Source: a virus. From it: DNA of 47,436 nucleotides. The DNA is taken from the IMG/VR virus record IMGVR_UViG_3300021964_000123, positions 1 through 47,436 of that record, one strand, 5' to 3'. The notes under the pieces were generated by a model that had not been told where the DNA came from, made no database searches, and worked only from the letters and a program-made list of their open reading frames with translations. The translations under genes were made by a program, and so were the position numbers. Every line of letters starts with the position of its first letter. The stretch's first letter is position 1. Below, piece after piece: positions 1 to 47,436 of this stretch.

Positions 1-2
1 TG

Positions 3-737
3 AAAGAGATAACCGACATAGGCCCGTTTTCTTATCCTGCTTTCGTAAAAAGCCGCTTATGCACGATGGAAGCAACCGGGTTAGTTATAAATATTGCCTC
101 TTTGGACTCTACAAATGACGAACAGAAAGTTAACAGGTTCAAAAATAGCCCAAACTGGGAGTTTTACCTAAATGCTTGTAGAAGTTACGGTTTTTCGGTC
201 GATTCAAATAACCCGTGGCGTCTTGTGGCAGATCTCGGCTCACCAGAGATGATTCAATATGCCAGACGATACAGTCACTTGAGCACGGACTCAGTTTTAT
301 CTTTTTGCTATGCTCCAGCGTATGTGACATTTTATGAAAACTTTGTTAATTTGTTTCTTGAACTGTACAATGCGACTAAAAGCGATTATGTTGTTAGAGA
401 ATACTGCCAAAATGGCTCAACAATAACTAAAGTGGTCAGACCGTTTAACTACACAACAGAAACTTTGATGGAAAACTTCACCAAAGCAGATTTCTTTAAA
501 TTATATATGAAAATTAGACTTATGGAAGAGAGAGAAGTGAATCTCGACCAAATGCAAAAAGAACATCTTCAAAGAGATTGCGAGCAGATGCTTCGAAACA
601 TGCCTGAAAGCAGAGTTGTCAACATTTTTGAAAAACTGATAGCCGAGACGTATAATAACAGCGGTTCCTTGACAGACTTGATCTATCGTGTTAAAGTATC
701 AGAACAAGAGAGGGTAAATGTACTTTCAAACACTTGA
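3..737 (+). CDS. Conserved phage protein of unknown function, 5' partial
   Basis: The frame is open from base 3, before the first internal Met at 66, so the gene very likely starts upstream of the window; about 245 residues are present. It contains a Trp-, Tyr- and Asn-rich stretch (SPNWEFYLNACRSYGF, then NPWRLVADL) and a charged C-terminal half that looks helical. I recall similar sequences as uncharacterised, perhaps virion-associated, proteins of marine phages, but this is memory and not a search. It overlaps the polymerase gene by 20 bases, which suggests translational coupling. No catalytic motif is visible. Confidence 0.75.
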   Translation, partial: KEITDIGPFSYPAFVKSRLCTMEATGLVINIASLDSTNDEQKVNRFKNSPNWEFYLNACRSYGFSVDSNNPWRLVADLGSPEMIQYARRYSHLSTDSVLSFCYAPAYVTFYENFVNLFLELYNATKSDYVVREYCQNGSTITKVVRPFNYTTETLMENFTKADFFKLYMKIRLMEEREVNLDQMQKEHLQRDCEQMLRNMPESRVVNIFEKLIAETYNNSGSLTDLIYRVKVSEQERVNVLSNT

Positions 738-1902
738 TGATAAAACAGAATGTGTCGGAGTATATAAAGACGGAAGGCTATACTTCCAAGATATCCCAGA
801 CGGGCTTGATCGCACGTGGCGTCCCGGCGGCTTTATTTCTGACGACAATATCGACTACGCTTGGCTTATTTGCAGCGGTCAATCGCTCGGAGAAGTATGC
901 CCAGAGCACCTGCAAAAGGAATACGAAGGTTCCAAGCGCAAGATGTCGGCATTTTACAAGTCATTTCAGATCGCCAAGATCGACTTCAACGAGCACTGCA
1001 TTTTTGACCTTATTCCGCAAGACTCGCTGATCCAGTTTTGCGAGATCAAAAACAAGATCACTCAACACGTGTTCGAGACATACGAAAAGCCAGAAAACTA
1101 TGAGTTTATGCGCGATATAGCAAAGCTCACACAAAAGCTTAGGCACCAGAAGCTGAACATTGATATATCTAACAGCAAGTCGCTGTTTACGCGGACAATG
1201 AACAGGAACGAGTTGCAGAGAATTTTAAGTGTCGGCAGTTACATAGACTATAACATCTACGGCACAGTCACGGGACGCTTGACGACCAACAAGGACTCTT
1301 TCCCAATATTGACGATGAAGAAAGACCTCCGAAAGATCGTCCATCCCCACAACGACTGGTTTTTGTCCTTAGACTACAACGGAGCAGAAGTTAGAACGCT
1401 GTTGGCTTTGTCTGGTGAAACCCAGCCACAACTTGATGTTCATGACTGGAACTGTCATCATCTATTTGAAGCAGGAACCAGCAGAGAAGAAGCAAAAACA
1501 AGGTTCTTTGCTTGGCTTTATGATCCGATCTCCATTGATATTAAGACGGGTGTGTATGATAAGGATGGCGTCCTTAAAAAGTATTATGATGGAGAAGCCG
1601 TCAAGACGCCTCTCGGTAGGGAGATAAAAGTAGAGCAGAGAAAAGCACTAAATTATTTAATTCAAAGCACGACATCTGATATAGTCTTGGAAAGAGCAGT
1701 AACAATAGATAAACTTCTTAGTGGTAAGAAGAGTTTCATATCTCATATCGTTCATGACGAGTTGGTCATCGACTTATCAGATGAAGACAGAGAAATGATA
1801 CCAGAGATCAAGGAAGTATTTGCTCAAAACAAACTCGACAAGTTTATGGTTAATTTAAAGGCTGGAAAGAACTACTACGAGTTAGAGGATCTGAACGTAT
1901 GA
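718..1902 (+). CDS. polA: Family A DNA polymerase, polymerase domain only
   Basis: This is a template-directed DNA polymerase of the Pol I family. Motif A is DYNGAEVR with the metal-binding Asp at about residue 219. The O-helix is R256-x3-K260 followed by FFAWLY. Motif C is HDE at 346-348. A TGRLT stretch near residue 180 and a TPLGR...QSTTSDI segment before motif C also fit the family. At 394 residues it has room only for thumb, palm and fingers; no 3'-5' exonuclease motifs and no 5' nuclease domain are visible. A strong ribosome site (AGAGAGGG) precedes the ATG at 718. The gene overlaps both neighbours. Since a full family C polymerase lies at 20.5 kb, this one may serve a special role such as gap filling or repair; that role is inferred. 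Confidence 0.93.
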   Translation: MYFQTLDDKTECVGVYKDGRLYFQDIPDGLDRTWRPGGFISDDNIDYAWLICSGQSLGEVCPEHLQKEYEGSKRKMSAFYKSFQIAKIDFNEHCIFDLIPQDSLIQFCEIKNKITQHVFETYEKPENYEFMRDIAKLTQKLRHQKLNIDISNSKSLFTRTMNRNELQRILSVGSYIDYNIYGTVTGRLTTNKDSFPILTMKKDLRKIVHPHNDWFLSLDYNGAEVRTLLALSGETQPQLDVHDWNCHHLFEAGTSREEAKTRFFAWLYDPISIDIKTGVYDKDGVLKKYYDGEAVKTPLGREIKVEQRKALNYLIQSTTSDIVLERAVTIDKLLSGKKSFISHIVHDELVIDLSDEDREMIPEIKEVFAQNKLDKFMVNLKAGKNYYELEDLNV

Positions 1903-2765
1903 TTTCAATAGTTGGGATCGGTAACGCTGGGTCTGCTATTGCTAGTAGGTTTGACTCTCTGCCTCAATACGATACGTATAAGTTGGGCAGCAGCCTAGAA
2001 GGCACAGAAAAGAACGAATACAAGTTAGAGACTTACGGAACACCAGAAGAATACGAAAACAACGTCCCGAACTTAAAAACTTTTTTCAAGAAAATAAAAG
2101 ATCGGGTTCAAGTCTTTGTCGTAGGTTCATCTATGAGTTCTATCTACTCTCTCGGCATCCTTGAACAAATAAAAGATAAGGAGTTGGATGTATTTTACAT
2201 CAAGCCTGATATTGAGTTGTTAACGGGTGTTCCAAGGCTTGTAGAAAACGCCACATACGGCATTCTGCAAGAATACGCACGTTCCGGCTTGTTTCGCTCT
2301 CTCACTATAATTTCAAACGAAATGATCGAGAGAGTCCTTGAAAACATAAACCTTAAAAACTACTATGATATGCTAAACGAGACGATCTTCTCAAGCGTGC
2401 ATTATCTCAACTACTTTGAGCACACAGAGCCTCATGTCGGCAATGTTTCAAAGCCACAGGACATCAACAAGATACGATCTGTTTCAATTTTGAGTATGAA
2501 GAAACTTGAAGAAAAATGGCTTTTTGACCTTGACGCGGAGAGAGAATTATGTTATTATATGTGTATAAATGAAGAAAGATTAGAAAAGGAAAAAGGCTTG
2601 CATAAGAAGTTGGTAGACATTTTGAAGACTAAGCCTCGGAATGCTTACCGCAAGATTTCGTATGCAATCTACGAGACACACTTACCAGACTTTGGGTTCT
2701 GCGTTGCCCATACTAACGCAATACAAAATCAACAAAATACTCTTGACAGGCTAGAACAAGAGTGA
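1899..2765 (+). CDS. Divergent tubulin/FtsZ superfamily-like protein
   Basis: The 288-residue protein begins with a glycine-rich beta-alpha turn (SIVGIGNAGSAIASRF, residues 3-18) like the T1 loop of FtsZ. A second loop after a hydrophobic strand (VFVVGSSMSSIYSLGIL, from about 73) sits where FtsZ has its T4 GGGTGTG loop. A strand and Pro then lead to a helix and LTIISNEMIE, which matches the T6 region. QDINKIRSVSI (187-197) resembles the T7 segment that carries the catalytic acid of FtsZ. The order and spacing fit tubulin/FtsZ better than a simple Rossmann NAD enzyme, but the T4 loop is degenerate, so GTP binding and filament formation are uncertain. The ATGA overlap with the polymerase gene places it in the replication operon. 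Confidence 0.6.
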   Translation: MISIVGIGNAGSAIASRFDSLPQYDTYKLGSSLEGTEKNEYKLETYGTPEEYENNVPNLKTFFKKIKDRVQVFVVGSSMSSIYSLGILEQIKDKELDVFYIKPDIELLTGVPRLVENATYGILQEYARSGLFRSLTIISNEMIERVLENINLKNYYDMLNETIFSSVHYLNYFEHTEPHVGNVSKPQDINKIRSVSILSMKKLEEKWLFDLDAERELCYYMCINEERLEKEKGLHKKLVDILKTKPRNAYRKISYAIYETHLPDFGFCVAHTNAIQNQQNTLDRLEQE

Positions 2766-2771
2766 TACATT
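2743..2771 (+). promoter_or_regulatory. Sigma70-type promoter for the ssb gene
   Basis: TTGACA at 2743-2748 and TACATT at 2766-2771 are separated by 17 bases. The -35 box and spacer lie inside the end of the upstream gene. The start point would fall near 2778, giving a leader of about 40 bases with TAGGAG before the ssb ATG. Confidence 0.65.
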
Positions 2772-2820
2772 AGATGCTGTGGAACGCACTGCATACTTTA
2801 AACAATAGGAGAAAAAAGTA

Positions 2821-3588
2821 ATGTCAATCAATATGGAACTAATGAGAAAGAAACTTGCCACACTTCGTGGTGAGGGAGCCGACAAGGGCGATTCGGTGTG
2901 GTTTAAGCCCGATGAGGGAGACACCGACATCCGCATTGTACCGACTTCAGATGGAGATCCGCTTAAGGAGATGTTCTTCCACTATAACGTGGGCGAGCAC
3001 AAGGGCGGCATTCTTTGTCCCAAGCGCAACTTTGGCGAGAACTGCCCAATTTGCGAGTTTGCCTCTTCGGTCTGGAAGGACGCGACGGAGAACAACGACG
3101 ACGCTAGCAAGCAACTTGCGAAGTCTCTGTTTGTCCGAGCACGTTACTTCTCACCAGTACTCGTTCGCGGACGAGAGGAAGAGGGAGTAAAGATTTATGG
3201 ATACGGCAAGAAGGCTTACGAGTTGCTTCTTGGATATATCCTCGACCCCGAATATGGGGACATCACAGATGCCAGTGAGGGTACTGACATCACGCTGACT
3301 TACACTAAGCCCACCACACCGGGCGCATACCCTCAAACTAACATGAAGATGAGGCGAAACACGTCCCCATTGCTCGAAGATACGGAAGCGATCCCTGCCC
3401 TCCTCGATCGTATGCCTGACTTCGGATCTCTCTTTGAGCGCCACACTCCACAAGAGATCGACAGCATTCTCGATGAGCAACTTTCAGGCACCCAAAGTGC
3501 CGAATCCCGTTCTCGCGAAACTGTAGCATATGGAAATGCCACTAGTGACGTAGATAAAGCCTTCAACGAACTGATGAACGGAAAGTAA
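2821..3588 (+). CDS. ssb: Single-stranded DNA-binding protein, T4 gp32-like
   Basis: This 255-residue protein binds single-stranded DNA during replication and recombination. Residues 22-43 contain WFKP, then RIVPTSDGDPL, as in gp32-type proteins. A zinc site is suggested by H54 or H60, C66, C75 and C78 (CPKRNFGENCPIC), close to the His-Cys-Cys-Cys arrangement of T4 gp32. KSLFVRARYFSPV follows, a basic-aromatic strand expected in the OB fold. The C-terminal 50 residues are acidic and flexible, as in other SSB tails that recruit partners. TAGGAG precedes the ATG. It has its own promoter and follows the polymerase gene. Confidence 0.85.
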   Translation: MSINMELMRKKLATLRGEGADKGDSVWFKPDEGDTDIRIVPTSDGDPLKEMFFHYNVGEHKGGILCPKRNFGENCPICEFASSVWKDATENNDDASKQLAKSLFVRARYFSPVLVRGREEEGVKIYGYGKKAYELLLGYILDPEYGDITDASEGTDITLTYTKPTTPGAYPQTNMKMRRNTSPLLEDTEAIPALLDRMPDFGSLFERHTPQEIDSILDEQLSGTQSAESRSRETVAYGNATSDVDKAFNELMNGK

Positions 3589-3611
3589 GCCATTTAGTTT
3601 GAGATACCGAT

Positions 3612-3635
3612 AGCAGAGCGGGTTAATACTCTGCT
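3612..3635 (+). terminator. Stem-loop, probable terminator after ssb
   Basis: AGCAGAG (3612-3618) pairs perfectly with CTCTGCT (3629-3635) around a 10-base loop and is followed by TAATTTTA. The T run is short, so termination may be partial. Confidence 0.5.
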
Positions 3636-3665
3636 TAATTTTACTAATCAAAAAGGAGTAATACT

Positions 3666-3932
3666 ATGGATTGGTTGAAATCACAATGGTCTTCATGGAA
3701 GGTCAGGGTAACATTTGTCGGAGGCGCTCTCGTCATTGCGACCGCATACGGCACCTGTGAAGTTGATCCAGCAGCAGTATCTACGGATACCACCGAGACT
3801 GCTACAGAAGCAACAACCACGACCACCACCGAATCTGTGGAGGTTTCTGCTACCACTACAACGGAGACAGAAACCACTAGTGCTGAGGGAGAGACCACCG
3901 GCACAACAGAGAGTGAGACAACTACAGAGTAG
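3666..3932 (+). CDS. Small anchored Thr/Glu-rich protein
   Basis: The 88-residue protein has a basic N-terminus, one hydrophobic segment (about residues 14-28, VTFVGGALVIATAYGT), then a single Cys at about 31 and a low-complexity tail dominated by Thr, Glu and Ser. This suggests an inner-membrane or surface-anchored protein, or a lipoprotein, although the residues before the Cys are a poor lipobox. AAAAGGAG lies upstream of the ATG. It stands alone between two strong stem-loops. Function is unknown; spanin-like or surface-exclusion roles are only guesses. Confidence 0.75.
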   Translation: MDWLKSQWSSWKVRVTFVGGALVIATAYGTCEVDPAAVSTDTTETATEATTTTTTESVEVSATTTTETETTSAEGETTGTTESETTTE

Positions 3933-3940
3933 TAAAAGCC

Positions 3941-4014
3941 GCTGGCAGACCGGTGTAAAGTCTGCCGCATTTAAATTCAATATTCAAGCCCTCGCGTTAA
4001 AGAGGCTTCTTGAA
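3941..4014 (+). promoter_or_regulatory. Tandem stem-loops in the leader of the DUF262 gene
   Basis: GGCAGAC (3944-3950) pairs with GTCTGCC (3960-3966) and is extended by two more pairs across a bulged T. A second, longer hairpin has an outer stem of TTCAA (3983-3987) and TTGAA (4010-4014) with GCC/GGC inside. Neither is followed by a convincing T run. They could be processing sites, a weak terminator or leader control of the downstream cassette. Confidence 0.4.
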
Positions 4015-4036
4015 GCATATTCAAAAAGGAGATAAT

Positions 4037-5170
4037 ATGTCAACGAATTTTTTTACCATAACCACAACTGTGAATGCATTGCTGAGTACTTATAACACAA
4101 TTATGGTGCCAAAGTGGTTCCAACGAAATCATGTATGGAACCGACCAACACAAATTAACTATCTTCAGAGCGTCTTTGATAATTTTGCCACTACGCCAAT
4201 TGTTCTGGCAAATGTTCTCAACTGCGCTCAGAATCATCCATCAAAAAACTACGACACAATTATTAACACAGGTTCCCGTTATGTTTCAATGGATGGACAA
4301 AACAGGACAGAGACTCTGTGGCGTTTCCGCAACAATGAAATCACTTTTACGGGCACCGTTACAGACCGTGGAAATACCTATACCTACAAGAACTGTTATT
4401 TTAAGGATTTAGATCCGGCTGTACGCTATGCTTTTTTGGGAGCCTCAATTGTGCTCCAAGAGTACAGCAACTTGGCTTTTGAGAGCTTGCCACGACAATT
4501 TCGTAGCTTGAATGATGGAATGCCCCTTAACCCACAAGAAAAGCGAAATTCTGAACAAACCTATATCGCACATTGGGTCCGAGAACGCTCCGGAAAGGAT
4601 GGTAAGTATTATTCTGCAATAGGCTCGTGCTTTAAAGATCATGCGCGCAATAGAATGCAAGATGCAGAACATATTGTTAAGTTTTTGGTTCATGCGAGAG
4701 CGTTAAAGGACAACCCCTCTCAGCGCCCACCTGTGGCAAAGAGCGTACTGGATCAATATTACGCGAAAGGAACAGATACGTTTGAGTTATCTCAGGGCAC
4801 ATTTTCGGATCGCTCGATGTCTGCATATGGAGATGAGTTATCTTGGCTAGACTCCGCGATGGAATTTCACAGAAGGAGTATTCGCCACTATGAGCCTTCA
4901 AGCGGCAGTTCGGATATATCAAACCTGCTGTTGTCTATGTGGTTTCAGGCTTATTTATGGTCACAAAACAAGTCTATAAAGGATTATGGACTGAATGAGC
5001 GCAACTACTTAAATATGCTTATTGGTGCAGACGAAGCCCTTAAAAAGGCAGATAAGTCAGGAGACGGATACAGGGAACACGCTAGGGTCAATTGGCAAGG
5101 ATCTTTGAAAAGGTGCAAAATGATCACAGAATTATTCATTAAGTTGCTCGAATCCAAGTCCGCCGCGTGA
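4037..5170 (+). CDS. DUF262-family protein (GmrSD/SspE N-domain-like)
   Basis: The 377-residue protein starts with VPKWFQRNHVWN and a run like LQSVFDNFATTPIVLA, then has DGQNR at 86-90. This matches the DUF262 core, a ParB/Srx-like fold in which DGQQR is the NTPase signature known from GmrSD and SspE defence nucleases. The remaining 250 residues are helical and show no HNH/DUF1524 nuclease motif. An ATG at 4010 is in frame, but the ribosome site AAAAAGGAGATAAT at 4025-4036 lies inside that extension, so I place the start at 4037. It sits two to four bases upstream of a D12 methyltransferase gene. A role in sensing or restricting DNA, or in countering host defence, is inferred. Confidence 0.8.
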   Translation: MSTNFFTITTTVNALLSTYNTIMVPKWFQRNHVWNRPTQINYLQSVFDNFATTPIVLANVLNCAQNHPSKNYDTIINTGSRYVSMDGQNRTETLWRFRNNEITFTGTVTDRGNTYTYKNCYFKDLDPAVRYAFLGASIVLQEYSNLAFESLPRQFRSLNDGMPLNPQEKRNSEQTYIAHWVRERSGKDGKYYSAIGSCFKDHARNRMQDAEHIVKFLVHARALKDNPSQRPPVAKSVLDQYYAKGTDTFELSQGTFSDRSMSAYGDELSWLDSAMEFHRRSIRHYEPSSGSSDISNLLLSMWFQAYLWSQNKSIKDYGLNERNYLNMLIGADEALKKADKSGDGYREHARVNWQGSLKRCKMITELFIKLLESKSAA

Positions 5171-5174
5171 AAAA

Positions 5175-5972
5175 ATGAAAACACCACTGCGATATCCCGG
5201 CGGTAAGTCACGTGCCGTCAAACATATCCTCCCTCACATCCCCGAGAATGTTAAGCGAGTTTGCTCGCCATTCTTCGGGGGTGGCTCGGTGGAACTAGCA
5301 CTTGCAGATCGTGGCGTAGAAATCTTTGGCTACGATAAAATGAAGCAACTTGTTTGGTTTTGGATGGCGTTATGCGAGGGAAACGAACAACTTGCAGACG
5401 CAGTAGAAAGTTTGCGAGAACAATACACAATAAGATCTGGCGAAACTGTTATAGGCTGCTCAAAAGAGTCGTTTCATCAATATCGCGAAGAACTCAAAAC
5501 TGACTCGTTTATGTTTTCATATGAAAGAGCAGCAAAGTATTACGCGATCAACAGAGCAAGTTTCTCTGGTGCTACATTTAGTGGTGGGTGGTCTGAAAGA
5601 GCATCGTATGCAAGATTCACCCACTCATCAGTGCAAAGACTGAGAGACTTTAAAGCGCAAAAATTCAGAGTTGATTATGCAGACTTTAAAGACGCCATAG
5701 ACTACCACCCAAATGCGTTTTTATATCTTGATCCGCCGTACATGCTTGAAGGTTCACAGAACTCGCTATACGGCATTGACGGCAATCTTCATGACTCATT
5801 TGATCATGAGCGCCTACATTCTATCTTGACAAGTCGTGATGGGTGGCTTATGTCTTATAATGACTGTCCGGAGATAAGAGAGATGTATGATGGATATGAA
5901 ATTATCGAAGCTGAATGGGCTTACGGAATGAACAAAAGCAAGCAGTCATCCGAGATACTAATCAAGGGTTAA
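5175..5972 (+). CDS. dam: D12-class N6-adenine DNA methyltransferase
   Basis: This 265-residue enzyme should transfer a methyl group from S-adenosylmethionine to adenine in DNA. PLRYPGGKSR at residues 4-13 is the N-terminal motif X of the D12 (Dam/MboI) class, FFGGGSVEL from residue 33 is motif I, and DPPY at 186-189 is the catalytic motif IV. NRASFSGATFSGG is the family's conserved middle segment. The length is normal and all key residues are present. It directly follows the DUF262 gene with a spacing of four bases. The target sequence cannot be read from the protein; GATC-like sites are typical for close relatives. Confidence 0.93.
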   Translation: MKTPLRYPGGKSRAVKHILPHIPENVKRVCSPFFGGGSVELALADRGVEIFGYDKMKQLVWFWMALCEGNEQLADAVESLREQYTIRSGETVIGCSKESFHQYREELKTDSFMFSYERAAKYYAINRASFSGATFSGGWSERASYARFTHSSVQRLRDFKAQKFRVDYADFKDAIDYHPNAFLYLDPPYMLEGSQNSLYGIDGNLHDSFDHERLHSILTSRDGWLMSYNDCPEIREMYDGYEIIEAEWAYGMNKSKQSSEILIKG

Positions 5973-5991
5973 TAAACATTAACTAAAGTAT

Positions 5992-6020
5992 TTGACATTC
6001 CCGTGGAGGGGTGTTATGCT
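5992..6020 (+). promoter_or_regulatory. Sigma70-type promoter before the nuclease-methyltransferase pair
   Basis: TTGACA (5992-5997), 17-base spacer, TATGCT (6015-6020). AAGGAGGGAAAC follows before the ATG at 6044. A small AT-rich hairpin, GTTAAT/ATTAAC, lies just upstream at about 5969-5984. Confidence 0.7.
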
Positions 6021-6043
6021 ATCAATAGCTCAAGGAGGGAAAC

Positions 6044-6931
6044 ATGAGCCAGCAGATAGAAGAACTGAACAGGTGGGTAAAACAAATAGATGCCTTAAAG
6101 ACACATCTTAAGTTTCATGATGTTTTTACAAGCGGTATGCTGCAAAGAGTGGTCAGTGCAGTTCAAGATTCTGGATACGTTTCTCATATTCGAACTGGCG
6201 ACGGTTTTGAGATGTTGAGCATTCTGATGGACGAAGAAACTAAGTTGGACGCCCGAGAATGGCATGGCACAAACACCGTAACATCAATAGCGGAACTACA
6301 TCCACAGCTTGCAAATAACGGGTGCTGGCAGCTATTGCTTCCAAAACTTATGAAAGTTTCGCAGAAAGGAACCGGACAGGGAGAAGTGGTTCTGTCTTTG
6401 ATTCTAAAGAGTGTTACTAGAGCAAAAGATCAAGATATTAACGCCTCCGGGTTGCATTTGGAAGCGAAAGACAAGACTGCCAACATTAAGGCTCATGGTC
6501 GAGAGCACCAAAGCTTTAGGCAAACTAATGCGTCAGCTAAGCAAGCAGGCTGGAGAAAAGACAACGGAAAGCTTTATCAAGGCATTTTTGAAGAAAGCTC
6601 GCTAGCCACAATCACACAATATCTTGAAGAAGTATACTTCAACTGGTCCCCGGAGCGTGTCAAACGAGTAGCGCAATATATTCATGATCATGATACAAAC
6701 GAAGGTAATCAATATTTGGGTACAGAGATATTGTTTGATTATCGAGCCGTTGATAATTTTGATTTGTACTTGCATTTCTCAAATGACGGGCGCCTTCTCA
6801 TTTTGGGAGATTTTGAAGACAGAAGGTTTATTTCGGAAAATCTGAAGTTCAGAGTTCCACTTAGGGGAAACAGCACACAAGCATTGGCAGATGGATATGC
6901 ATCAGCACAACTTTTTAAGGGAAGAAAATGA
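6044..6931 (+). CDS. PD-(D/E)xK nuclease-like protein, candidate restriction endonuclease
   Basis: The 295-residue protein shows GTGQGE with E114, a downstream acidic residue (D131 in DINASG) and LEAK with E140 and K142. This E...D-x(8)-ExK layout is the active-site pattern of PD-(D/E)xK nucleases. Its stop overlaps the start of a D12 methyltransferase by ATGA, an arrangement typical of a restriction-modification pair. Proteins with the same GxGxGE...EAK core are also common in marine phages without a methyltransferase partner, so a structural or DNA-processing role remains possible. It has its own promoter and a strong ribosome site. Cleavage has not been shown; the call rests on the motif and the neighbour. 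Confidence 0.65.
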   Translation: MSQQIEELNRWVKQIDALKTHLKFHDVFTSGMLQRVVSAVQDSGYVSHIRTGDGFEMLSILMDEETKLDAREWHGTNTVTSIAELHPQLANNGCWQLLLPKLMKVSQKGTGQGEVVLSLILKSVTRAKDQDINASGLHLEAKDKTANIKAHGREHQSFRQTNASAKQAGWRKDNGKLYQGIFEESSLATITQYLEEVYFNWSPERVKRVAQYIHDHDTNEGNQYLGTEILFDYRAVDNFDLYLHFSNDGRLLILGDFEDRRFISENLKFRVPLRGNSTQALADGYASAQLFKGRK

Positions 6932-7986
6932 CAACTATTGAAACAAAGGGCATCCGATACCTCGGAAGCAAAAACAAGATTATTCCTCTCATAGCGGAGG
7001 TAATTGAGTCGCTGGACCTGAAGGAAAAGACACTTATTGATGTCTTTACTGGCACTACCCGCGTAGCTCAAGCATTCAAGTCGCTTGGATACACGGTGAC
7101 AACTAGCGATCTATCATGGGCATCTGAAGCATATAGCCACGCAATGATCTGCAATAGTGGCGAGATGGGCCATTTGCAACAATATATTGATGAACTCAAT
7201 GCGCTCGATCCTTCCCCCGGTTGGTTGACCGAAAATTATTGTGATGCCACAAATGAAGTTGGAGATCTAATCCAAGTGTGGAAGAAGCCCAACGGCGCAA
7301 AGGCTGATGCTATTCGAGAGAAGATTGAAACATACAATCTACCACATACAGACAAGATGGCGCTCATAGCATCACTTATCTTTGCTTTAGACAAGGTTGA
7401 CAACACAGTCGGACTACAGCAAGCATATTTGAAGGGCTGGAAGTCTCCTCGCGTTGATACGCCACTTGAGCTTAAACTGCTACCTTCTCATGCTGGTCCT
7501 GCTGGTACGCACATTGTTGGAGACGCTCTAAAGGTGGAGTATCCAGAGGCAGAGGTTGCTTATCTTGATCCTCCTTATACAGCAGCCGACTATTCTACTT
7601 ATTATCACATTTGGGATAGTATCGTCCGCTGGGACAAGCCAGAAGTGTCTCTAAAGACAAACAGGCGTTTGGACAGAATCAAGAAGAACAAAGAGACACA
7701 CGACAAGGATATGATCAGTCCTTGGTACAGCAAAAAGACTGCTTATGATGCAACTTTGAAATTAGTTGATAGACTTCCAGTAAAATATGTGGTATTCTCA
7801 TATAGCGATGAGGGACTTATCTCTCTTGATGAAATGAAGGAAATGGGTGCTAAGTATAAAAACTTCACTATCCATGAGAAGGAGCACTCCCGACATGTCA
7901 TGAGAGCGATGGGTGCCGGCGGCAAAGAAGCAGAAAACGCGAGCAAGACAAAGAATACAGAATACGTTATCGTCATTGAAAAATAA
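6928..7986 (+). CDS. D12-class adenine DNA methyltransferase, second copy
   Basis: This 352-residue protein has IRYLGSKNK (motif X, near residue 9), DVFTGTTRVAQAF (motif I, from residue 38) and DPPY at 214-217 followed by YSTYYHIWDSI, which identify a D12-type adenine methyltransferase. It is longer than the one at 5175 and only distantly similar, so it probably came from a different source rather than recent duplication. The motif I has TGTT instead of the usual G-x-G, but a small-residue turn is kept. It is translationally coupled to the nuclease-like gene upstream, which suggests it protects phage DNA from that activity. Confidence 0.9.
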   Translation: MTTIETKGIRYLGSKNKIIPLIAEVIESLDLKEKTLIDVFTGTTRVAQAFKSLGYTVTTSDLSWASEAYSHAMICNSGEMGHLQQYIDELNALDPSPGWLTENYCDATNEVGDLIQVWKKPNGAKADAIREKIETYNLPHTDKMALIASLIFALDKVDNTVGLQQAYLKGWKSPRVDTPLELKLLPSHAGPAGTHIVGDALKVEYPEAEVAYLDPPYTAADYSTYYHIWDSIVRWDKPEVSLKTNRRLDRIKKNKETHDKDMISPWYSKKTAYDATLKLVDRLPVKYVVFSYSDEGLISLDEMKEMGAKYKNFTIHEKEHSRHVMRAMGAGGKEAENASKTKNTEYVIVIEK

Positions 7987-7996
7987 GGAGAAAAGA

Positions 7997-9133
7997 ATGG
8001 CTGCGAAAGCAAAAACAGACACTAAGCCCGGACGAGTGGCTATGCAAGATTTAATGAAGCTTGTCAATAAAAAGGCAGGCAGAAATGTCGCACACGATCT
8101 AACAGGCGACAACCCAACAGAAGTAAAAGAGTGGATCCCAACAGGTTCGCGCTGGCTTGACTCTATCATTTGCAAGGGACAAGTCGCAGGTATTCCAGTC
8201 GGTAAGGTTTCGGAGATCGCAGGTCTTGAGGCAACAGGCAAGTCTTATATGGCTGCACAGATCGCAGCAAACGCCCAGAAAACGGGTAAGCTTGTCGTTT
8301 ACTTTGATTCCGAGTCTGCTATCGACCCAGACTTCTTGGAGCGAGCAGGATGCGATCTAAGCCAGTTAATGTATGTTCAGGCATCCTCTGTCGAGTTCGT
8401 TCTAGAAACCGTTGAAGAATTGCTCGGAGCAGCAGATCAACAACTTGTATTTATCTGGGACTCGCTAGCATTTACACCATCTGTTTCAGATGTCGAAGGA
8501 GACTTCAATCCACAGTCTTCAATGGCTGTTAAGGCACGTATTCTTGCAAAGGGTATGTCTAAACTTATCATTCCTATCGCAGACAAGCAAGCAACGTTCC
8601 TTGTGTTGAACCAGTTGAAGGCAAACATCCCAAGCGGACCCAATGCACGTATTGTTGCAATGACGACGCCATATATGACGCCGGGAGGTAAAGCACTTCA
8701 ATATTCATATTCTTTGCGTATTTGGCTCACTGGTCGCAAGTCCAAGGCGGCATATATTGAAGACGACAAGGGATATCGCATCGGTTCAGAAGTAAAGGCA
8801 AAGTTAGAGAAGTCTCGCTTTGGAACACAAGGCAGAAACTGTGCTTTCCGTATCCTCTGGGGAACAGATGAAGTAGGAATTCGCTGTGATGAGAGCCTTT
8901 TTGAGGCCATTAAGGGATCTCCCAAACTTACATCGGCGGGCGCTTGGTATACACTAACGATGGAAGATGGTTATAGCAAGAAGTTTCAGCCTTCCAAGTG
9001 GAACGATCTTATGGCGGAAGATGCAGAATTCAAGCAACGTGTTTATGATGTTGTTATGGAAGAGGTGGTGCAAAACTTTGATACACGACAAGGAGACGCT
9101 AAGAGGTTTTACGAGGATCCAGACGGCGAATAA
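7997..9133 (+). CDS. recA: RecA/UvsX-like recombinase
   Basis: The 378-residue protein forms filaments on single-stranded DNA and drives strand exchange. A Walker A motif GLEATGKS lies at 76-83, YFDSESAIDPDFL follows, and LVFIWDSLAFTP is the Walker B strand. LNQLKANI matches the region after loop L1 and TPGGKALQYSYSLRI matches the end of the L2 region. The length is close to bacterial RecA and T4 UvsX. TAAGGAGAAAAGA precedes the ATG at 7997; an earlier in-frame start at 7913 would overlap the methyltransferase gene heavily and lacks such a site. It is followed by a promoter and a folded leader region. Confidence 0.95.
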   Translation: MAAKAKTDTKPGRVAMQDLMKLVNKKAGRNVAHDLTGDNPTEVKEWIPTGSRWLDSIICKGQVAGIPVGKVSEIAGLEATGKSYMAAQIAANAQKTGKLVVYFDSESAIDPDFLERAGCDLSQLMYVQASSVEFVLETVEELLGAADQQLVFIWDSLAFTPSVSDVEGDFNPQSSMAVKARILAKGMSKLIIPIADKQATFLVLNQLKANIPSGPNARIVAMTTPYMTPGGKALQYSYSLRIWLTGRKSKAAYIEDDKGYRIGSEVKAKLEKSRFGTQGRNCAFRILWGTDEVGIRCDESLFEAIKGSPKLTSAGAWYTLTMEDGYSKKFQPSKWNDLMAEDAEFKQRVYDVVMEEVVQNFDTRQGDAKRFYEDPDGE

Positions 9134-9146
9134 AGTAAAAAAGTGC

Positions 9147-9175
9147 TTGACTTTGCTGCATTGCTTTGTTATAGT
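9147..9175 (+). promoter_or_regulatory. Promoter of repeated type, copy 1
   Basis: TTGACT (9147-9152), 17-base spacer, TATAGT (9170-9175). About 55 bases here, from AAAAGTGC to CATATAGGAG, are nearly the same as 10703-10756, with most differences in the spacer. The start point would fall near 9182, just before the folded region. Confidence 0.75.
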
Positions 9176-9200
9176 AAAAAGAGCATATAGGAGTGAGGCG

Positions 9201-9381
9201 GTATTACGCAGGGTTCTACTGAGATGATATACGACCCGGACCAAGGAATAAGAGTCTTAAAAGGGAATACTTGGTCGCTTGCAGGTGAGAACCCTGCCAC
9301 TCCTTCAAATGAAGTTACCCCGATTGTAACGGGTGGGACTGGAAACAGTCAGTTAGGTGGTCTGGTTGCCTAACACCTTTT
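9201..9381 (+). ncRNA. Candidate structured RNA or leader with competing helices
   Basis: The stretch between a promoter and the next gene is unusually rich in perfect stems. GCAGGGTTCT (9208-9217) pairs with AGAACCCTGC (9288-9297) and encloses GACCAAG/CTTGGTC (9239-9245 with 9270-9276). Then come CTTC-AAAT-GAAG (9303-9314), CCCG/CGGG (9319-9333), GACTG-GAAA-CAGTC with a GNRA loop (9337-9350) and GTTAGG/CCTAAC (9352-9374), followed by ACCTTTT. CCGGACCA (9236-9243) can also pair with TGGTCTGG (9358-9365) in the last loop, with one G-U, which would break the inner stem. This points to a folded RNA, possibly switching between two states. I do not recognise a known RNA family. Confidence 0.6.
9224..9373 (+). 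CDS. Possible 49-residue ORF inside the structured leader
   Basis: An ATG at 9224 opens a 49-codon frame ending in TAA at 9371-9373, with a Gly/Thr/Asn-rich second half (PIVTGGTGNSQLGG). A nine-codon GTG-started frame (9193-9222) preceded by ATAGGAG ends one base before this ATG, which could allow reinitiation. The same bases form the perfect stems described for the leader, so coding may be a coincidence. No strong ribosome site lies directly before 9224. Confidence 0.25.
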   Translation: MIYDPDQGIRVLKGNTWSLAGENPATPSNEVTPIVTGGTGNSQLGGLVA

Positions 9382-9394
9382 GGGAGAGAAGAAA

Positions 9395-9709
9395 GTGACT
9401 GACGAAATCAAAGAACTCAAAAAGCAAGTAGAAGAACTCAAAAAAGAGAATACAGAACTACAACGAGAGTTATCAGTCCATAATTTTCTTGATACCGGCG
9501 TTCCACAAGAGCGACTTGATTATCAGCGAGAGTTAAAAAAAGAACTAAACGAATTTCGTCATCTCTACGGAAGTGTCATTTCTCGCATAAACAAGTTGGA
9601 AGACGATACAAGAGCAGCGATAGAGTTTGCCGACCTCGCAGAAGACGATAAGGGAACTGAAATGATTTTAGAGTTTTGCGAGGACATTACAAAGTTGGTT
9701 GGAGAATAA
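9395..9709 (+). CDS. Small coiled-coil protein
   Basis: The 104-residue protein begins with heptad-like repeats (EIKELKKQVEELKKENTELQ) typical of a parallel coiled coil, followed by a second charged helix and an acidic C-terminus. GTG at 9395 is preferred over TTG at 9380 because GGGAGAGAAGA lies nine bases upstream of the GTG. It is the first gene after the folded leader and therefore the likely target of any control there. Function is unknown. Confidence 0.75.
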   Translation: MTDEIKELKKQVEELKKENTELQRELSVHNFLDTGVPQERLDYQRELKKELNEFRHLYGSVISRINKLEDDTRAAIEFADLAEDDKGTEMILEFCEDITKLVGE

Positions 9710-9712
9710 AGA

Positions 9713-10291
9713 ATGAACAACATTGAGGACATTAAAAACAAATGGGAGAAAACAAGGCTTCTAGAAGAACTACCAGAAGACGAGCAATATTCTATGAGTC
9801 AATTGTTAGAAAATGAAGCAAGACATATTCTGTTTACTTACCAAGATGTAAATGAAAGTCAATTAGCATACATTTGTTTTCCTTTAATTCGCAGGATATT
9901 CCAATCATCAGGTTTTTTTGAAGAAGGTGATTGTCCACTCACTTTCACATACGAAACAAGTGCTCTTCCCGCATTTACCTACTTCAAGCCAGACGAAGAA
10001 GAATCAAGTGTTGCAACAACTCAGGTTTATGATTTTGAATCCTCGCCAAACAAAGAAGTGGTTGAGGAAATTTGCTCCAATAGATATTATGCTCTGGATG
10101 CGGAAGTTGGACTAACAGCAGAACTCGCTGAAAGATTCAGAAACGAACTTAACGAGAAACACAAAGGAAAACATCTTATTTTTGGATATCCAATTATGAT
10201 GAGAGAAGAAGACGGCGAAAGGATTTATTCTTATCGTTGTGCGGTTTTACCGGGAGGTTCAAGATTACACGAAGGAGGATATAAAGAATGA
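9713..10291 (+). CDS. Hypothetical protein, 192 residues
   Basis: I do not recognise this protein. It has an acidic N-terminal helix, a middle part with FPLIRRIFQSSGFF and a C-terminal strand-rich segment with FGYPIMMREEDGERIYSYRCAVLPGG. The residues around 150-185 have the look of a phage capsid or virion accessory domain but no active site is visible. It begins three bases after the coiled-coil gene and overlaps the next gene by ATGA, so the three small genes are co-transcribed from the promoter at 9147. Confidence 0.75.
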   Translation: MNNIEDIKNKWEKTRLLEELPEDEQYSMSQLLENEARHILFTYQDVNESQLAYICFPLIRRIFQSSGFFEEGDCPLTFTYETSALPAFTYFKPDEEESSVATTQVYDFESSPNKEVVEEICSNRYYALDAEVGLTAELAERFRNELNEKHKGKHLIFGYPIMMREEDGERIYSYRCAVLPGGSRLHEGGYKE

Positions 10292-10500
10292 ACAACATTG
10301 AGATTCTATATCAAGAATGCAAAGTGTGTGGAAAAACATTCAAACTTCCAACTCGTAAAGAACTGGAAAAATCAATTTTATTCAAGGCTGCCGAGGCTCT
10401 CGGAATTGATATGGGAAATGGTTATACAGGCGGGAATAGCTTGTTGGCAATGTTGAACTGTTCAGTTGAATGTGCGAGAAAACTGGAGAGCGAAGAGTGA
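10288..10500 (+). CDS. Small zinc-binding protein
   Basis: The 70-residue protein carries C11-x2-C14 near the N-terminus and C58-x3-C62 near the C-terminus, a spacing compatible with one zinc knuckle. GGATATAAAGA before the ATG includes a GAGGA ribosome site. It overlaps both neighbours by four bases (ATGA, GTGA). Function is unknown. Confidence 0.75.
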   Translation: MNNIEILYQECKVCGKTFKLPTRKELEKSILFKAAEALGIDMGNGYTGGNSLLAMLNCSVECARKLESEE

Positions 10501-10700
10501 AAGTCGGTGACTTGGTAAAACCTAAACACAAATACTCTAACAACGAAGTAGGGCTTGGGATAGTGTTAAAAGTAGAAGAAAACTTTTTTAAAACTTATAA
10601 TGACTACTTTGAAGACCGCTTGACTATTCACTGGATGCACGGGGAGACAACCTTTGAGCCAGATAGTTATGTTGAGAAACTTGCGGAGAACAAAGAATGA
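10497..10700 (+). CDS. VGDLV-type small barrel protein
   Basis: The 67-residue protein starts MKVGDLVKPKHKY, continues with GLGIVLKVEE and ends with IHWMHGETTFE, which predicts a small SH3- or KOW-like barrel. GTG at 10497 overlaps the upstream stop (GTGA) with GGAG 10 bases ahead, so this start is preferred to an in-frame codon at 10470. Several proteins in this window begin the same way (33915, 45522, 46043, 47175), so it may belong to an expanded phage family. Function is unknown. Confidence 0.75.
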   Translation: MKVGDLVKPKHKYSNNEVGLGIVLKVEENFFKTYNDYFEDRLTIHWMHGETTFEPDSYVEKLAENKE

Positions 10701-10710
10701 ATAAAAGTGC

Positions 10711-10739
10711 TTGACTTTGTTACTTTACTTTGTTATAGT
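10711..10739 (+). promoter_or_regulatory. Promoter of repeated type, copy 2 (uvdE)
   Basis: TTGACT (10711-10716), 17-base spacer, TATAGT (10734-10739), followed by AAAGAGCATATAGGAGG that also supplies the ribosome site for the ATG at 10764. The block repeats the one at 9139-9193, so both units are probably expressed together. Confidence 0.75.
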
Positions 10740-10763
10740 ATAAAGAGCATATAGGAGGGAAAT

Positions 10764-11699
10764 ATGCGTAACTATGGGTATGCGTGCATTTGCAAGTCGC
10801 TGTCCGATCTTCCGAAGTCGCAGCGTATCACAACTAACCGCAGTATGATCAAACGCACATTCAAGGAGCGTGGTATTGAATATGCGTCAGAACTTGCCTT
10901 GGATAACTTGCGTGATCTGCGCAAGATCCTGCAATGGAACTTGGAGAACGACATTTACTTTTATCGGTTGTCTTCCGACATCATTCCGTGGGCATCAGAG
11001 TACAACTTAGAGGATATGCCTAACTTCGGCGCTATCCACGCTGCCGCTGCATCCGCTGGTAACTTTGCTCGCCAGCACAACATGCGCCTCACATCACACC
11101 CCGGACCATTCAACAAGTTGGCGTCCCCACAAGAGCGTGTGTTTCAACTGACCAAGACCGATCTATCAGTGCATGCAGACTTGTTTGACCTTATTGGTTT
11201 GCCTCGCACGCCATACGCCAAACTCAACATCCACGTTGGCGCAGCCTACGGCGACAAGCCTTTTGCTCTCGACAACTTCTGTCGCAACTTTGAACGGCTA
11301 CCAGAGAATGTCCGTTCGCGCTTGACGGTAGAAAACGACGACAAGCCATCACTTTACTCTACGCGAGAATTGTACGAGGGCATATATAAGCGTATCGGTA
11401 TTCCTATCGTATTTGACTATCACCACCATATGCTGCACCCTGACGGACAGTCAGAGCAGGAAGCACTAGAAATGGCGCTTTCTACGTGGGGCGATGTAAA
11501 GCCAGTTGTGCATTACGCAGAGTCGCGTTCTGTTGAGCACAACAACCCTAAGATCAAGCCACAAGCACACTCCGATATGATCCGCAACCCATTTGATGAC
11601 TATGGACACGATCTGGACGTAATGATCGAGGCAAAGCACAAAGAACTTGCGCTCTTGGAATATCGTGATATAATGAACGAACAGAGGCTAGTAGGATGA
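10764..11699 (+). CDS. uvsE: UV damage endonuclease UvdE/UvsE
   Basis: This 311-residue TIM-barrel nuclease should nick DNA 5' of UV photoproducts. The N-terminal LGYACIC-like start (YGYACICKSLSD), TTNRSMI, FYRLSSDIIPWAS, LTSHPGPFNKLASP, NIHVGAAYGDK, LTVENDDKP and FDYHHHMLHP follow the order of UvdE motifs and include the expected metal-binding His and Glu residues. Length is typical. It starts from its own promoter and overlaps the exonuclease gene by ATGA. In a phage exposed to sunlight it would protect or repair its genome; that ecological reading is inferred. Confidence 0.93.
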   Translation: MRNYGYACICKSLSDLPKSQRITTNRSMIKRTFKERGIEYASELALDNLRDLRKILQWNLENDIYFYRLSSDIIPWASEYNLEDMPNFGAIHAAAASAGNFARQHNMRLTSHPGPFNKLASPQERVFQLTKTDLSVHADLFDLIGLPRTPYAKLNIHVGAAYGDKPFALDNFCRNFERLPENVRSRLTVENDDKPSLYSTRELYEGIYKRIGIPIVFDYHHHMLHPDGQSEQEALEMALSTWGDVKPVVHYAESRSVEHNNPKIKPQAHSDMIRNPFDDYGHDLDVMIEAKHKELALLEYRDIMNEQRLVG

Positions 11700-12676
11700 C
11701 TAAAACAGACAAGAAACGAGTATTGATCATTGACTCTCTAAACCTTTATTTGAGAGCATATATTATGGACCCAAGCCTTACTATGCAAGGAGAACCTTGC
11801 GGGGGCATCAAGGGTTCATTAAAGATCCTTCAAAAACTCGTCAGAGACTCAAACCCAGACGAGATCGTATTTGTATGGGATGGACCAAATGGTTCTCGAA
11901 AGAGAAAGGCACTTGATAAGGACTATAAGAGTGGCAGAACACCAGTCCGTCTAAACAGGTCAGTTAAGAACCTGACTGATGAAGAGGAGATGCAAAATAA
12001 GGTATGGCAACAGATGCGCCTGATGGAGTATCTAAACGAAATGCCTATCATACAAATTGTTATTCCAGAGGTGGAGGCAGATGACGTTATTTCGTATTTA
12101 ACGCAAACTCCAAAATATCAAGGGTGGCAAAAGGTAATTGTGTCCAACGATAAGGACTTTTACCAACTTTGCGATGATGAAACAGTAGTGTTCCGACCAG
12201 TAAGCAAGACTGTCTACAACAAGAAGCGTATTATTGAGGAACTTGGCGTGCATCCGCGGAATATGGCGCTTGCACGCGCACTTGTAGGCGATGCATCAGA
12301 TAATTTGCCCGGTATCAAGTCGGTTGGATTTAAGACGATCCAGCGCCGTCTTGGCTTTTTGGCTTCCGAGAAAGACTACACCATTGATGAACTGATCACT
12401 TACTGCGAGAACGTAGATAGCAAGTTAAAGTTCCACGATAATATCTTGGAAGGTCAAGACACGATCGCACATAACTACAAAATGATGCAACTTTATTCTC
12501 CGATGCTTTCTCCTCAGTCAAAGGACTTTGTGAAAAACGCCGTTGAGAATTTTGAGTTCAATTTCAACAAGATAGAAATTATTAAGAAAATGCGAGACGA
12601 TGGGTTCGGTGAATTGAACTGGAAAGATCTAGAATTGCATTTAAACAAGATTGCTCTGGACAGCCAAAATTCTTGA
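11696..12676 (+). CDS. 5'-3' exonuclease / flap endonuclease (FEN family)
   Basis: The 326-residue protein matches phage FEN/T4 RNase H nucleases that remove RNA primers and 5' flaps. VLIIDSLNLYLRAY at the N-terminus, VFVWDGPNGSRKR, VEADDVISYL, IVSNDKDFYQL and GDASDNLPGIKSVGFKT supply the acidic metal-binding residues and the helix-hairpin-helix. The family A polymerase at 718 has no such domain, so this would be its separate partner. ATGA overlap joins it to the UvdE gene. Its stop lies within the -35 box of the next promoter. Confidence 0.92.
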   Translation: MTKTDKKRVLIIDSLNLYLRAYIMDPSLTMQGEPCGGIKGSLKILQKLVRDSNPDEIVFVWDGPNGSRKRKALDKDYKSGRTPVRLNRSVKNLTDEEEMQNKVWQQMRLMEYLNEMPIIQIVIPEVEADDVISYLTQTPKYQGWQKVIVSNDKDFYQLCDDETVVFRPVSKTVYNKKRIIEELGVHPRNMALARALVGDASDNLPGIKSVGFKTIQRRLGFLASEKDYTIDELITYCENVDSKLKFHDNILEGQDTIAHNYKMMQLYSPMLSPQSKDFVKNAVENFEFNFNKIEIIKKMRDDGFGELNWKDLELHLNKIALDSQNS

Positions 12677-12700
12677 CTTATGAGAGCATCAGGTTATAAT
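12673..12700 (+). promoter_or_regulatory. Promoter before the helicase gene
   Basis: TTGACT (12673-12678) and a perfect TATAAT (12695-12700) with a 16-base spacer. The -35 box contains the stop codon of the exonuclease gene. GAGGGGGTGG follows as ribosome site. Confidence 0.7.
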
Positions 12701-12723
12701 TATAGTCTCAGAGGGGGTGGTTC

Positions 12724-14130
12724 TTGAACTCTTCAAGACCTGCACAAAATCAGCCGACTTTTGGTCGCTACGGAAAGTCTTTTCAGGAGGGTTTGGTACA
12801 ATTAATTTATCAGGATCGCCCCTTTGCAGATCAGATAACAGAAGTCCTAGATCTAAACTTTCTTGAACTGGAATATCTACGTGTATTTACAGACAAGATA
12901 ACTTCTTATCGCGACAAGTATTCTAAGCATCCGTCTGCTAATGCAATTGCTACCATTCTCAAGACAGAGCTTGAAACAGAAGACACAGTTATCCAGCAGC
13001 AAGTAAAAGAATACTTTACTCGCATTACAACAAGTGAACTGGACAACGAAGAATACATCAAAGAAAAGTCACTAGACTTCTGTAGAAAGCAAAACCTCAA
13101 AGAAGCGATGTTGCAGTCCGTTGGTTTGCTGGAGTCCTCTTCTTTTGATGAGATCTCCAAGGTTATCAACGACTCGCTAAAACTTGGCTCGGAGACAAAC
13201 TTTGGACACGACTTTATTGCAGACTTCGAGGCTCGCTATCAGCCACGTCATCGCCAACCCGTTACAACAGGCTGGAAAGACGTTGACTCTATTGTTGGTG
13301 GTGGTCTAGGCAAGAACGAACTTGGTGTGGTTATTGCCCCCACAGGTGCTGGAAAGTCTATGGTGCTTGTGCATCTTGGTTCGCAGGCAGTCAAAGAAGG
13401 TAAGACCGTCATTCACTATACGCTGGAACTTCAAGACACTGTTATCGCCAACCGCTACGACAGTTGTATTACAGGTTATCCTTTAAGTGACTTGATGAAC
13501 TTCAAGGACGAGATCTACGAAGAAATTCAAGACATTGATGGATCTCTGATCGTAAAGGAGTATCCAACAAAGTCTGCTTCTGTAAGCACGATCCGTGCTC
13601 ATTTGAACAAGTTATCAAAGCGCGGCATCAACCCCGGCATGATCATCGTTGACTACGCCGATCTTTTGAAGCCTATTGTCGTAAGAAAAGAAAAACGAGC
13701 AGAACTTGAATCTATTTATGAAGATCTACGAGGGCTCTCAACAGAATTTGGCTGCCCCATTTGGACAGCCTCGCAAACAAACCGATCAGGCTTGAACGCA
13801 GAGGTGATCACAATGGAGCAGATCTCCGAAGCATTCAATAAATGCTTTGTGGCTGACTTTATTATGTCGGTATCTCGCACGATCGAGGACAAACAAAACA
13901 ACACAGGTAAGATTTTTATTGCAAAAAATAGAAACGGACCTGACGGAATAGTGTATGATATCTTCATGGACACGTCCAACGTGAAAATTAAGACTATGCC
14001 GAAAACAAACACGGTTGCTCCAAATATCACAACAAAATTAATACCAGCAACTCCGCCACCACTTGGCGCAAAAGAACAGAAAGAACTGTTGCTAAACAAA
14101 TACGAGAAATACAGAAAAGGAAACAAATAA
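12724..14130 (+). CDS. dnaB: Replicative DNA helicase, DnaB/T4 gp41-like
   Basis: The 468-residue protein has an N-terminal helical region and a RecA-type motor with Walker A APTGAGKS (205-212), the hydrophobic Walker B strand MIIVDYADLL and the ASQTNRSG sensor region after it. IVGGGLGKNELGVVIAPTG is the usual lead-in to the P-loop of this family. The hexamer would unwind the fork ahead of a polymerase. The start is TTG at 12724, supported by GAGGGGGTGG a few bases upstream. No primase domain is fused and no separate primase was recognised in the window. Confidence 0.92.
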   Translation: MNSSRPAQNQPTFGRYGKSFQEGLVQLIYQDRPFADQITEVLDLNFLELEYLRVFTDKITSYRDKYSKHPSANAIATILKTELETEDTVIQQQVKEYFTRITTSELDNEEYIKEKSLDFCRKQNLKEAMLQSVGLLESSSFDEISKVINDSLKLGSETNFGHDFIADFEARYQPRHRQPVTTGWKDVDSIVGGGLGKNELGVVIAPTGAGKSMVLVHLGSQAVKEGKTVIHYTLELQDTVIANRYDSCITGYPLSDLMNFKDEIYEEIQDIDGSLIVKEYPTKSASVSTIRAHLNKLSKRGINPGMIIVDYADLLKPIVVRKEKRAELESIYEDLRGLSTEFGCPIWTASQTNRSGLNAEVITMEQISEAFNKCFVADFIMSVSRTIEDKQNNTGKIFIAKNRNGPDGIVYDIFMDTSNVKIKTMPKTNTVAPNITTKLIPATPPPLGAKEQKELLLNKYEKYRKGNK

Positions 14131-16098
14131 ATGAGAACAGTAAATAACATCCGCAGATTCAGGCTATCCGACTCTTTCGTAGAGCCATATAAGACCGCAG
14201 AGGTGCCTTGGGGTCCGCTTGGGTATGTAACCTTCAAGCGCACATACGCCCGTCGCCTTAGTGAGTTTGAGCCAGACGCAACAGGCACAGAAGAGTGGTG
14301 GCAAACTTGTCGCCGCGTTGTTGAGGGTATGTTTGATATCCAAAAAGAGCACGTTGTAAGGCTTGGCTTGGAATGGAACGACAACAAAGCACAGCGCACC
14401 GCAAAAGATGCTTTTGATCGGCTATTCAACTTGAAATGGACACCTCCCGGTCGTGGTCTGTGGATGATGGGCACAAAGTTCGTCAAAGAGAGAACCGGCG
14501 CTGCACTGTTCAACTGCGCCTTCCGCTCCACTAGTGATATTTCCACCAAGGGCGGCTACATCTTTGCTTGGATCATGGACGCTCTTATGGTTGGTGTTGG
14601 CGTTGGTTTCGACACAAAGGGTGCTGGAACTGTTGTTATCCAAGAGCCAGAGTACACCAACGATGTTCTAGTTATTGATGATTCTCGCGAAGGGTGGGTT
14701 AACTCAGTTCACACGCTCCTTGACGGCTTTTTGCTTGGCGCAAAGGTTCCCAAATTCGACTACTCAGCAATTCGTCCAGAAGGCGCCCTTATCTCCGGCT
14801 TTGGCGGAACATCATCAGGACACGGACCTCTCAAAGAGTTGCACGAGAGTTTAACTGAACTCTTCACACCAAAGATCGGAGAGGCTATCACATCTGTTGA
14901 TATTGTAGACACAGAAAACCTTATTGGTCGTTGTGTCGTTGCAGGAAACGTTCGTCGCTCGGCTGCGCTTGCTTTGGGCGATCACGAAGATATGCACTAT
15001 CTTGAGATGAAGAACGATCAAGAAAAGTTGTATCATCACCGCTGGGGCTCCAACAACTCATATAATGCTCCAGTTGGTATGGACTACACTTGGCATGCAG
15101 AGCAAGCACAGCAAAACGGAGAGCCCGGAACGATCTGGCTTGAAAATGCCCGAGCATACGGCAGGTTTAAGGACGGCATCAACTATGATGATGCAGAGGT
15201 TGTTGGCTTTAACCCTTGTGTAGAGCAAAGCCTTCACAACGCAGAACTTTGCTGTCTTGTCGAGACATTCCCAGCAAAGCACGAAGACTACGATGACTAT
15301 CTGCGAACCTTGAAGTGTGCATATTTATACGGCAAGACCGTCACGCTGGTTAATACGCATTGGCCAGAGACTAACGCGAAGATGTTGAAGAACCGCCGTA
15401 TTGGTCTGTCGCAGTCTGGAATTATTCAGGCGTTCACAAAGCACGGCAGACGCAAGATGTTTGAGTGGTGCGACGATGCCTATGAGCACATCAGAGAGTT
15501 GGATAAGGAATACTCTAACTGGCTTTGCGTTCCTCGTTCGATCAAGATGACTTCTATCAAGCCATCTGGTACTGTATCTCTCCTGAATGGCTCCACTCCG
15601 GGCATTCACTTCCCAGAGGACGAGTTTTACATCAGGCGCATCAGGTTCTCCAAGACCTCGCCTTTGTTGGACAGTCTTCGCGATGCTGGATACTTCATTG
15701 AAGATGATGCCTACTCGCCCAACACATCAGTTGTCGAGTTCCCAGTCAGAGAACAGTTCTTTACAAAAGGCAAGAAAGATGTTAGTATGTGGGAACAGTT
15801 AGAGTTAGCAGCACAATACCAGTATTACTGGGCTGATAATGCAGTTTCAATTACGGTAACCTTTAAGCCTCACGAGGCATCGCAGATCAAGAGTGCTCTT
15901 GAGATGTACGAAACGCGACTTAAAGCAGTATCATTTTTGAGACTGAGCGAAACTGGCTATAAGCAAGCACCCTATGAGCCTATCACAGAGGAAAGGTACA
16001 ACGAGATGGTAGCAAAGATCACGCCAATTCAAAGAATTGAGACTGATGTTGCTGGCGCAGGCACAAAGTTCTGTGATGGAGAGTCTTGCGAAATATGA
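14131..16098 (+). CDS. nrdJ: Class II (adenosylcobalamin-dependent) ribonucleotide reductase
   Basis: This 655-residue enzyme reduces ribonucleotides to deoxyribonucleotides, using coenzyme B12 as radical source. NPCVE at 361-365 supplies the radical Cys363 and Glu365, C129 (FNCAF) and C374 are the likely redox pair, and GDGESCEI-like C-terminal CDGESC provides the shuttle cysteines. PPGRGLWMMG near residue 107 and KPSGTVSLLNGSTPGIH near 475 are hallmark segments. Length and motifs match the monomeric RTPR-type enzymes found in many phages. No small radical subunit is needed or present. The phage thus depends on cobalamin in the host. Confidence 0.95.
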   Translation: MRTVNNIRRFRLSDSFVEPYKTAEVPWGPLGYVTFKRTYARRLSEFEPDATGTEEWWQTCRRVVEGMFDIQKEHVVRLGLEWNDNKAQRTAKDAFDRLFNLKWTPPGRGLWMMGTKFVKERTGAALFNCAFRSTSDISTKGGYIFAWIMDALMVGVGVGFDTKGAGTVVIQEPEYTNDVLVIDDSREGWVNSVHTLLDGFLLGAKVPKFDYSAIRPEGALISGFGGTSSGHGPLKELHESLTELFTPKIGEAITSVDIVDTENLIGRCVVAGNVRRSAALALGDHEDMHYLEMKNDQEKLYHHRWGSNNSYNAPVGMDYTWHAEQAQQNGEPGTIWLENARAYGRFKDGINYDDAEVVGFNPCVEQSLHNAELCCLVETFPAKHEDYDDYLRTLKCAYLYGKTVTLVNTHWPETNAKMLKNRRIGLSQSGIIQAFTKHGRRKMFEWCDDAYEHIRELDKEYSNWLCVPRSIKMTSIKPSGTVSLLNGSTPGIHFPEDEFYIRRIRFSKTSPLLDSLRDAGYFIEDDAYSPNTSVVEFPVREQFFTKGKKDVSMWEQLELAAQYQYYWADNAVSITVTFKPHEASQIKSALEMYETRLKAVSFLRLSETGYKQAPYEPITEERYNEMVAKITPIQRIETDVAGAGTKFCDGESCEI

Positions 16099-16105
16099 GG
16101 TAAAA

Positions 16106-16333
16106 ATGAATTTCAATCACTTAATGGACGCAAGGTTTCTAAAAAGAAGATGCGGCAACCGAAGCACTGGTTGCTATTACGTCCCAGCAGGTAATGTTCG
16201 CTCTACTCAAGGAGAGAATGTCCACATGACCATGGTTTGCAGAAACTGCGGCAAAAGAGAAGATATTTTTTTGAGTAAGCAACAATACCAAATACAGGAA
16301 AAACTGATACAAAAGGAGTTAGGAGATGTTTAA
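16106..16333 (+). CDS. Small zinc-ribbon protein
   Basis: The 75-residue protein has C16-x6-C23 and C45-x2-C48, enough for a zinc ribbon, with a charged C-terminal helix. The ATG at 16106 follows GAGGTAAAA; an earlier in-frame ATG at 16037 lies inside the reductase gene and has no ribosome site. It is placed between nrdJ and the GroES-like gene and overlaps the latter by eight bases. Function is unknown. Confidence 0.7.
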   Translation: MNFNHLMDARFLKRRCGNRSTGCYYVPAGNVRSTQGENVHMTMVCRNCGKREDIFLSKQQYQIQEKLIQKELGDV

Positions 16334-16592
16334 GCCAGTAAATAGATATATTTTAGTTGAAGAAGAGCAGAAAGATGTGCAAGAATCTTTGATTGTATTG
16401 CCTGACGACTATAAGCCAGCAGAAGAGCGATATACAACGGTTAAAGTTAGAGAAGTTGCAGATGACGTTAGGTTTAAGCTAGTCCCTTCAAGCAAAATTG
16501 TTATTGACCGTTCCATGTTAGAGGAAATAACGATCGGACACACTAATTATAGTGTTATTCTAGACAATTACGTGGTTGGAATCGTTAGCTAA
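16326..16592 (+). CDS. groES: GroES-like co-chaperonin
   Basis: The 88-residue protein follows the Cpn10 pattern: FKPVNRYILVEEEQK at the start, a mobile-loop-like stretch with ESLIVLP, a middle strand VRFKLVPSSKIVID, and a C-terminal SVILDNYVVGIVS. T4 gp31 shows that phages can replace GroES with their own lid. A phage GroEL is encoded 16 kb downstream at 32320, so the two may form a dedicated chamber. AAGGAGTTAGGAG precedes the ATG. Sequence divergence is high, so the call rests on motif order and length. Confidence 0.8.
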   Translation: MFKPVNRYILVEEEQKDVQESLIVLPDDYKPAEERYTTVKVREVADDVRFKLVPSSKIVIDRSMLEEITIGHTNYSVILDNYVVGIVS

Positions 16593-16604
16593 ACAGGAAC
16601 GTGG

Positions 16605-17534
16605 ATGGATAAAAACTTCTATAACGAGGCTTCTGCAAAGAAGCTCGGATGGGAACCTTCATGGTTTGGAGAAAAATACTTTGACGACAAGTTAGTCAGA
16701 GCAATCAAAAAATGGCAGAAAAGCCAAGGTATCCCTGCGGATGGTCTTTGTGGACCAACAACGTTTAGAAGACTTTGGACCGAAAGGCAAGCAAAGATAG
16801 ACGACTATAAACCGCAAGAAGCACAATATTCAAATTACATTGTTTATAATGGCGACTTTCACCCTATTGACTGGGATAAGTTTGTTCTTTGGTCAGAAAA
16901 AGGCGGCATGGAAGCAGCCCGAGGCACATACTACGACTACTCAGGCAGACCAGAGAGAAAGATACGCTATTTTGTAAATCACTGGGATGTTTGCCTAAAC
17001 TCCAAGTCCTGTCAGGATGTATTAAACCGCAGAGGTGTGTCTGTCCACTTTTTGATCGACAATGATGGAACAATATATCAGACAATGGATATGCAACACG
17101 CCGCTTGGCACGCTGGCTCATCAAGAACCAATAGACCATCAGTTGGTGTAGAGATCTCGAACGCATACTACCCAAGATATCAGGACTGGTATGTTAAAAA
17201 CGGCTTCGGTGAAAGACCGCTAATTGAAGATGCTTGGGTCCACGGCTCTAAACTAGATCCATTCACTGGTTTCTATCCTGTTCAGTTGGATGCTTTAAAG
17301 TCATTGTGGAGAGCGATCCACGGCGCAACAGGCATCCCCTACGAGGCGCCAACAAACCAGTTCGGCAAAACTTCCACGAAATACGAGCAAAACGTTGCAT
17401 ATGGAGACTTTGAGGGCTTCGTGAGTCACTACCACGTGAGCAAAAACAAGATAGACTGTGCAGGGCTCGATCTCAAAACGCTTTTGGAAGAAGCAGAGCA
17501 TAATATAAAATTTATTGACTGGAAAAAGAAGTAA
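16605..17534 (+). CDS. Endolysin: peptidoglycan-binding domain plus amidase
   Basis: The 309-residue protein has an N-terminal peptidoglycan-binding domain (LVRAIKKWQKSQGIPADG, then GPTTFRRL, about residues 27-60) and an N-acetylmuramoyl-L-alanine amidase (Amidase_2) domain. Zinc ligands are likely the His in VNHWDV, a His in SHYHVS and the Cys in DCAG. VSVHFLIDNDGTIYQ and HAAWHAG are classical amidase segments. It would cut the host wall at lysis. There is no signal peptide, so export needs a holin, and no clear holin gene lies next to it. The next gene has its own promoter. Confidence 0.92.
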   Translation: MDKNFYNEASAKKLGWEPSWFGEKYFDDKLVRAIKKWQKSQGIPADGLCGPTTFRRLWTERQAKIDDYKPQEAQYSNYIVYNGDFHPIDWDKFVLWSEKGGMEAARGTYYDYSGRPERKIRYFVNHWDVCLNSKSCQDVLNRRGVSVHFLIDNDGTIYQTMDMQHAAWHAGSSRTNRPSVGVEISNAYYPRYQDWYVKNGFGERPLIEDAWVHGSKLDPFTGFYPVQLDALKSLWRAIHGATGIPYEAPTNQFGKTSTKYEQNVAYGDFEGFVSHYHVSKNKIDCAGLDLKTLLEEAEHNIKFIDWKKK

Positions 17535-17540
17535 AGATAT

Positions 17541-17569
17541 TTGACATCTCCAAAAATGTGAGTTATACT
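17541..17569 (+). promoter_or_regulatory. Promoter for the secreted DTG-repeat protein
   Basis: TTGACA (17541-17546), 17-base spacer, TATACT (17564-17569), followed by a 25-base leader with AGGAG at 17582-17586. Confidence 0.75.
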
Positions 17570-17595
17570 TTCTCAAACATTAGGAGAATATGTTC

Positions 17596-18768
17596 ATGAA
17601 TCTTTTACTTTCGCTGTGTCTTATGGGCACCGCACACGCCGACACACTTAGTGAGAGCGATACATCTTATACAGGTGCAACCATCCTTGAAGGCGACCTT
17701 GACGTTACCTTTGAAAATGTTATTGACGTTGAGTTGAAGGAAGACACATATCCGTATGCTTTCTTTGAAGGCAACACGTTGTATCTTGGAAACTCAGACA
17801 TTCTCGACAACAGTGTTGATGCTATTGTTGAGTTCTTTTGGTTTGAGTCTTCTATCGATCGCGCAACAGACTTTTATGTTGCTGTGATCAAGGTCCGCTC
17901 AACACCCGGAGACAACTGCTATTATGCACCTTGGGACTGGGCACGTGGCTCGTTTTGTAAGTTGTGGGCAGACGAATGGACCGACTGGGGCGAGCATCCC
18001 GTTGTTTCTGTTGAGGCGATGACCGATATTGAGCGTGAACAAGGCGCATTCCGCTGGGACTGGTCTGTTCCGTTTGAGTCATACGGCATTGACGCATACA
18101 GCCAAGTAACCTTTGAGAACAAGTATGGTATCGGCACGGACTCCGAAGGCGCAGCGATGATCCACGGAGAATACAAGTTAGATGAAGACGGAGTTGAAGT
18201 AGAAGCCGAAGGCGAACTGCAAGTCAAGGGCTACCACTCATCAGAGTATTCAGTCAATACACAATACGAAGTCACGCTTTATGAGTGGGACGTATACGTT
18301 AATGGACGTGCCGATCTAATGGCTTGGGATATGTATTTGAACCTTGGAGAGCGAGAGCGCCAGTCAGCATATCAAGAATACTTCCTGAGCATCCAAGTAG
18401 AGGAAGGAAAGCCGTTCCGCATTGATAGTATAAACTTTCTCGGCAACTTTGATATTGGCTGGTATGATCCGTTCCACCATGAACTTGGCGTGACGATCGA
18501 GGATCTTGTTATAGCGCAACCTTTTTATCTTCCACCAGAGCCAGATACAGAGCCAGAGGACACCGGTTCTTTTGAGGAGCCAGATACAGGTGACTTTGAG
18601 GGTGAAGATACGGGCGAACATCAAGATGGCGGACTTGTGAATGGTGATACTGGATCGGTTGAAGGTGAGCAGGATGGTGCTGCAAAGACTTGCTCAACAA
18701 CACTTCGCGGAGGACTTTCCGCCGCATTCCTTGCTGCACTTATGCTTGGCTTTAGAAGAGAAGATTGA
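17596..18768 (+). CDS. Secreted protein with DTG repeats and MYXO-CTERM-like tail
   Basis: About 390 residues. It starts with a short signal peptide (LLLSLCLMGTAHA, likely cut after AHA). The long middle part is acidic, strand-rich and Trp/Tyr-rich. Near the C-terminus PEDTG, PDTGDFEGEDTGE and NGDTG form Asp-Thr-Gly repeats. The last 25 residues are Cys, Gly-Gly, a hydrophobic helix (LSAAFLAALMLGF) and Arg-Arg. This tripartite tail is like MYXO-CTERM or other CTERM sorting signals. AGGAG is nine bases before the ATG at 17596 but only three before an alternative ATG at 17590. It may modify the host surface, for example to exclude other phages, which is inferred. Confidence 0.85.
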   Translation: MNLLLSLCLMGTAHADTLSESDTSYTGATILEGDLDVTFENVIDVELKEDTYPYAFFEGNTLYLGNSDILDNSVDAIVEFFWFESSIDRATDFYVAVIKVRSTPGDNCYYAPWDWARGSFCKLWADEWTDWGEHPVVSVEAMTDIEREQGAFRWDWSVPFESYGIDAYSQVTFENKYGIGTDSEGAAMIHGEYKLDEDGVEVEAEGELQVKGYHSSEYSVNTQYEVTLYEWDVYVNGRADLMAWDMYLNLGERERQSAYQEYFLSIQVEEGKPFRIDSINFLGNFDIGWYDPFHHELGVTIEDLVIAQPFYLPPEPDTEPEDTGSFEEPDTGDFEGEDTGEHQDGGLVNGDTGSVEGEQDGAAKTCSTTLRGGLSAAFLAALMLGFRRED

Positions 18769-19652
18769 TACGTAGTTACGAGAATATAGTAGTTGGCTCA
18801 GACCTGAAAGCAGTGTTGTTCGCCTATGTGAACGACTACCCAATATTCTTTACAGAACCAAGGCTTCCAAATCGTTTCGACTACTTCGATCCTGCCATTG
18901 AACTTGGTAGTGTCGGAGTACCGACGATGATAAGCGAACTGAAAACGCCAACTGGAACCAAGCAAGTTGGAACACCAAAGTATTTCCTATGGGAAAGGTT
19001 GGCGTTTTTAATGTCCTTGCGTGGGCACATGCCTTTGAGCAGCCTATGCGAAAAAATAAGATACGACGGAGAGAAAATTGTTTGCACGAACGATTACTCA
19101 AAAATATATGAATTCCATTTTGATACTTGTTATTATTTTGGAGACAACAATATTTCTGGCTTAATTGACTTTGAAAGTGAGACAAAAGCAGAATATATAT
19201 GTTATGATTATATTGCGTTTAACAGAGGAGGTAAACATGAAGTTGATTACATATCCACAGGCGATGATTTTGTGGGCGAGATATGGTTCTATTCATCTGA
19301 CCGAATTGATGGGAATACTGGCGTTAAAGATGCTTGTGTCTTGTCAAGGCTAACAAAAGAACAAATACAGCACCCAGACTATTCCGAGACAATGGCTCGG
19401 TTTAAGTTAGAACAAACTTTATATGATCACGGAATGAAAGGTCCGCTAAACTGTTATAGCCCAACTGGGAAACCAAAGCATTACAGGTTTAGAACATCAT
19501 ATATCAACAGAGAGAAGATAAATTTAGCAGAGCCTACTTGGCAAGAAACAGAAAACGTAAAAGCCAACAGCCAAACAATACAAGAATTGTTAGAGTTGCT
19601 GAACCAAGTAGGACTACGAGAGTTTGAGAATTTAAGATGCGACTACATCTAG
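18765..19652 (+). CDS. Conserved phage protein with Rossmann-like N-terminus
   Basis: The 295-residue protein begins YENIVVGSDLKAVLFAYVNDYPIFF, a beta-alpha-beta start like a dinucleotide-binding fold, then PNRFDYFDP. A later part has FVGEIWFYSSDRIDGNTGVKDACVLS and CYSPTGKPKHYRFRTSYINRE. I have the impression of a flavoprotein-like enzyme known only as a hypothetical in marine phages; no cofactor is assured. The TTG start at 18765 overlaps the upstream stop by TTGA. It overlaps the next gene by 16 bases and probably acts with it. Confidence 0.8.
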   Translation: MIRSYENIVVGSDLKAVLFAYVNDYPIFFTEPRLPNRFDYFDPAIELGSVGVPTMISELKTPTGTKQVGTPKYFLWERLAFLMSLRGHMPLSSLCEKIRYDGEKIVCTNDYSKIYEFHFDTCYYFGDNNISGLIDFESETKAEYICYDYIAFNRGGKHEVDYISTGDDFVGEIWFYSSDRIDGNTGVKDACVLSRLTKEQIQHPDYSETMARFKLEQTLYDHGMKGPLNCYSPTGKPKHYRFRTSYINREKINLAEPTWQETENVKANSQTIQELLELLNQVGLREFENLRCDYI

Positions 19653-20521
19653 CCGGCATAGTTCCAATAGCGAACATCAAAACAAACCACGACACCCCAT
19701 ATCCAGAGGTTTTATTGCCTGTGGACAATGGGTTTTCTGCAATTCAGAAGTCGGTTCACGAATGTGCGACCGCCGGGTGCAGTACAATATGGATAGTGGC
19801 GAATGACGATATGATACCTTTGATCCGCAAAATCGTGGGTGAGTGGACTTATGATCCAGTGTATTATGCCCGAAATTTCAGCAAATTTTATCAGGAACAA
19901 AGAAAAGAAATACCTATTTACTACGTCCCCATACATCCAAAGGACCGCGACAGACGCGATTCTTACGGGTGGTCTGTAATACACGGTATTCACAGCGCAT
20001 GGAGAACATCTTACAAACTTTCACGCTGGATAGTTCCACAGAAATATTACATTTCTTTCCCAATGGGACTTTTCAACATAAAGGCGGTCAGAGAACACAG
20101 AAAACAAATAAAAGATAAGAAAAAGAATTTTTTCTATACTTATGGGAACAAAACAGTAAAAGATGACCTGCTTCTTTCTTTTACTATGACAGGAGAGGAC
20201 TTCAAAAAATGCAGACGCCACATCAACAAGACGACATCACGGGAATTTTTACCCCCTTTACCATCCCAGCAGTACCCTTCGGAGAAGTTGCCTCTGAAAG
20301 AGAGATGGTCAGCACGGTTCTTCCCTCTGAGCGAAATCTTTCAACCGCTAAAACTAGACGCAGAAACCGCAAGTAAATTTGAAATAGACTGGTTCTATGA
20401 TGCCTCCGAGTGGGATAACTATGTCGCCTACATAGGTTCAGATAACTTAATAAAAAGACCCTATGAGGGCTTGACAAAGCCCCACAGACACGTTAAAATA
20501 CCATATACTGAGGAGGACTAA
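19637..20521 (+). CDS. Putative GT-A / sugar-nucleotidyltransferase-like protein
   Basis: The 294-residue protein starts LHLAGIVPIANIKTNHDTPYPEVLLPVDNGFSAIQKSVHE, then AGCSTIWIVANDDM. This resembles the N-terminal fold of NTP-sugar nucleotidyltransferases, including a P-x-x-LLPV segment, but the usual G-x-G-T-R loop is not present, so nucleotide chemistry is doubtful. The rest is basic and aromatic. Its start overlaps the preceding gene and its stop overlaps the start of dnaE by one base. A role in modifying sugars or DNA bases is a guess. Confidence 0.75.
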   Translation: MRLHLAGIVPIANIKTNHDTPYPEVLLPVDNGFSAIQKSVHECATAGCSTIWIVANDDMIPLIRKIVGEWTYDPVYYARNFSKFYQEQRKEIPIYYVPIHPKDRDRRDSYGWSVIHGIHSAWRTSYKLSRWIVPQKYYISFPMGLFNIKAVREHRKQIKDKKKNFFYTYGNKTVKDDLLLSFTMTGEDFKKCRRHINKTTSREFLPPLPSQQYPSEKLPLKERWSARFFPLSEIFQPLKLDAETASKFEIDWFYDASEWDNYVAYIGSDNLIKRPYEGLTKPHRHVKIPYTEED

Positions 20522-23500
20522 TGGAAAGAAAGGTTTCCAAAATTAAGTTTGTTGGTCTGCACGCACACTCTGTCGCAGGCTCTATTTTTGATGCTATCGG
20601 CTATCCGGGCGAACACGCTGACTTTGCGTATGCAAACGGCTGTGACGCACTGGCGCTTACAGACCACGGCAATATGAACGGACTTGCATATCAAGTTTTA
20701 CACGCCAAGAAGATGCAGGAAGCCGGCAAGGACTTCAAGCCTATCTTTGGTTGTGAGGCATATTTCACGCCTTCTATCGCAGACTGGCGCGAAGCATACG
20801 AAAAGGCAATGGAAGACAAGAAGGCAGCACGCTCTATCAAGAAAGACGAGCAGTCAGGCGCAACCGTCGAGGATGAGGGCGACAGCAAGAAGACCCAAGG
20901 CATTCTTAAACGCCGCCGTCACCTTGTACTTCTCGCACAAAACCAAACAGGTCTTAATAACTTGTTCAAGTTGGTATCAGAGTCATACCAGCCAGAAAAC
21001 TTCTATCGCTATCCACGCATTGACTATGCACTGTTAAAGAAGTATAACGAGGGCATCATTGCGTCTTCTGCTTGTCTTGGGGGCGTATATGCTGGAAACT
21101 ACTGGGAGAACCGTGAGGAGGGACCAGAGGCAGTTCTTGAAGCAATGCGCGAGACAACCCGCAATATGATCGATATCTTTGGTGACCGTTGGTATGCCGA
21201 GGTGCAGTGGAATAACATTAAAGAGCAACACGAACTTAACCAGTTTGTTATTCAAGTTGCTACCGAGTTTGGCGTTGGACTGGTCACGACAGCCGACAGC
21301 CATTACCCCAACCCTGATGCTTGGAAGGACCGTGAACTTTACAAGCGTCTTGGTTGGCTTGGTAAGGGTCGTCCCTCTTGGGCAGAAGAAGAGTCACAAC
21401 TCCCAGAAGGCGTTGAGGAGATCGGATACGAATTGTATCCAAAGAACGGCGACCAGATGTGGGAGAGTTATAAGCAATACTCTGACTCTTGTGGATTTGA
21501 ATATGATGATGGGCTTATTCTTCGCTCTATCGAGGAAACTCATCGCATCGCATTCGAGCGCATCGAGTCGTTTATGCCCGACAACACCGTTCGTTTGCCC
21601 GAGTTTGTTGTGCCGGCAGGTTTCACGGCGACACAAGCACTTGTTAACTTTGCGCTTGAAGGACTCAAAGACAAGGGACTACACACAAACAAGCAATACA
21701 CAGATCGCCTCCGTCAAGAGTTGAATGTTATTGATGACCGAGGCTTCTCAAAGTATTTCCTTACAATGAAGTCTATTGTCGATGTAGCAACCGACATGAT
21801 GCTCACAGGTCCGGGTCGTGGCTCTGCCGCAGGTTCTCTGGTAGCATACGCACTTAACATCACGCAAGTCGATCCTATCAAGAATGGTCTTCTGTTCTCT
21901 CGTTTCTTGCGGTCTGATGCAACAGACTATCCAGATATTGACTATGATGTGTCCGATAGTATGACCTTGAAGGAAAAGCTGGTTGAGATGTGGGGCGAGG
22001 ACTGTGTTGCTCCAATCTCAAACTGGAACACTCTTCAATTGAAGTCTTTAATCAAGGACATCTCTAAGTTGTACGATATTCCTTTCACAGAAGTGAATAC
22101 CGTCACATCTATTATGATGCGTGAGGCTACACCACTTGCAAAGCAGAAGCACGGCATCAAGGCTGGTGTGTATGCGCCGACTTGGGAAGAGGTGATGGAG
22201 TTCTCTCCAACGCTGCAAAAGTATCTTGCAGCACACCCAGCAGTCAAGACACACGTTGAAGGTCTTGTTGGTCAGGTTCGGTCGTGCTCTCGTCACGCTG
22301 GTGGTGTGGTTATCGCAGAGAACTTGGACAAGAACATGCCTCTGATCAACTCTGGCGGTGTCCGTCAAGCACCATGGGCAGAAGGTCAGAACGTCCGACA
22401 TCTTGAACCGATGGGTTTCATTAAGTTCGATCTGTTGGGTCTTTCTACACTAAAGATGATGGAAGGCGCAATCTACCACATTCTCAAGCGTCATCACAAT
22501 ATCCAAAACCCAACGTTCGCACAGATCCGAGACTACTACGAAAAGAACTTGCATCCAGATGTTATCGATCTAAATGACCAACAAGTCTATGAGAATATCT
22601 TCCACGCAGGTAAGTGGGCAGGCGTCTTCCAGTTCACAGAGTCCGGCGCTCAAAAGTTCTGTGAGAGAGCAAAGCCACGTAATATTATTGACGTGTCCGC
22701 TATCACATCTATCTATCGTCCCGGTCCTTTGGCTGCAAACGTCCACGATGAATACGTTGAGGCAAAGGAGAACCCGCACTACATCAAGTATCTTAACGAC
22801 GATGCACACGACATCACGCAAGAAACTTTCGGGTTCCTTATCTTCCAAGAGCAGATCGCACTGCTTGCTCACAAGTTGGGTGGTTTGACGCTCGATGAAG
22901 GCAATATGCTCCGCAAGGTGCTGACGAAGAAGGGAACAGGCAAAGGCTCCGTGAAGGACATTCTGCACACGAAGTTTATCAATGGCTGTGTTGCAAACAA
23001 GATCAATAGAGACGAAGCACAAGCACTCTGGGATAAGTTTGAATACTTCTCAGGCTACGGCTTCAACAAGTCACACGCTGTGTCTTACTCTATTATCTCC
23101 TTCCAGTGTGCGTGGCTGTGGAACTACTATCCTGCCGAATGGATGGCTGCATTCTTGGACAAGGAGCCAGAAGCGCGCAAAGAGCACGCCATCAACATCG
23201 CAAAGCAGTATGGTTTCTCTATCGCACCGCTAGACATCAACAAGTCAGGTATGGTGTGGGAGATCTCCGAAGACGGCAACACGCTTATTCAACCGCTCTC
23301 ATCGATCAAAGGTCTTGGCGAGTCAGCAATTGAACAAGTGCTTACCAACCGTCCGTTTATGAACGCAGAAGACCTTTTGTTCCGAGAAGGAGTATCATAC
23401 AGCAAGTTGAATAAGAAGGCTCTTGACGCTCTGTGTAGGGGCGGCGCTTTGGATAAGATCGTGGATGACCGCTTCACAGGACGTAAACACTTCTGGTCAA

Positions 23501-23952
23501 CGTGTGTTGTGGATCGACCAAAGAACTTGAAGAAGTTCCAAGAGAACTTGGATCTTTATCGACCAGAGGGCGACTTCTCCGAGGAAGAGATAATTCAGTT
23601 CAAGACCGACCTCACAGGTGTCTTCCCGATCAACTTGGTTATCACACCACAGACGATCCAAAACCTTCAAGATCGGTTTATTCCACCTATCTCAGAGTTT
23701 GACCCGGATCTGCAAGTGTGCTGGTTTATTCCTCGCAAAGTCAACGAGAAGAAAACAAAGAAAGGCAAACTTTATTGGATCCTTGAAGTCATTGACTCCA
23801 ACAATGAACTAACTAGAATTAGGTGCTGGGGCATTAATCCTGAAAAGGATCGAGTGCAACTTAACCGACCCTACATGGCGAAACTTGATTATGATGAAAA
23901 CTGGGGGTTTTCTACGTTTGCGATGTGGCGGAACTTCAAACTATTAGGATAA
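20521..23952 (+). CDS. dnaE: Family C DNA polymerase III alpha subunit
   Basis: The 1143-residue protein is a complete bacterial-type replicative polymerase. The N-terminal PHP domain shows HAHS (14-17) and LTDHGNMNG. TGPGRGSAAGSLVAYAL precedes YPDIDYDVSD, whose D474 and D476 are the catalytic acids. SYRPGPL-like YRPGPLAANVHDEY, FQEQIALLAHKLGG and GYGFNKSHAVSYS are further family segments. A helix-hairpin-helix and an OB-fold-like region (GKLYWILEVIDS) lie near the C-terminus. PHP histidines suggest possible proofreading, not shown. TGAGGAGGA precedes the ATG. The phage also has a family A polymerase at 718. Confidence 0.96.
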   Translation: MERKVSKIKFVGLHAHSVAGSIFDAIGYPGEHADFAYANGCDALALTDHGNMNGLAYQVLHAKKMQEAGKDFKPIFGCEAYFTPSIADWREAYEKAMEDKKAARSIKKDEQSGATVEDEGDSKKTQGILKRRRHLVLLAQNQTGLNNLFKLVSESYQPENFYRYPRIDYALLKKYNEGIIASSACLGGVYAGNYWENREEGPEAVLEAMRETTRNMIDIFGDRWYAEVQWNNIKEQHELNQFVIQVATEFGVGLVTTADSHYPNPDAWKDRELYKRLGWLGKGRPSWAEEESQLPEGVEEIGYELYPKNGDQMWESYKQYSDSCGFEYDDGLILRSIEETHRIAFERIESFMPDNTVRLPEFVVPAGFTATQALVNFALEGLKDKGLHTNKQYTDRLRQELNVIDDRGFSKYFLTMKSIVDVATDMMLTGPGRGSAAGSLVAYALNITQVDPIKNGLLFSRFLRSDATDYPDIDYDVSDSMTLKEKLVEMWGEDCVAPISNWNTLQLKSLIKDISKLYDIPFTEVNTVTSIMMREATPLAKQKHGIKAGVYAPTWEEVMEFSPTLQKYLAAHPAVKTHVEGLVGQVRSCSRHAGGVVIAENLDKNMPLINSGGVRQAPWAEGQNVRHLEPMGFIKFDLLGLSTLKMMEGAIYHILKRHHNIQNPTFAQIRDYYEKNLHPDVIDLNDQQVYENIFHAGKWAGVFQFTESGAQKFCERAKPRNIIDVSAITSIYRPGPLAANVHDEYVEAKENPHYIKYLNDDAHDITQETFGFLIFQEQIALLAHKLGGLTLDEGNMLRKVLTKKGTGKGSVKDILHTKFINGCVANKINRDEAQALWDKFEYFSGYGFNKSHAVSYSIISFQCAWLWNYYPAEWMAAFLDKEPEARKEHAINIAKQYGFSIAPLDINKSGMVWEISEDGNTLIQPLSSIKGLGESAIEQVLTNRPFMNAEDLLFREGVSYSKLNKKALDALCRGGALDKIVDDRFTGRKHFWSTCVVDRPKNLKKFQENLDLYRPEGDFSEEEIIQFKTDLTGVFPINLVITPQTIQNLQDRFIPPISEFDPDLQVCWFIPRKVNEKKTKKGKLYWILEVIDSNNELTRIRCWGINPEKDRVQLNRPYMAKLDYDENWGFSTFAMWRNFKLLG

Positions 23953-23956
23953 TATC

Positions 23957-24562
23957 ATGAACGTACTTAAAACATTTAGCCCACTTCTCAAAGAGCCGGC
24001 ATTCATAGATGGTCTTCCGATCGTCGCAAGAGTCAATAAATTTGACGAAGCAACAGCGAGAGCATTCTCCGCTGCGGTTGCGAAAGCACAAACCACAGGA
24101 CAGCCAGTATTGCCGGTTGTTATTGATAGCTATGGTGGGCAAGTGTATAGTTTAATGTCCATGATCTCAAACATCAAACACAGTCGCATTCCTGTCGCTA
24201 CTATCGTCGAAGGTAAGGCGATGTCTTGTGGTGCAATATTATTCTCATTCGGTGCAGAAGGTATGCGATATATGGATCCTGACGCTACTATTATGATTCA
24301 CGAAGTGAGTGCTATGGCTTGGGACAAGATCGAAGAAATGAAAGCATCAACAGCAGAAGCAGATCGCCTCAACAAGAAGATCTTTGAGATGATGGCTGAA
24401 AACTGTGGACATCATAAGGACTATTTCTTAGATATCGTCCACGAAAAAGGTCACGCCGACTGGTTTCTTGATGCCGACGAGTGCAAAAAGCACAACTTAG
24501 CCAACCACTTACACGTCCCAGAGTTTAAAATAGAGGCAAGAGTCAAGTTTGACTTTAAGTAG
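23957..24562 (+). CDS. clpP: ClpP-like serine protease, catalytic triad intact
   Basis: The 201-residue protein belongs to the ClpP (S14) fold. IDSYGGQVYS is the conserved strand before the active site, S90 lies in GKAMSCGAILFSFG, H115 in MIHEVS and D168 in DWFLDADE, so the triad is complete. Cellular ClpP needs an AAA+ unfoldase; none is seen in the window, so it may use host ClpX/ClpA or process phage proteins alone. It directly follows dnaE. A second, divergent ClpP-like protein is at 30270. Confidence 0.88.
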   Translation: MNVLKTFSPLLKEPAFIDGLPIVARVNKFDEATARAFSAAVAKAQTTGQPVLPVVIDSYGGQVYSLMSMISNIKHSRIPVATIVEGKAMSCGAILFSFGAEGMRYMDPDATIMIHEVSAMAWDKIEEMKASTAEADRLNKKIFEMMAENCGHHKDYFLDIVHEKGHADWFLDADECKKHNLANHLHVPEFKIEARVKFDFK

Positions 24563-24570
24563 TTTAATAT

Positions 24571-24595
24571 AGCCCTATTTATAGTGAGGGTTTTT
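24571..24595 (+). terminator. Weak stem-loop with T run before the J-domain-like gene
   Basis: AGCCCT (24571-24576) can pair with AGGGTT (24587-24592), followed by TTT. The GAGGG in the right arm also serves as ribosome site for the ATG at 24598, so folding might control translation as well as end transcripts. Confidence 0.35.
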
Positions 24596-24597
24596 CA

Positions 24598-25359
24598 ATG
24601 TCTGCTACATTAAAATTAAGATGGCAAAGGTTGGTCAATAAAGTAACTTATCTTCACGAAGAGAACGAGTATCTGCAAGATATAATTGAAAAGTCTTCCG
24701 CAGAGTTCAACGACCACTACGATCAGTTCTGTAAGAAATTAGAAATTGATATACAGGAACTCAATGCGCAGAACGAAGAAAGAATAAGAAGAATGTACGG
24801 CATCGATGATCGACCACAAGGTGTGCAGCAAACAACTCAGTTGCTCCAAGACATTCAGCAAATGATACGATATACTCAGCCTCCTGTATATACGACAGCA
24901 GAAGACGACGAAAACGACGAGAGCAACGAGGGAGAGTCACCGAACGAATATCAAATGACTCAAGACGATAAAGAGATGCACGAGTCATTTAATAAACTCT
25001 TCAGGAGACTGGCGATGGAACTACACCCCGATAAGTTGTCCAAGATAAAGTCAGACGAAGAAAGAAGAGACAAAGTTGAGAAGTTTAACTCTGCTAAACA
25101 AGCCCTCGACAAGAAACAATACCACGTTTTGCTTGAAATAGCGAATGAGTTGAATGTTACGACACCTAGAAACTACAAACAGCAAATAAGATGGATGAAA
25201 GCACAAATAGTAACCTTGGAAAACTCAGTACACGCAGCAAAGCAAACTTATAATTATCTTTTCTCAGAATGCGAAACAGAAGAAGAAAAAGACGATCTGG
25301 TCGCAAGGTTTATGAGACAACTTTTCGGAATAAACATACAAAAAACTGTTGACGAGTAA
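24598..25359 (+). CDS. J-domain-like co-chaperone with coiled coil
   Basis: The 253-residue protein starts with a long coiled coil (residues 1-60), then an acidic linker (EDDENDESNEGES). FRRLAMELHPDK with H143-P144-D145 is followed by a charged turn and KVEKFNSAKQALDKKQYHVLLEIA, which matches helices II and III of a DnaJ J-domain. The HPD tripeptide is the part that stimulates Hsp70 ATPase. A C-terminal charged helical region follows. It stands between a ClpP-like and a dUTPase gene group. It may recruit host DnaK for phage assembly or replication; this is inferred. Confidence 0.75.
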   Translation: MSATLKLRWQRLVNKVTYLHEENEYLQDIIEKSSAEFNDHYDQFCKKLEIDIQELNAQNEERIRRMYGIDDRPQGVQQTTQLLQDIQQMIRYTQPPVYTTAEDDENDESNEGESPNEYQMTQDDKEMHESFNKLFRRLAMELHPDKLSKIKSDEERRDKVEKFNSAKQALDKKQYHVLLEIANELNVTTPRNYKQQIRWMKAQIVTLENSVHAAKQTYNYLFSECETEEEKDDLVARFMRQLFGINIQKTVDE

Positions 25360-25402
25360 GAAGCTACCAGTTATACTTTATATGTTACTAAAAGGAGGGT
25401 CA

Positions 25403-25645
25403 ATGTCTGACCAAAAGAAGCAATATGTTAAGGAGTATATTCGCAGCCTTAATGCGATTGAAGAGGCAATGGAGCCTTACAAGGAACAACGACGCGAGTT
25501 GCGCACGGAGTTCCGAAGCAACGGATACCTCACGACAGAGGAAATTCGAGCAGCGGTGAAGGCATACCGTTTGTTCAAGGGTAAGTTCGACATCGAAGAG
25601 GTGTACGATAACTTTAAGTTGTTTGATGGAAGTGGTGACCAATGA
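25403..25645 (+). CDS. Small hypothetical charged protein
   Basis: The 80-residue protein is helical and highly charged, without any recognisable motif. AAAGGAGGGT precedes the ATG at 25403; an in-frame codon at 25349 falls in the preceding gene and lacks a ribosome site. Its end overlaps the dUTPase start by four bases, so it is probably co-translated with dut. Confidence 0.75.
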   Translation: MSDQKKQYVKEYIRSLNAIEEAMEPYKEQRRELRTEFRSNGYLTTEEIRAAVKAYRLFKGKFDIEEVYDNFKLFDGSGDQ

Positions 25646-26097
25646 TCATTGAATATGCTAAAGTTCGTTCGACTGCGCACGAACCAGACCGTGCTAACCC
25701 ATCGGATGCTGGACTTGATGTGTTTTATAGTCCAGAGGATCCAACTACGGTTGCTTTGCATCCCGGTGACAGCAAGATTCTTGAAACGGGATTGAAGTTC
25801 GGAGTGCCACATGGATACATGCTGGAAGTCAAAAATCGAAGCAGTGTGGCGGCAAAGAAATCGCTTCTTGTTGGTGCATGCGTGATTGATTCTGGCTATG
25901 ACGGAGAGGTGTTCATCAATCTTCACAACGTGGGCAGCAGGCTTCAATGTATTTCACCGGGCGATAAGATCGCACAATTAGTGCTAACCCCAGTGGTTCA
26001 CTTTCGTCCAACGCTAACAGAAGAGTCTGAACTATATGCACACCCAATGACAATCAGCAATAGGGGTGACGGAGCCCTCGGGAGTACAGATGGATGA
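25642..26097 (+). CDS. dut: dUTPase
   Basis: The 151-residue enzyme hydrolyses dUTP to dUMP and pyrophosphate, keeping uracil out of DNA and feeding dTMP synthesis. All five trimeric dUTPase motifs are present: SDAGLDV, NRSSVAA, GACVIDSGYDGEVFI, GDKIAQLVL and the C-terminal NRGDGALGSTDG. Length is normal. It overlaps the small gene upstream and the Dam gene downstream. With class II RNR and thioredoxin it forms the phage's dNTP set. Confidence 0.96.
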   Translation: MIIEYAKVRSTAHEPDRANPSDAGLDVFYSPEDPTTVALHPGDSKILETGLKFGVPHGYMLEVKNRSSVAAKKSLLVGACVIDSGYDGEVFINLHNVGSRLQCISPGDKIAQLVLTPVVHFRPTLTEESELYAHPMTISNRGDGALGSTDG

Positions 26098-26563
26098 AAC
26101 AACACAAAAAGTCATGTTCAGTTCCAAAACAGGAAACTGGGCAACACCACAGGACTTCTTTGATAAGTTAGACTGGCGTTTTGGTCCGTTTGACTTAGAT
26201 CCTTGCGCAACTCCATTTAATACTAAGTGTGCCAACTTCTACACAGAAGCGGAAGACGGACTATCAAAGGACTGGACAGGGCACACAGTGTTCGTAAACC
26301 CTCCTTATGGTCGAGGTATCGATAGGTGGATCGAGAAAGGTCGCCTATCTGCTCGAAAAGAGAACACAAAGGTGGTAATGCTTATCCCAGCACGAACAGA
26401 CACAAAGTATTGGCATGACCACGTTATGAAGGCATCAGAGATTCATTTTGTAAAGGGACGACTTAAGTTTGGAGATAGCAGCAACAGCGCACCATTCCCC
26501 TCGGCTGTTGTGGTTTTTGACGGAGGGGAAGAACTTTGGCGTGTAGAAACTATTAATCGATAA
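26090..26563 (+). CDS. dam: Phage-type DNA N6-adenine methyltransferase (Dam, PF05869-like)
   Basis: The 157-residue protein starts with WATPQDFFDKLDWRFGPFDLDPCATP, the usual beginning of phage Dam proteins, and carries the catalytic NPPYGR (from residue 70) and APFPSAVVVF near the end. It should methylate adenine in DNA with S-adenosylmethionine. This is a different family from the two D12 enzymes at 5175 and 6928. The ATG at 26090 overlaps the dUTPase stop and is preceded by GGAG. Confidence 0.92.
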   Translation: MDETTQKVMFSSKTGNWATPQDFFDKLDWRFGPFDLDPCATPFNTKCANFYTEAEDGLSKDWTGHTVFVNPPYGRGIDRWIEKGRLSARKENTKVVMLIPARTDTKYWHDHVMKASEIHFVKGRLKFGDSSNSAPFPSAVVVFDGGEELWRVETINR

Positions 26564-26574
26564 GGAGAATAACA

Positions 26575-26964
26575 ATGACCGAAGAAATTTTAAATGCAGC
26601 CATCACAAGGCTTAAATCAAAGGCTCTTGAGCAATACGGACTTCTTAAGCAGGCATACCAGAGCCCTGCTGATGAAAACACGGTGGATACAATTTGTCGC
26701 CACGCTCTCGCTCTCGTTGAATACGAAGGCGCAATGCTGACGCTACAGCAGTATGCTCCTGCGCTCAAGCCACAACCGGCACCACCTGTACAACAAGCAG
26801 CACCAGCCACAGCACAACCACAAGAGGCACCGCAAGAAGAGCAAGAACCAGAGCCAGAGCCCACACCGCTCCGTGGCGAAGAGCTAGAAAAGAGATCACC
26901 GACGTACAGAAAGAGCGTCAGAGGAAAGAAGAGTGAACCGAAAACTAAGAAGAAGTCTGAGTAA
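26575..26964 (+). CDS. Hypothetical protein with Pro/Gln/Glu-rich linker
   Basis: The 129-residue protein has a helical N-terminal half (residues 1-65), a low-complexity Pro-Gln-Ala-Glu linker and a strongly basic Lys-rich tail. Such a layout suggests nucleic-acid or partner binding through the tail, but no domain is recognised. AAGGAGAATAAC precedes the ATG. It overlaps the next gene by 32 bases. Confidence 0.7.
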   Translation: MTEEILNAAITRLKSKALEQYGLLKQAYQSPADENTVDTICRHALALVEYEGAMLTLQQYAPALKPQPAPPVQQAAPATAQPQEAPQEEQEPEPEPTPLRGEELEKRSPTYRKSVRGKKSEPKTKKKSE

Positions 26965-27181
26965 GCAGACAGGCAGCGACAGCGCAGAAAAGATGAGCCA
27001 ACAAGTGGCTTTGTTCAGCAAACTACCAGAACAATGTAGTGCGTGTGCAGAGCCATTTGATAAGAAAAACAAAGAGATGGTTAATGAATGGAATGTTGTC
27101 GTGCGCCAAGAAGTAGTGAGGCTGTTTTGTCCTCACTGCATCGCCAAAGCAAAGGAGGCAATAGAAAATGAGCGTGGATAG
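26933..27181 (+). CDS. Small zinc-finger-like protein
   Basis: The 82-residue protein has a basic N-terminus and two CxxC pairs, C35-x2-C38 and C66-x2-C69, enough to hold one zinc ion. The GTG start follows GAGGAAAGAA and lies inside the end of the upstream gene. It overlaps the thioredoxin-like gene by 14 bases. Function unknown; DNA binding is possible. Confidence 0.7.
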   Translation: MNRKLRRSLSKQTGSDSAEKMSQQVALFSKLPEQCSACAEPFDKKNKEMVNEWNVVVRQEVVRLFCPHCIAKAKEAIENERG

Positions 27182-27539
27182 ACTGTCGGTAGACGCACTA
27201 AACAAGATATTAGCAGGACAAGTAAAGGAAGACTCAACGTGTATAGTTAAGTTTTACTCGAATAACTGTCACTTGTGTCACGCACTACAAGACTATTATG
27301 TTGATATTTCAAATGACGAGAAGTATTCTGATCTGCATTTTTTCGCATTCAACATTGACGACAATCAAATAATAGAAAAGAAGTTGAAGTTCAACGGAGT
27401 TCCGACAATATCAGTGATCAAGACTTTCGCATCAGATCACAAGCCAAGGGTTAGAGTACTTGATGACCCGCCAGAGCCACAAGAAAAGACGTGGTACACT
27501 TCCAAGTACATCAGAGACTTTATAGAGAGAGAAAGATAA
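27168..27539 (+). CDS. Thioredoxin-like protein
   Basis: The 123-residue protein has a thioredoxin fold: a beta strand (TCIVKFYSNNCHLCHAL) with active-site C34-H35-L36-C37, and a cis-Pro segment GVPTISV near residue 85. The CHLC site differs from the CGPC of classical thioredoxin. It could reduce the phage ribonucleotide reductase at 14131, as in other phages, or act on other disulphides. AAAGGAGG is the ribosome site. It shares one base with the next gene. Confidence 0.88.
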   Translation: MSVDRLSVDALNKILAGQVKEDSTCIVKFYSNNCHLCHALQDYYVDISNDEKYSDLHFFAFNIDDNQIIEKKLKFNGVPTISVIKTFASDHKPRVRVLDDPPEPQEKTWYTSKYIRDFIERER

Positions 27540-28579
27540 TGAATGAATACTTGTCGTATGATGACGTGCTTTTAAGACCGCGTTACTCGGACATTCGCAG
27601 CAGGTCAGAGGTTTCGATCTCTACCGATCTAGGAAAGGCAGTTAGGCTTGACTTTCCTGTGATAGCATCTCCAATGGATACTGTTTCAGAAGCAGCAATG
27701 GCTTCCGCAATTGGAACCCACGGCGGAACAGCAGTTGTTCATCGGTATAACTCACCAGAGGTCGAAGCACGCTATGTGTCTATGGCGCGAGATCTGTCGT
27801 GGGCAAGAGATAAGCAACAAATTGTTGTTGGCGCTGCGATAGGAGTGACTGGCGATTTTATGGACAGAGCAGTGAAGGCACTGTCCGCAGGTGCTACATA
27901 TCTTTGTGTGGATGTTGCTCACGGGCACCACATTATGATGAAAGAAGCACTGCAAAAGTTGAGGCAAGAGTTCGGTCAGGATCTTCACATTATGGCTGGG
28001 AACGTCGCAACTTTGGAAGGCATCAATGACTTGGCTGACTGGGGCGCTGACTCGGTGCGATGTAATATCGGAGGTGGGTCTATCTGCTCTACTCGTGTTC
28101 AGACTGGACACGGAGTGCCGGGACTGCATACGATCCTTGAATGCGCCAAAACAGACAGAGACGTGAAGATCATTGCTGATGGCGGCATCAGAAACTCTGG
28201 CGACATTGTAAAGGCATTCGCCGCAGGTGCTGACGCTGTGATGGTAGGCTCTTTATTGTCTGGAACAGATGAAACCCCCGGAAAGGTGCTTGAAGAGTCA
28301 GACGGCACTCGCTGGAAAATGTATCGTGGTATGGCGTCGAAGGAAGCACAGATCGGCTGGCGTGGAGAATACTCATCAAACGAAGGTGTTAGCGCAAGAG
28401 TTCCTTATCGTGGATCTGTATCAAAGATCTTCGAGGACTTAAAGAACGGCATCAGGTCAGGACTATCTTACAGTGGTGCTCGCTCTATTTCCGAGTTTGC
28501 TGCGGTAGCAGAGTTTATGCGCCAAACAAACTCTGGCTTATCCGAGAGCGGAACTCACATCAGGAGCCGCTCGTGGTAG
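27539..28579 (+). CDS. IMP dehydrogenase / GMP reductase family enzyme, CBS-less
   Basis: The 346-residue TIM-barrel enzyme interconverts IMP with XMP or GMP. YDDVLLRPRYSD and FPVIASPMDTVSE open the barrel, the catalytic loop is GGGSICSTR with Cys183, then IIADGGIRNSGDIVKA, VMVGSLLSGTDE and MYRGMASKEAQ, and VPYRGSVSKIFEDL...SGLSYSGA ends it. There is no room for the two CBS domains of usual IMP dehydrogenase; length and Cys position match GMP reductase (about 347, Cys186 in E. coli). TRVQTGHGVP is GMP-reductase-like, YRGM and GLSYSGA are IMPDH-like, so the reaction stays open. Purine salvage genes of this kind are rare in phages. Confidence 0.9.
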   Translation: MNEYLSYDDVLLRPRYSDIRSRSEVSISTDLGKAVRLDFPVIASPMDTVSEAAMASAIGTHGGTAVVHRYNSPEVEARYVSMARDLSWARDKQQIVVGAAIGVTGDFMDRAVKALSAGATYLCVDVAHGHHIMMKEALQKLRQEFGQDLHIMAGNVATLEGINDLADWGADSVRCNIGGGSICSTRVQTGHGVPGLHTILECAKTDRDVKIIADGGIRNSGDIVKAFAAGADAVMVGSLLSGTDETPGKVLEESDGTRWKMYRGMASKEAQIGWRGEYSSNEGVSARVPYRGSVSKIFEDLKNGIRSGLSYSGARSISEFAAVAEFMRQTNSGLSESGTHIRSRSW

Positions 28580-28908
28580 AAGACATCGGAGAAATAGAAT
28601 ACGGCAAACTTACAAAGAAAGTTGTATTCACAGAGACTGACCATCGCCACGCACAACTTATCATAAGGTTAAAGCACGACGATATAAAACAGTCAGACTT
28701 TCTGAGAGCAATGATAACTGGATACTTAAAACAAGATGAAAGAATATTAAGTTTTGTTGATGATCTAAAAACCCAGTCTGTTAAGAAGCGAACAAAGTCA
28801 AAGAAGTTGATACAAAAAGGAAAAGAAACAATGGAAGATGCTGGGTTTTCAGAAGACCAACTTGAAGACTTGTTTGACTTAATAGCAGAGGAGCATCCCG
28901 ATCTATGA
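28573..28908 (+). CDS. Conserved hypothetical phage protein
   Basis: The 111-residue protein begins with KLTKKVVFTETDHRHAQLIIRLKHDDIKQSDFLRAMITGYL, reminiscent of a ribbon-helix-helix or small DNA-binding segment, followed by a Lys-rich stretch and an acidic tail. The GTG start overlaps the upstream stop, and the end overlaps the sigma-like gene by ATGA. Operon position suggests a regulator partner; this is not proven. Confidence 0.7.
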   Translation: MVEDIGEIEYGKLTKKVVFTETDHRHAQLIIRLKHDDIKQSDFLRAMITGYLKQDERILSFVDDLKTQSVKKRTKSKKLIQKGKETMEDAGFSEDQLEDLFDLIAEEHPDL

Positions 28909-29153
28909 ATAGCGATGGGTTAAAGGCGTGCTCGCGAGTGTGCTTGGAATTAAATGAAAGTTGTCCAAATGATGATTGCAGAATGTGGATAGACTACGAA
29001 GACGAAATGAACTGTTCACTGATATCTATCTATCAGAACGGACCAATGACTTTAAGGCAAGTTGGAGAGCGTTTGGGAATTTCATTTGCAAGAGTGAAGC
29101 AAATTGAAGAAAGCGCACTAATTAAGCTGAAACGCAGAACAGACTATGAGTAA
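28905..29153 (+). CDS. Sigma factor region 4-like DNA-binding protein
   Basis: The 82-residue protein has five Cys in its first 37 residues (9, 13, 20, 25, 37), then GPMTLRQVGERLGISFARVKQIEESALIKLKRR (described in parts: MTLRQVGERLGIS and FARVKQIEESALIKL), the helix-turn-helix of sigma70 region 4.2 that reads the -35 box. Region 2 is absent. It could bind promoters or the polymerase beta flap and redirect transcription to phage genes. GAGGAG lies before the ATG. Confidence 0.8.
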   Translation: MNSDGLKACSRVCLELNESCPNDDCRMWIDYEDEMNCSLISIYQNGPMTLRQVGERLGISFARVKQIEESALIKLKRRTDYE

Positions 29154-29219
29154 AATTCATAGACTTTGCAAAATAACAAACTATTTATTATTGACTCATT
29201 TTCAAGGAGAATAGAAAAG

Positions 29220-29798
29220 ATGGCTCAAAAACCCCTGTTAACCGAATCAGAGATCCGCAGCTTTATGAAACTGGCTGAGTTGCGTCCCATCGGTGATGAA
29301 AGAATTGCAGAAATGTATGGACAAATGCCCGGTGCTCGTGATGAAGAGGAAGGCGAGGAAGAAGAAGCCGGAATGGAACTCGATATGGGTGCCGAAGAAG
29401 AAGAGGCTCCTGAGATGGACGCCGAGATGGACATGGACATGGATATGGGCGACGAGCCTGCTATGGACATGGGAGCCGACTCAAAGATGGTTTCTATCGA
29501 AGACTTCATGAGCGCACTTGAGTCCGCATTAGAGGACATTACAGGTGAGCCAGTCTCTACCGAGATGGATGGAGAAGAAATGGACATGGGCGCCGAGGAA
29601 GAGGAAGAAGCCGAGCTTCCAGCACCAGAGATGGACATGGAGATGGGTGCCGAAGAGGAAGAGGAGCCCATGATGGAGCAAGAAGATCTCGTTAACGAGG
29701 TTGCTCGTCGTGTCGCTGCTAGACTTCAAGCACAAGACAACAAAGACAAGATGGTCGATGATCTCGCAGAGAGAATCATGAAGCGTCTTGCAAAATAG
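29220..29798 (+). CDS. Acidic Met/Asp/Glu-rich protein, possibly virion-associated
   Basis: The 192-residue protein opens with LLTESEIRSFMKLAELRPI, a start I associate with proteins of large marine phages, then is dominated by acidic and Met repeats (EMDMDMDMGDE, GAEEEEE) interrupted by an amphipathic helix (VSIEDFMSALESALEDI). The C-terminus is a basic helix. An acid-rich scaffold or core role is plausible. ATG at 29220 follows AAGGAGAATAG; an upstream in-frame codon at 29166 has no such site. A terminator follows at 29831. Confidence 0.75.
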   Translation: MAQKPLLTESEIRSFMKLAELRPIGDERIAEMYGQMPGARDEEEGEEEEAGMELDMGAEEEEAPEMDAEMDMDMDMGDEPAMDMGADSKMVSIEDFMSALESALEDITGEPVSTEMDGEEMDMGAEEEEEAELPAPEMDMEMGAEEEEEPMMEQEDLVNEVARRVAARLQAQDNKDKMVDDLAERIMKRLAK

Positions 29799-29801
29799 TT
29801 C

Positions 29802-29830
29802 TTGACATTCTCTTTACAAACCATTAAATT
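29802..29830 (+). promoter_or_regulatory. Promoter-like element directly before the terminator
   Basis: TTGACA (29802-29807), 17-base spacer, TAAATT (29825-29830). The start point would lie at about 29837, inside the left arm of the terminator stem, so transcripts from here would skip most of that stem. The -10 box is imperfect. Confidence 0.45.
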
Positions 29831-29859
29831 AACCACTGGGAAACCGGTGGTTATTTTTT
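29831..29859 (+). terminator. Rho-independent terminator
   Basis: AACCACTGG (29831-29839) and CCGGTGGTT (29844-29852) form nine pairs, one of them G-U, around a GAAA loop, followed by ATTTTTT. This is the clearest terminator in the window and should end transcripts of the acidic-protein unit. Confidence 0.88.
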
Positions 29860-29868
29860 AGGGGACTT

Positions 29869-30270
29869 ATGGATATTTGGTGGCTACACGCACTTGTTTT
29901 TATTTTTGGTTATGTAACCTGCAAGACGTTTTACTTTTTGAACACAACTCGCATATCATTAAAATTGATAAAATCAAGTCGTATCATCTATTTATTGATG
30001 GCTGTTAGGGCAGTTGAAAATTACCTTATGTCCCAAGAGATAATGAAGAAATATTTAAAAGAAAGCGAGCAAGACGATAAGACTTTAAAGTTGTTTGAAG
30101 ACAAGTGTGAAACAGAACTTCAACACTTTAAAAAGCAAGTTGTGGATCAATTGCTGCTTCAAACACCAGACGCATTCAAACCCGGCTTGGAGTTTGACGA
30201 CTGGACTTCTGCGATGGCGCATCTTCAAAGTCATAAGACAGAAGCTCTTGAATTTTGGAGGATGAGTTAA
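29869..30270 (+). CDS. Small membrane-anchored protein
   Basis: The 133-residue protein has one or two hydrophobic segments near the N-terminus (WWLHALVFIFGYVTCKTFYFL, given here as two parts: WWLHALVFIFG and YVTCKTFYFL), then a positively charged stretch and a charged helical domain with Gln and Lys. AGGGGA precedes the ATG. Its stop overlaps the start of the second ClpP-like gene by one base, so it may tether or partner that protein; no homology is recognised. Confidence 0.7.
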   Translation: MDIWWLHALVFIFGYVTCKTFYFLNTTRISLKLIKSSRIIYLLMAVRAVENYLMSQEIMKKYLKESEQDDKTLKLFEDKCETELQHFKKQVVDQLLLQTPDAFKPGLEFDDWTSAMAHLQSHKTEALEFWRMS

Positions 30271-30941
30271 TGTTAGACAAACTTAAAGATTTGATTGGTA
30301 TCAAAGAAGCAGATGAAGGTCAAGTGGCTGACCAGAAGAGAGCCCAACAAATGGCAGCACTTGAAAGAGAAATTGCCGAGGCATTAATGGCTGACATGAT
30401 GCCACAACGCAAAGAGCCAGACTTGCGCAGCATTGGCTTGTTTGCTGATGTTTCAGAGGAGCGAGTCGCTGAACTTATTCACGCAATGATTTACTTAAAC
30501 GAAGTAAACCAAGTAAACAAAACCAAGACTCCGATAACTTTTTATCTCTCCACGTATGGTGGCTCTGCGGATGATATGTTCGGCATGTACGATATTATGC
30601 GAACAGTCCGCGAGAACACCGAGATCCATACTGTTGGTCTTGGTAAGGTTATGTCGGCAGGCGTCATTCTTCTTGCTGCCGGTACAAAAGGCAAGCGCAA
30701 GATCGGTGCAAACTGCCGCGTTATGATTCACTCTGTTATTTCAGGAAACCACGGACCACTCCATAACCTCATTAACGAGATGGAGGCAGTGGAACAAATT
30801 CAACAAATGTATATTGACTGTTTGGTTGCCGAGACTAAGTTAACCAAGAAGCAATTAAAGAAACTGCTGGAACGCAAGGTCAATGTTTATTTAACAGCAG
30901 AGGAAGCCGTAGAGTACGGCATCGCAGATATTATTATATAG
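30270..30941 (+). CDS. ClpP-like protein with Asp-to-Asn active site
   Basis: The 223-residue protein keeps the ClpP fold: YLSTYGGSADDMFGMYD, GKVMSAGVILLAAG with Ser129 and RVMIHSV with His154. Where ClpP has Asp in the D-x-F-(M/L)-S/T-A-E-E segment, it has Asn205 (NVYLTAEEA). Ser and His remain, so activity may be weak or absent; a ClpR-like structural partner of the protein at 23957 is possible. The N-terminus has a 60-residue helical extension rich in Met and Ala. ATG at 30270 follows GGAGGA by eight bases. Confidence 0.88.
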   Translation: MLDKLKDLIGIKEADEGQVADQKRAQQMAALEREIAEALMADMMPQRKEPDLRSIGLFADVSEERVAELIHAMIYLNEVNQVNKTKTPITFYLSTYGGSADDMFGMYDIMRTVRENTEIHTVGLGKVMSAGVILLAAGTKGKRKIGANCRVMIHSVISGNHGPLHNLINEMEAVEQIQQMYIDCLVAETKLTKKQLKKLLERKVNVYLTAEEAVEYGIADIII

Positions 30942-30951
30942 GGAAGTTAAA

Positions 30952-32271
30952 ATGGCGAATTATCAAAAAGACATGTTCATTGATGTAAGAGAACAAAAGA
31001 AAACTGATGAAGGTATTTTAGATCTAGTTTTTGAAACCATTATGGGTTCAGCCGCCAAGTCAGTAGTCACAGAGATGGCAGCGGACAGAGCAAAAGAGTT
31101 TGTCTTATCTCTGCCGAAGTTCACCCCAACAGAGTCTTGGGGAGATCCAAACTCTATGGAAAGACAGCAGATCACAAAGCTGTTTAACGCTATTGGCGGC
31201 GGTCGTTCAATCGAAGGTAAGCTGAAATTTCTTCAACGTATCGTAGACCCTAATAGCAAGATTACATCGCCACGTCGCATCATTTCTTCCATTATTATTC
31301 TGGAGTCTCTTAAGGCAGTTATTCATAGCTTTAATGCATCTTCAGCCGGCTTTGTTTTCGAAGGTTGGTTGTCTGCGCTTCTTCAAGGCACACAAGAAGC
31401 TGAGATCTCTGCAAAAGGTAATTTACCTATTCAAGATCTTATCGCTTTCTCTGAGACTGATAGGGCAGTTCCGATCAGCTTGAAGCTCCTCAACAAGACA
31501 ACCAACATCGAAGGAAGTTATACAAACTTGGTCGATGGTCTTGATGAGTTTGGCGAGATGGTCTACATCGTCGCCAGAAAAGACCCAGAAGCCGGCGGCA
31601 TCAAAATTGAAAAGTTTAGGTTTGATCAAAACAACTTTATCGACGCTCTTTCAACGTCTGCTCGTGGTAGTGCAACCAAGGGTGCCCAGCTTTTTCAGTT
31701 GCCCAACAAGAGCCCAGAAGAGTCGATCGCCATTCTTAAGGCAACAGATAACTGGAATGAGAAATATGATCTTCTTCAATACACTGCTGGTTACTCCGAA
31801 AGAGTAAGAAAGAAGAGAGAGATGGCTAGCCAAACCGCACAAGCCGCACAAGAAAACCCTGATGCCGAAGACGCAATGAAGGCGCAACTTGCCGCACAAC
31901 AAGAGTTAGCCGAAGCCATCAAAGAAGAATGGTCGATGCTCACCGAGAAGGTAGGCGGTACTCAATGGCATATCAGCCCAGCACAGCTTATTACTTTCGA
32001 ATTTGTCGATTATCAAGAATTGGGGGAACTTCCTTTTACCGAAGAAGCTATTCTTAGTGTTGCAAGAACTCACATGGACAAGTTGAATGAAGAGATAATG
32101 CAACTCTTCACGGCAACCAAAGATCTTTCTGATAACATTAACCGTTATTTCTTGGTCGAAAAGCGCAGTACAGCCATTAACTCTGGAAACCAAGCCATTA
32201 GAGATTCGATTGAGATCCAACAAACACTTCAAGCGCAACTTCAACAACCAGATGAAGAAGAAAAAGCTTGA
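30952..32271 (+). CDS. Conserved phage protein of unknown function
   Basis: The 439-residue protein has GFVFEGWLSALL near residue 130, then VPISLKLLNKTTNIEGSYTNLV and VYIVARKDPEAGG. A similar central region occurs, as I remember, in cyanophage and other marine phage proteins of unknown role. FEGWL and SLKL could be the E and the (S)xK of a PD-(D/E)xK fold, but this is weak. The C-terminal third is a long Ala/Gln-rich helix and a coiled coil. It follows the ClpP-like gene by ten bases. Confidence 0.75.
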   Translation: MANYQKDMFIDVREQKKTDEGILDLVFETIMGSAAKSVVTEMAADRAKEFVLSLPKFTPTESWGDPNSMERQQITKLFNAIGGGRSIEGKLKFLQRIVDPNSKITSPRRIISSIIILESLKAVIHSFNASSAGFVFEGWLSALLQGTQEAEISAKGNLPIQDLIAFSETDRAVPISLKLLNKTTNIEGSYTNLVDGLDEFGEMVYIVARKDPEAGGIKIEKFRFDQNNFIDALSTSARGSATKGAQLFQLPNKSPEESIAILKATDNWNEKYDLLQYTAGYSERVRKKREMASQTAQAAQENPDAEDAMKAQLAAQQELAEAIKEEWSMLTEKVGGTQWHISPAQLITFEFVDYQELGELPFTEEAILSVARTHMDKLNEEIMQLFTATKDLSDNINRYFLVEKRSTAINSGNQAIRDSIEIQQTLQAQLQQPDEEEKA

Positions 32272-32296
32272 CATTTATTTCATTTGAGGCTATAAT
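32268..32296 (+). promoter_or_regulatory. Strong promoter for groEL
   Basis: TTGACA (32268-32273) and TATAAT (32291-32296), both consensus, with a 17-base spacer. It is the best sigma70 promoter in the window and overlaps the stop codon of the upstream gene. Confidence 0.88.
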
Positions 32297-32319
32297 ATTA
32301 GCACAACTTTGAGGTACTA

Positions 32320-33915
32320 ATGGGTCGAAAATACGACGACAATCAATCACTACAACAAAAAATCATGAACGGCGCAAACAAGTTAGCAGACAATGTTGCG
32401 TCAACGCTTGGACCGAGAGGTCGCAATGTTCTGCTACAAGAAAAGGGCAAGAACCCCTTCATCACGAAGGATGGCGTAACCGTAGCACATTTTGTGTCTT
32501 TGGACGATCCATTTGAGAATGCAGGCGCAAGCATCATCAAGCAAGCAGCCATTGAAACAAACAGCACTGCTGGTGATGGAACAACCACATCTACGGTCTT
32601 AGCGAGAGCAATACTCAGAGAGTCACAAAAGTATCTTGCAAGCGGACTGTCCCCAACAGAGATGCAACGAGGCATCCAACTGACCGTCAAGGAAGTCACA
32701 AAGAACTTGCGAGAGATGGCGAAGCCAGTAACCAGTATATCAGACATTGAGCACGTTGCAACTATCTCAGCAAACAACGACAGAAGCATTGGAAAGTTAA
32801 TTGCAATGGCTTTTGATCGTGTAGGACAAGACGGCTCCATCACCATCGAAGAGTCACGCTCAACAGAAACTTCTTTGGATGTTACAGAAGGCTTCTCGTT
32901 CCACTCTGGCTTCACTGCTGGTGCTTTCATTACAGACGAGCGCAGAGCAGTCATGAACCACGAGAACCCGCTTGTGTTGGTCACAGACTACAAGATAAGC
33001 ACCGTAGAGCAGATCCTTCCAGTGTTGGAGATGGTAGCAAGAGAAGGCAGACCGCTTGTTATTGTTGCTGACGACATTGATGGACAAGCACACGCCGCTC
33101 TCATTATGAACGCTATGCGAGGCACAATGAAAGTCGCAGCGATCAAGGCTCCATACTACGGAGAAGAGCGAAGACAAACACTAGCAGACCTTGCTACCTC
33201 TGTCGGTGCTAACTTTATCTCTCGCGAGTCAGGAAGAAAGTTGCAAGAAGTGCAAATGGTTGACTTTGGAACCTCTAACTTTGTCGAGAGCACAAAGAAC
33301 TCAACTATCTTTGTTGGCGGCAGTGCTGATGTAGAGCAAGTAGAAGAAAGAATAAACACCTTGAAAGCAGAGATAGAAACCACGGAGAGCTTAGAAGAGT
33401 GCGATGCTATCCAAAAGAGGATCGTCAGACTTGCATCTGGTGTTGCAGTCATTCGTGTAGGCGGAGCAACAGAAGTAGAAATGATCGAGAAGAAGCACCG
33501 TATTGAAGATGCTTTGGAAGCAGTGAAAGCAGCGCAGGACTCTGGTATCGTGCCGGGTGGTGGTTCTACTTTGCTGAGAGCATGCCAGAAGTTGTGCATT
33601 ACAACCGATAACGAAAATGAGATCGATGCTACCAACCTTGCAGCAGGAATGGCTGTCGTAAAGGCTGCATGTTTTGAGCCTGTTAGGCAAATGGCTAGGA
33701 ATGCCGGCAGTTCACCAGATTTAGTGGTGGAGCAAATTCTAAATGCAGACCAAGGTTTCGGTTGGGATTTTAGAGCAGATAAGTTGACAAACCTTATGGA
33801 AGATGGTATTATTGATCCAGTTAAGGTCACACTTTCTGCCCTTACTAATGCCGCAAGTTGTGCGGGCACGCTGATAACAACTAACTACGGCATCATACAA
33901 ACGGAGAGCGAATAA
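32320..33915 (+). CDS. groEL: Phage GroEL-like chaperonin
   Basis: The 531-residue protein follows group I chaperonins along its whole length: NKLADNVASTLGPRGRNVLL, TKDGVTVAHFVSL, AGDGTTTSTVLA (ATP pocket), EGFSFHSGFTAGAFI, RLASGVAVIRVGGATEVEM, VPGGGSTLLRA and GIIDPVKVTLSAL with the ATPase Asp. The Gly-Gly-Met tail of cellular GroEL is absent, as in other phage chaperonins. It would fold phage proteins, probably with the GroES-like protein at 16326 or the host lid. Transcription is from a consensus promoter just upstream. Confidence 0.95.
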   Translation: MGRKYDDNQSLQQKIMNGANKLADNVASTLGPRGRNVLLQEKGKNPFITKDGVTVAHFVSLDDPFENAGASIIKQAAIETNSTAGDGTTTSTVLARAILRESQKYLASGLSPTEMQRGIQLTVKEVTKNLREMAKPVTSISDIEHVATISANNDRSIGKLIAMAFDRVGQDGSITIEESRSTETSLDVTEGFSFHSGFTAGAFITDERRAVMNHENPLVLVTDYKISTVEQILPVLEMVAREGRPLVIVADDIDGQAHAALIMNAMRGTMKVAAIKAPYYGEERRQTLADLATSVGANFISRESGRKLQEVQMVDFGTSNFVESTKNSTIFVGGSADVEQVEERINTLKAEIETTESLEECDAIQKRIVRLASGVAVIRVGGATEVEMIEKKHRIEDALEAVKAAQDSGIVPGGGSTLLRACQKLCITTDNENEIDATNLAAGMAVVKAACFEPVRQMARNAGSSPDLVVEQILNADQGFGWDFRADKLTNLMEDGIIDPVKVTLSALTNAASCAGTLITTNYGIIQTESE

Positions 33916-34130
33916 TGCAGCAGGGAGATTTAGTATACATTCCATCAGAAGTATACCTTTTTGATAAGAATAATTTCATAGCAAACAAAACAGAGAAACC
34001 AATTATCGGCGTCTTTCTGGGAGAATCCAATAGACCGTCAGCGCGCCTGATAAAGATCTTTGCGAGAGGACAGGACGCAATGGTAGAAAAGAAATACGTT
34101 TACCCAATGCCGGAGTGGTCATGGCGCTAG
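33915..34130 (+). CDS. GDLV-type small barrel protein
   Basis: The 71-residue protein begins MQQGDLVYIPSEVYL and continues with KPIIGVFLGESNR and LIKIFARG, predicting a compact SH3-like barrel. TAATG overlap couples it to groEL with GGAG nine bases upstream. Related in pattern to the other GDLV proteins of this window. Function unknown. Confidence 0.75.
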   Translation: MQQGDLVYIPSEVYLFDKNNFIANKTEKPIIGVFLGESNRPSARLIKIFARGQDAMVEKKYVYPMPEWSWR

Positions 34131-34414
34131 TCAAACTTACAGAGATATGTCAAAGCAACACTTTGACAAGCAACAGAGAATATTCTTTACGAGAGGTATT
34201 CGTAAATCCAGAACACGTTGTTATGATTCGCGAAGAGTCGAGGATGCAACAACTAAACGAGCAGGGTGTGCTTCCAAGCAACCTGTCCAAGTCGCACCAG
34301 TTCACAAAGTTGACGATCAACAGAGGACAAAGCGGAACAGAAATTATTGTTATCGGCTCACCAGAGATGGTCGAGAGTACATTAAACCAAAAAAAGACAC
34401 TTATTAGAGGATAA
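34121..34414 (+). CDS. Small conserved hypothetical protein
   Basis: The 97-residue protein has the look of a short beta-rich domain: YSLREVFVNPEHVVMIREE, then FTKLTINRGQSGTEIIVIGSPEMV. This resembles families of small phage proteins that report amino-acid residues at gene-expression sites, but no function is known. ATG at 34121 is preferred over GTG at 34115 because CGGAG lies five bases upstream. It overlaps the GDLV gene by ten bases. Confidence 0.75.
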   Translation: MALVKLTEICQSNTLTSNREYSLREVFVNPEHVVMIREESRMQQLNEQGVLPSNLSKSHQFTKLTINRGQSGTEIIVIGSPEMVESTLNQKKTLIRG

Positions 34415-34415
34415 A

Positions 34416-35006
34416 ATGAGCAACCAAACACCAAGACGAGTAAACATTCAGTTTTCAATAGAGTTAGACGAACTTCCAGCAGAGGTTTCTCGTCTATTGC
34501 AAAAGTCAAGCGACCATCTGAGCGAAGCCTCAAAGACATACAGCAACATCGGTCGCAACGACAACAACCTCACATCAGAGACTTGGGGTGAAATTGATAA
34601 CATCCGTGTGTCTTTGGCGAAGGCTGATCAGGTGTTGGATGATCTACAAAACATCATCGCAGGATACGTCAAGATGAAGAGCGATCTTGTACAACCACAA
34701 ACATCCGCACCGATTCAACAAGAACAACAAGAAATGCAATCGCCATTCTTGCAAAACCACCCAGATGCAAGGCAGGCAAACAGCAGGGCTCCATTTAGTA
34801 ATCCAATGGCTGGCGGCATGCCACAGGGAATGGACATGAATAAGATGCAAAACGATGTAATGAGTATGATGGCGAACATGCAGCAAACATTTGAAGATGC
34901 GCCCGAGATGTCCGAAGAAGAACAACAAGCAGCGGAAGTATTAAAGAATAGAATATCTAGGTTCATGAATAATCAAAATGAAAACGCCGATAAAACTACC
35001 CGATAG
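34416..35006 (+). CDS. Hypothetical helical Gln/Met-rich protein
   Basis: The 196-residue protein begins with a strand (RVNIQFSIELDELPAEVSRLL), then a helical domain (residues 20-90), a Pro/Gln/Asn-rich linker and a Met-rich helical end. No motif is recognised. It overlaps the following gene by 29 bases. Confidence 0.75.
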   Translation: MSNQTPRRVNIQFSIELDELPAEVSRLLQKSSDHLSEASKTYSNIGRNDNNLTSETWGEIDNIRVSLAKADQVLDDLQNIIAGYVKMKSDLVQPQTSAPIQQEQQEMQSPFLQNHPDARQANSRAPFSNPMAGGMPQGMDMNKMQNDVMSMMANMQQTFEDAPEMSEEEQQAAEVLKNRISRFMNNQNENADKTTR

Positions 35007-35754
35007 AGAATTCAAAGCGTTATCGGCGTTAAAGAAGTTGTTTCCTGTTGGCTCTTACATACACTCTTTTTTGTTATATAACGCTGGGATCGAAATACCA
35101 TTGTCTGTTGATGGCAGGTACGTCATATCTCATACAAACAAGTATTCAATATATGAATTTTGGACGTGCCTGAGCCTCAACCCTCAACAAGTACAAACAG
35201 TTATCGAATATTTTGATAATATTCAGGACAAGAATATCTTTTACTTACTTCAGGAAAGTTTGCCAACTTATCCAGATCCATATCTGAGGGCTGGAATCTT
35301 CTTTTTACTAAACAAATATTCTAAAAGCGGATATGTCTCAAGAGGCGAGTTTGATCCGGCTAGCTATAATCCGCTAGCACTAGCTAACTTACAAAGAGTT
35401 TCTTTCGAGAACTTTATGGTCACATATAATAAAGAACAAGACTTGATAGAGAACATGAAGAATACAAACACAAGATGTGATTATGTCTTTGTACCTGTGG
35501 GAGACTTTTCTTTAAACTATCTTAAAAACAAAGAAGAAGGCTTTAACAGTTTAGCATACGATCAAACATTCGTAGATACGAAGGCTTTAAAAGAGTTTAT
35601 AACCCAAACCGACAAGAAGACAGCATACCTGTACCATTATAACAAAAGCGTAGACAAGTTTTTCGACGGACAAGAGAAGTATTTAATCGATCAATGGGGT
35701 AGACCCACAAACGACAAGTCACGAGCAAAGGAGATTATCGTTGCCAACTTTTAA
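34978..35754 (+). CDS. Degenerate D12-class methyltransferase-like protein
   Basis: The 258-residue protein follows the D12 adenine methyltransferase outline: FPVGSYIHSFLLYNAGI near the N-terminus, TNKYSIYEFWTCLSLNP where the family has NDIN..LIN.Y..L, LRAGIFFLLNKYSKSGYVSRG for the helix before the target domain, and YNPLALANLQRV. At the catalytic position, DPPY is replaced by VPVGDFSLNY. Motif I glycines are also missing. It is therefore likely a non-catalytic relative, perhaps a DNA-binding or partner protein. Whether it is degenerate or simply diverged needs structural modelling. It overlaps the membrane-protein gene that follows. Confidence 0.65.
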   Translation: MKTPIKLPDREFKALSALKKLFPVGSYIHSFLLYNAGIEIPLSVDGRYVISHTNKYSIYEFWTCLSLNPQQVQTVIEYFDNIQDKNIFYLLQESLPTYPDPYLRAGIFFLLNKYSKSGYVSRGEFDPASYNPLALANLQRVSFENFMVTYNKEQDLIENMKNTNTRCDYVFVPVGDFSLNYLKNKEEGFNSLAYDQTFVDTKALKEFITQTDKKTAYLYHYNKSVDKFFDGQEKYLIDQWGRPTNDKSRAKEIIVANF

Positions 35755-36091
35755 TATATTATTCGCGTGTTTCTTATTCGCGCTCGGACAGACGCTTGGT
35801 TGGTTCCAACTGAACTCACAGTTTGTTTGGGACTGGTGGAAAGATAAGCCAATACTATCAGCGATGTTGTTTTCTATACCGACAGGCGTATGTTTTTGGT
35901 ATGGTATCAAGTTGTGTTATGAAGAATGGGGAGAAGTATGGGGACCAAGGTTTTTAATCTTTACAATGTCCTATCTTACTTTCCCGCTGTTAACTTGGTG
36001 GTTTTTAAATGAGAGTATGTTCACTGCAAAAACCATGCTGTGTGTGATATTATCATTTATAATTGTCGCTATTCAATTATTCTGGAGATAA
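35741..36091 (+). CDS. Small membrane protein, about four helices
   Basis: The 116-residue protein is almost wholly hydrophobic with about four transmembrane segments and aromatic-rich loops (GWFQLNSQFVWDWW, FLIFTMSYLTFPLLTWWF). The last segment ends with IQLFWR. I recall similar proteins in marine phages, function unknown; a drug/metabolite-transporter half fold is possible. The start is TTG at 35741, supported by AAAGGAG six bases upstream. It overlaps its predecessor by 14 bases. Confidence 0.75.
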   Translation: MPTFNILFACFLFALGQTLGWFQLNSQFVWDWWKDKPILSAMLFSIPTGVCFWYGIKLCYEEWGEVWGPRFLIFTMSYLTFPLLTWWFLNESMFTAKTMLCVILSFIIVAIQLFWR

Positions 36092-36092
36092 A

Positions 36093-36422
36093 ATGAGAAC
36101 AGTCATTAAGCCTTGGGGAAAGGAAATTATTTGGGCTGAGACCGAAGATTATGTAGGCAAGATTCTGCATATCAATGCCGGTCACCGGCTATCAAAGCAA
36201 TACCACGAAGTAAAAGAAGAAACCGTATATGTGATCAGCGGCGTCCTTTACAACTACGACGAGAACGATGCTATCCAAAAGTTCACACCCGGACAGTCCT
36301 TTCACGTCAATGTTGGACAAGTCCATCGTTTTGGTGCTAACGAGACAGCAGTTGAAATAGTTGAAGTTAGCACTCCGCACCTAAACGACGTTGTGAGATT
36401 GGAAGATGATTATAAAAGATAG
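36093..36422 (+). CDS. Cupin-domain protein (mannose-6-phosphate isomerase type II-like)
   Basis: The 109-residue single-domain cupin starts TVIKPWGKEIIWAETEDYVGKILHINAGHRLSKQYH (in parts: KPWGKEIIWAE and ILHINAGHRLSKQYH), the classical opening of GDP-mannose pyrophosphorylase/phosphomannose isomerase cupins, continues with ETVYVISG and PGQSFHVNVGQVHRF and ends VEVSTPHLNDVVRLEDDYKR. The His residues could bind a metal. It may act in sugar-nucleotide metabolism or be a small regulator of sugar; substrate is unknown. TGGAG precedes the ATG. Confidence 0.85.
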   Translation: MRTVIKPWGKEIIWAETEDYVGKILHINAGHRLSKQYHEVKEETVYVISGVLYNYDENDAIQKFTPGQSFHVNVGQVHRFGANETAVEIVEVSTPHLNDVVRLEDDYKR

Positions 36423-36450
36423 CAACTATTTATAGTGTTGGAGAAAATAA

Positions 36451-39400
36451 ATGGATATTTCTACTAGTAATTGGTTTGGCTATCTTCGCGAAGAAGTGCT
36501 AACAGAAGGCTTGCGGGACATCGGACTACCCGAGTTTGTTATTGACTACTTGGAAGATGCAATGGACAATGCTTCCGAGAAGGCAAAGATGTATATCGCC
36601 AATAACTGGAAGAAGTCCTATGGACGAATGTCTGGCGCTTATACTCCAGATAACCTTAAATACGAAGTGGTCACCTTTCTCATGGACGACATGTTCAGAG
36701 ACTACGTTATTTCTAACCAACCCAACCAACGCGAAAGGCTGGATCCCGTAGCGCGTGTTGCGCCGCCGTTCTCAACCAATGATCCCACTCGCAAGCGTGA
36801 AGCATACGACGAGGAGAGGATGGAGCAAAACAAGATGGTTGCGTTTGTAATTGTAAACATTCGTAATGCACTAGGCAAACAACAAGGAACTTGGCGCAAA
36901 GCATTTATGAAAGCAGTCAAGGCTCTAAGCAAAGCAGGTCTTCCAAGCGAGAAGGTGGAGAGTTTCAAAGAATACCTACGCAGTTTTGCAAACACAAACT
37001 TTCATTACTGGATGAACCAATACTCTGAACTTGTTGACTTTCTTAATGATGATCCAACCAACTATGAACTTATCAAAGACGAAGACGACATCAATACCGC
37101 TTACAACACCGCGGTTGAATATCTTGAAAACAAAGAAGATCCAGAATACATTATGCACGAGTTTGATGATGGATCTTACTGGTATAACTTAAACGTATCT
37201 TCTTGCGATGTTGAAGCATCGCGAATGGGACACTGCGGTTCTGATAGTCGCGGTGTGCTTGTGTCTCTCCGCAAGAGAAAGGGCGAGCGCCGCGAGTCAT
37301 CATCATATGTTACTATGACTTGGAGCGAATACGAAAACATCTTGTATCAGATCAAGGGTCGTTCAAACGACGCACCCCCCGAAGAGACTTGGGATCACAT
37401 CGCGTGGTTTATCAACAACTATGGTATCGAAAGCGTAGAAGAAACAGGCGAGCACTCAAACGATCTTGAGGGCTTTGAAGAGATGAACGAATATCTTGCC
37501 AGCCAAACCAACGCTTCCTTCCACGGCTCTATCGAAGAACGTATAGAAAATGCCGAAAACTATTGCAATAATGTTGATGAACGCTTTTACGACGAGCGAG
37601 ACGAACTTTTGCAAGCCGAGATCTCTCATTCTATTGAAGAAATGGATAACGAAGTTTATGTTTATGCGTCTGCTGAATACAACTTTAGCATAAACCTTGG
37701 CTGGAGCGGAATAGAAGAAACTGATACAGGATATATCGCACAAGATGCCCAAGAATTTGAAGAGATCCCAAGAACATACAGCGGCGCACGCGAGTTTATG
37801 GACAATATTGGTCTTGATGATATGGTGTATGATATGCCGGGAGAAGACGCCGAGTATGACTACGAAGTTGAAATGCTCGTCGGCGCGCAGCCAGAATACG
37901 AAGAATTCGACGCAGATGCTAAACCCACAGCACACTTAGTCATAACGCTGAGAACTACTGAGACATTTTATGCTGATGAAGATGGTGAAGTGTCTGACTA
38001 TGATCAGTTCGCTACTGATATGTTGTCGTTTGAACAAGATGAAGCAGCCGCCGCCATCGAAAAAGTAAGACAAACTCTTGCGGCTGATGGTTATATGGCG
38101 AAGACAACATACGACCGATCCAAAGAAGAACTGGAAAAACTTAATGACTTAGAGCATTGGGAAGTGAAGCAAGATAAAGCAGGCTTAGAGTTTGACTGGC
38201 TTGATGCTGACGGCGAAGCAGCACTGCAACCATACACAGGCGACATTAAACTCGACTCCAACAGAGCACAAATGTATGGGACAGGAACAGGCAATGTAAT
38301 GGGTGTAAACCCTGACGCTGTGTTCAGACAGATCTTTGGCTATGGAAGCCGATACACATACGGCAGAACAACGGGCTTGCAAGATCACACTATGGCTATG
38401 GAGTTTGCAAAAACATTATCAAAATACATTACTGCTTACATCAAGTCTAAGAGAGGCGCTCCCGGTCAACAGTCGTTTGACTTTGGCGCAGAATACAAAG
38501 AAGTTGATCCTACAAAGATACTTGCAGACGACACAGACTTTGTTGTGTTTCCTCGCGTTAAGTATTATGGCGGATTAGGAGATACGCAAAGCAGAGAAAG
38601 GTATCCAGACATCAGCATTGACTGGCTGTATCGTATGCGCGTTGGACCTCAGTCGCATCCCGAAGAAACGGAGATCATCGCTGATATTGCCCAGTTCTTA
38701 AATGAAAGCCCACAACTTGTTAAAGCAGCAGCAAACCACACTATCGGCAGGTTTGTTAATGACTTCAATGAAAACATTGAGCGTAAAAGAGAAACGGTAA
38801 TGGGCAACCAACAGATCCAAGACTCTATTAACAAAATCAAGGAAACTTACGGACGACAAGCAGACGAATCCAGTGACGAGTCCAGCCAGAATGAGGTTGC
38901 TAGAAAGATATATGCTATCGTAAGTTGGTTTGAGCAAAACTATGCAGATATGTCCGAAGCCCAAAGATATGTTATGGTAACCAAGTTTTTAATTCCAATG
39001 GTGAGAAACAGCTTCCGCTCTTATTCGGAGATGGGAGCGATCGATAGAAACACAGGTGCTCCTGTTATGTTTGATGAACTTGCGGCTAGACAAGTAGAGA
39101 AGATGGGTGGTCAGCCAGTTAAGATGAAGACATACAACGAAAGCGTTGAAGATCAGATAAGCAGAATAGACAAACTATTGAATGAAGCAGATCCTTCTTA
39201 TGATTTGCGAGTGTACAAAGTCAGGATGGACATTGCTCTTCAAAAAGACATCGGCGGTGAAGTAAAAGATACCTTGACCGAGATCAGAGGTATCGAAGGA
39301 GTTACAACCGTCCGCTTAATTGGCGATACAGAGAAGGTAGCAAACTCCACAGTTGGAACTATTGAAATTAAGTTTGAATTAAATGGCCCAATAAGCAGAG

Positions 39401-39918
39401 AAAGATACAACAAAAGAATTCTTGTGCCCGGTCTGATGAAGATACGAGGCATGAAGATATTACGAATGGGCAACATAGAAGCAGTCGAAGGCGCCGCACT
39501 ACGAGAAGCCCTTAGTATGCCTTTCGGTGGAGCAGTCGCAGGCTTGGGAAGTGTCCGCTACGGCACGGGTCCAGTCAGAACTCCAAGGCTCTCTATTCAG
39601 CAAACAGCAGACGAGTGGGCAAATGATGGTATAATGGGATACGACCGCCCAATGGCTAACGCAGACATGCAATACCATGTGATGGTTGATACAGAAGAAC
39701 TGCTTCCCTACATGTCGAGAGTATACAGAAATCCAAAGGACGCATTTGATGCAGACTACCAACACTTTATTAAGAATGGACCCGATGGTGCTGTTTATGT
39801 TGCAGTTGGTAAGAATGGAAGAATTAAGATCACAGGCAACGAGGATATTGTTTGGTTCGCTAAAAAGTCAGGCTTAGAGCAAGTACCTGTATTTTTCAGT
39901 TTCCAGTTACAGGTTTGA
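36451..39918 (+). CDS. Very large phage protein with PcfJ-like region
   Basis: The 1155-residue protein begins YLREEVLTEGLRDIGLPEFV. Around residues 250-320 C252-x2-E255, MGHCG (H261, C262), SLRKRKGER and YQIKGRSNDAPP form the pattern of PcfJ-like domains, whose function is not known. An acidic, Tyr-rich part follows, then a helical region and, near residue 920, a beta-alpha unit (VRMDIALQKDIGG, TEIRGIEGVTTVRLIGDTE) like a ferredoxin/ACT fold. The C-terminal part has many aromatic residues. The length and neighbouring fibre genes suggest a virion or ejected protein, which is inferred. GGAGAAAATAA precedes the ATG. Confidence 0.8.
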   Translation: MDISTSNWFGYLREEVLTEGLRDIGLPEFVIDYLEDAMDNASEKAKMYIANNWKKSYGRMSGAYTPDNLKYEVVTFLMDDMFRDYVISNQPNQRERLDPVARVAPPFSTNDPTRKREAYDEERMEQNKMVAFVIVNIRNALGKQQGTWRKAFMKAVKALSKAGLPSEKVESFKEYLRSFANTNFHYWMNQYSELVDFLNDDPTNYELIKDEDDINTAYNTAVEYLENKEDPEYIMHEFDDGSYWYNLNVSSCDVEASRMGHCGSDSRGVLVSLRKRKGERRESSSYVTMTWSEYENILYQIKGRSNDAPPEETWDHIAWFINNYGIESVEETGEHSNDLEGFEEMNEYLASQTNASFHGSIEERIENAENYCNNVDERFYDERDELLQAEISHSIEEMDNEVYVYASAEYNFSINLGWSGIEETDTGYIAQDAQEFEEIPRTYSGAREFMDNIGLDDMVYDMPGEDAEYDYEVEMLVGAQPEYEEFDADAKPTAHLVITLRTTETFYADEDGEVSDYDQFATDMLSFEQDEAAAAIEKVRQTLAADGYMAKTTYDRSKEELEKLNDLEHWEVKQDKAGLEFDWLDADGEAALQPYTGDIKLDSNRAQMYGTGTGNVMGVNPDAVFRQIFGYGSRYTYGRTTGLQDHTMAMEFAKTLSKYITAYIKSKRGAPGQQSFDFGAEYKEVDPTKILADDTDFVVFPRVKYYGGLGDTQSRERYPDISIDWLYRMRVGPQSHPEETEIIADIAQFLNESPQLVKAAANHTIGRFVNDFNENIERKRETVMGNQQIQDSINKIKETYGRQADESSDESSQNEVARKIYAIVSWFEQNYADMSEAQRYVMVTKFLIPMVRNSFRSYSEMGAIDRNTGAPVMFDELAARQVEKMGGQPVKMKTYNESVEDQISRIDKLLNEADPSYDLRVYKVRMDIALQKDIGGEVKDTLTEIRGIEGVTTVRLIGDTEKVANSTVGTIEIKFELNGPISRERYNKRILVPGLMKIRGMKILRMGNIEAVEGAALREALSMPFGGAVAGLGSVRYGTGPVRTPRLSIQQTADEWANDGIMGYDRPMANADMQYHVMVDTEELLPYMSRVYRNPKDAFDADYQHFIKNGPDGAVYVAVGKNGRIKITGNEDIVWFAKKSGLEQVPVFFSFQLQV

Positions 39919-39919
39919 T

Positions 39920-40705
39920 ATGTTGTATAAGCGTATGAAAATTGCAGCAAGACTTATAGTGGTATTCCTGCTGGGTATGATAGTTTCCACGTCACTTGTT
40001 TATTCACATTTAAGCATAAATAGAGTGCCCACTGCTCGTGAGTTTAAGCAATTGGACTCGCTTACTAATGCATATCCTGTGGCGAGCAAAACAGCCATTA
40101 AGAGATCCATCAGGAGTTCCGTAAGGATAATAGCACTCGATGTAGATAGCGGTAGAGTTTCTGTTTCCTCTGGGACATACTTTAAGCATGATGATCTCTT
40201 CTATGTTCTAACCGTTAAGCACGGCATTGATCATTTAGAATGTGATTTTATAAAAATAGAAGCAGATGGCTCACTTTATTCTTGTGACCAGATCATTTCT
40301 TATGATGTTCATACCGACTATGTTTTAATGTCGGTCCAAGAGATCGTAGAGAGAAAAGCAATAAACTTTCCCAAAGACTTTGTTTCAAAGTTTCGCGAGT
40401 GGAAGCAAACAGTTTCCCCATTAGAGCCTTTAATATACACAGGGTTTCCAAACACTATTGGACCTGTGACCCTTAGCGGTAGGGTTATGGGGATGTCGCC
40501 AGATGAATATGTATACTTCAATTCATATGCTTGGTCCGGTTCAAGCGGCTCGGGAGTATTTAATTCAAAAGGAAAATTTATGGGGTACATAGTCGCAATT
40601 GATGTAGGCAGGACCGAACACGGCATGGATGTTTTAGAAAACGTAATACTTGTGGTTCCGCATTATAGAGTAGACTGGTCCGTATTACTGAATAAAGGAA
40701 AATAA
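39920..40705 (+). CDS. Membrane-anchored trypsin-like serine protease
   Basis: The 261-residue protein has a single N-terminal membrane segment (ARLIVVFLLGMIVSTSLVYS, about residues 10-29) and an S1-type protease domain. The triad is H101 (VKHG), D133 (HTDYVLM) and S209 in the GSSGSGVF loop. The domain would face the periplasm or outside. It starts right after the giant protein gene. It might process virion proteins or attack host envelope proteins or defences, or act in cell entry. No phage head protease features are seen, so maturation of the capsid is less likely. Confidence 0.88.
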   Translation: MLYKRMKIAARLIVVFLLGMIVSTSLVYSHLSINRVPTAREFKQLDSLTNAYPVASKTAIKRSIRSSVRIIALDVDSGRVSVSSGTYFKHDDLFYVLTVKHGIDHLECDFIKIEADGSLYSCDQIISYDVHTDYVLMSVQEIVERKAINFPKDFVSKFREWKQTVSPLEPLIYTGFPNTIGPVTLSGRVMGMSPDEYVYFNSYAWSGSSGSGVFNSKGKFMGYIVAIDVGRTEHGMDVLENVILVVPHYRVDWSVLLNKGK

Positions 40706-40707
40706 AC

Positions 40708-40935
40708 ATGTCCGAAAAAGAAGATTGTCGGTACACAAATATGCTGAATAGGCTTAAAGTATTGGACGAACAAATTTGCAAGATGCAAGACACGTTAAAG
40801 GTTGTGAGAGAACTGATGCGTAAAGACTTTGAAGAAAAGATAGTCAAAGAAGATAAAGGTGAAACATCACCCGATCAAATAAGAATGGCTTCACTAGAAA
40901 TAATGAGCGAAGACAGAGCAAAGGAAGACAAATGA
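40708..40935 (+). CDS. Small helical hypothetical protein
   Basis: The 75-residue protein is charged with heptad-like Leu/Ile spacing (MLNRLKVLDEQICKMQDTLKVV), suggesting a coiled coil. AAAGGAAAATAAAC precedes the ATG. It overlaps the next gene by ATGA. Function unknown. Confidence 0.7.
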   Translation: MSEKEDCRYTNMLNRLKVLDEQICKMQDTLKVVRELMRKDFEEKIVKEDKGETSPDQIRMASLEIMSEDRAKEDK

Positions 40936-41309
40936 GTGACCCAATAGAAAACACAGAACAAAGTGCTAGTACAGAAGCGGAAGATCTAAAGCCGAAAAAA
41001 CCCAGCAACCGAGCACCACAAGGCATCAGAACCTTCACTGCTTGTCGTCAAAATGACGAGACAGGCATCTCTGGCGAGGGTGTTGTTATCGAAGGCGCAA
41101 CATTCGCCACAGGGCACACAGTGATCCACTGGCTTACCCCTGCGCCTCGTGGTTCTATTGCTTTCTTTGATGCATTTGATGACTTTATTAAGATCCACGT
41201 GACCAGTCATCCAACAAACAATACAATAATTACTTACGAAGACGGTGAGCAAGTACTATATAGACAAGACGGCACCGTCGATAGAAAAGTAACAGAGGAA
41301 GAAAAATGA
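40932..41309 (+). CDS. Conserved phage protein with beta-rich core
   Basis: The 125-residue protein has a disordered acidic N-terminus and a compact core: FTACRQNDETGISGEGVVIEGATFATGHTVIHWLTP (read in parts: RQNDETGISGEG and FATGHTVIHWLT), then IKIHVTSHP. The same core occurs, as I recall, in several marine phage hypotheticals. No active site is assigned. It overlaps the fibre gene by ATGA. Confidence 0.75.
   Translation: MSDPIENTEQSASTEAEDLKPKKPSNRAPQGIRTFTACRQNDETGISGEGVVIEGATFATGHTVIHWLTPAPRGSIAFFDAFDDFIKIHVTSHPTNNTIITYEDGEQVLYRQDGTVDRKVTEEEK

Positions 41310-47436: not shown

Follow-up and report, generated by a model that had tools for sequence, protein, structure and literature searches.

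A tRNA-like leader RNA with two separable modules at the head of small-gene arrays in uncultured phages

We describe a folded leader RNA, encoded downstream of recA in a virus record of 47 436 bases (IMG/VR record IMGVR_UViG_3300021964_000123, analysed at its full length and called the window below), which adds a new family of unusual anatomy to a known kind, the tRNA-like leader RNAs. Module A of this leader is predicted, from comparison of homologous sequences, to be a five-arm cloverleaf of the class II tRNA type, and this structure is well supported; module B consists of three hairpins. We tentatively propose, at somewhat less than an even chance, that the two domains make up a 5′ leader, present in uncultured phages, that raises expression of the downstream gene array in cis. 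The phages are probably marine, to judge by related metagenome contigs.

Locus and layout

The genes around the folded stretch encode RecA, UvdE, a 5′–3′ exonuclease, DnaB and a D12 DNA methylase. The stretch lies on the plus strand between recA (ending at 9133) and a small gene with a GTG start at 9395. It is preceded by a sigma-70-type promoter (TTGACT-17-TATAGT, 9147–9175), which had already been noticed in the earlier note on this DNA; the −10 box ends here 13 nt before module A (9189–9304). Module B (9308–9374) begins with AAUGAAGUUA and is followed by a short U-run (9378–9381), the ribosome-binding site GGGAGAG (9382–9388) and the first gene of the array (9395–9709), whose product, starting MTDEIKELKKQVEEL..., belongs to no known family.

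Homologues and arrangement of modules

A search pattern derived from the last hairpins retrieved a first set of 19 IMG/VR contigs; with further patterns module A was found in ∼27 other IMG/VR records and module B in >30, at about one copy of the leader per genome. A and B mostly stand in tandem, yet they are separable modules. B is found alone at promoters (e.g. in contigs L087, L093, L114 and L115) as well as before a thyX-like gene in the large phages L153 and L157, while A occurs with no B directly behind it in L089 (3211–3328), L105 (13026–13143) and L152. In L163 module A sits within the loop of the second hairpin of B, and in some copies of B the loop of the first hairpin is enlarged by ∼43 inserted bases. 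Fused and deleted forms of the leader were seen in L175, L099 and L103. In L099 (4172–4208, minus strand) and L175 (2880–2925) the 5′ half of a tRNA is fused directly before A, in L175 also to the first bases of B; these fusions are recombination scars at a tRNA.

BLASTN against cultured phages gave chance matches only, and H1, on inspection, was no homologue. Two exact pattern scans of bacterial and archaeal genomes had no match, and neither module was present in the 45 to 50 records of recA relatives searched. Rfam scans found no family at threshold anywhere in the window and none near the folded stretch at permissive settings; among the window and its relatives, gathering and permissive thresholds together gave just a sub-threshold tRNA match to L103. 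In the openly accessible literature we found no description of this RNA. The Rfam scans, together with the compensatory changes described below, bear out the proposal of the earlier note that a structured leader RNA of no fitting RNA family follows recA.

Cloverleaf of module A

The structure of A was assessed by RNAalifold, pair counts, a covariance model, a sequence-only control and the Rfam tRNA model applied to the L103 copy. RNAalifold, run unguided on 19 homologues, returned arms in the order of a tRNA, with 7 pairs in the acceptor, 3 in the D arm, 5 in the anticodon-like arm, 7 in the variable arm and 5 in a T arm set directly on the acceptor. In the window these are 9189–9195/9298–9304 (acceptor), 9198–9200/9207–9209 (D), 9211–9215/9233–9237 (anticodon-like, with a 17-nt loop), 9239–9245/9270–9276 (variable, 24-nt loop) and 9281–9285/9293–9297 (T, 7-nt loop). 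Among the 19 homologues the cloverleaf is paired in 99% of cells, with eight pairs changed on both sides; when partners were slid by 1 to 3 columns as a control, 36–44% of cells were paired. The compensatory changes fall in the acceptor, variable and T arms. The D and anticodon-like arms are nearly invariant in the close set, and their support comes mainly from L163.

This copy and another distant one, in L152, were recovered by the covariance model of A (E = 3e-5 and E = 5e-26, respectively), and both re-pair arms with other bases: TGAAGCG/CGCTTCA and GGTAAG/CTTACC in L152, CCGTT/GACGG in L163, where six of seven acceptor positions are paired in the model alignment (one pair is lost). The same model (R1) matches phage genes for tRNA-Leu, Ile, Pro, Met and Gln end to end with 14–29 bits; its best tRNA matches are to tRNA-Leu, arm for arm, at 25–29 bits. 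A sequence-only model built from the same alignment gave no hit to the genes for tRNA-Leu, Ile, Pro and Met, thus the resemblance of A to tRNAs lies in the cloverleaf. In the opposite direction, the Rfam tRNA model (RF00005) aligned end to end with the L103 copy at 23.1 bits (E = 0.0071), below the gathering threshold of 29 bits; it had no match to the window copy. The folding energy of 9188–9305 is modest (z = −2.0, with 5 of 200 shuffles as good) and that of the whole folded stretch unremarkable (z = −0.73).

Like a class II tRNA of the tRNA-Leu type, A combines a 7-bp acceptor, a 3-bp D stem, a 5-bp anticodon stem, a long variable arm and a 5-bp T stem stacked on the acceptor. Unlike it, A has a 17-nt anticodon-like loop instead of one of 7 nt, a 24-nt variable loop, a 6-nt D-loop (GUAUUA) without GG, no conserved T-loop and no CCA encoded after the acceptor, and ARAGORN does not call it as a tRNA. 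As CCA is not encoded and the D-loop here has no GG, the three-dimensional fold of A may depart from that of tRNA.

Some other structured RNAs turned up on the contigs of relatives. At 1438–1515 of L163 there is an odd tRNA-like gene (33.5 bits with Rfam) that is not called by ARAGORN and apparently has no normal D arm. A long non-coding stretch of L152 (4339–4720), located between the divergent A and a tRNA-Gln gene, contains the long-range pairing GGTACTAC...GTAGTACC and has no Rfam match.

A contact between two loops of module A

Conservation of the loops of A is inverted relative to tRNAs: two of seven positions are invariant in the T-loop, as against 14 of 17 in the anticodon-like loop and 16 of 24 in the variable loop. 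The T-loop sequence TTCAAAT occurs in L103 and L111 only, and the anticodon-like and variable loops are more conserved than the acceptor, variable and T stems. In all 19 copies AGAY of the anticodon-like loop can pair with RUCU of the variable loop (AGAU at 9222–9225 with GUCU at 9254–9257 in the window). The single pair that varies (38–67) is C-G in ten copies, U-G in eight and U-A in one, and the equivalent site, read by eye, is CAAGC:GCUUG in L163 and GAC/GUC in L152. Support for the helix consists of one varying pair and the L163 copy; the case that the two loops pair with each other as a kissing helix is good but not conclusive. Kissing between the D-loop and the variable loop (GUAUU:AAUAC) was also considered and dropped, as L152 alters the D-loop with no change in the partner.

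These results bear on the two-state switch or pseudoknot that had been read from the window at first. The 10-pair stem of 9208–9217 with 9288–9297 is indeed present in the sequence, as is the GNRA-capped hairpin at 9337–9350 (loop GAAA); CCGGACCA (9236–9243) does have its complement in TGGTCTGG (9358–9365), while TGGTC, its other proposed partner, lies at 9272–9276, one base away from where it had been placed. The mutually exclusive long pairings are not conserved, however. Over the 19 homologues, 84% of the cells of the 10-pair stem are paired and none of its pairs has changed on both sides; the stem fails where the T arm of relatives is GUGGG/CCCAC. The cloverleaf makes use of the same bases, and its local T-arm hairpin covaries. 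In the alternative pairing, CCGGACCA matches UGGUCUGG at eight of eight positions in two common haplotypes and at seven, six or four of eight in other combinations, and permuted partners of the CCGGACCA/TGGTCTGG pairing do equally well (P = 0.48). This pairing shows no coevolution; a pseudoknot-like contact is likely to exist between other loops, at 9222–9225 with 9254–9257.

The earlier note had also remarked on a 49-codon frame over the same bases (9224–9373, plus strand). The window and a few near-identical relatives keep this frame open, which is what could be said for a real small gene with incidental stems. About half of the copies have ACG or ACA in place of its ATG, and many of these stop after codon 11; the tails differ after B inserts, so the frame is not conserved as a gene. 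The stems compensate and the frame decays, the opposite of codon-like conservation with uncompensated stems; comparison of homologues refutes the coding reading, to which we assign next to no probability.

Module B

Module B runs in the order AAUGAAGUUA, P1 (CCCG/CGGG, 9319–9322/9330–9333), the variable P2 (9337–9341/9346–9350, capped by GAAA) and P3 (9352–9357/9369–9374, loop UGGUCUGGUUG), and ends just 5′ of the ribosome-binding site. The stem of P3 is fully replaced between copies and still paired (GUUAGG/CCUAAC, GGCGAG/CUCGCC, GAUUAAG/CUUGAUC), with changes on both sides at five of six pairs, and its loop keeps GGUUG. For the covariance model of B we used an alignment without insert-bearing copies and without L102 and L163, the two most divergent ones; read from the sequence, P3 is GGUCAG/CUGACC in L102 and GAUAGG/CCUAUC in L163. 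In most promoter-bearing copies P3 is followed by 4–7 T, with the ribosome-binding site within a few bases. The run is T4 in the window and T4–T7 in most relatives, and is absent from L113, L171 and the copies of the thyX type. The large phages L153, L157, L159, L160 and L174 have B with no U-run, and in L153 and L157 an extra hairpin (GCCCG...CGGGC) precedes the start codon of the thyX-like gene. One contig with a copy of B, L096, also carries a tmRNA gene (1815–2117, tag ANDNVENFEDFAIAA).

The P1 loop (9323–9329, AUUGUAA; CUUGUAG and CUCGUAG in relatives) resembles the anticodon loop of threonine tRNA, and the inserts fall after position 37. Mimicry of a threonine anticodon by P1 (loop NUYGUAR, with UGU or CGU) is suggestive in most copies and broken in L096, L102 and L111.

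Promoters and gene arrays

Most relatives with a recognizable promoter have 7 nt between the end of the −10 box and the acceptor stem of A or the AAUGAAG of B, and the −35/−10 scores of these promoters are 10–12 of 12. With such a spacing the transcription start should coincide with the first base of A or B or precede it by a few bases; in the window, where the −10 box ends at 9175 and A begins at 9189, the transcript would start a few bases before A. The promoter recurs, together with its first transcribed bases and at 88% identity, at 10711–10760 (plus strand) before a UvdE-family endonuclease gene, with neither A nor B.

The genes downstream of the leader differ between phages and are unrelated to each other. 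One and the same small gene can head the array behind A/B in one phage and lie inside it, with a ribosome-binding site only, in another; the first array gene of the window is itself found inside other arrays, there without A/B. One leader precedes different genes and one gene follows different leaders. In this distribution the leader goes with the head of the array and not with any one gene.

The arrays themselves (window 9395–10700 and L083–L115) are shuffled sets of small genes of the MTDEIKEL, MNNIEDIK, MNNIEILY, MKVGDLV and MKQCQFIR types. Several array genes share a near-constant C-terminal tail of the KLAENKE-like type; its codons include the ribosome-binding site of the following gene and the ATGA overlap with it, and this tail is possibly a junction for cassette swapping. 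Genes behind A/B in L089, L105 and L175 start with a recurring N-terminal motif, MKITK(R/T)QL(R/K)xI(I/V)(R/K)E.

Likeness to known RNAs

GOLLD and ROOL are single-copy structured phage RNAs, some of them near tRNAs; A/B are far smaller and had no Rfam match to either. No match supported a resemblance to the hammerhead or to the group I core, and there was none to the Rfam T-box model. Few tRNA-like mRNA leaders are known from bacteria or phages. There is a likeness in placement with the yjdF riboswitch, a tRNA-Lys-like leader which also puts a tRNA-like fold upstream of the ribosome-binding site. It has four helices with conserved D- and T-loops, in contrast to A, where there is a fifth (variable) arm and the T-loop is the least conserved; the yjdF model had no match in Rfam scans up to E = 10. 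The nearest experimental precedent for a cis-acting leader comes from a study of that riboswitch, in which tRNAs upstream of the Shine–Dalgarno sequence increased in vitro translation by a factor of 2 to 6.3, with little dependence on the CCA end (PMC9142559). Module B resembles the put RNA of HK022, a short hairpin leader at a phage transcript start; put RNAs are ∼70 nt long, with two stem-loops, and lie near early promoters (PMC9378689). B differs from it in having three hairpins, another conserved sequence and often a second, tRNA-like module.

Possible functions

We infer a function of the leader in cis on expression, and our tentative model is as follows. The leader would act on whichever gene heads the array. 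Its tRNA-like fold would close off the 5′ end, which a start at +1 would bury in the acceptor stem. Translation, perhaps also stability, of the first array gene would be raised, as translation is in vitro by tRNAs upstream of Shine–Dalgarno sequences (PMC9142559), and the conserved contact of the anticodon-like and variable loops would probably bind a host or phage factor. Copies of A without B, and the L152 copy, which lies among tRNA genes with no evident role in an mRNA, speak against a cis-acting leader, and the U-runs that follow P3 may point to a terminator instead of a simple leader.

If the U-runs do mean termination, A/B could be an attenuator or riboswitch in which a ligand or factor is sensed by A (and P1/P2), and P3 plus the U-run forms a conditional terminator before the array. 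The 4–7 T directly 5′ of the ribosome-binding site in most promoter-bearing copies fit such a device, and loops of A that are more conserved than three of its stems are aptamer-like. We consider it unlikely, since no alternative pairing able to open P3 is conserved, P3 was not called by a terminator scan and L113, L171 and the thyX group have no U-run; the mutually unrelated downstream genes also argue against a metabolite switch. The copies of A without an adjoining B (L089, L105 and L152, the latter among tRNA genes), B alone at transcript starts, the separate promoters that follow in L102 and L163 and the likeness to tRNA-Leu can be accounted for in another way, namely that A is a trans-acting tRNA-like decoy for a host protein that handles or cuts tRNAs, excised or transcribed alone, with B as the remaining 5′ end of the mRNA. 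This, too, is rather doubtful: A has no encoded CCA, though the tRNA-Thr adjoining the L099 copy ends in CCA, and most copies of A have a gene in the same orientation immediately downstream.

The exchange of leaders and genes, together with the fused or deleted forms in L175, L099 and L103, would also be expected if the conserved stretch were mainly a recombination anchor for swapping small-gene cassettes, with RNA structure secondary. The compensatory changes, which keep RNA pairs despite changes in DNA, would be needless for a DNA anchor, and we regard this explanation as improbable. It is very improbable that B is an RNA like put of HK022, which would, free of protein, modify RNA polymerase to read through terminators in the array; put itself acts by way of the zinc-binding domain of the polymerase. 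A length of ∼67 nt, consecutive hairpins, location at +1 of a phage operon and few copies per genome are in its favor; three hairpins instead of two, the scarcity of terminator-like sites in the array (two found versus 1.3 expected by chance) and the presence of B in mid-operon before thyX, with no promoter, are not.

A more speculative possibility, which we consider quite unlikely, is that A is a repurposed tRNA mimic, its cloverleaf locked by the kissing helix, that binds a host protein handling, modifying or cutting tRNAs and serves as a switch for the array under tRNA attack or as a decoy. If true, phages would have a new class of RNA that acts in tRNA-based conflict.

Under the cis-acting leader that we prefer, a widespread tRNA-like RNA that starts the transcript, and whose conserved face has shifted from the T-loop to the anticodon–variable contact, would amount to a compact new form of expression control for accessory genes of phages, and module A would supply both an RNA bait and a covariance model for finding the factor that it may bind.
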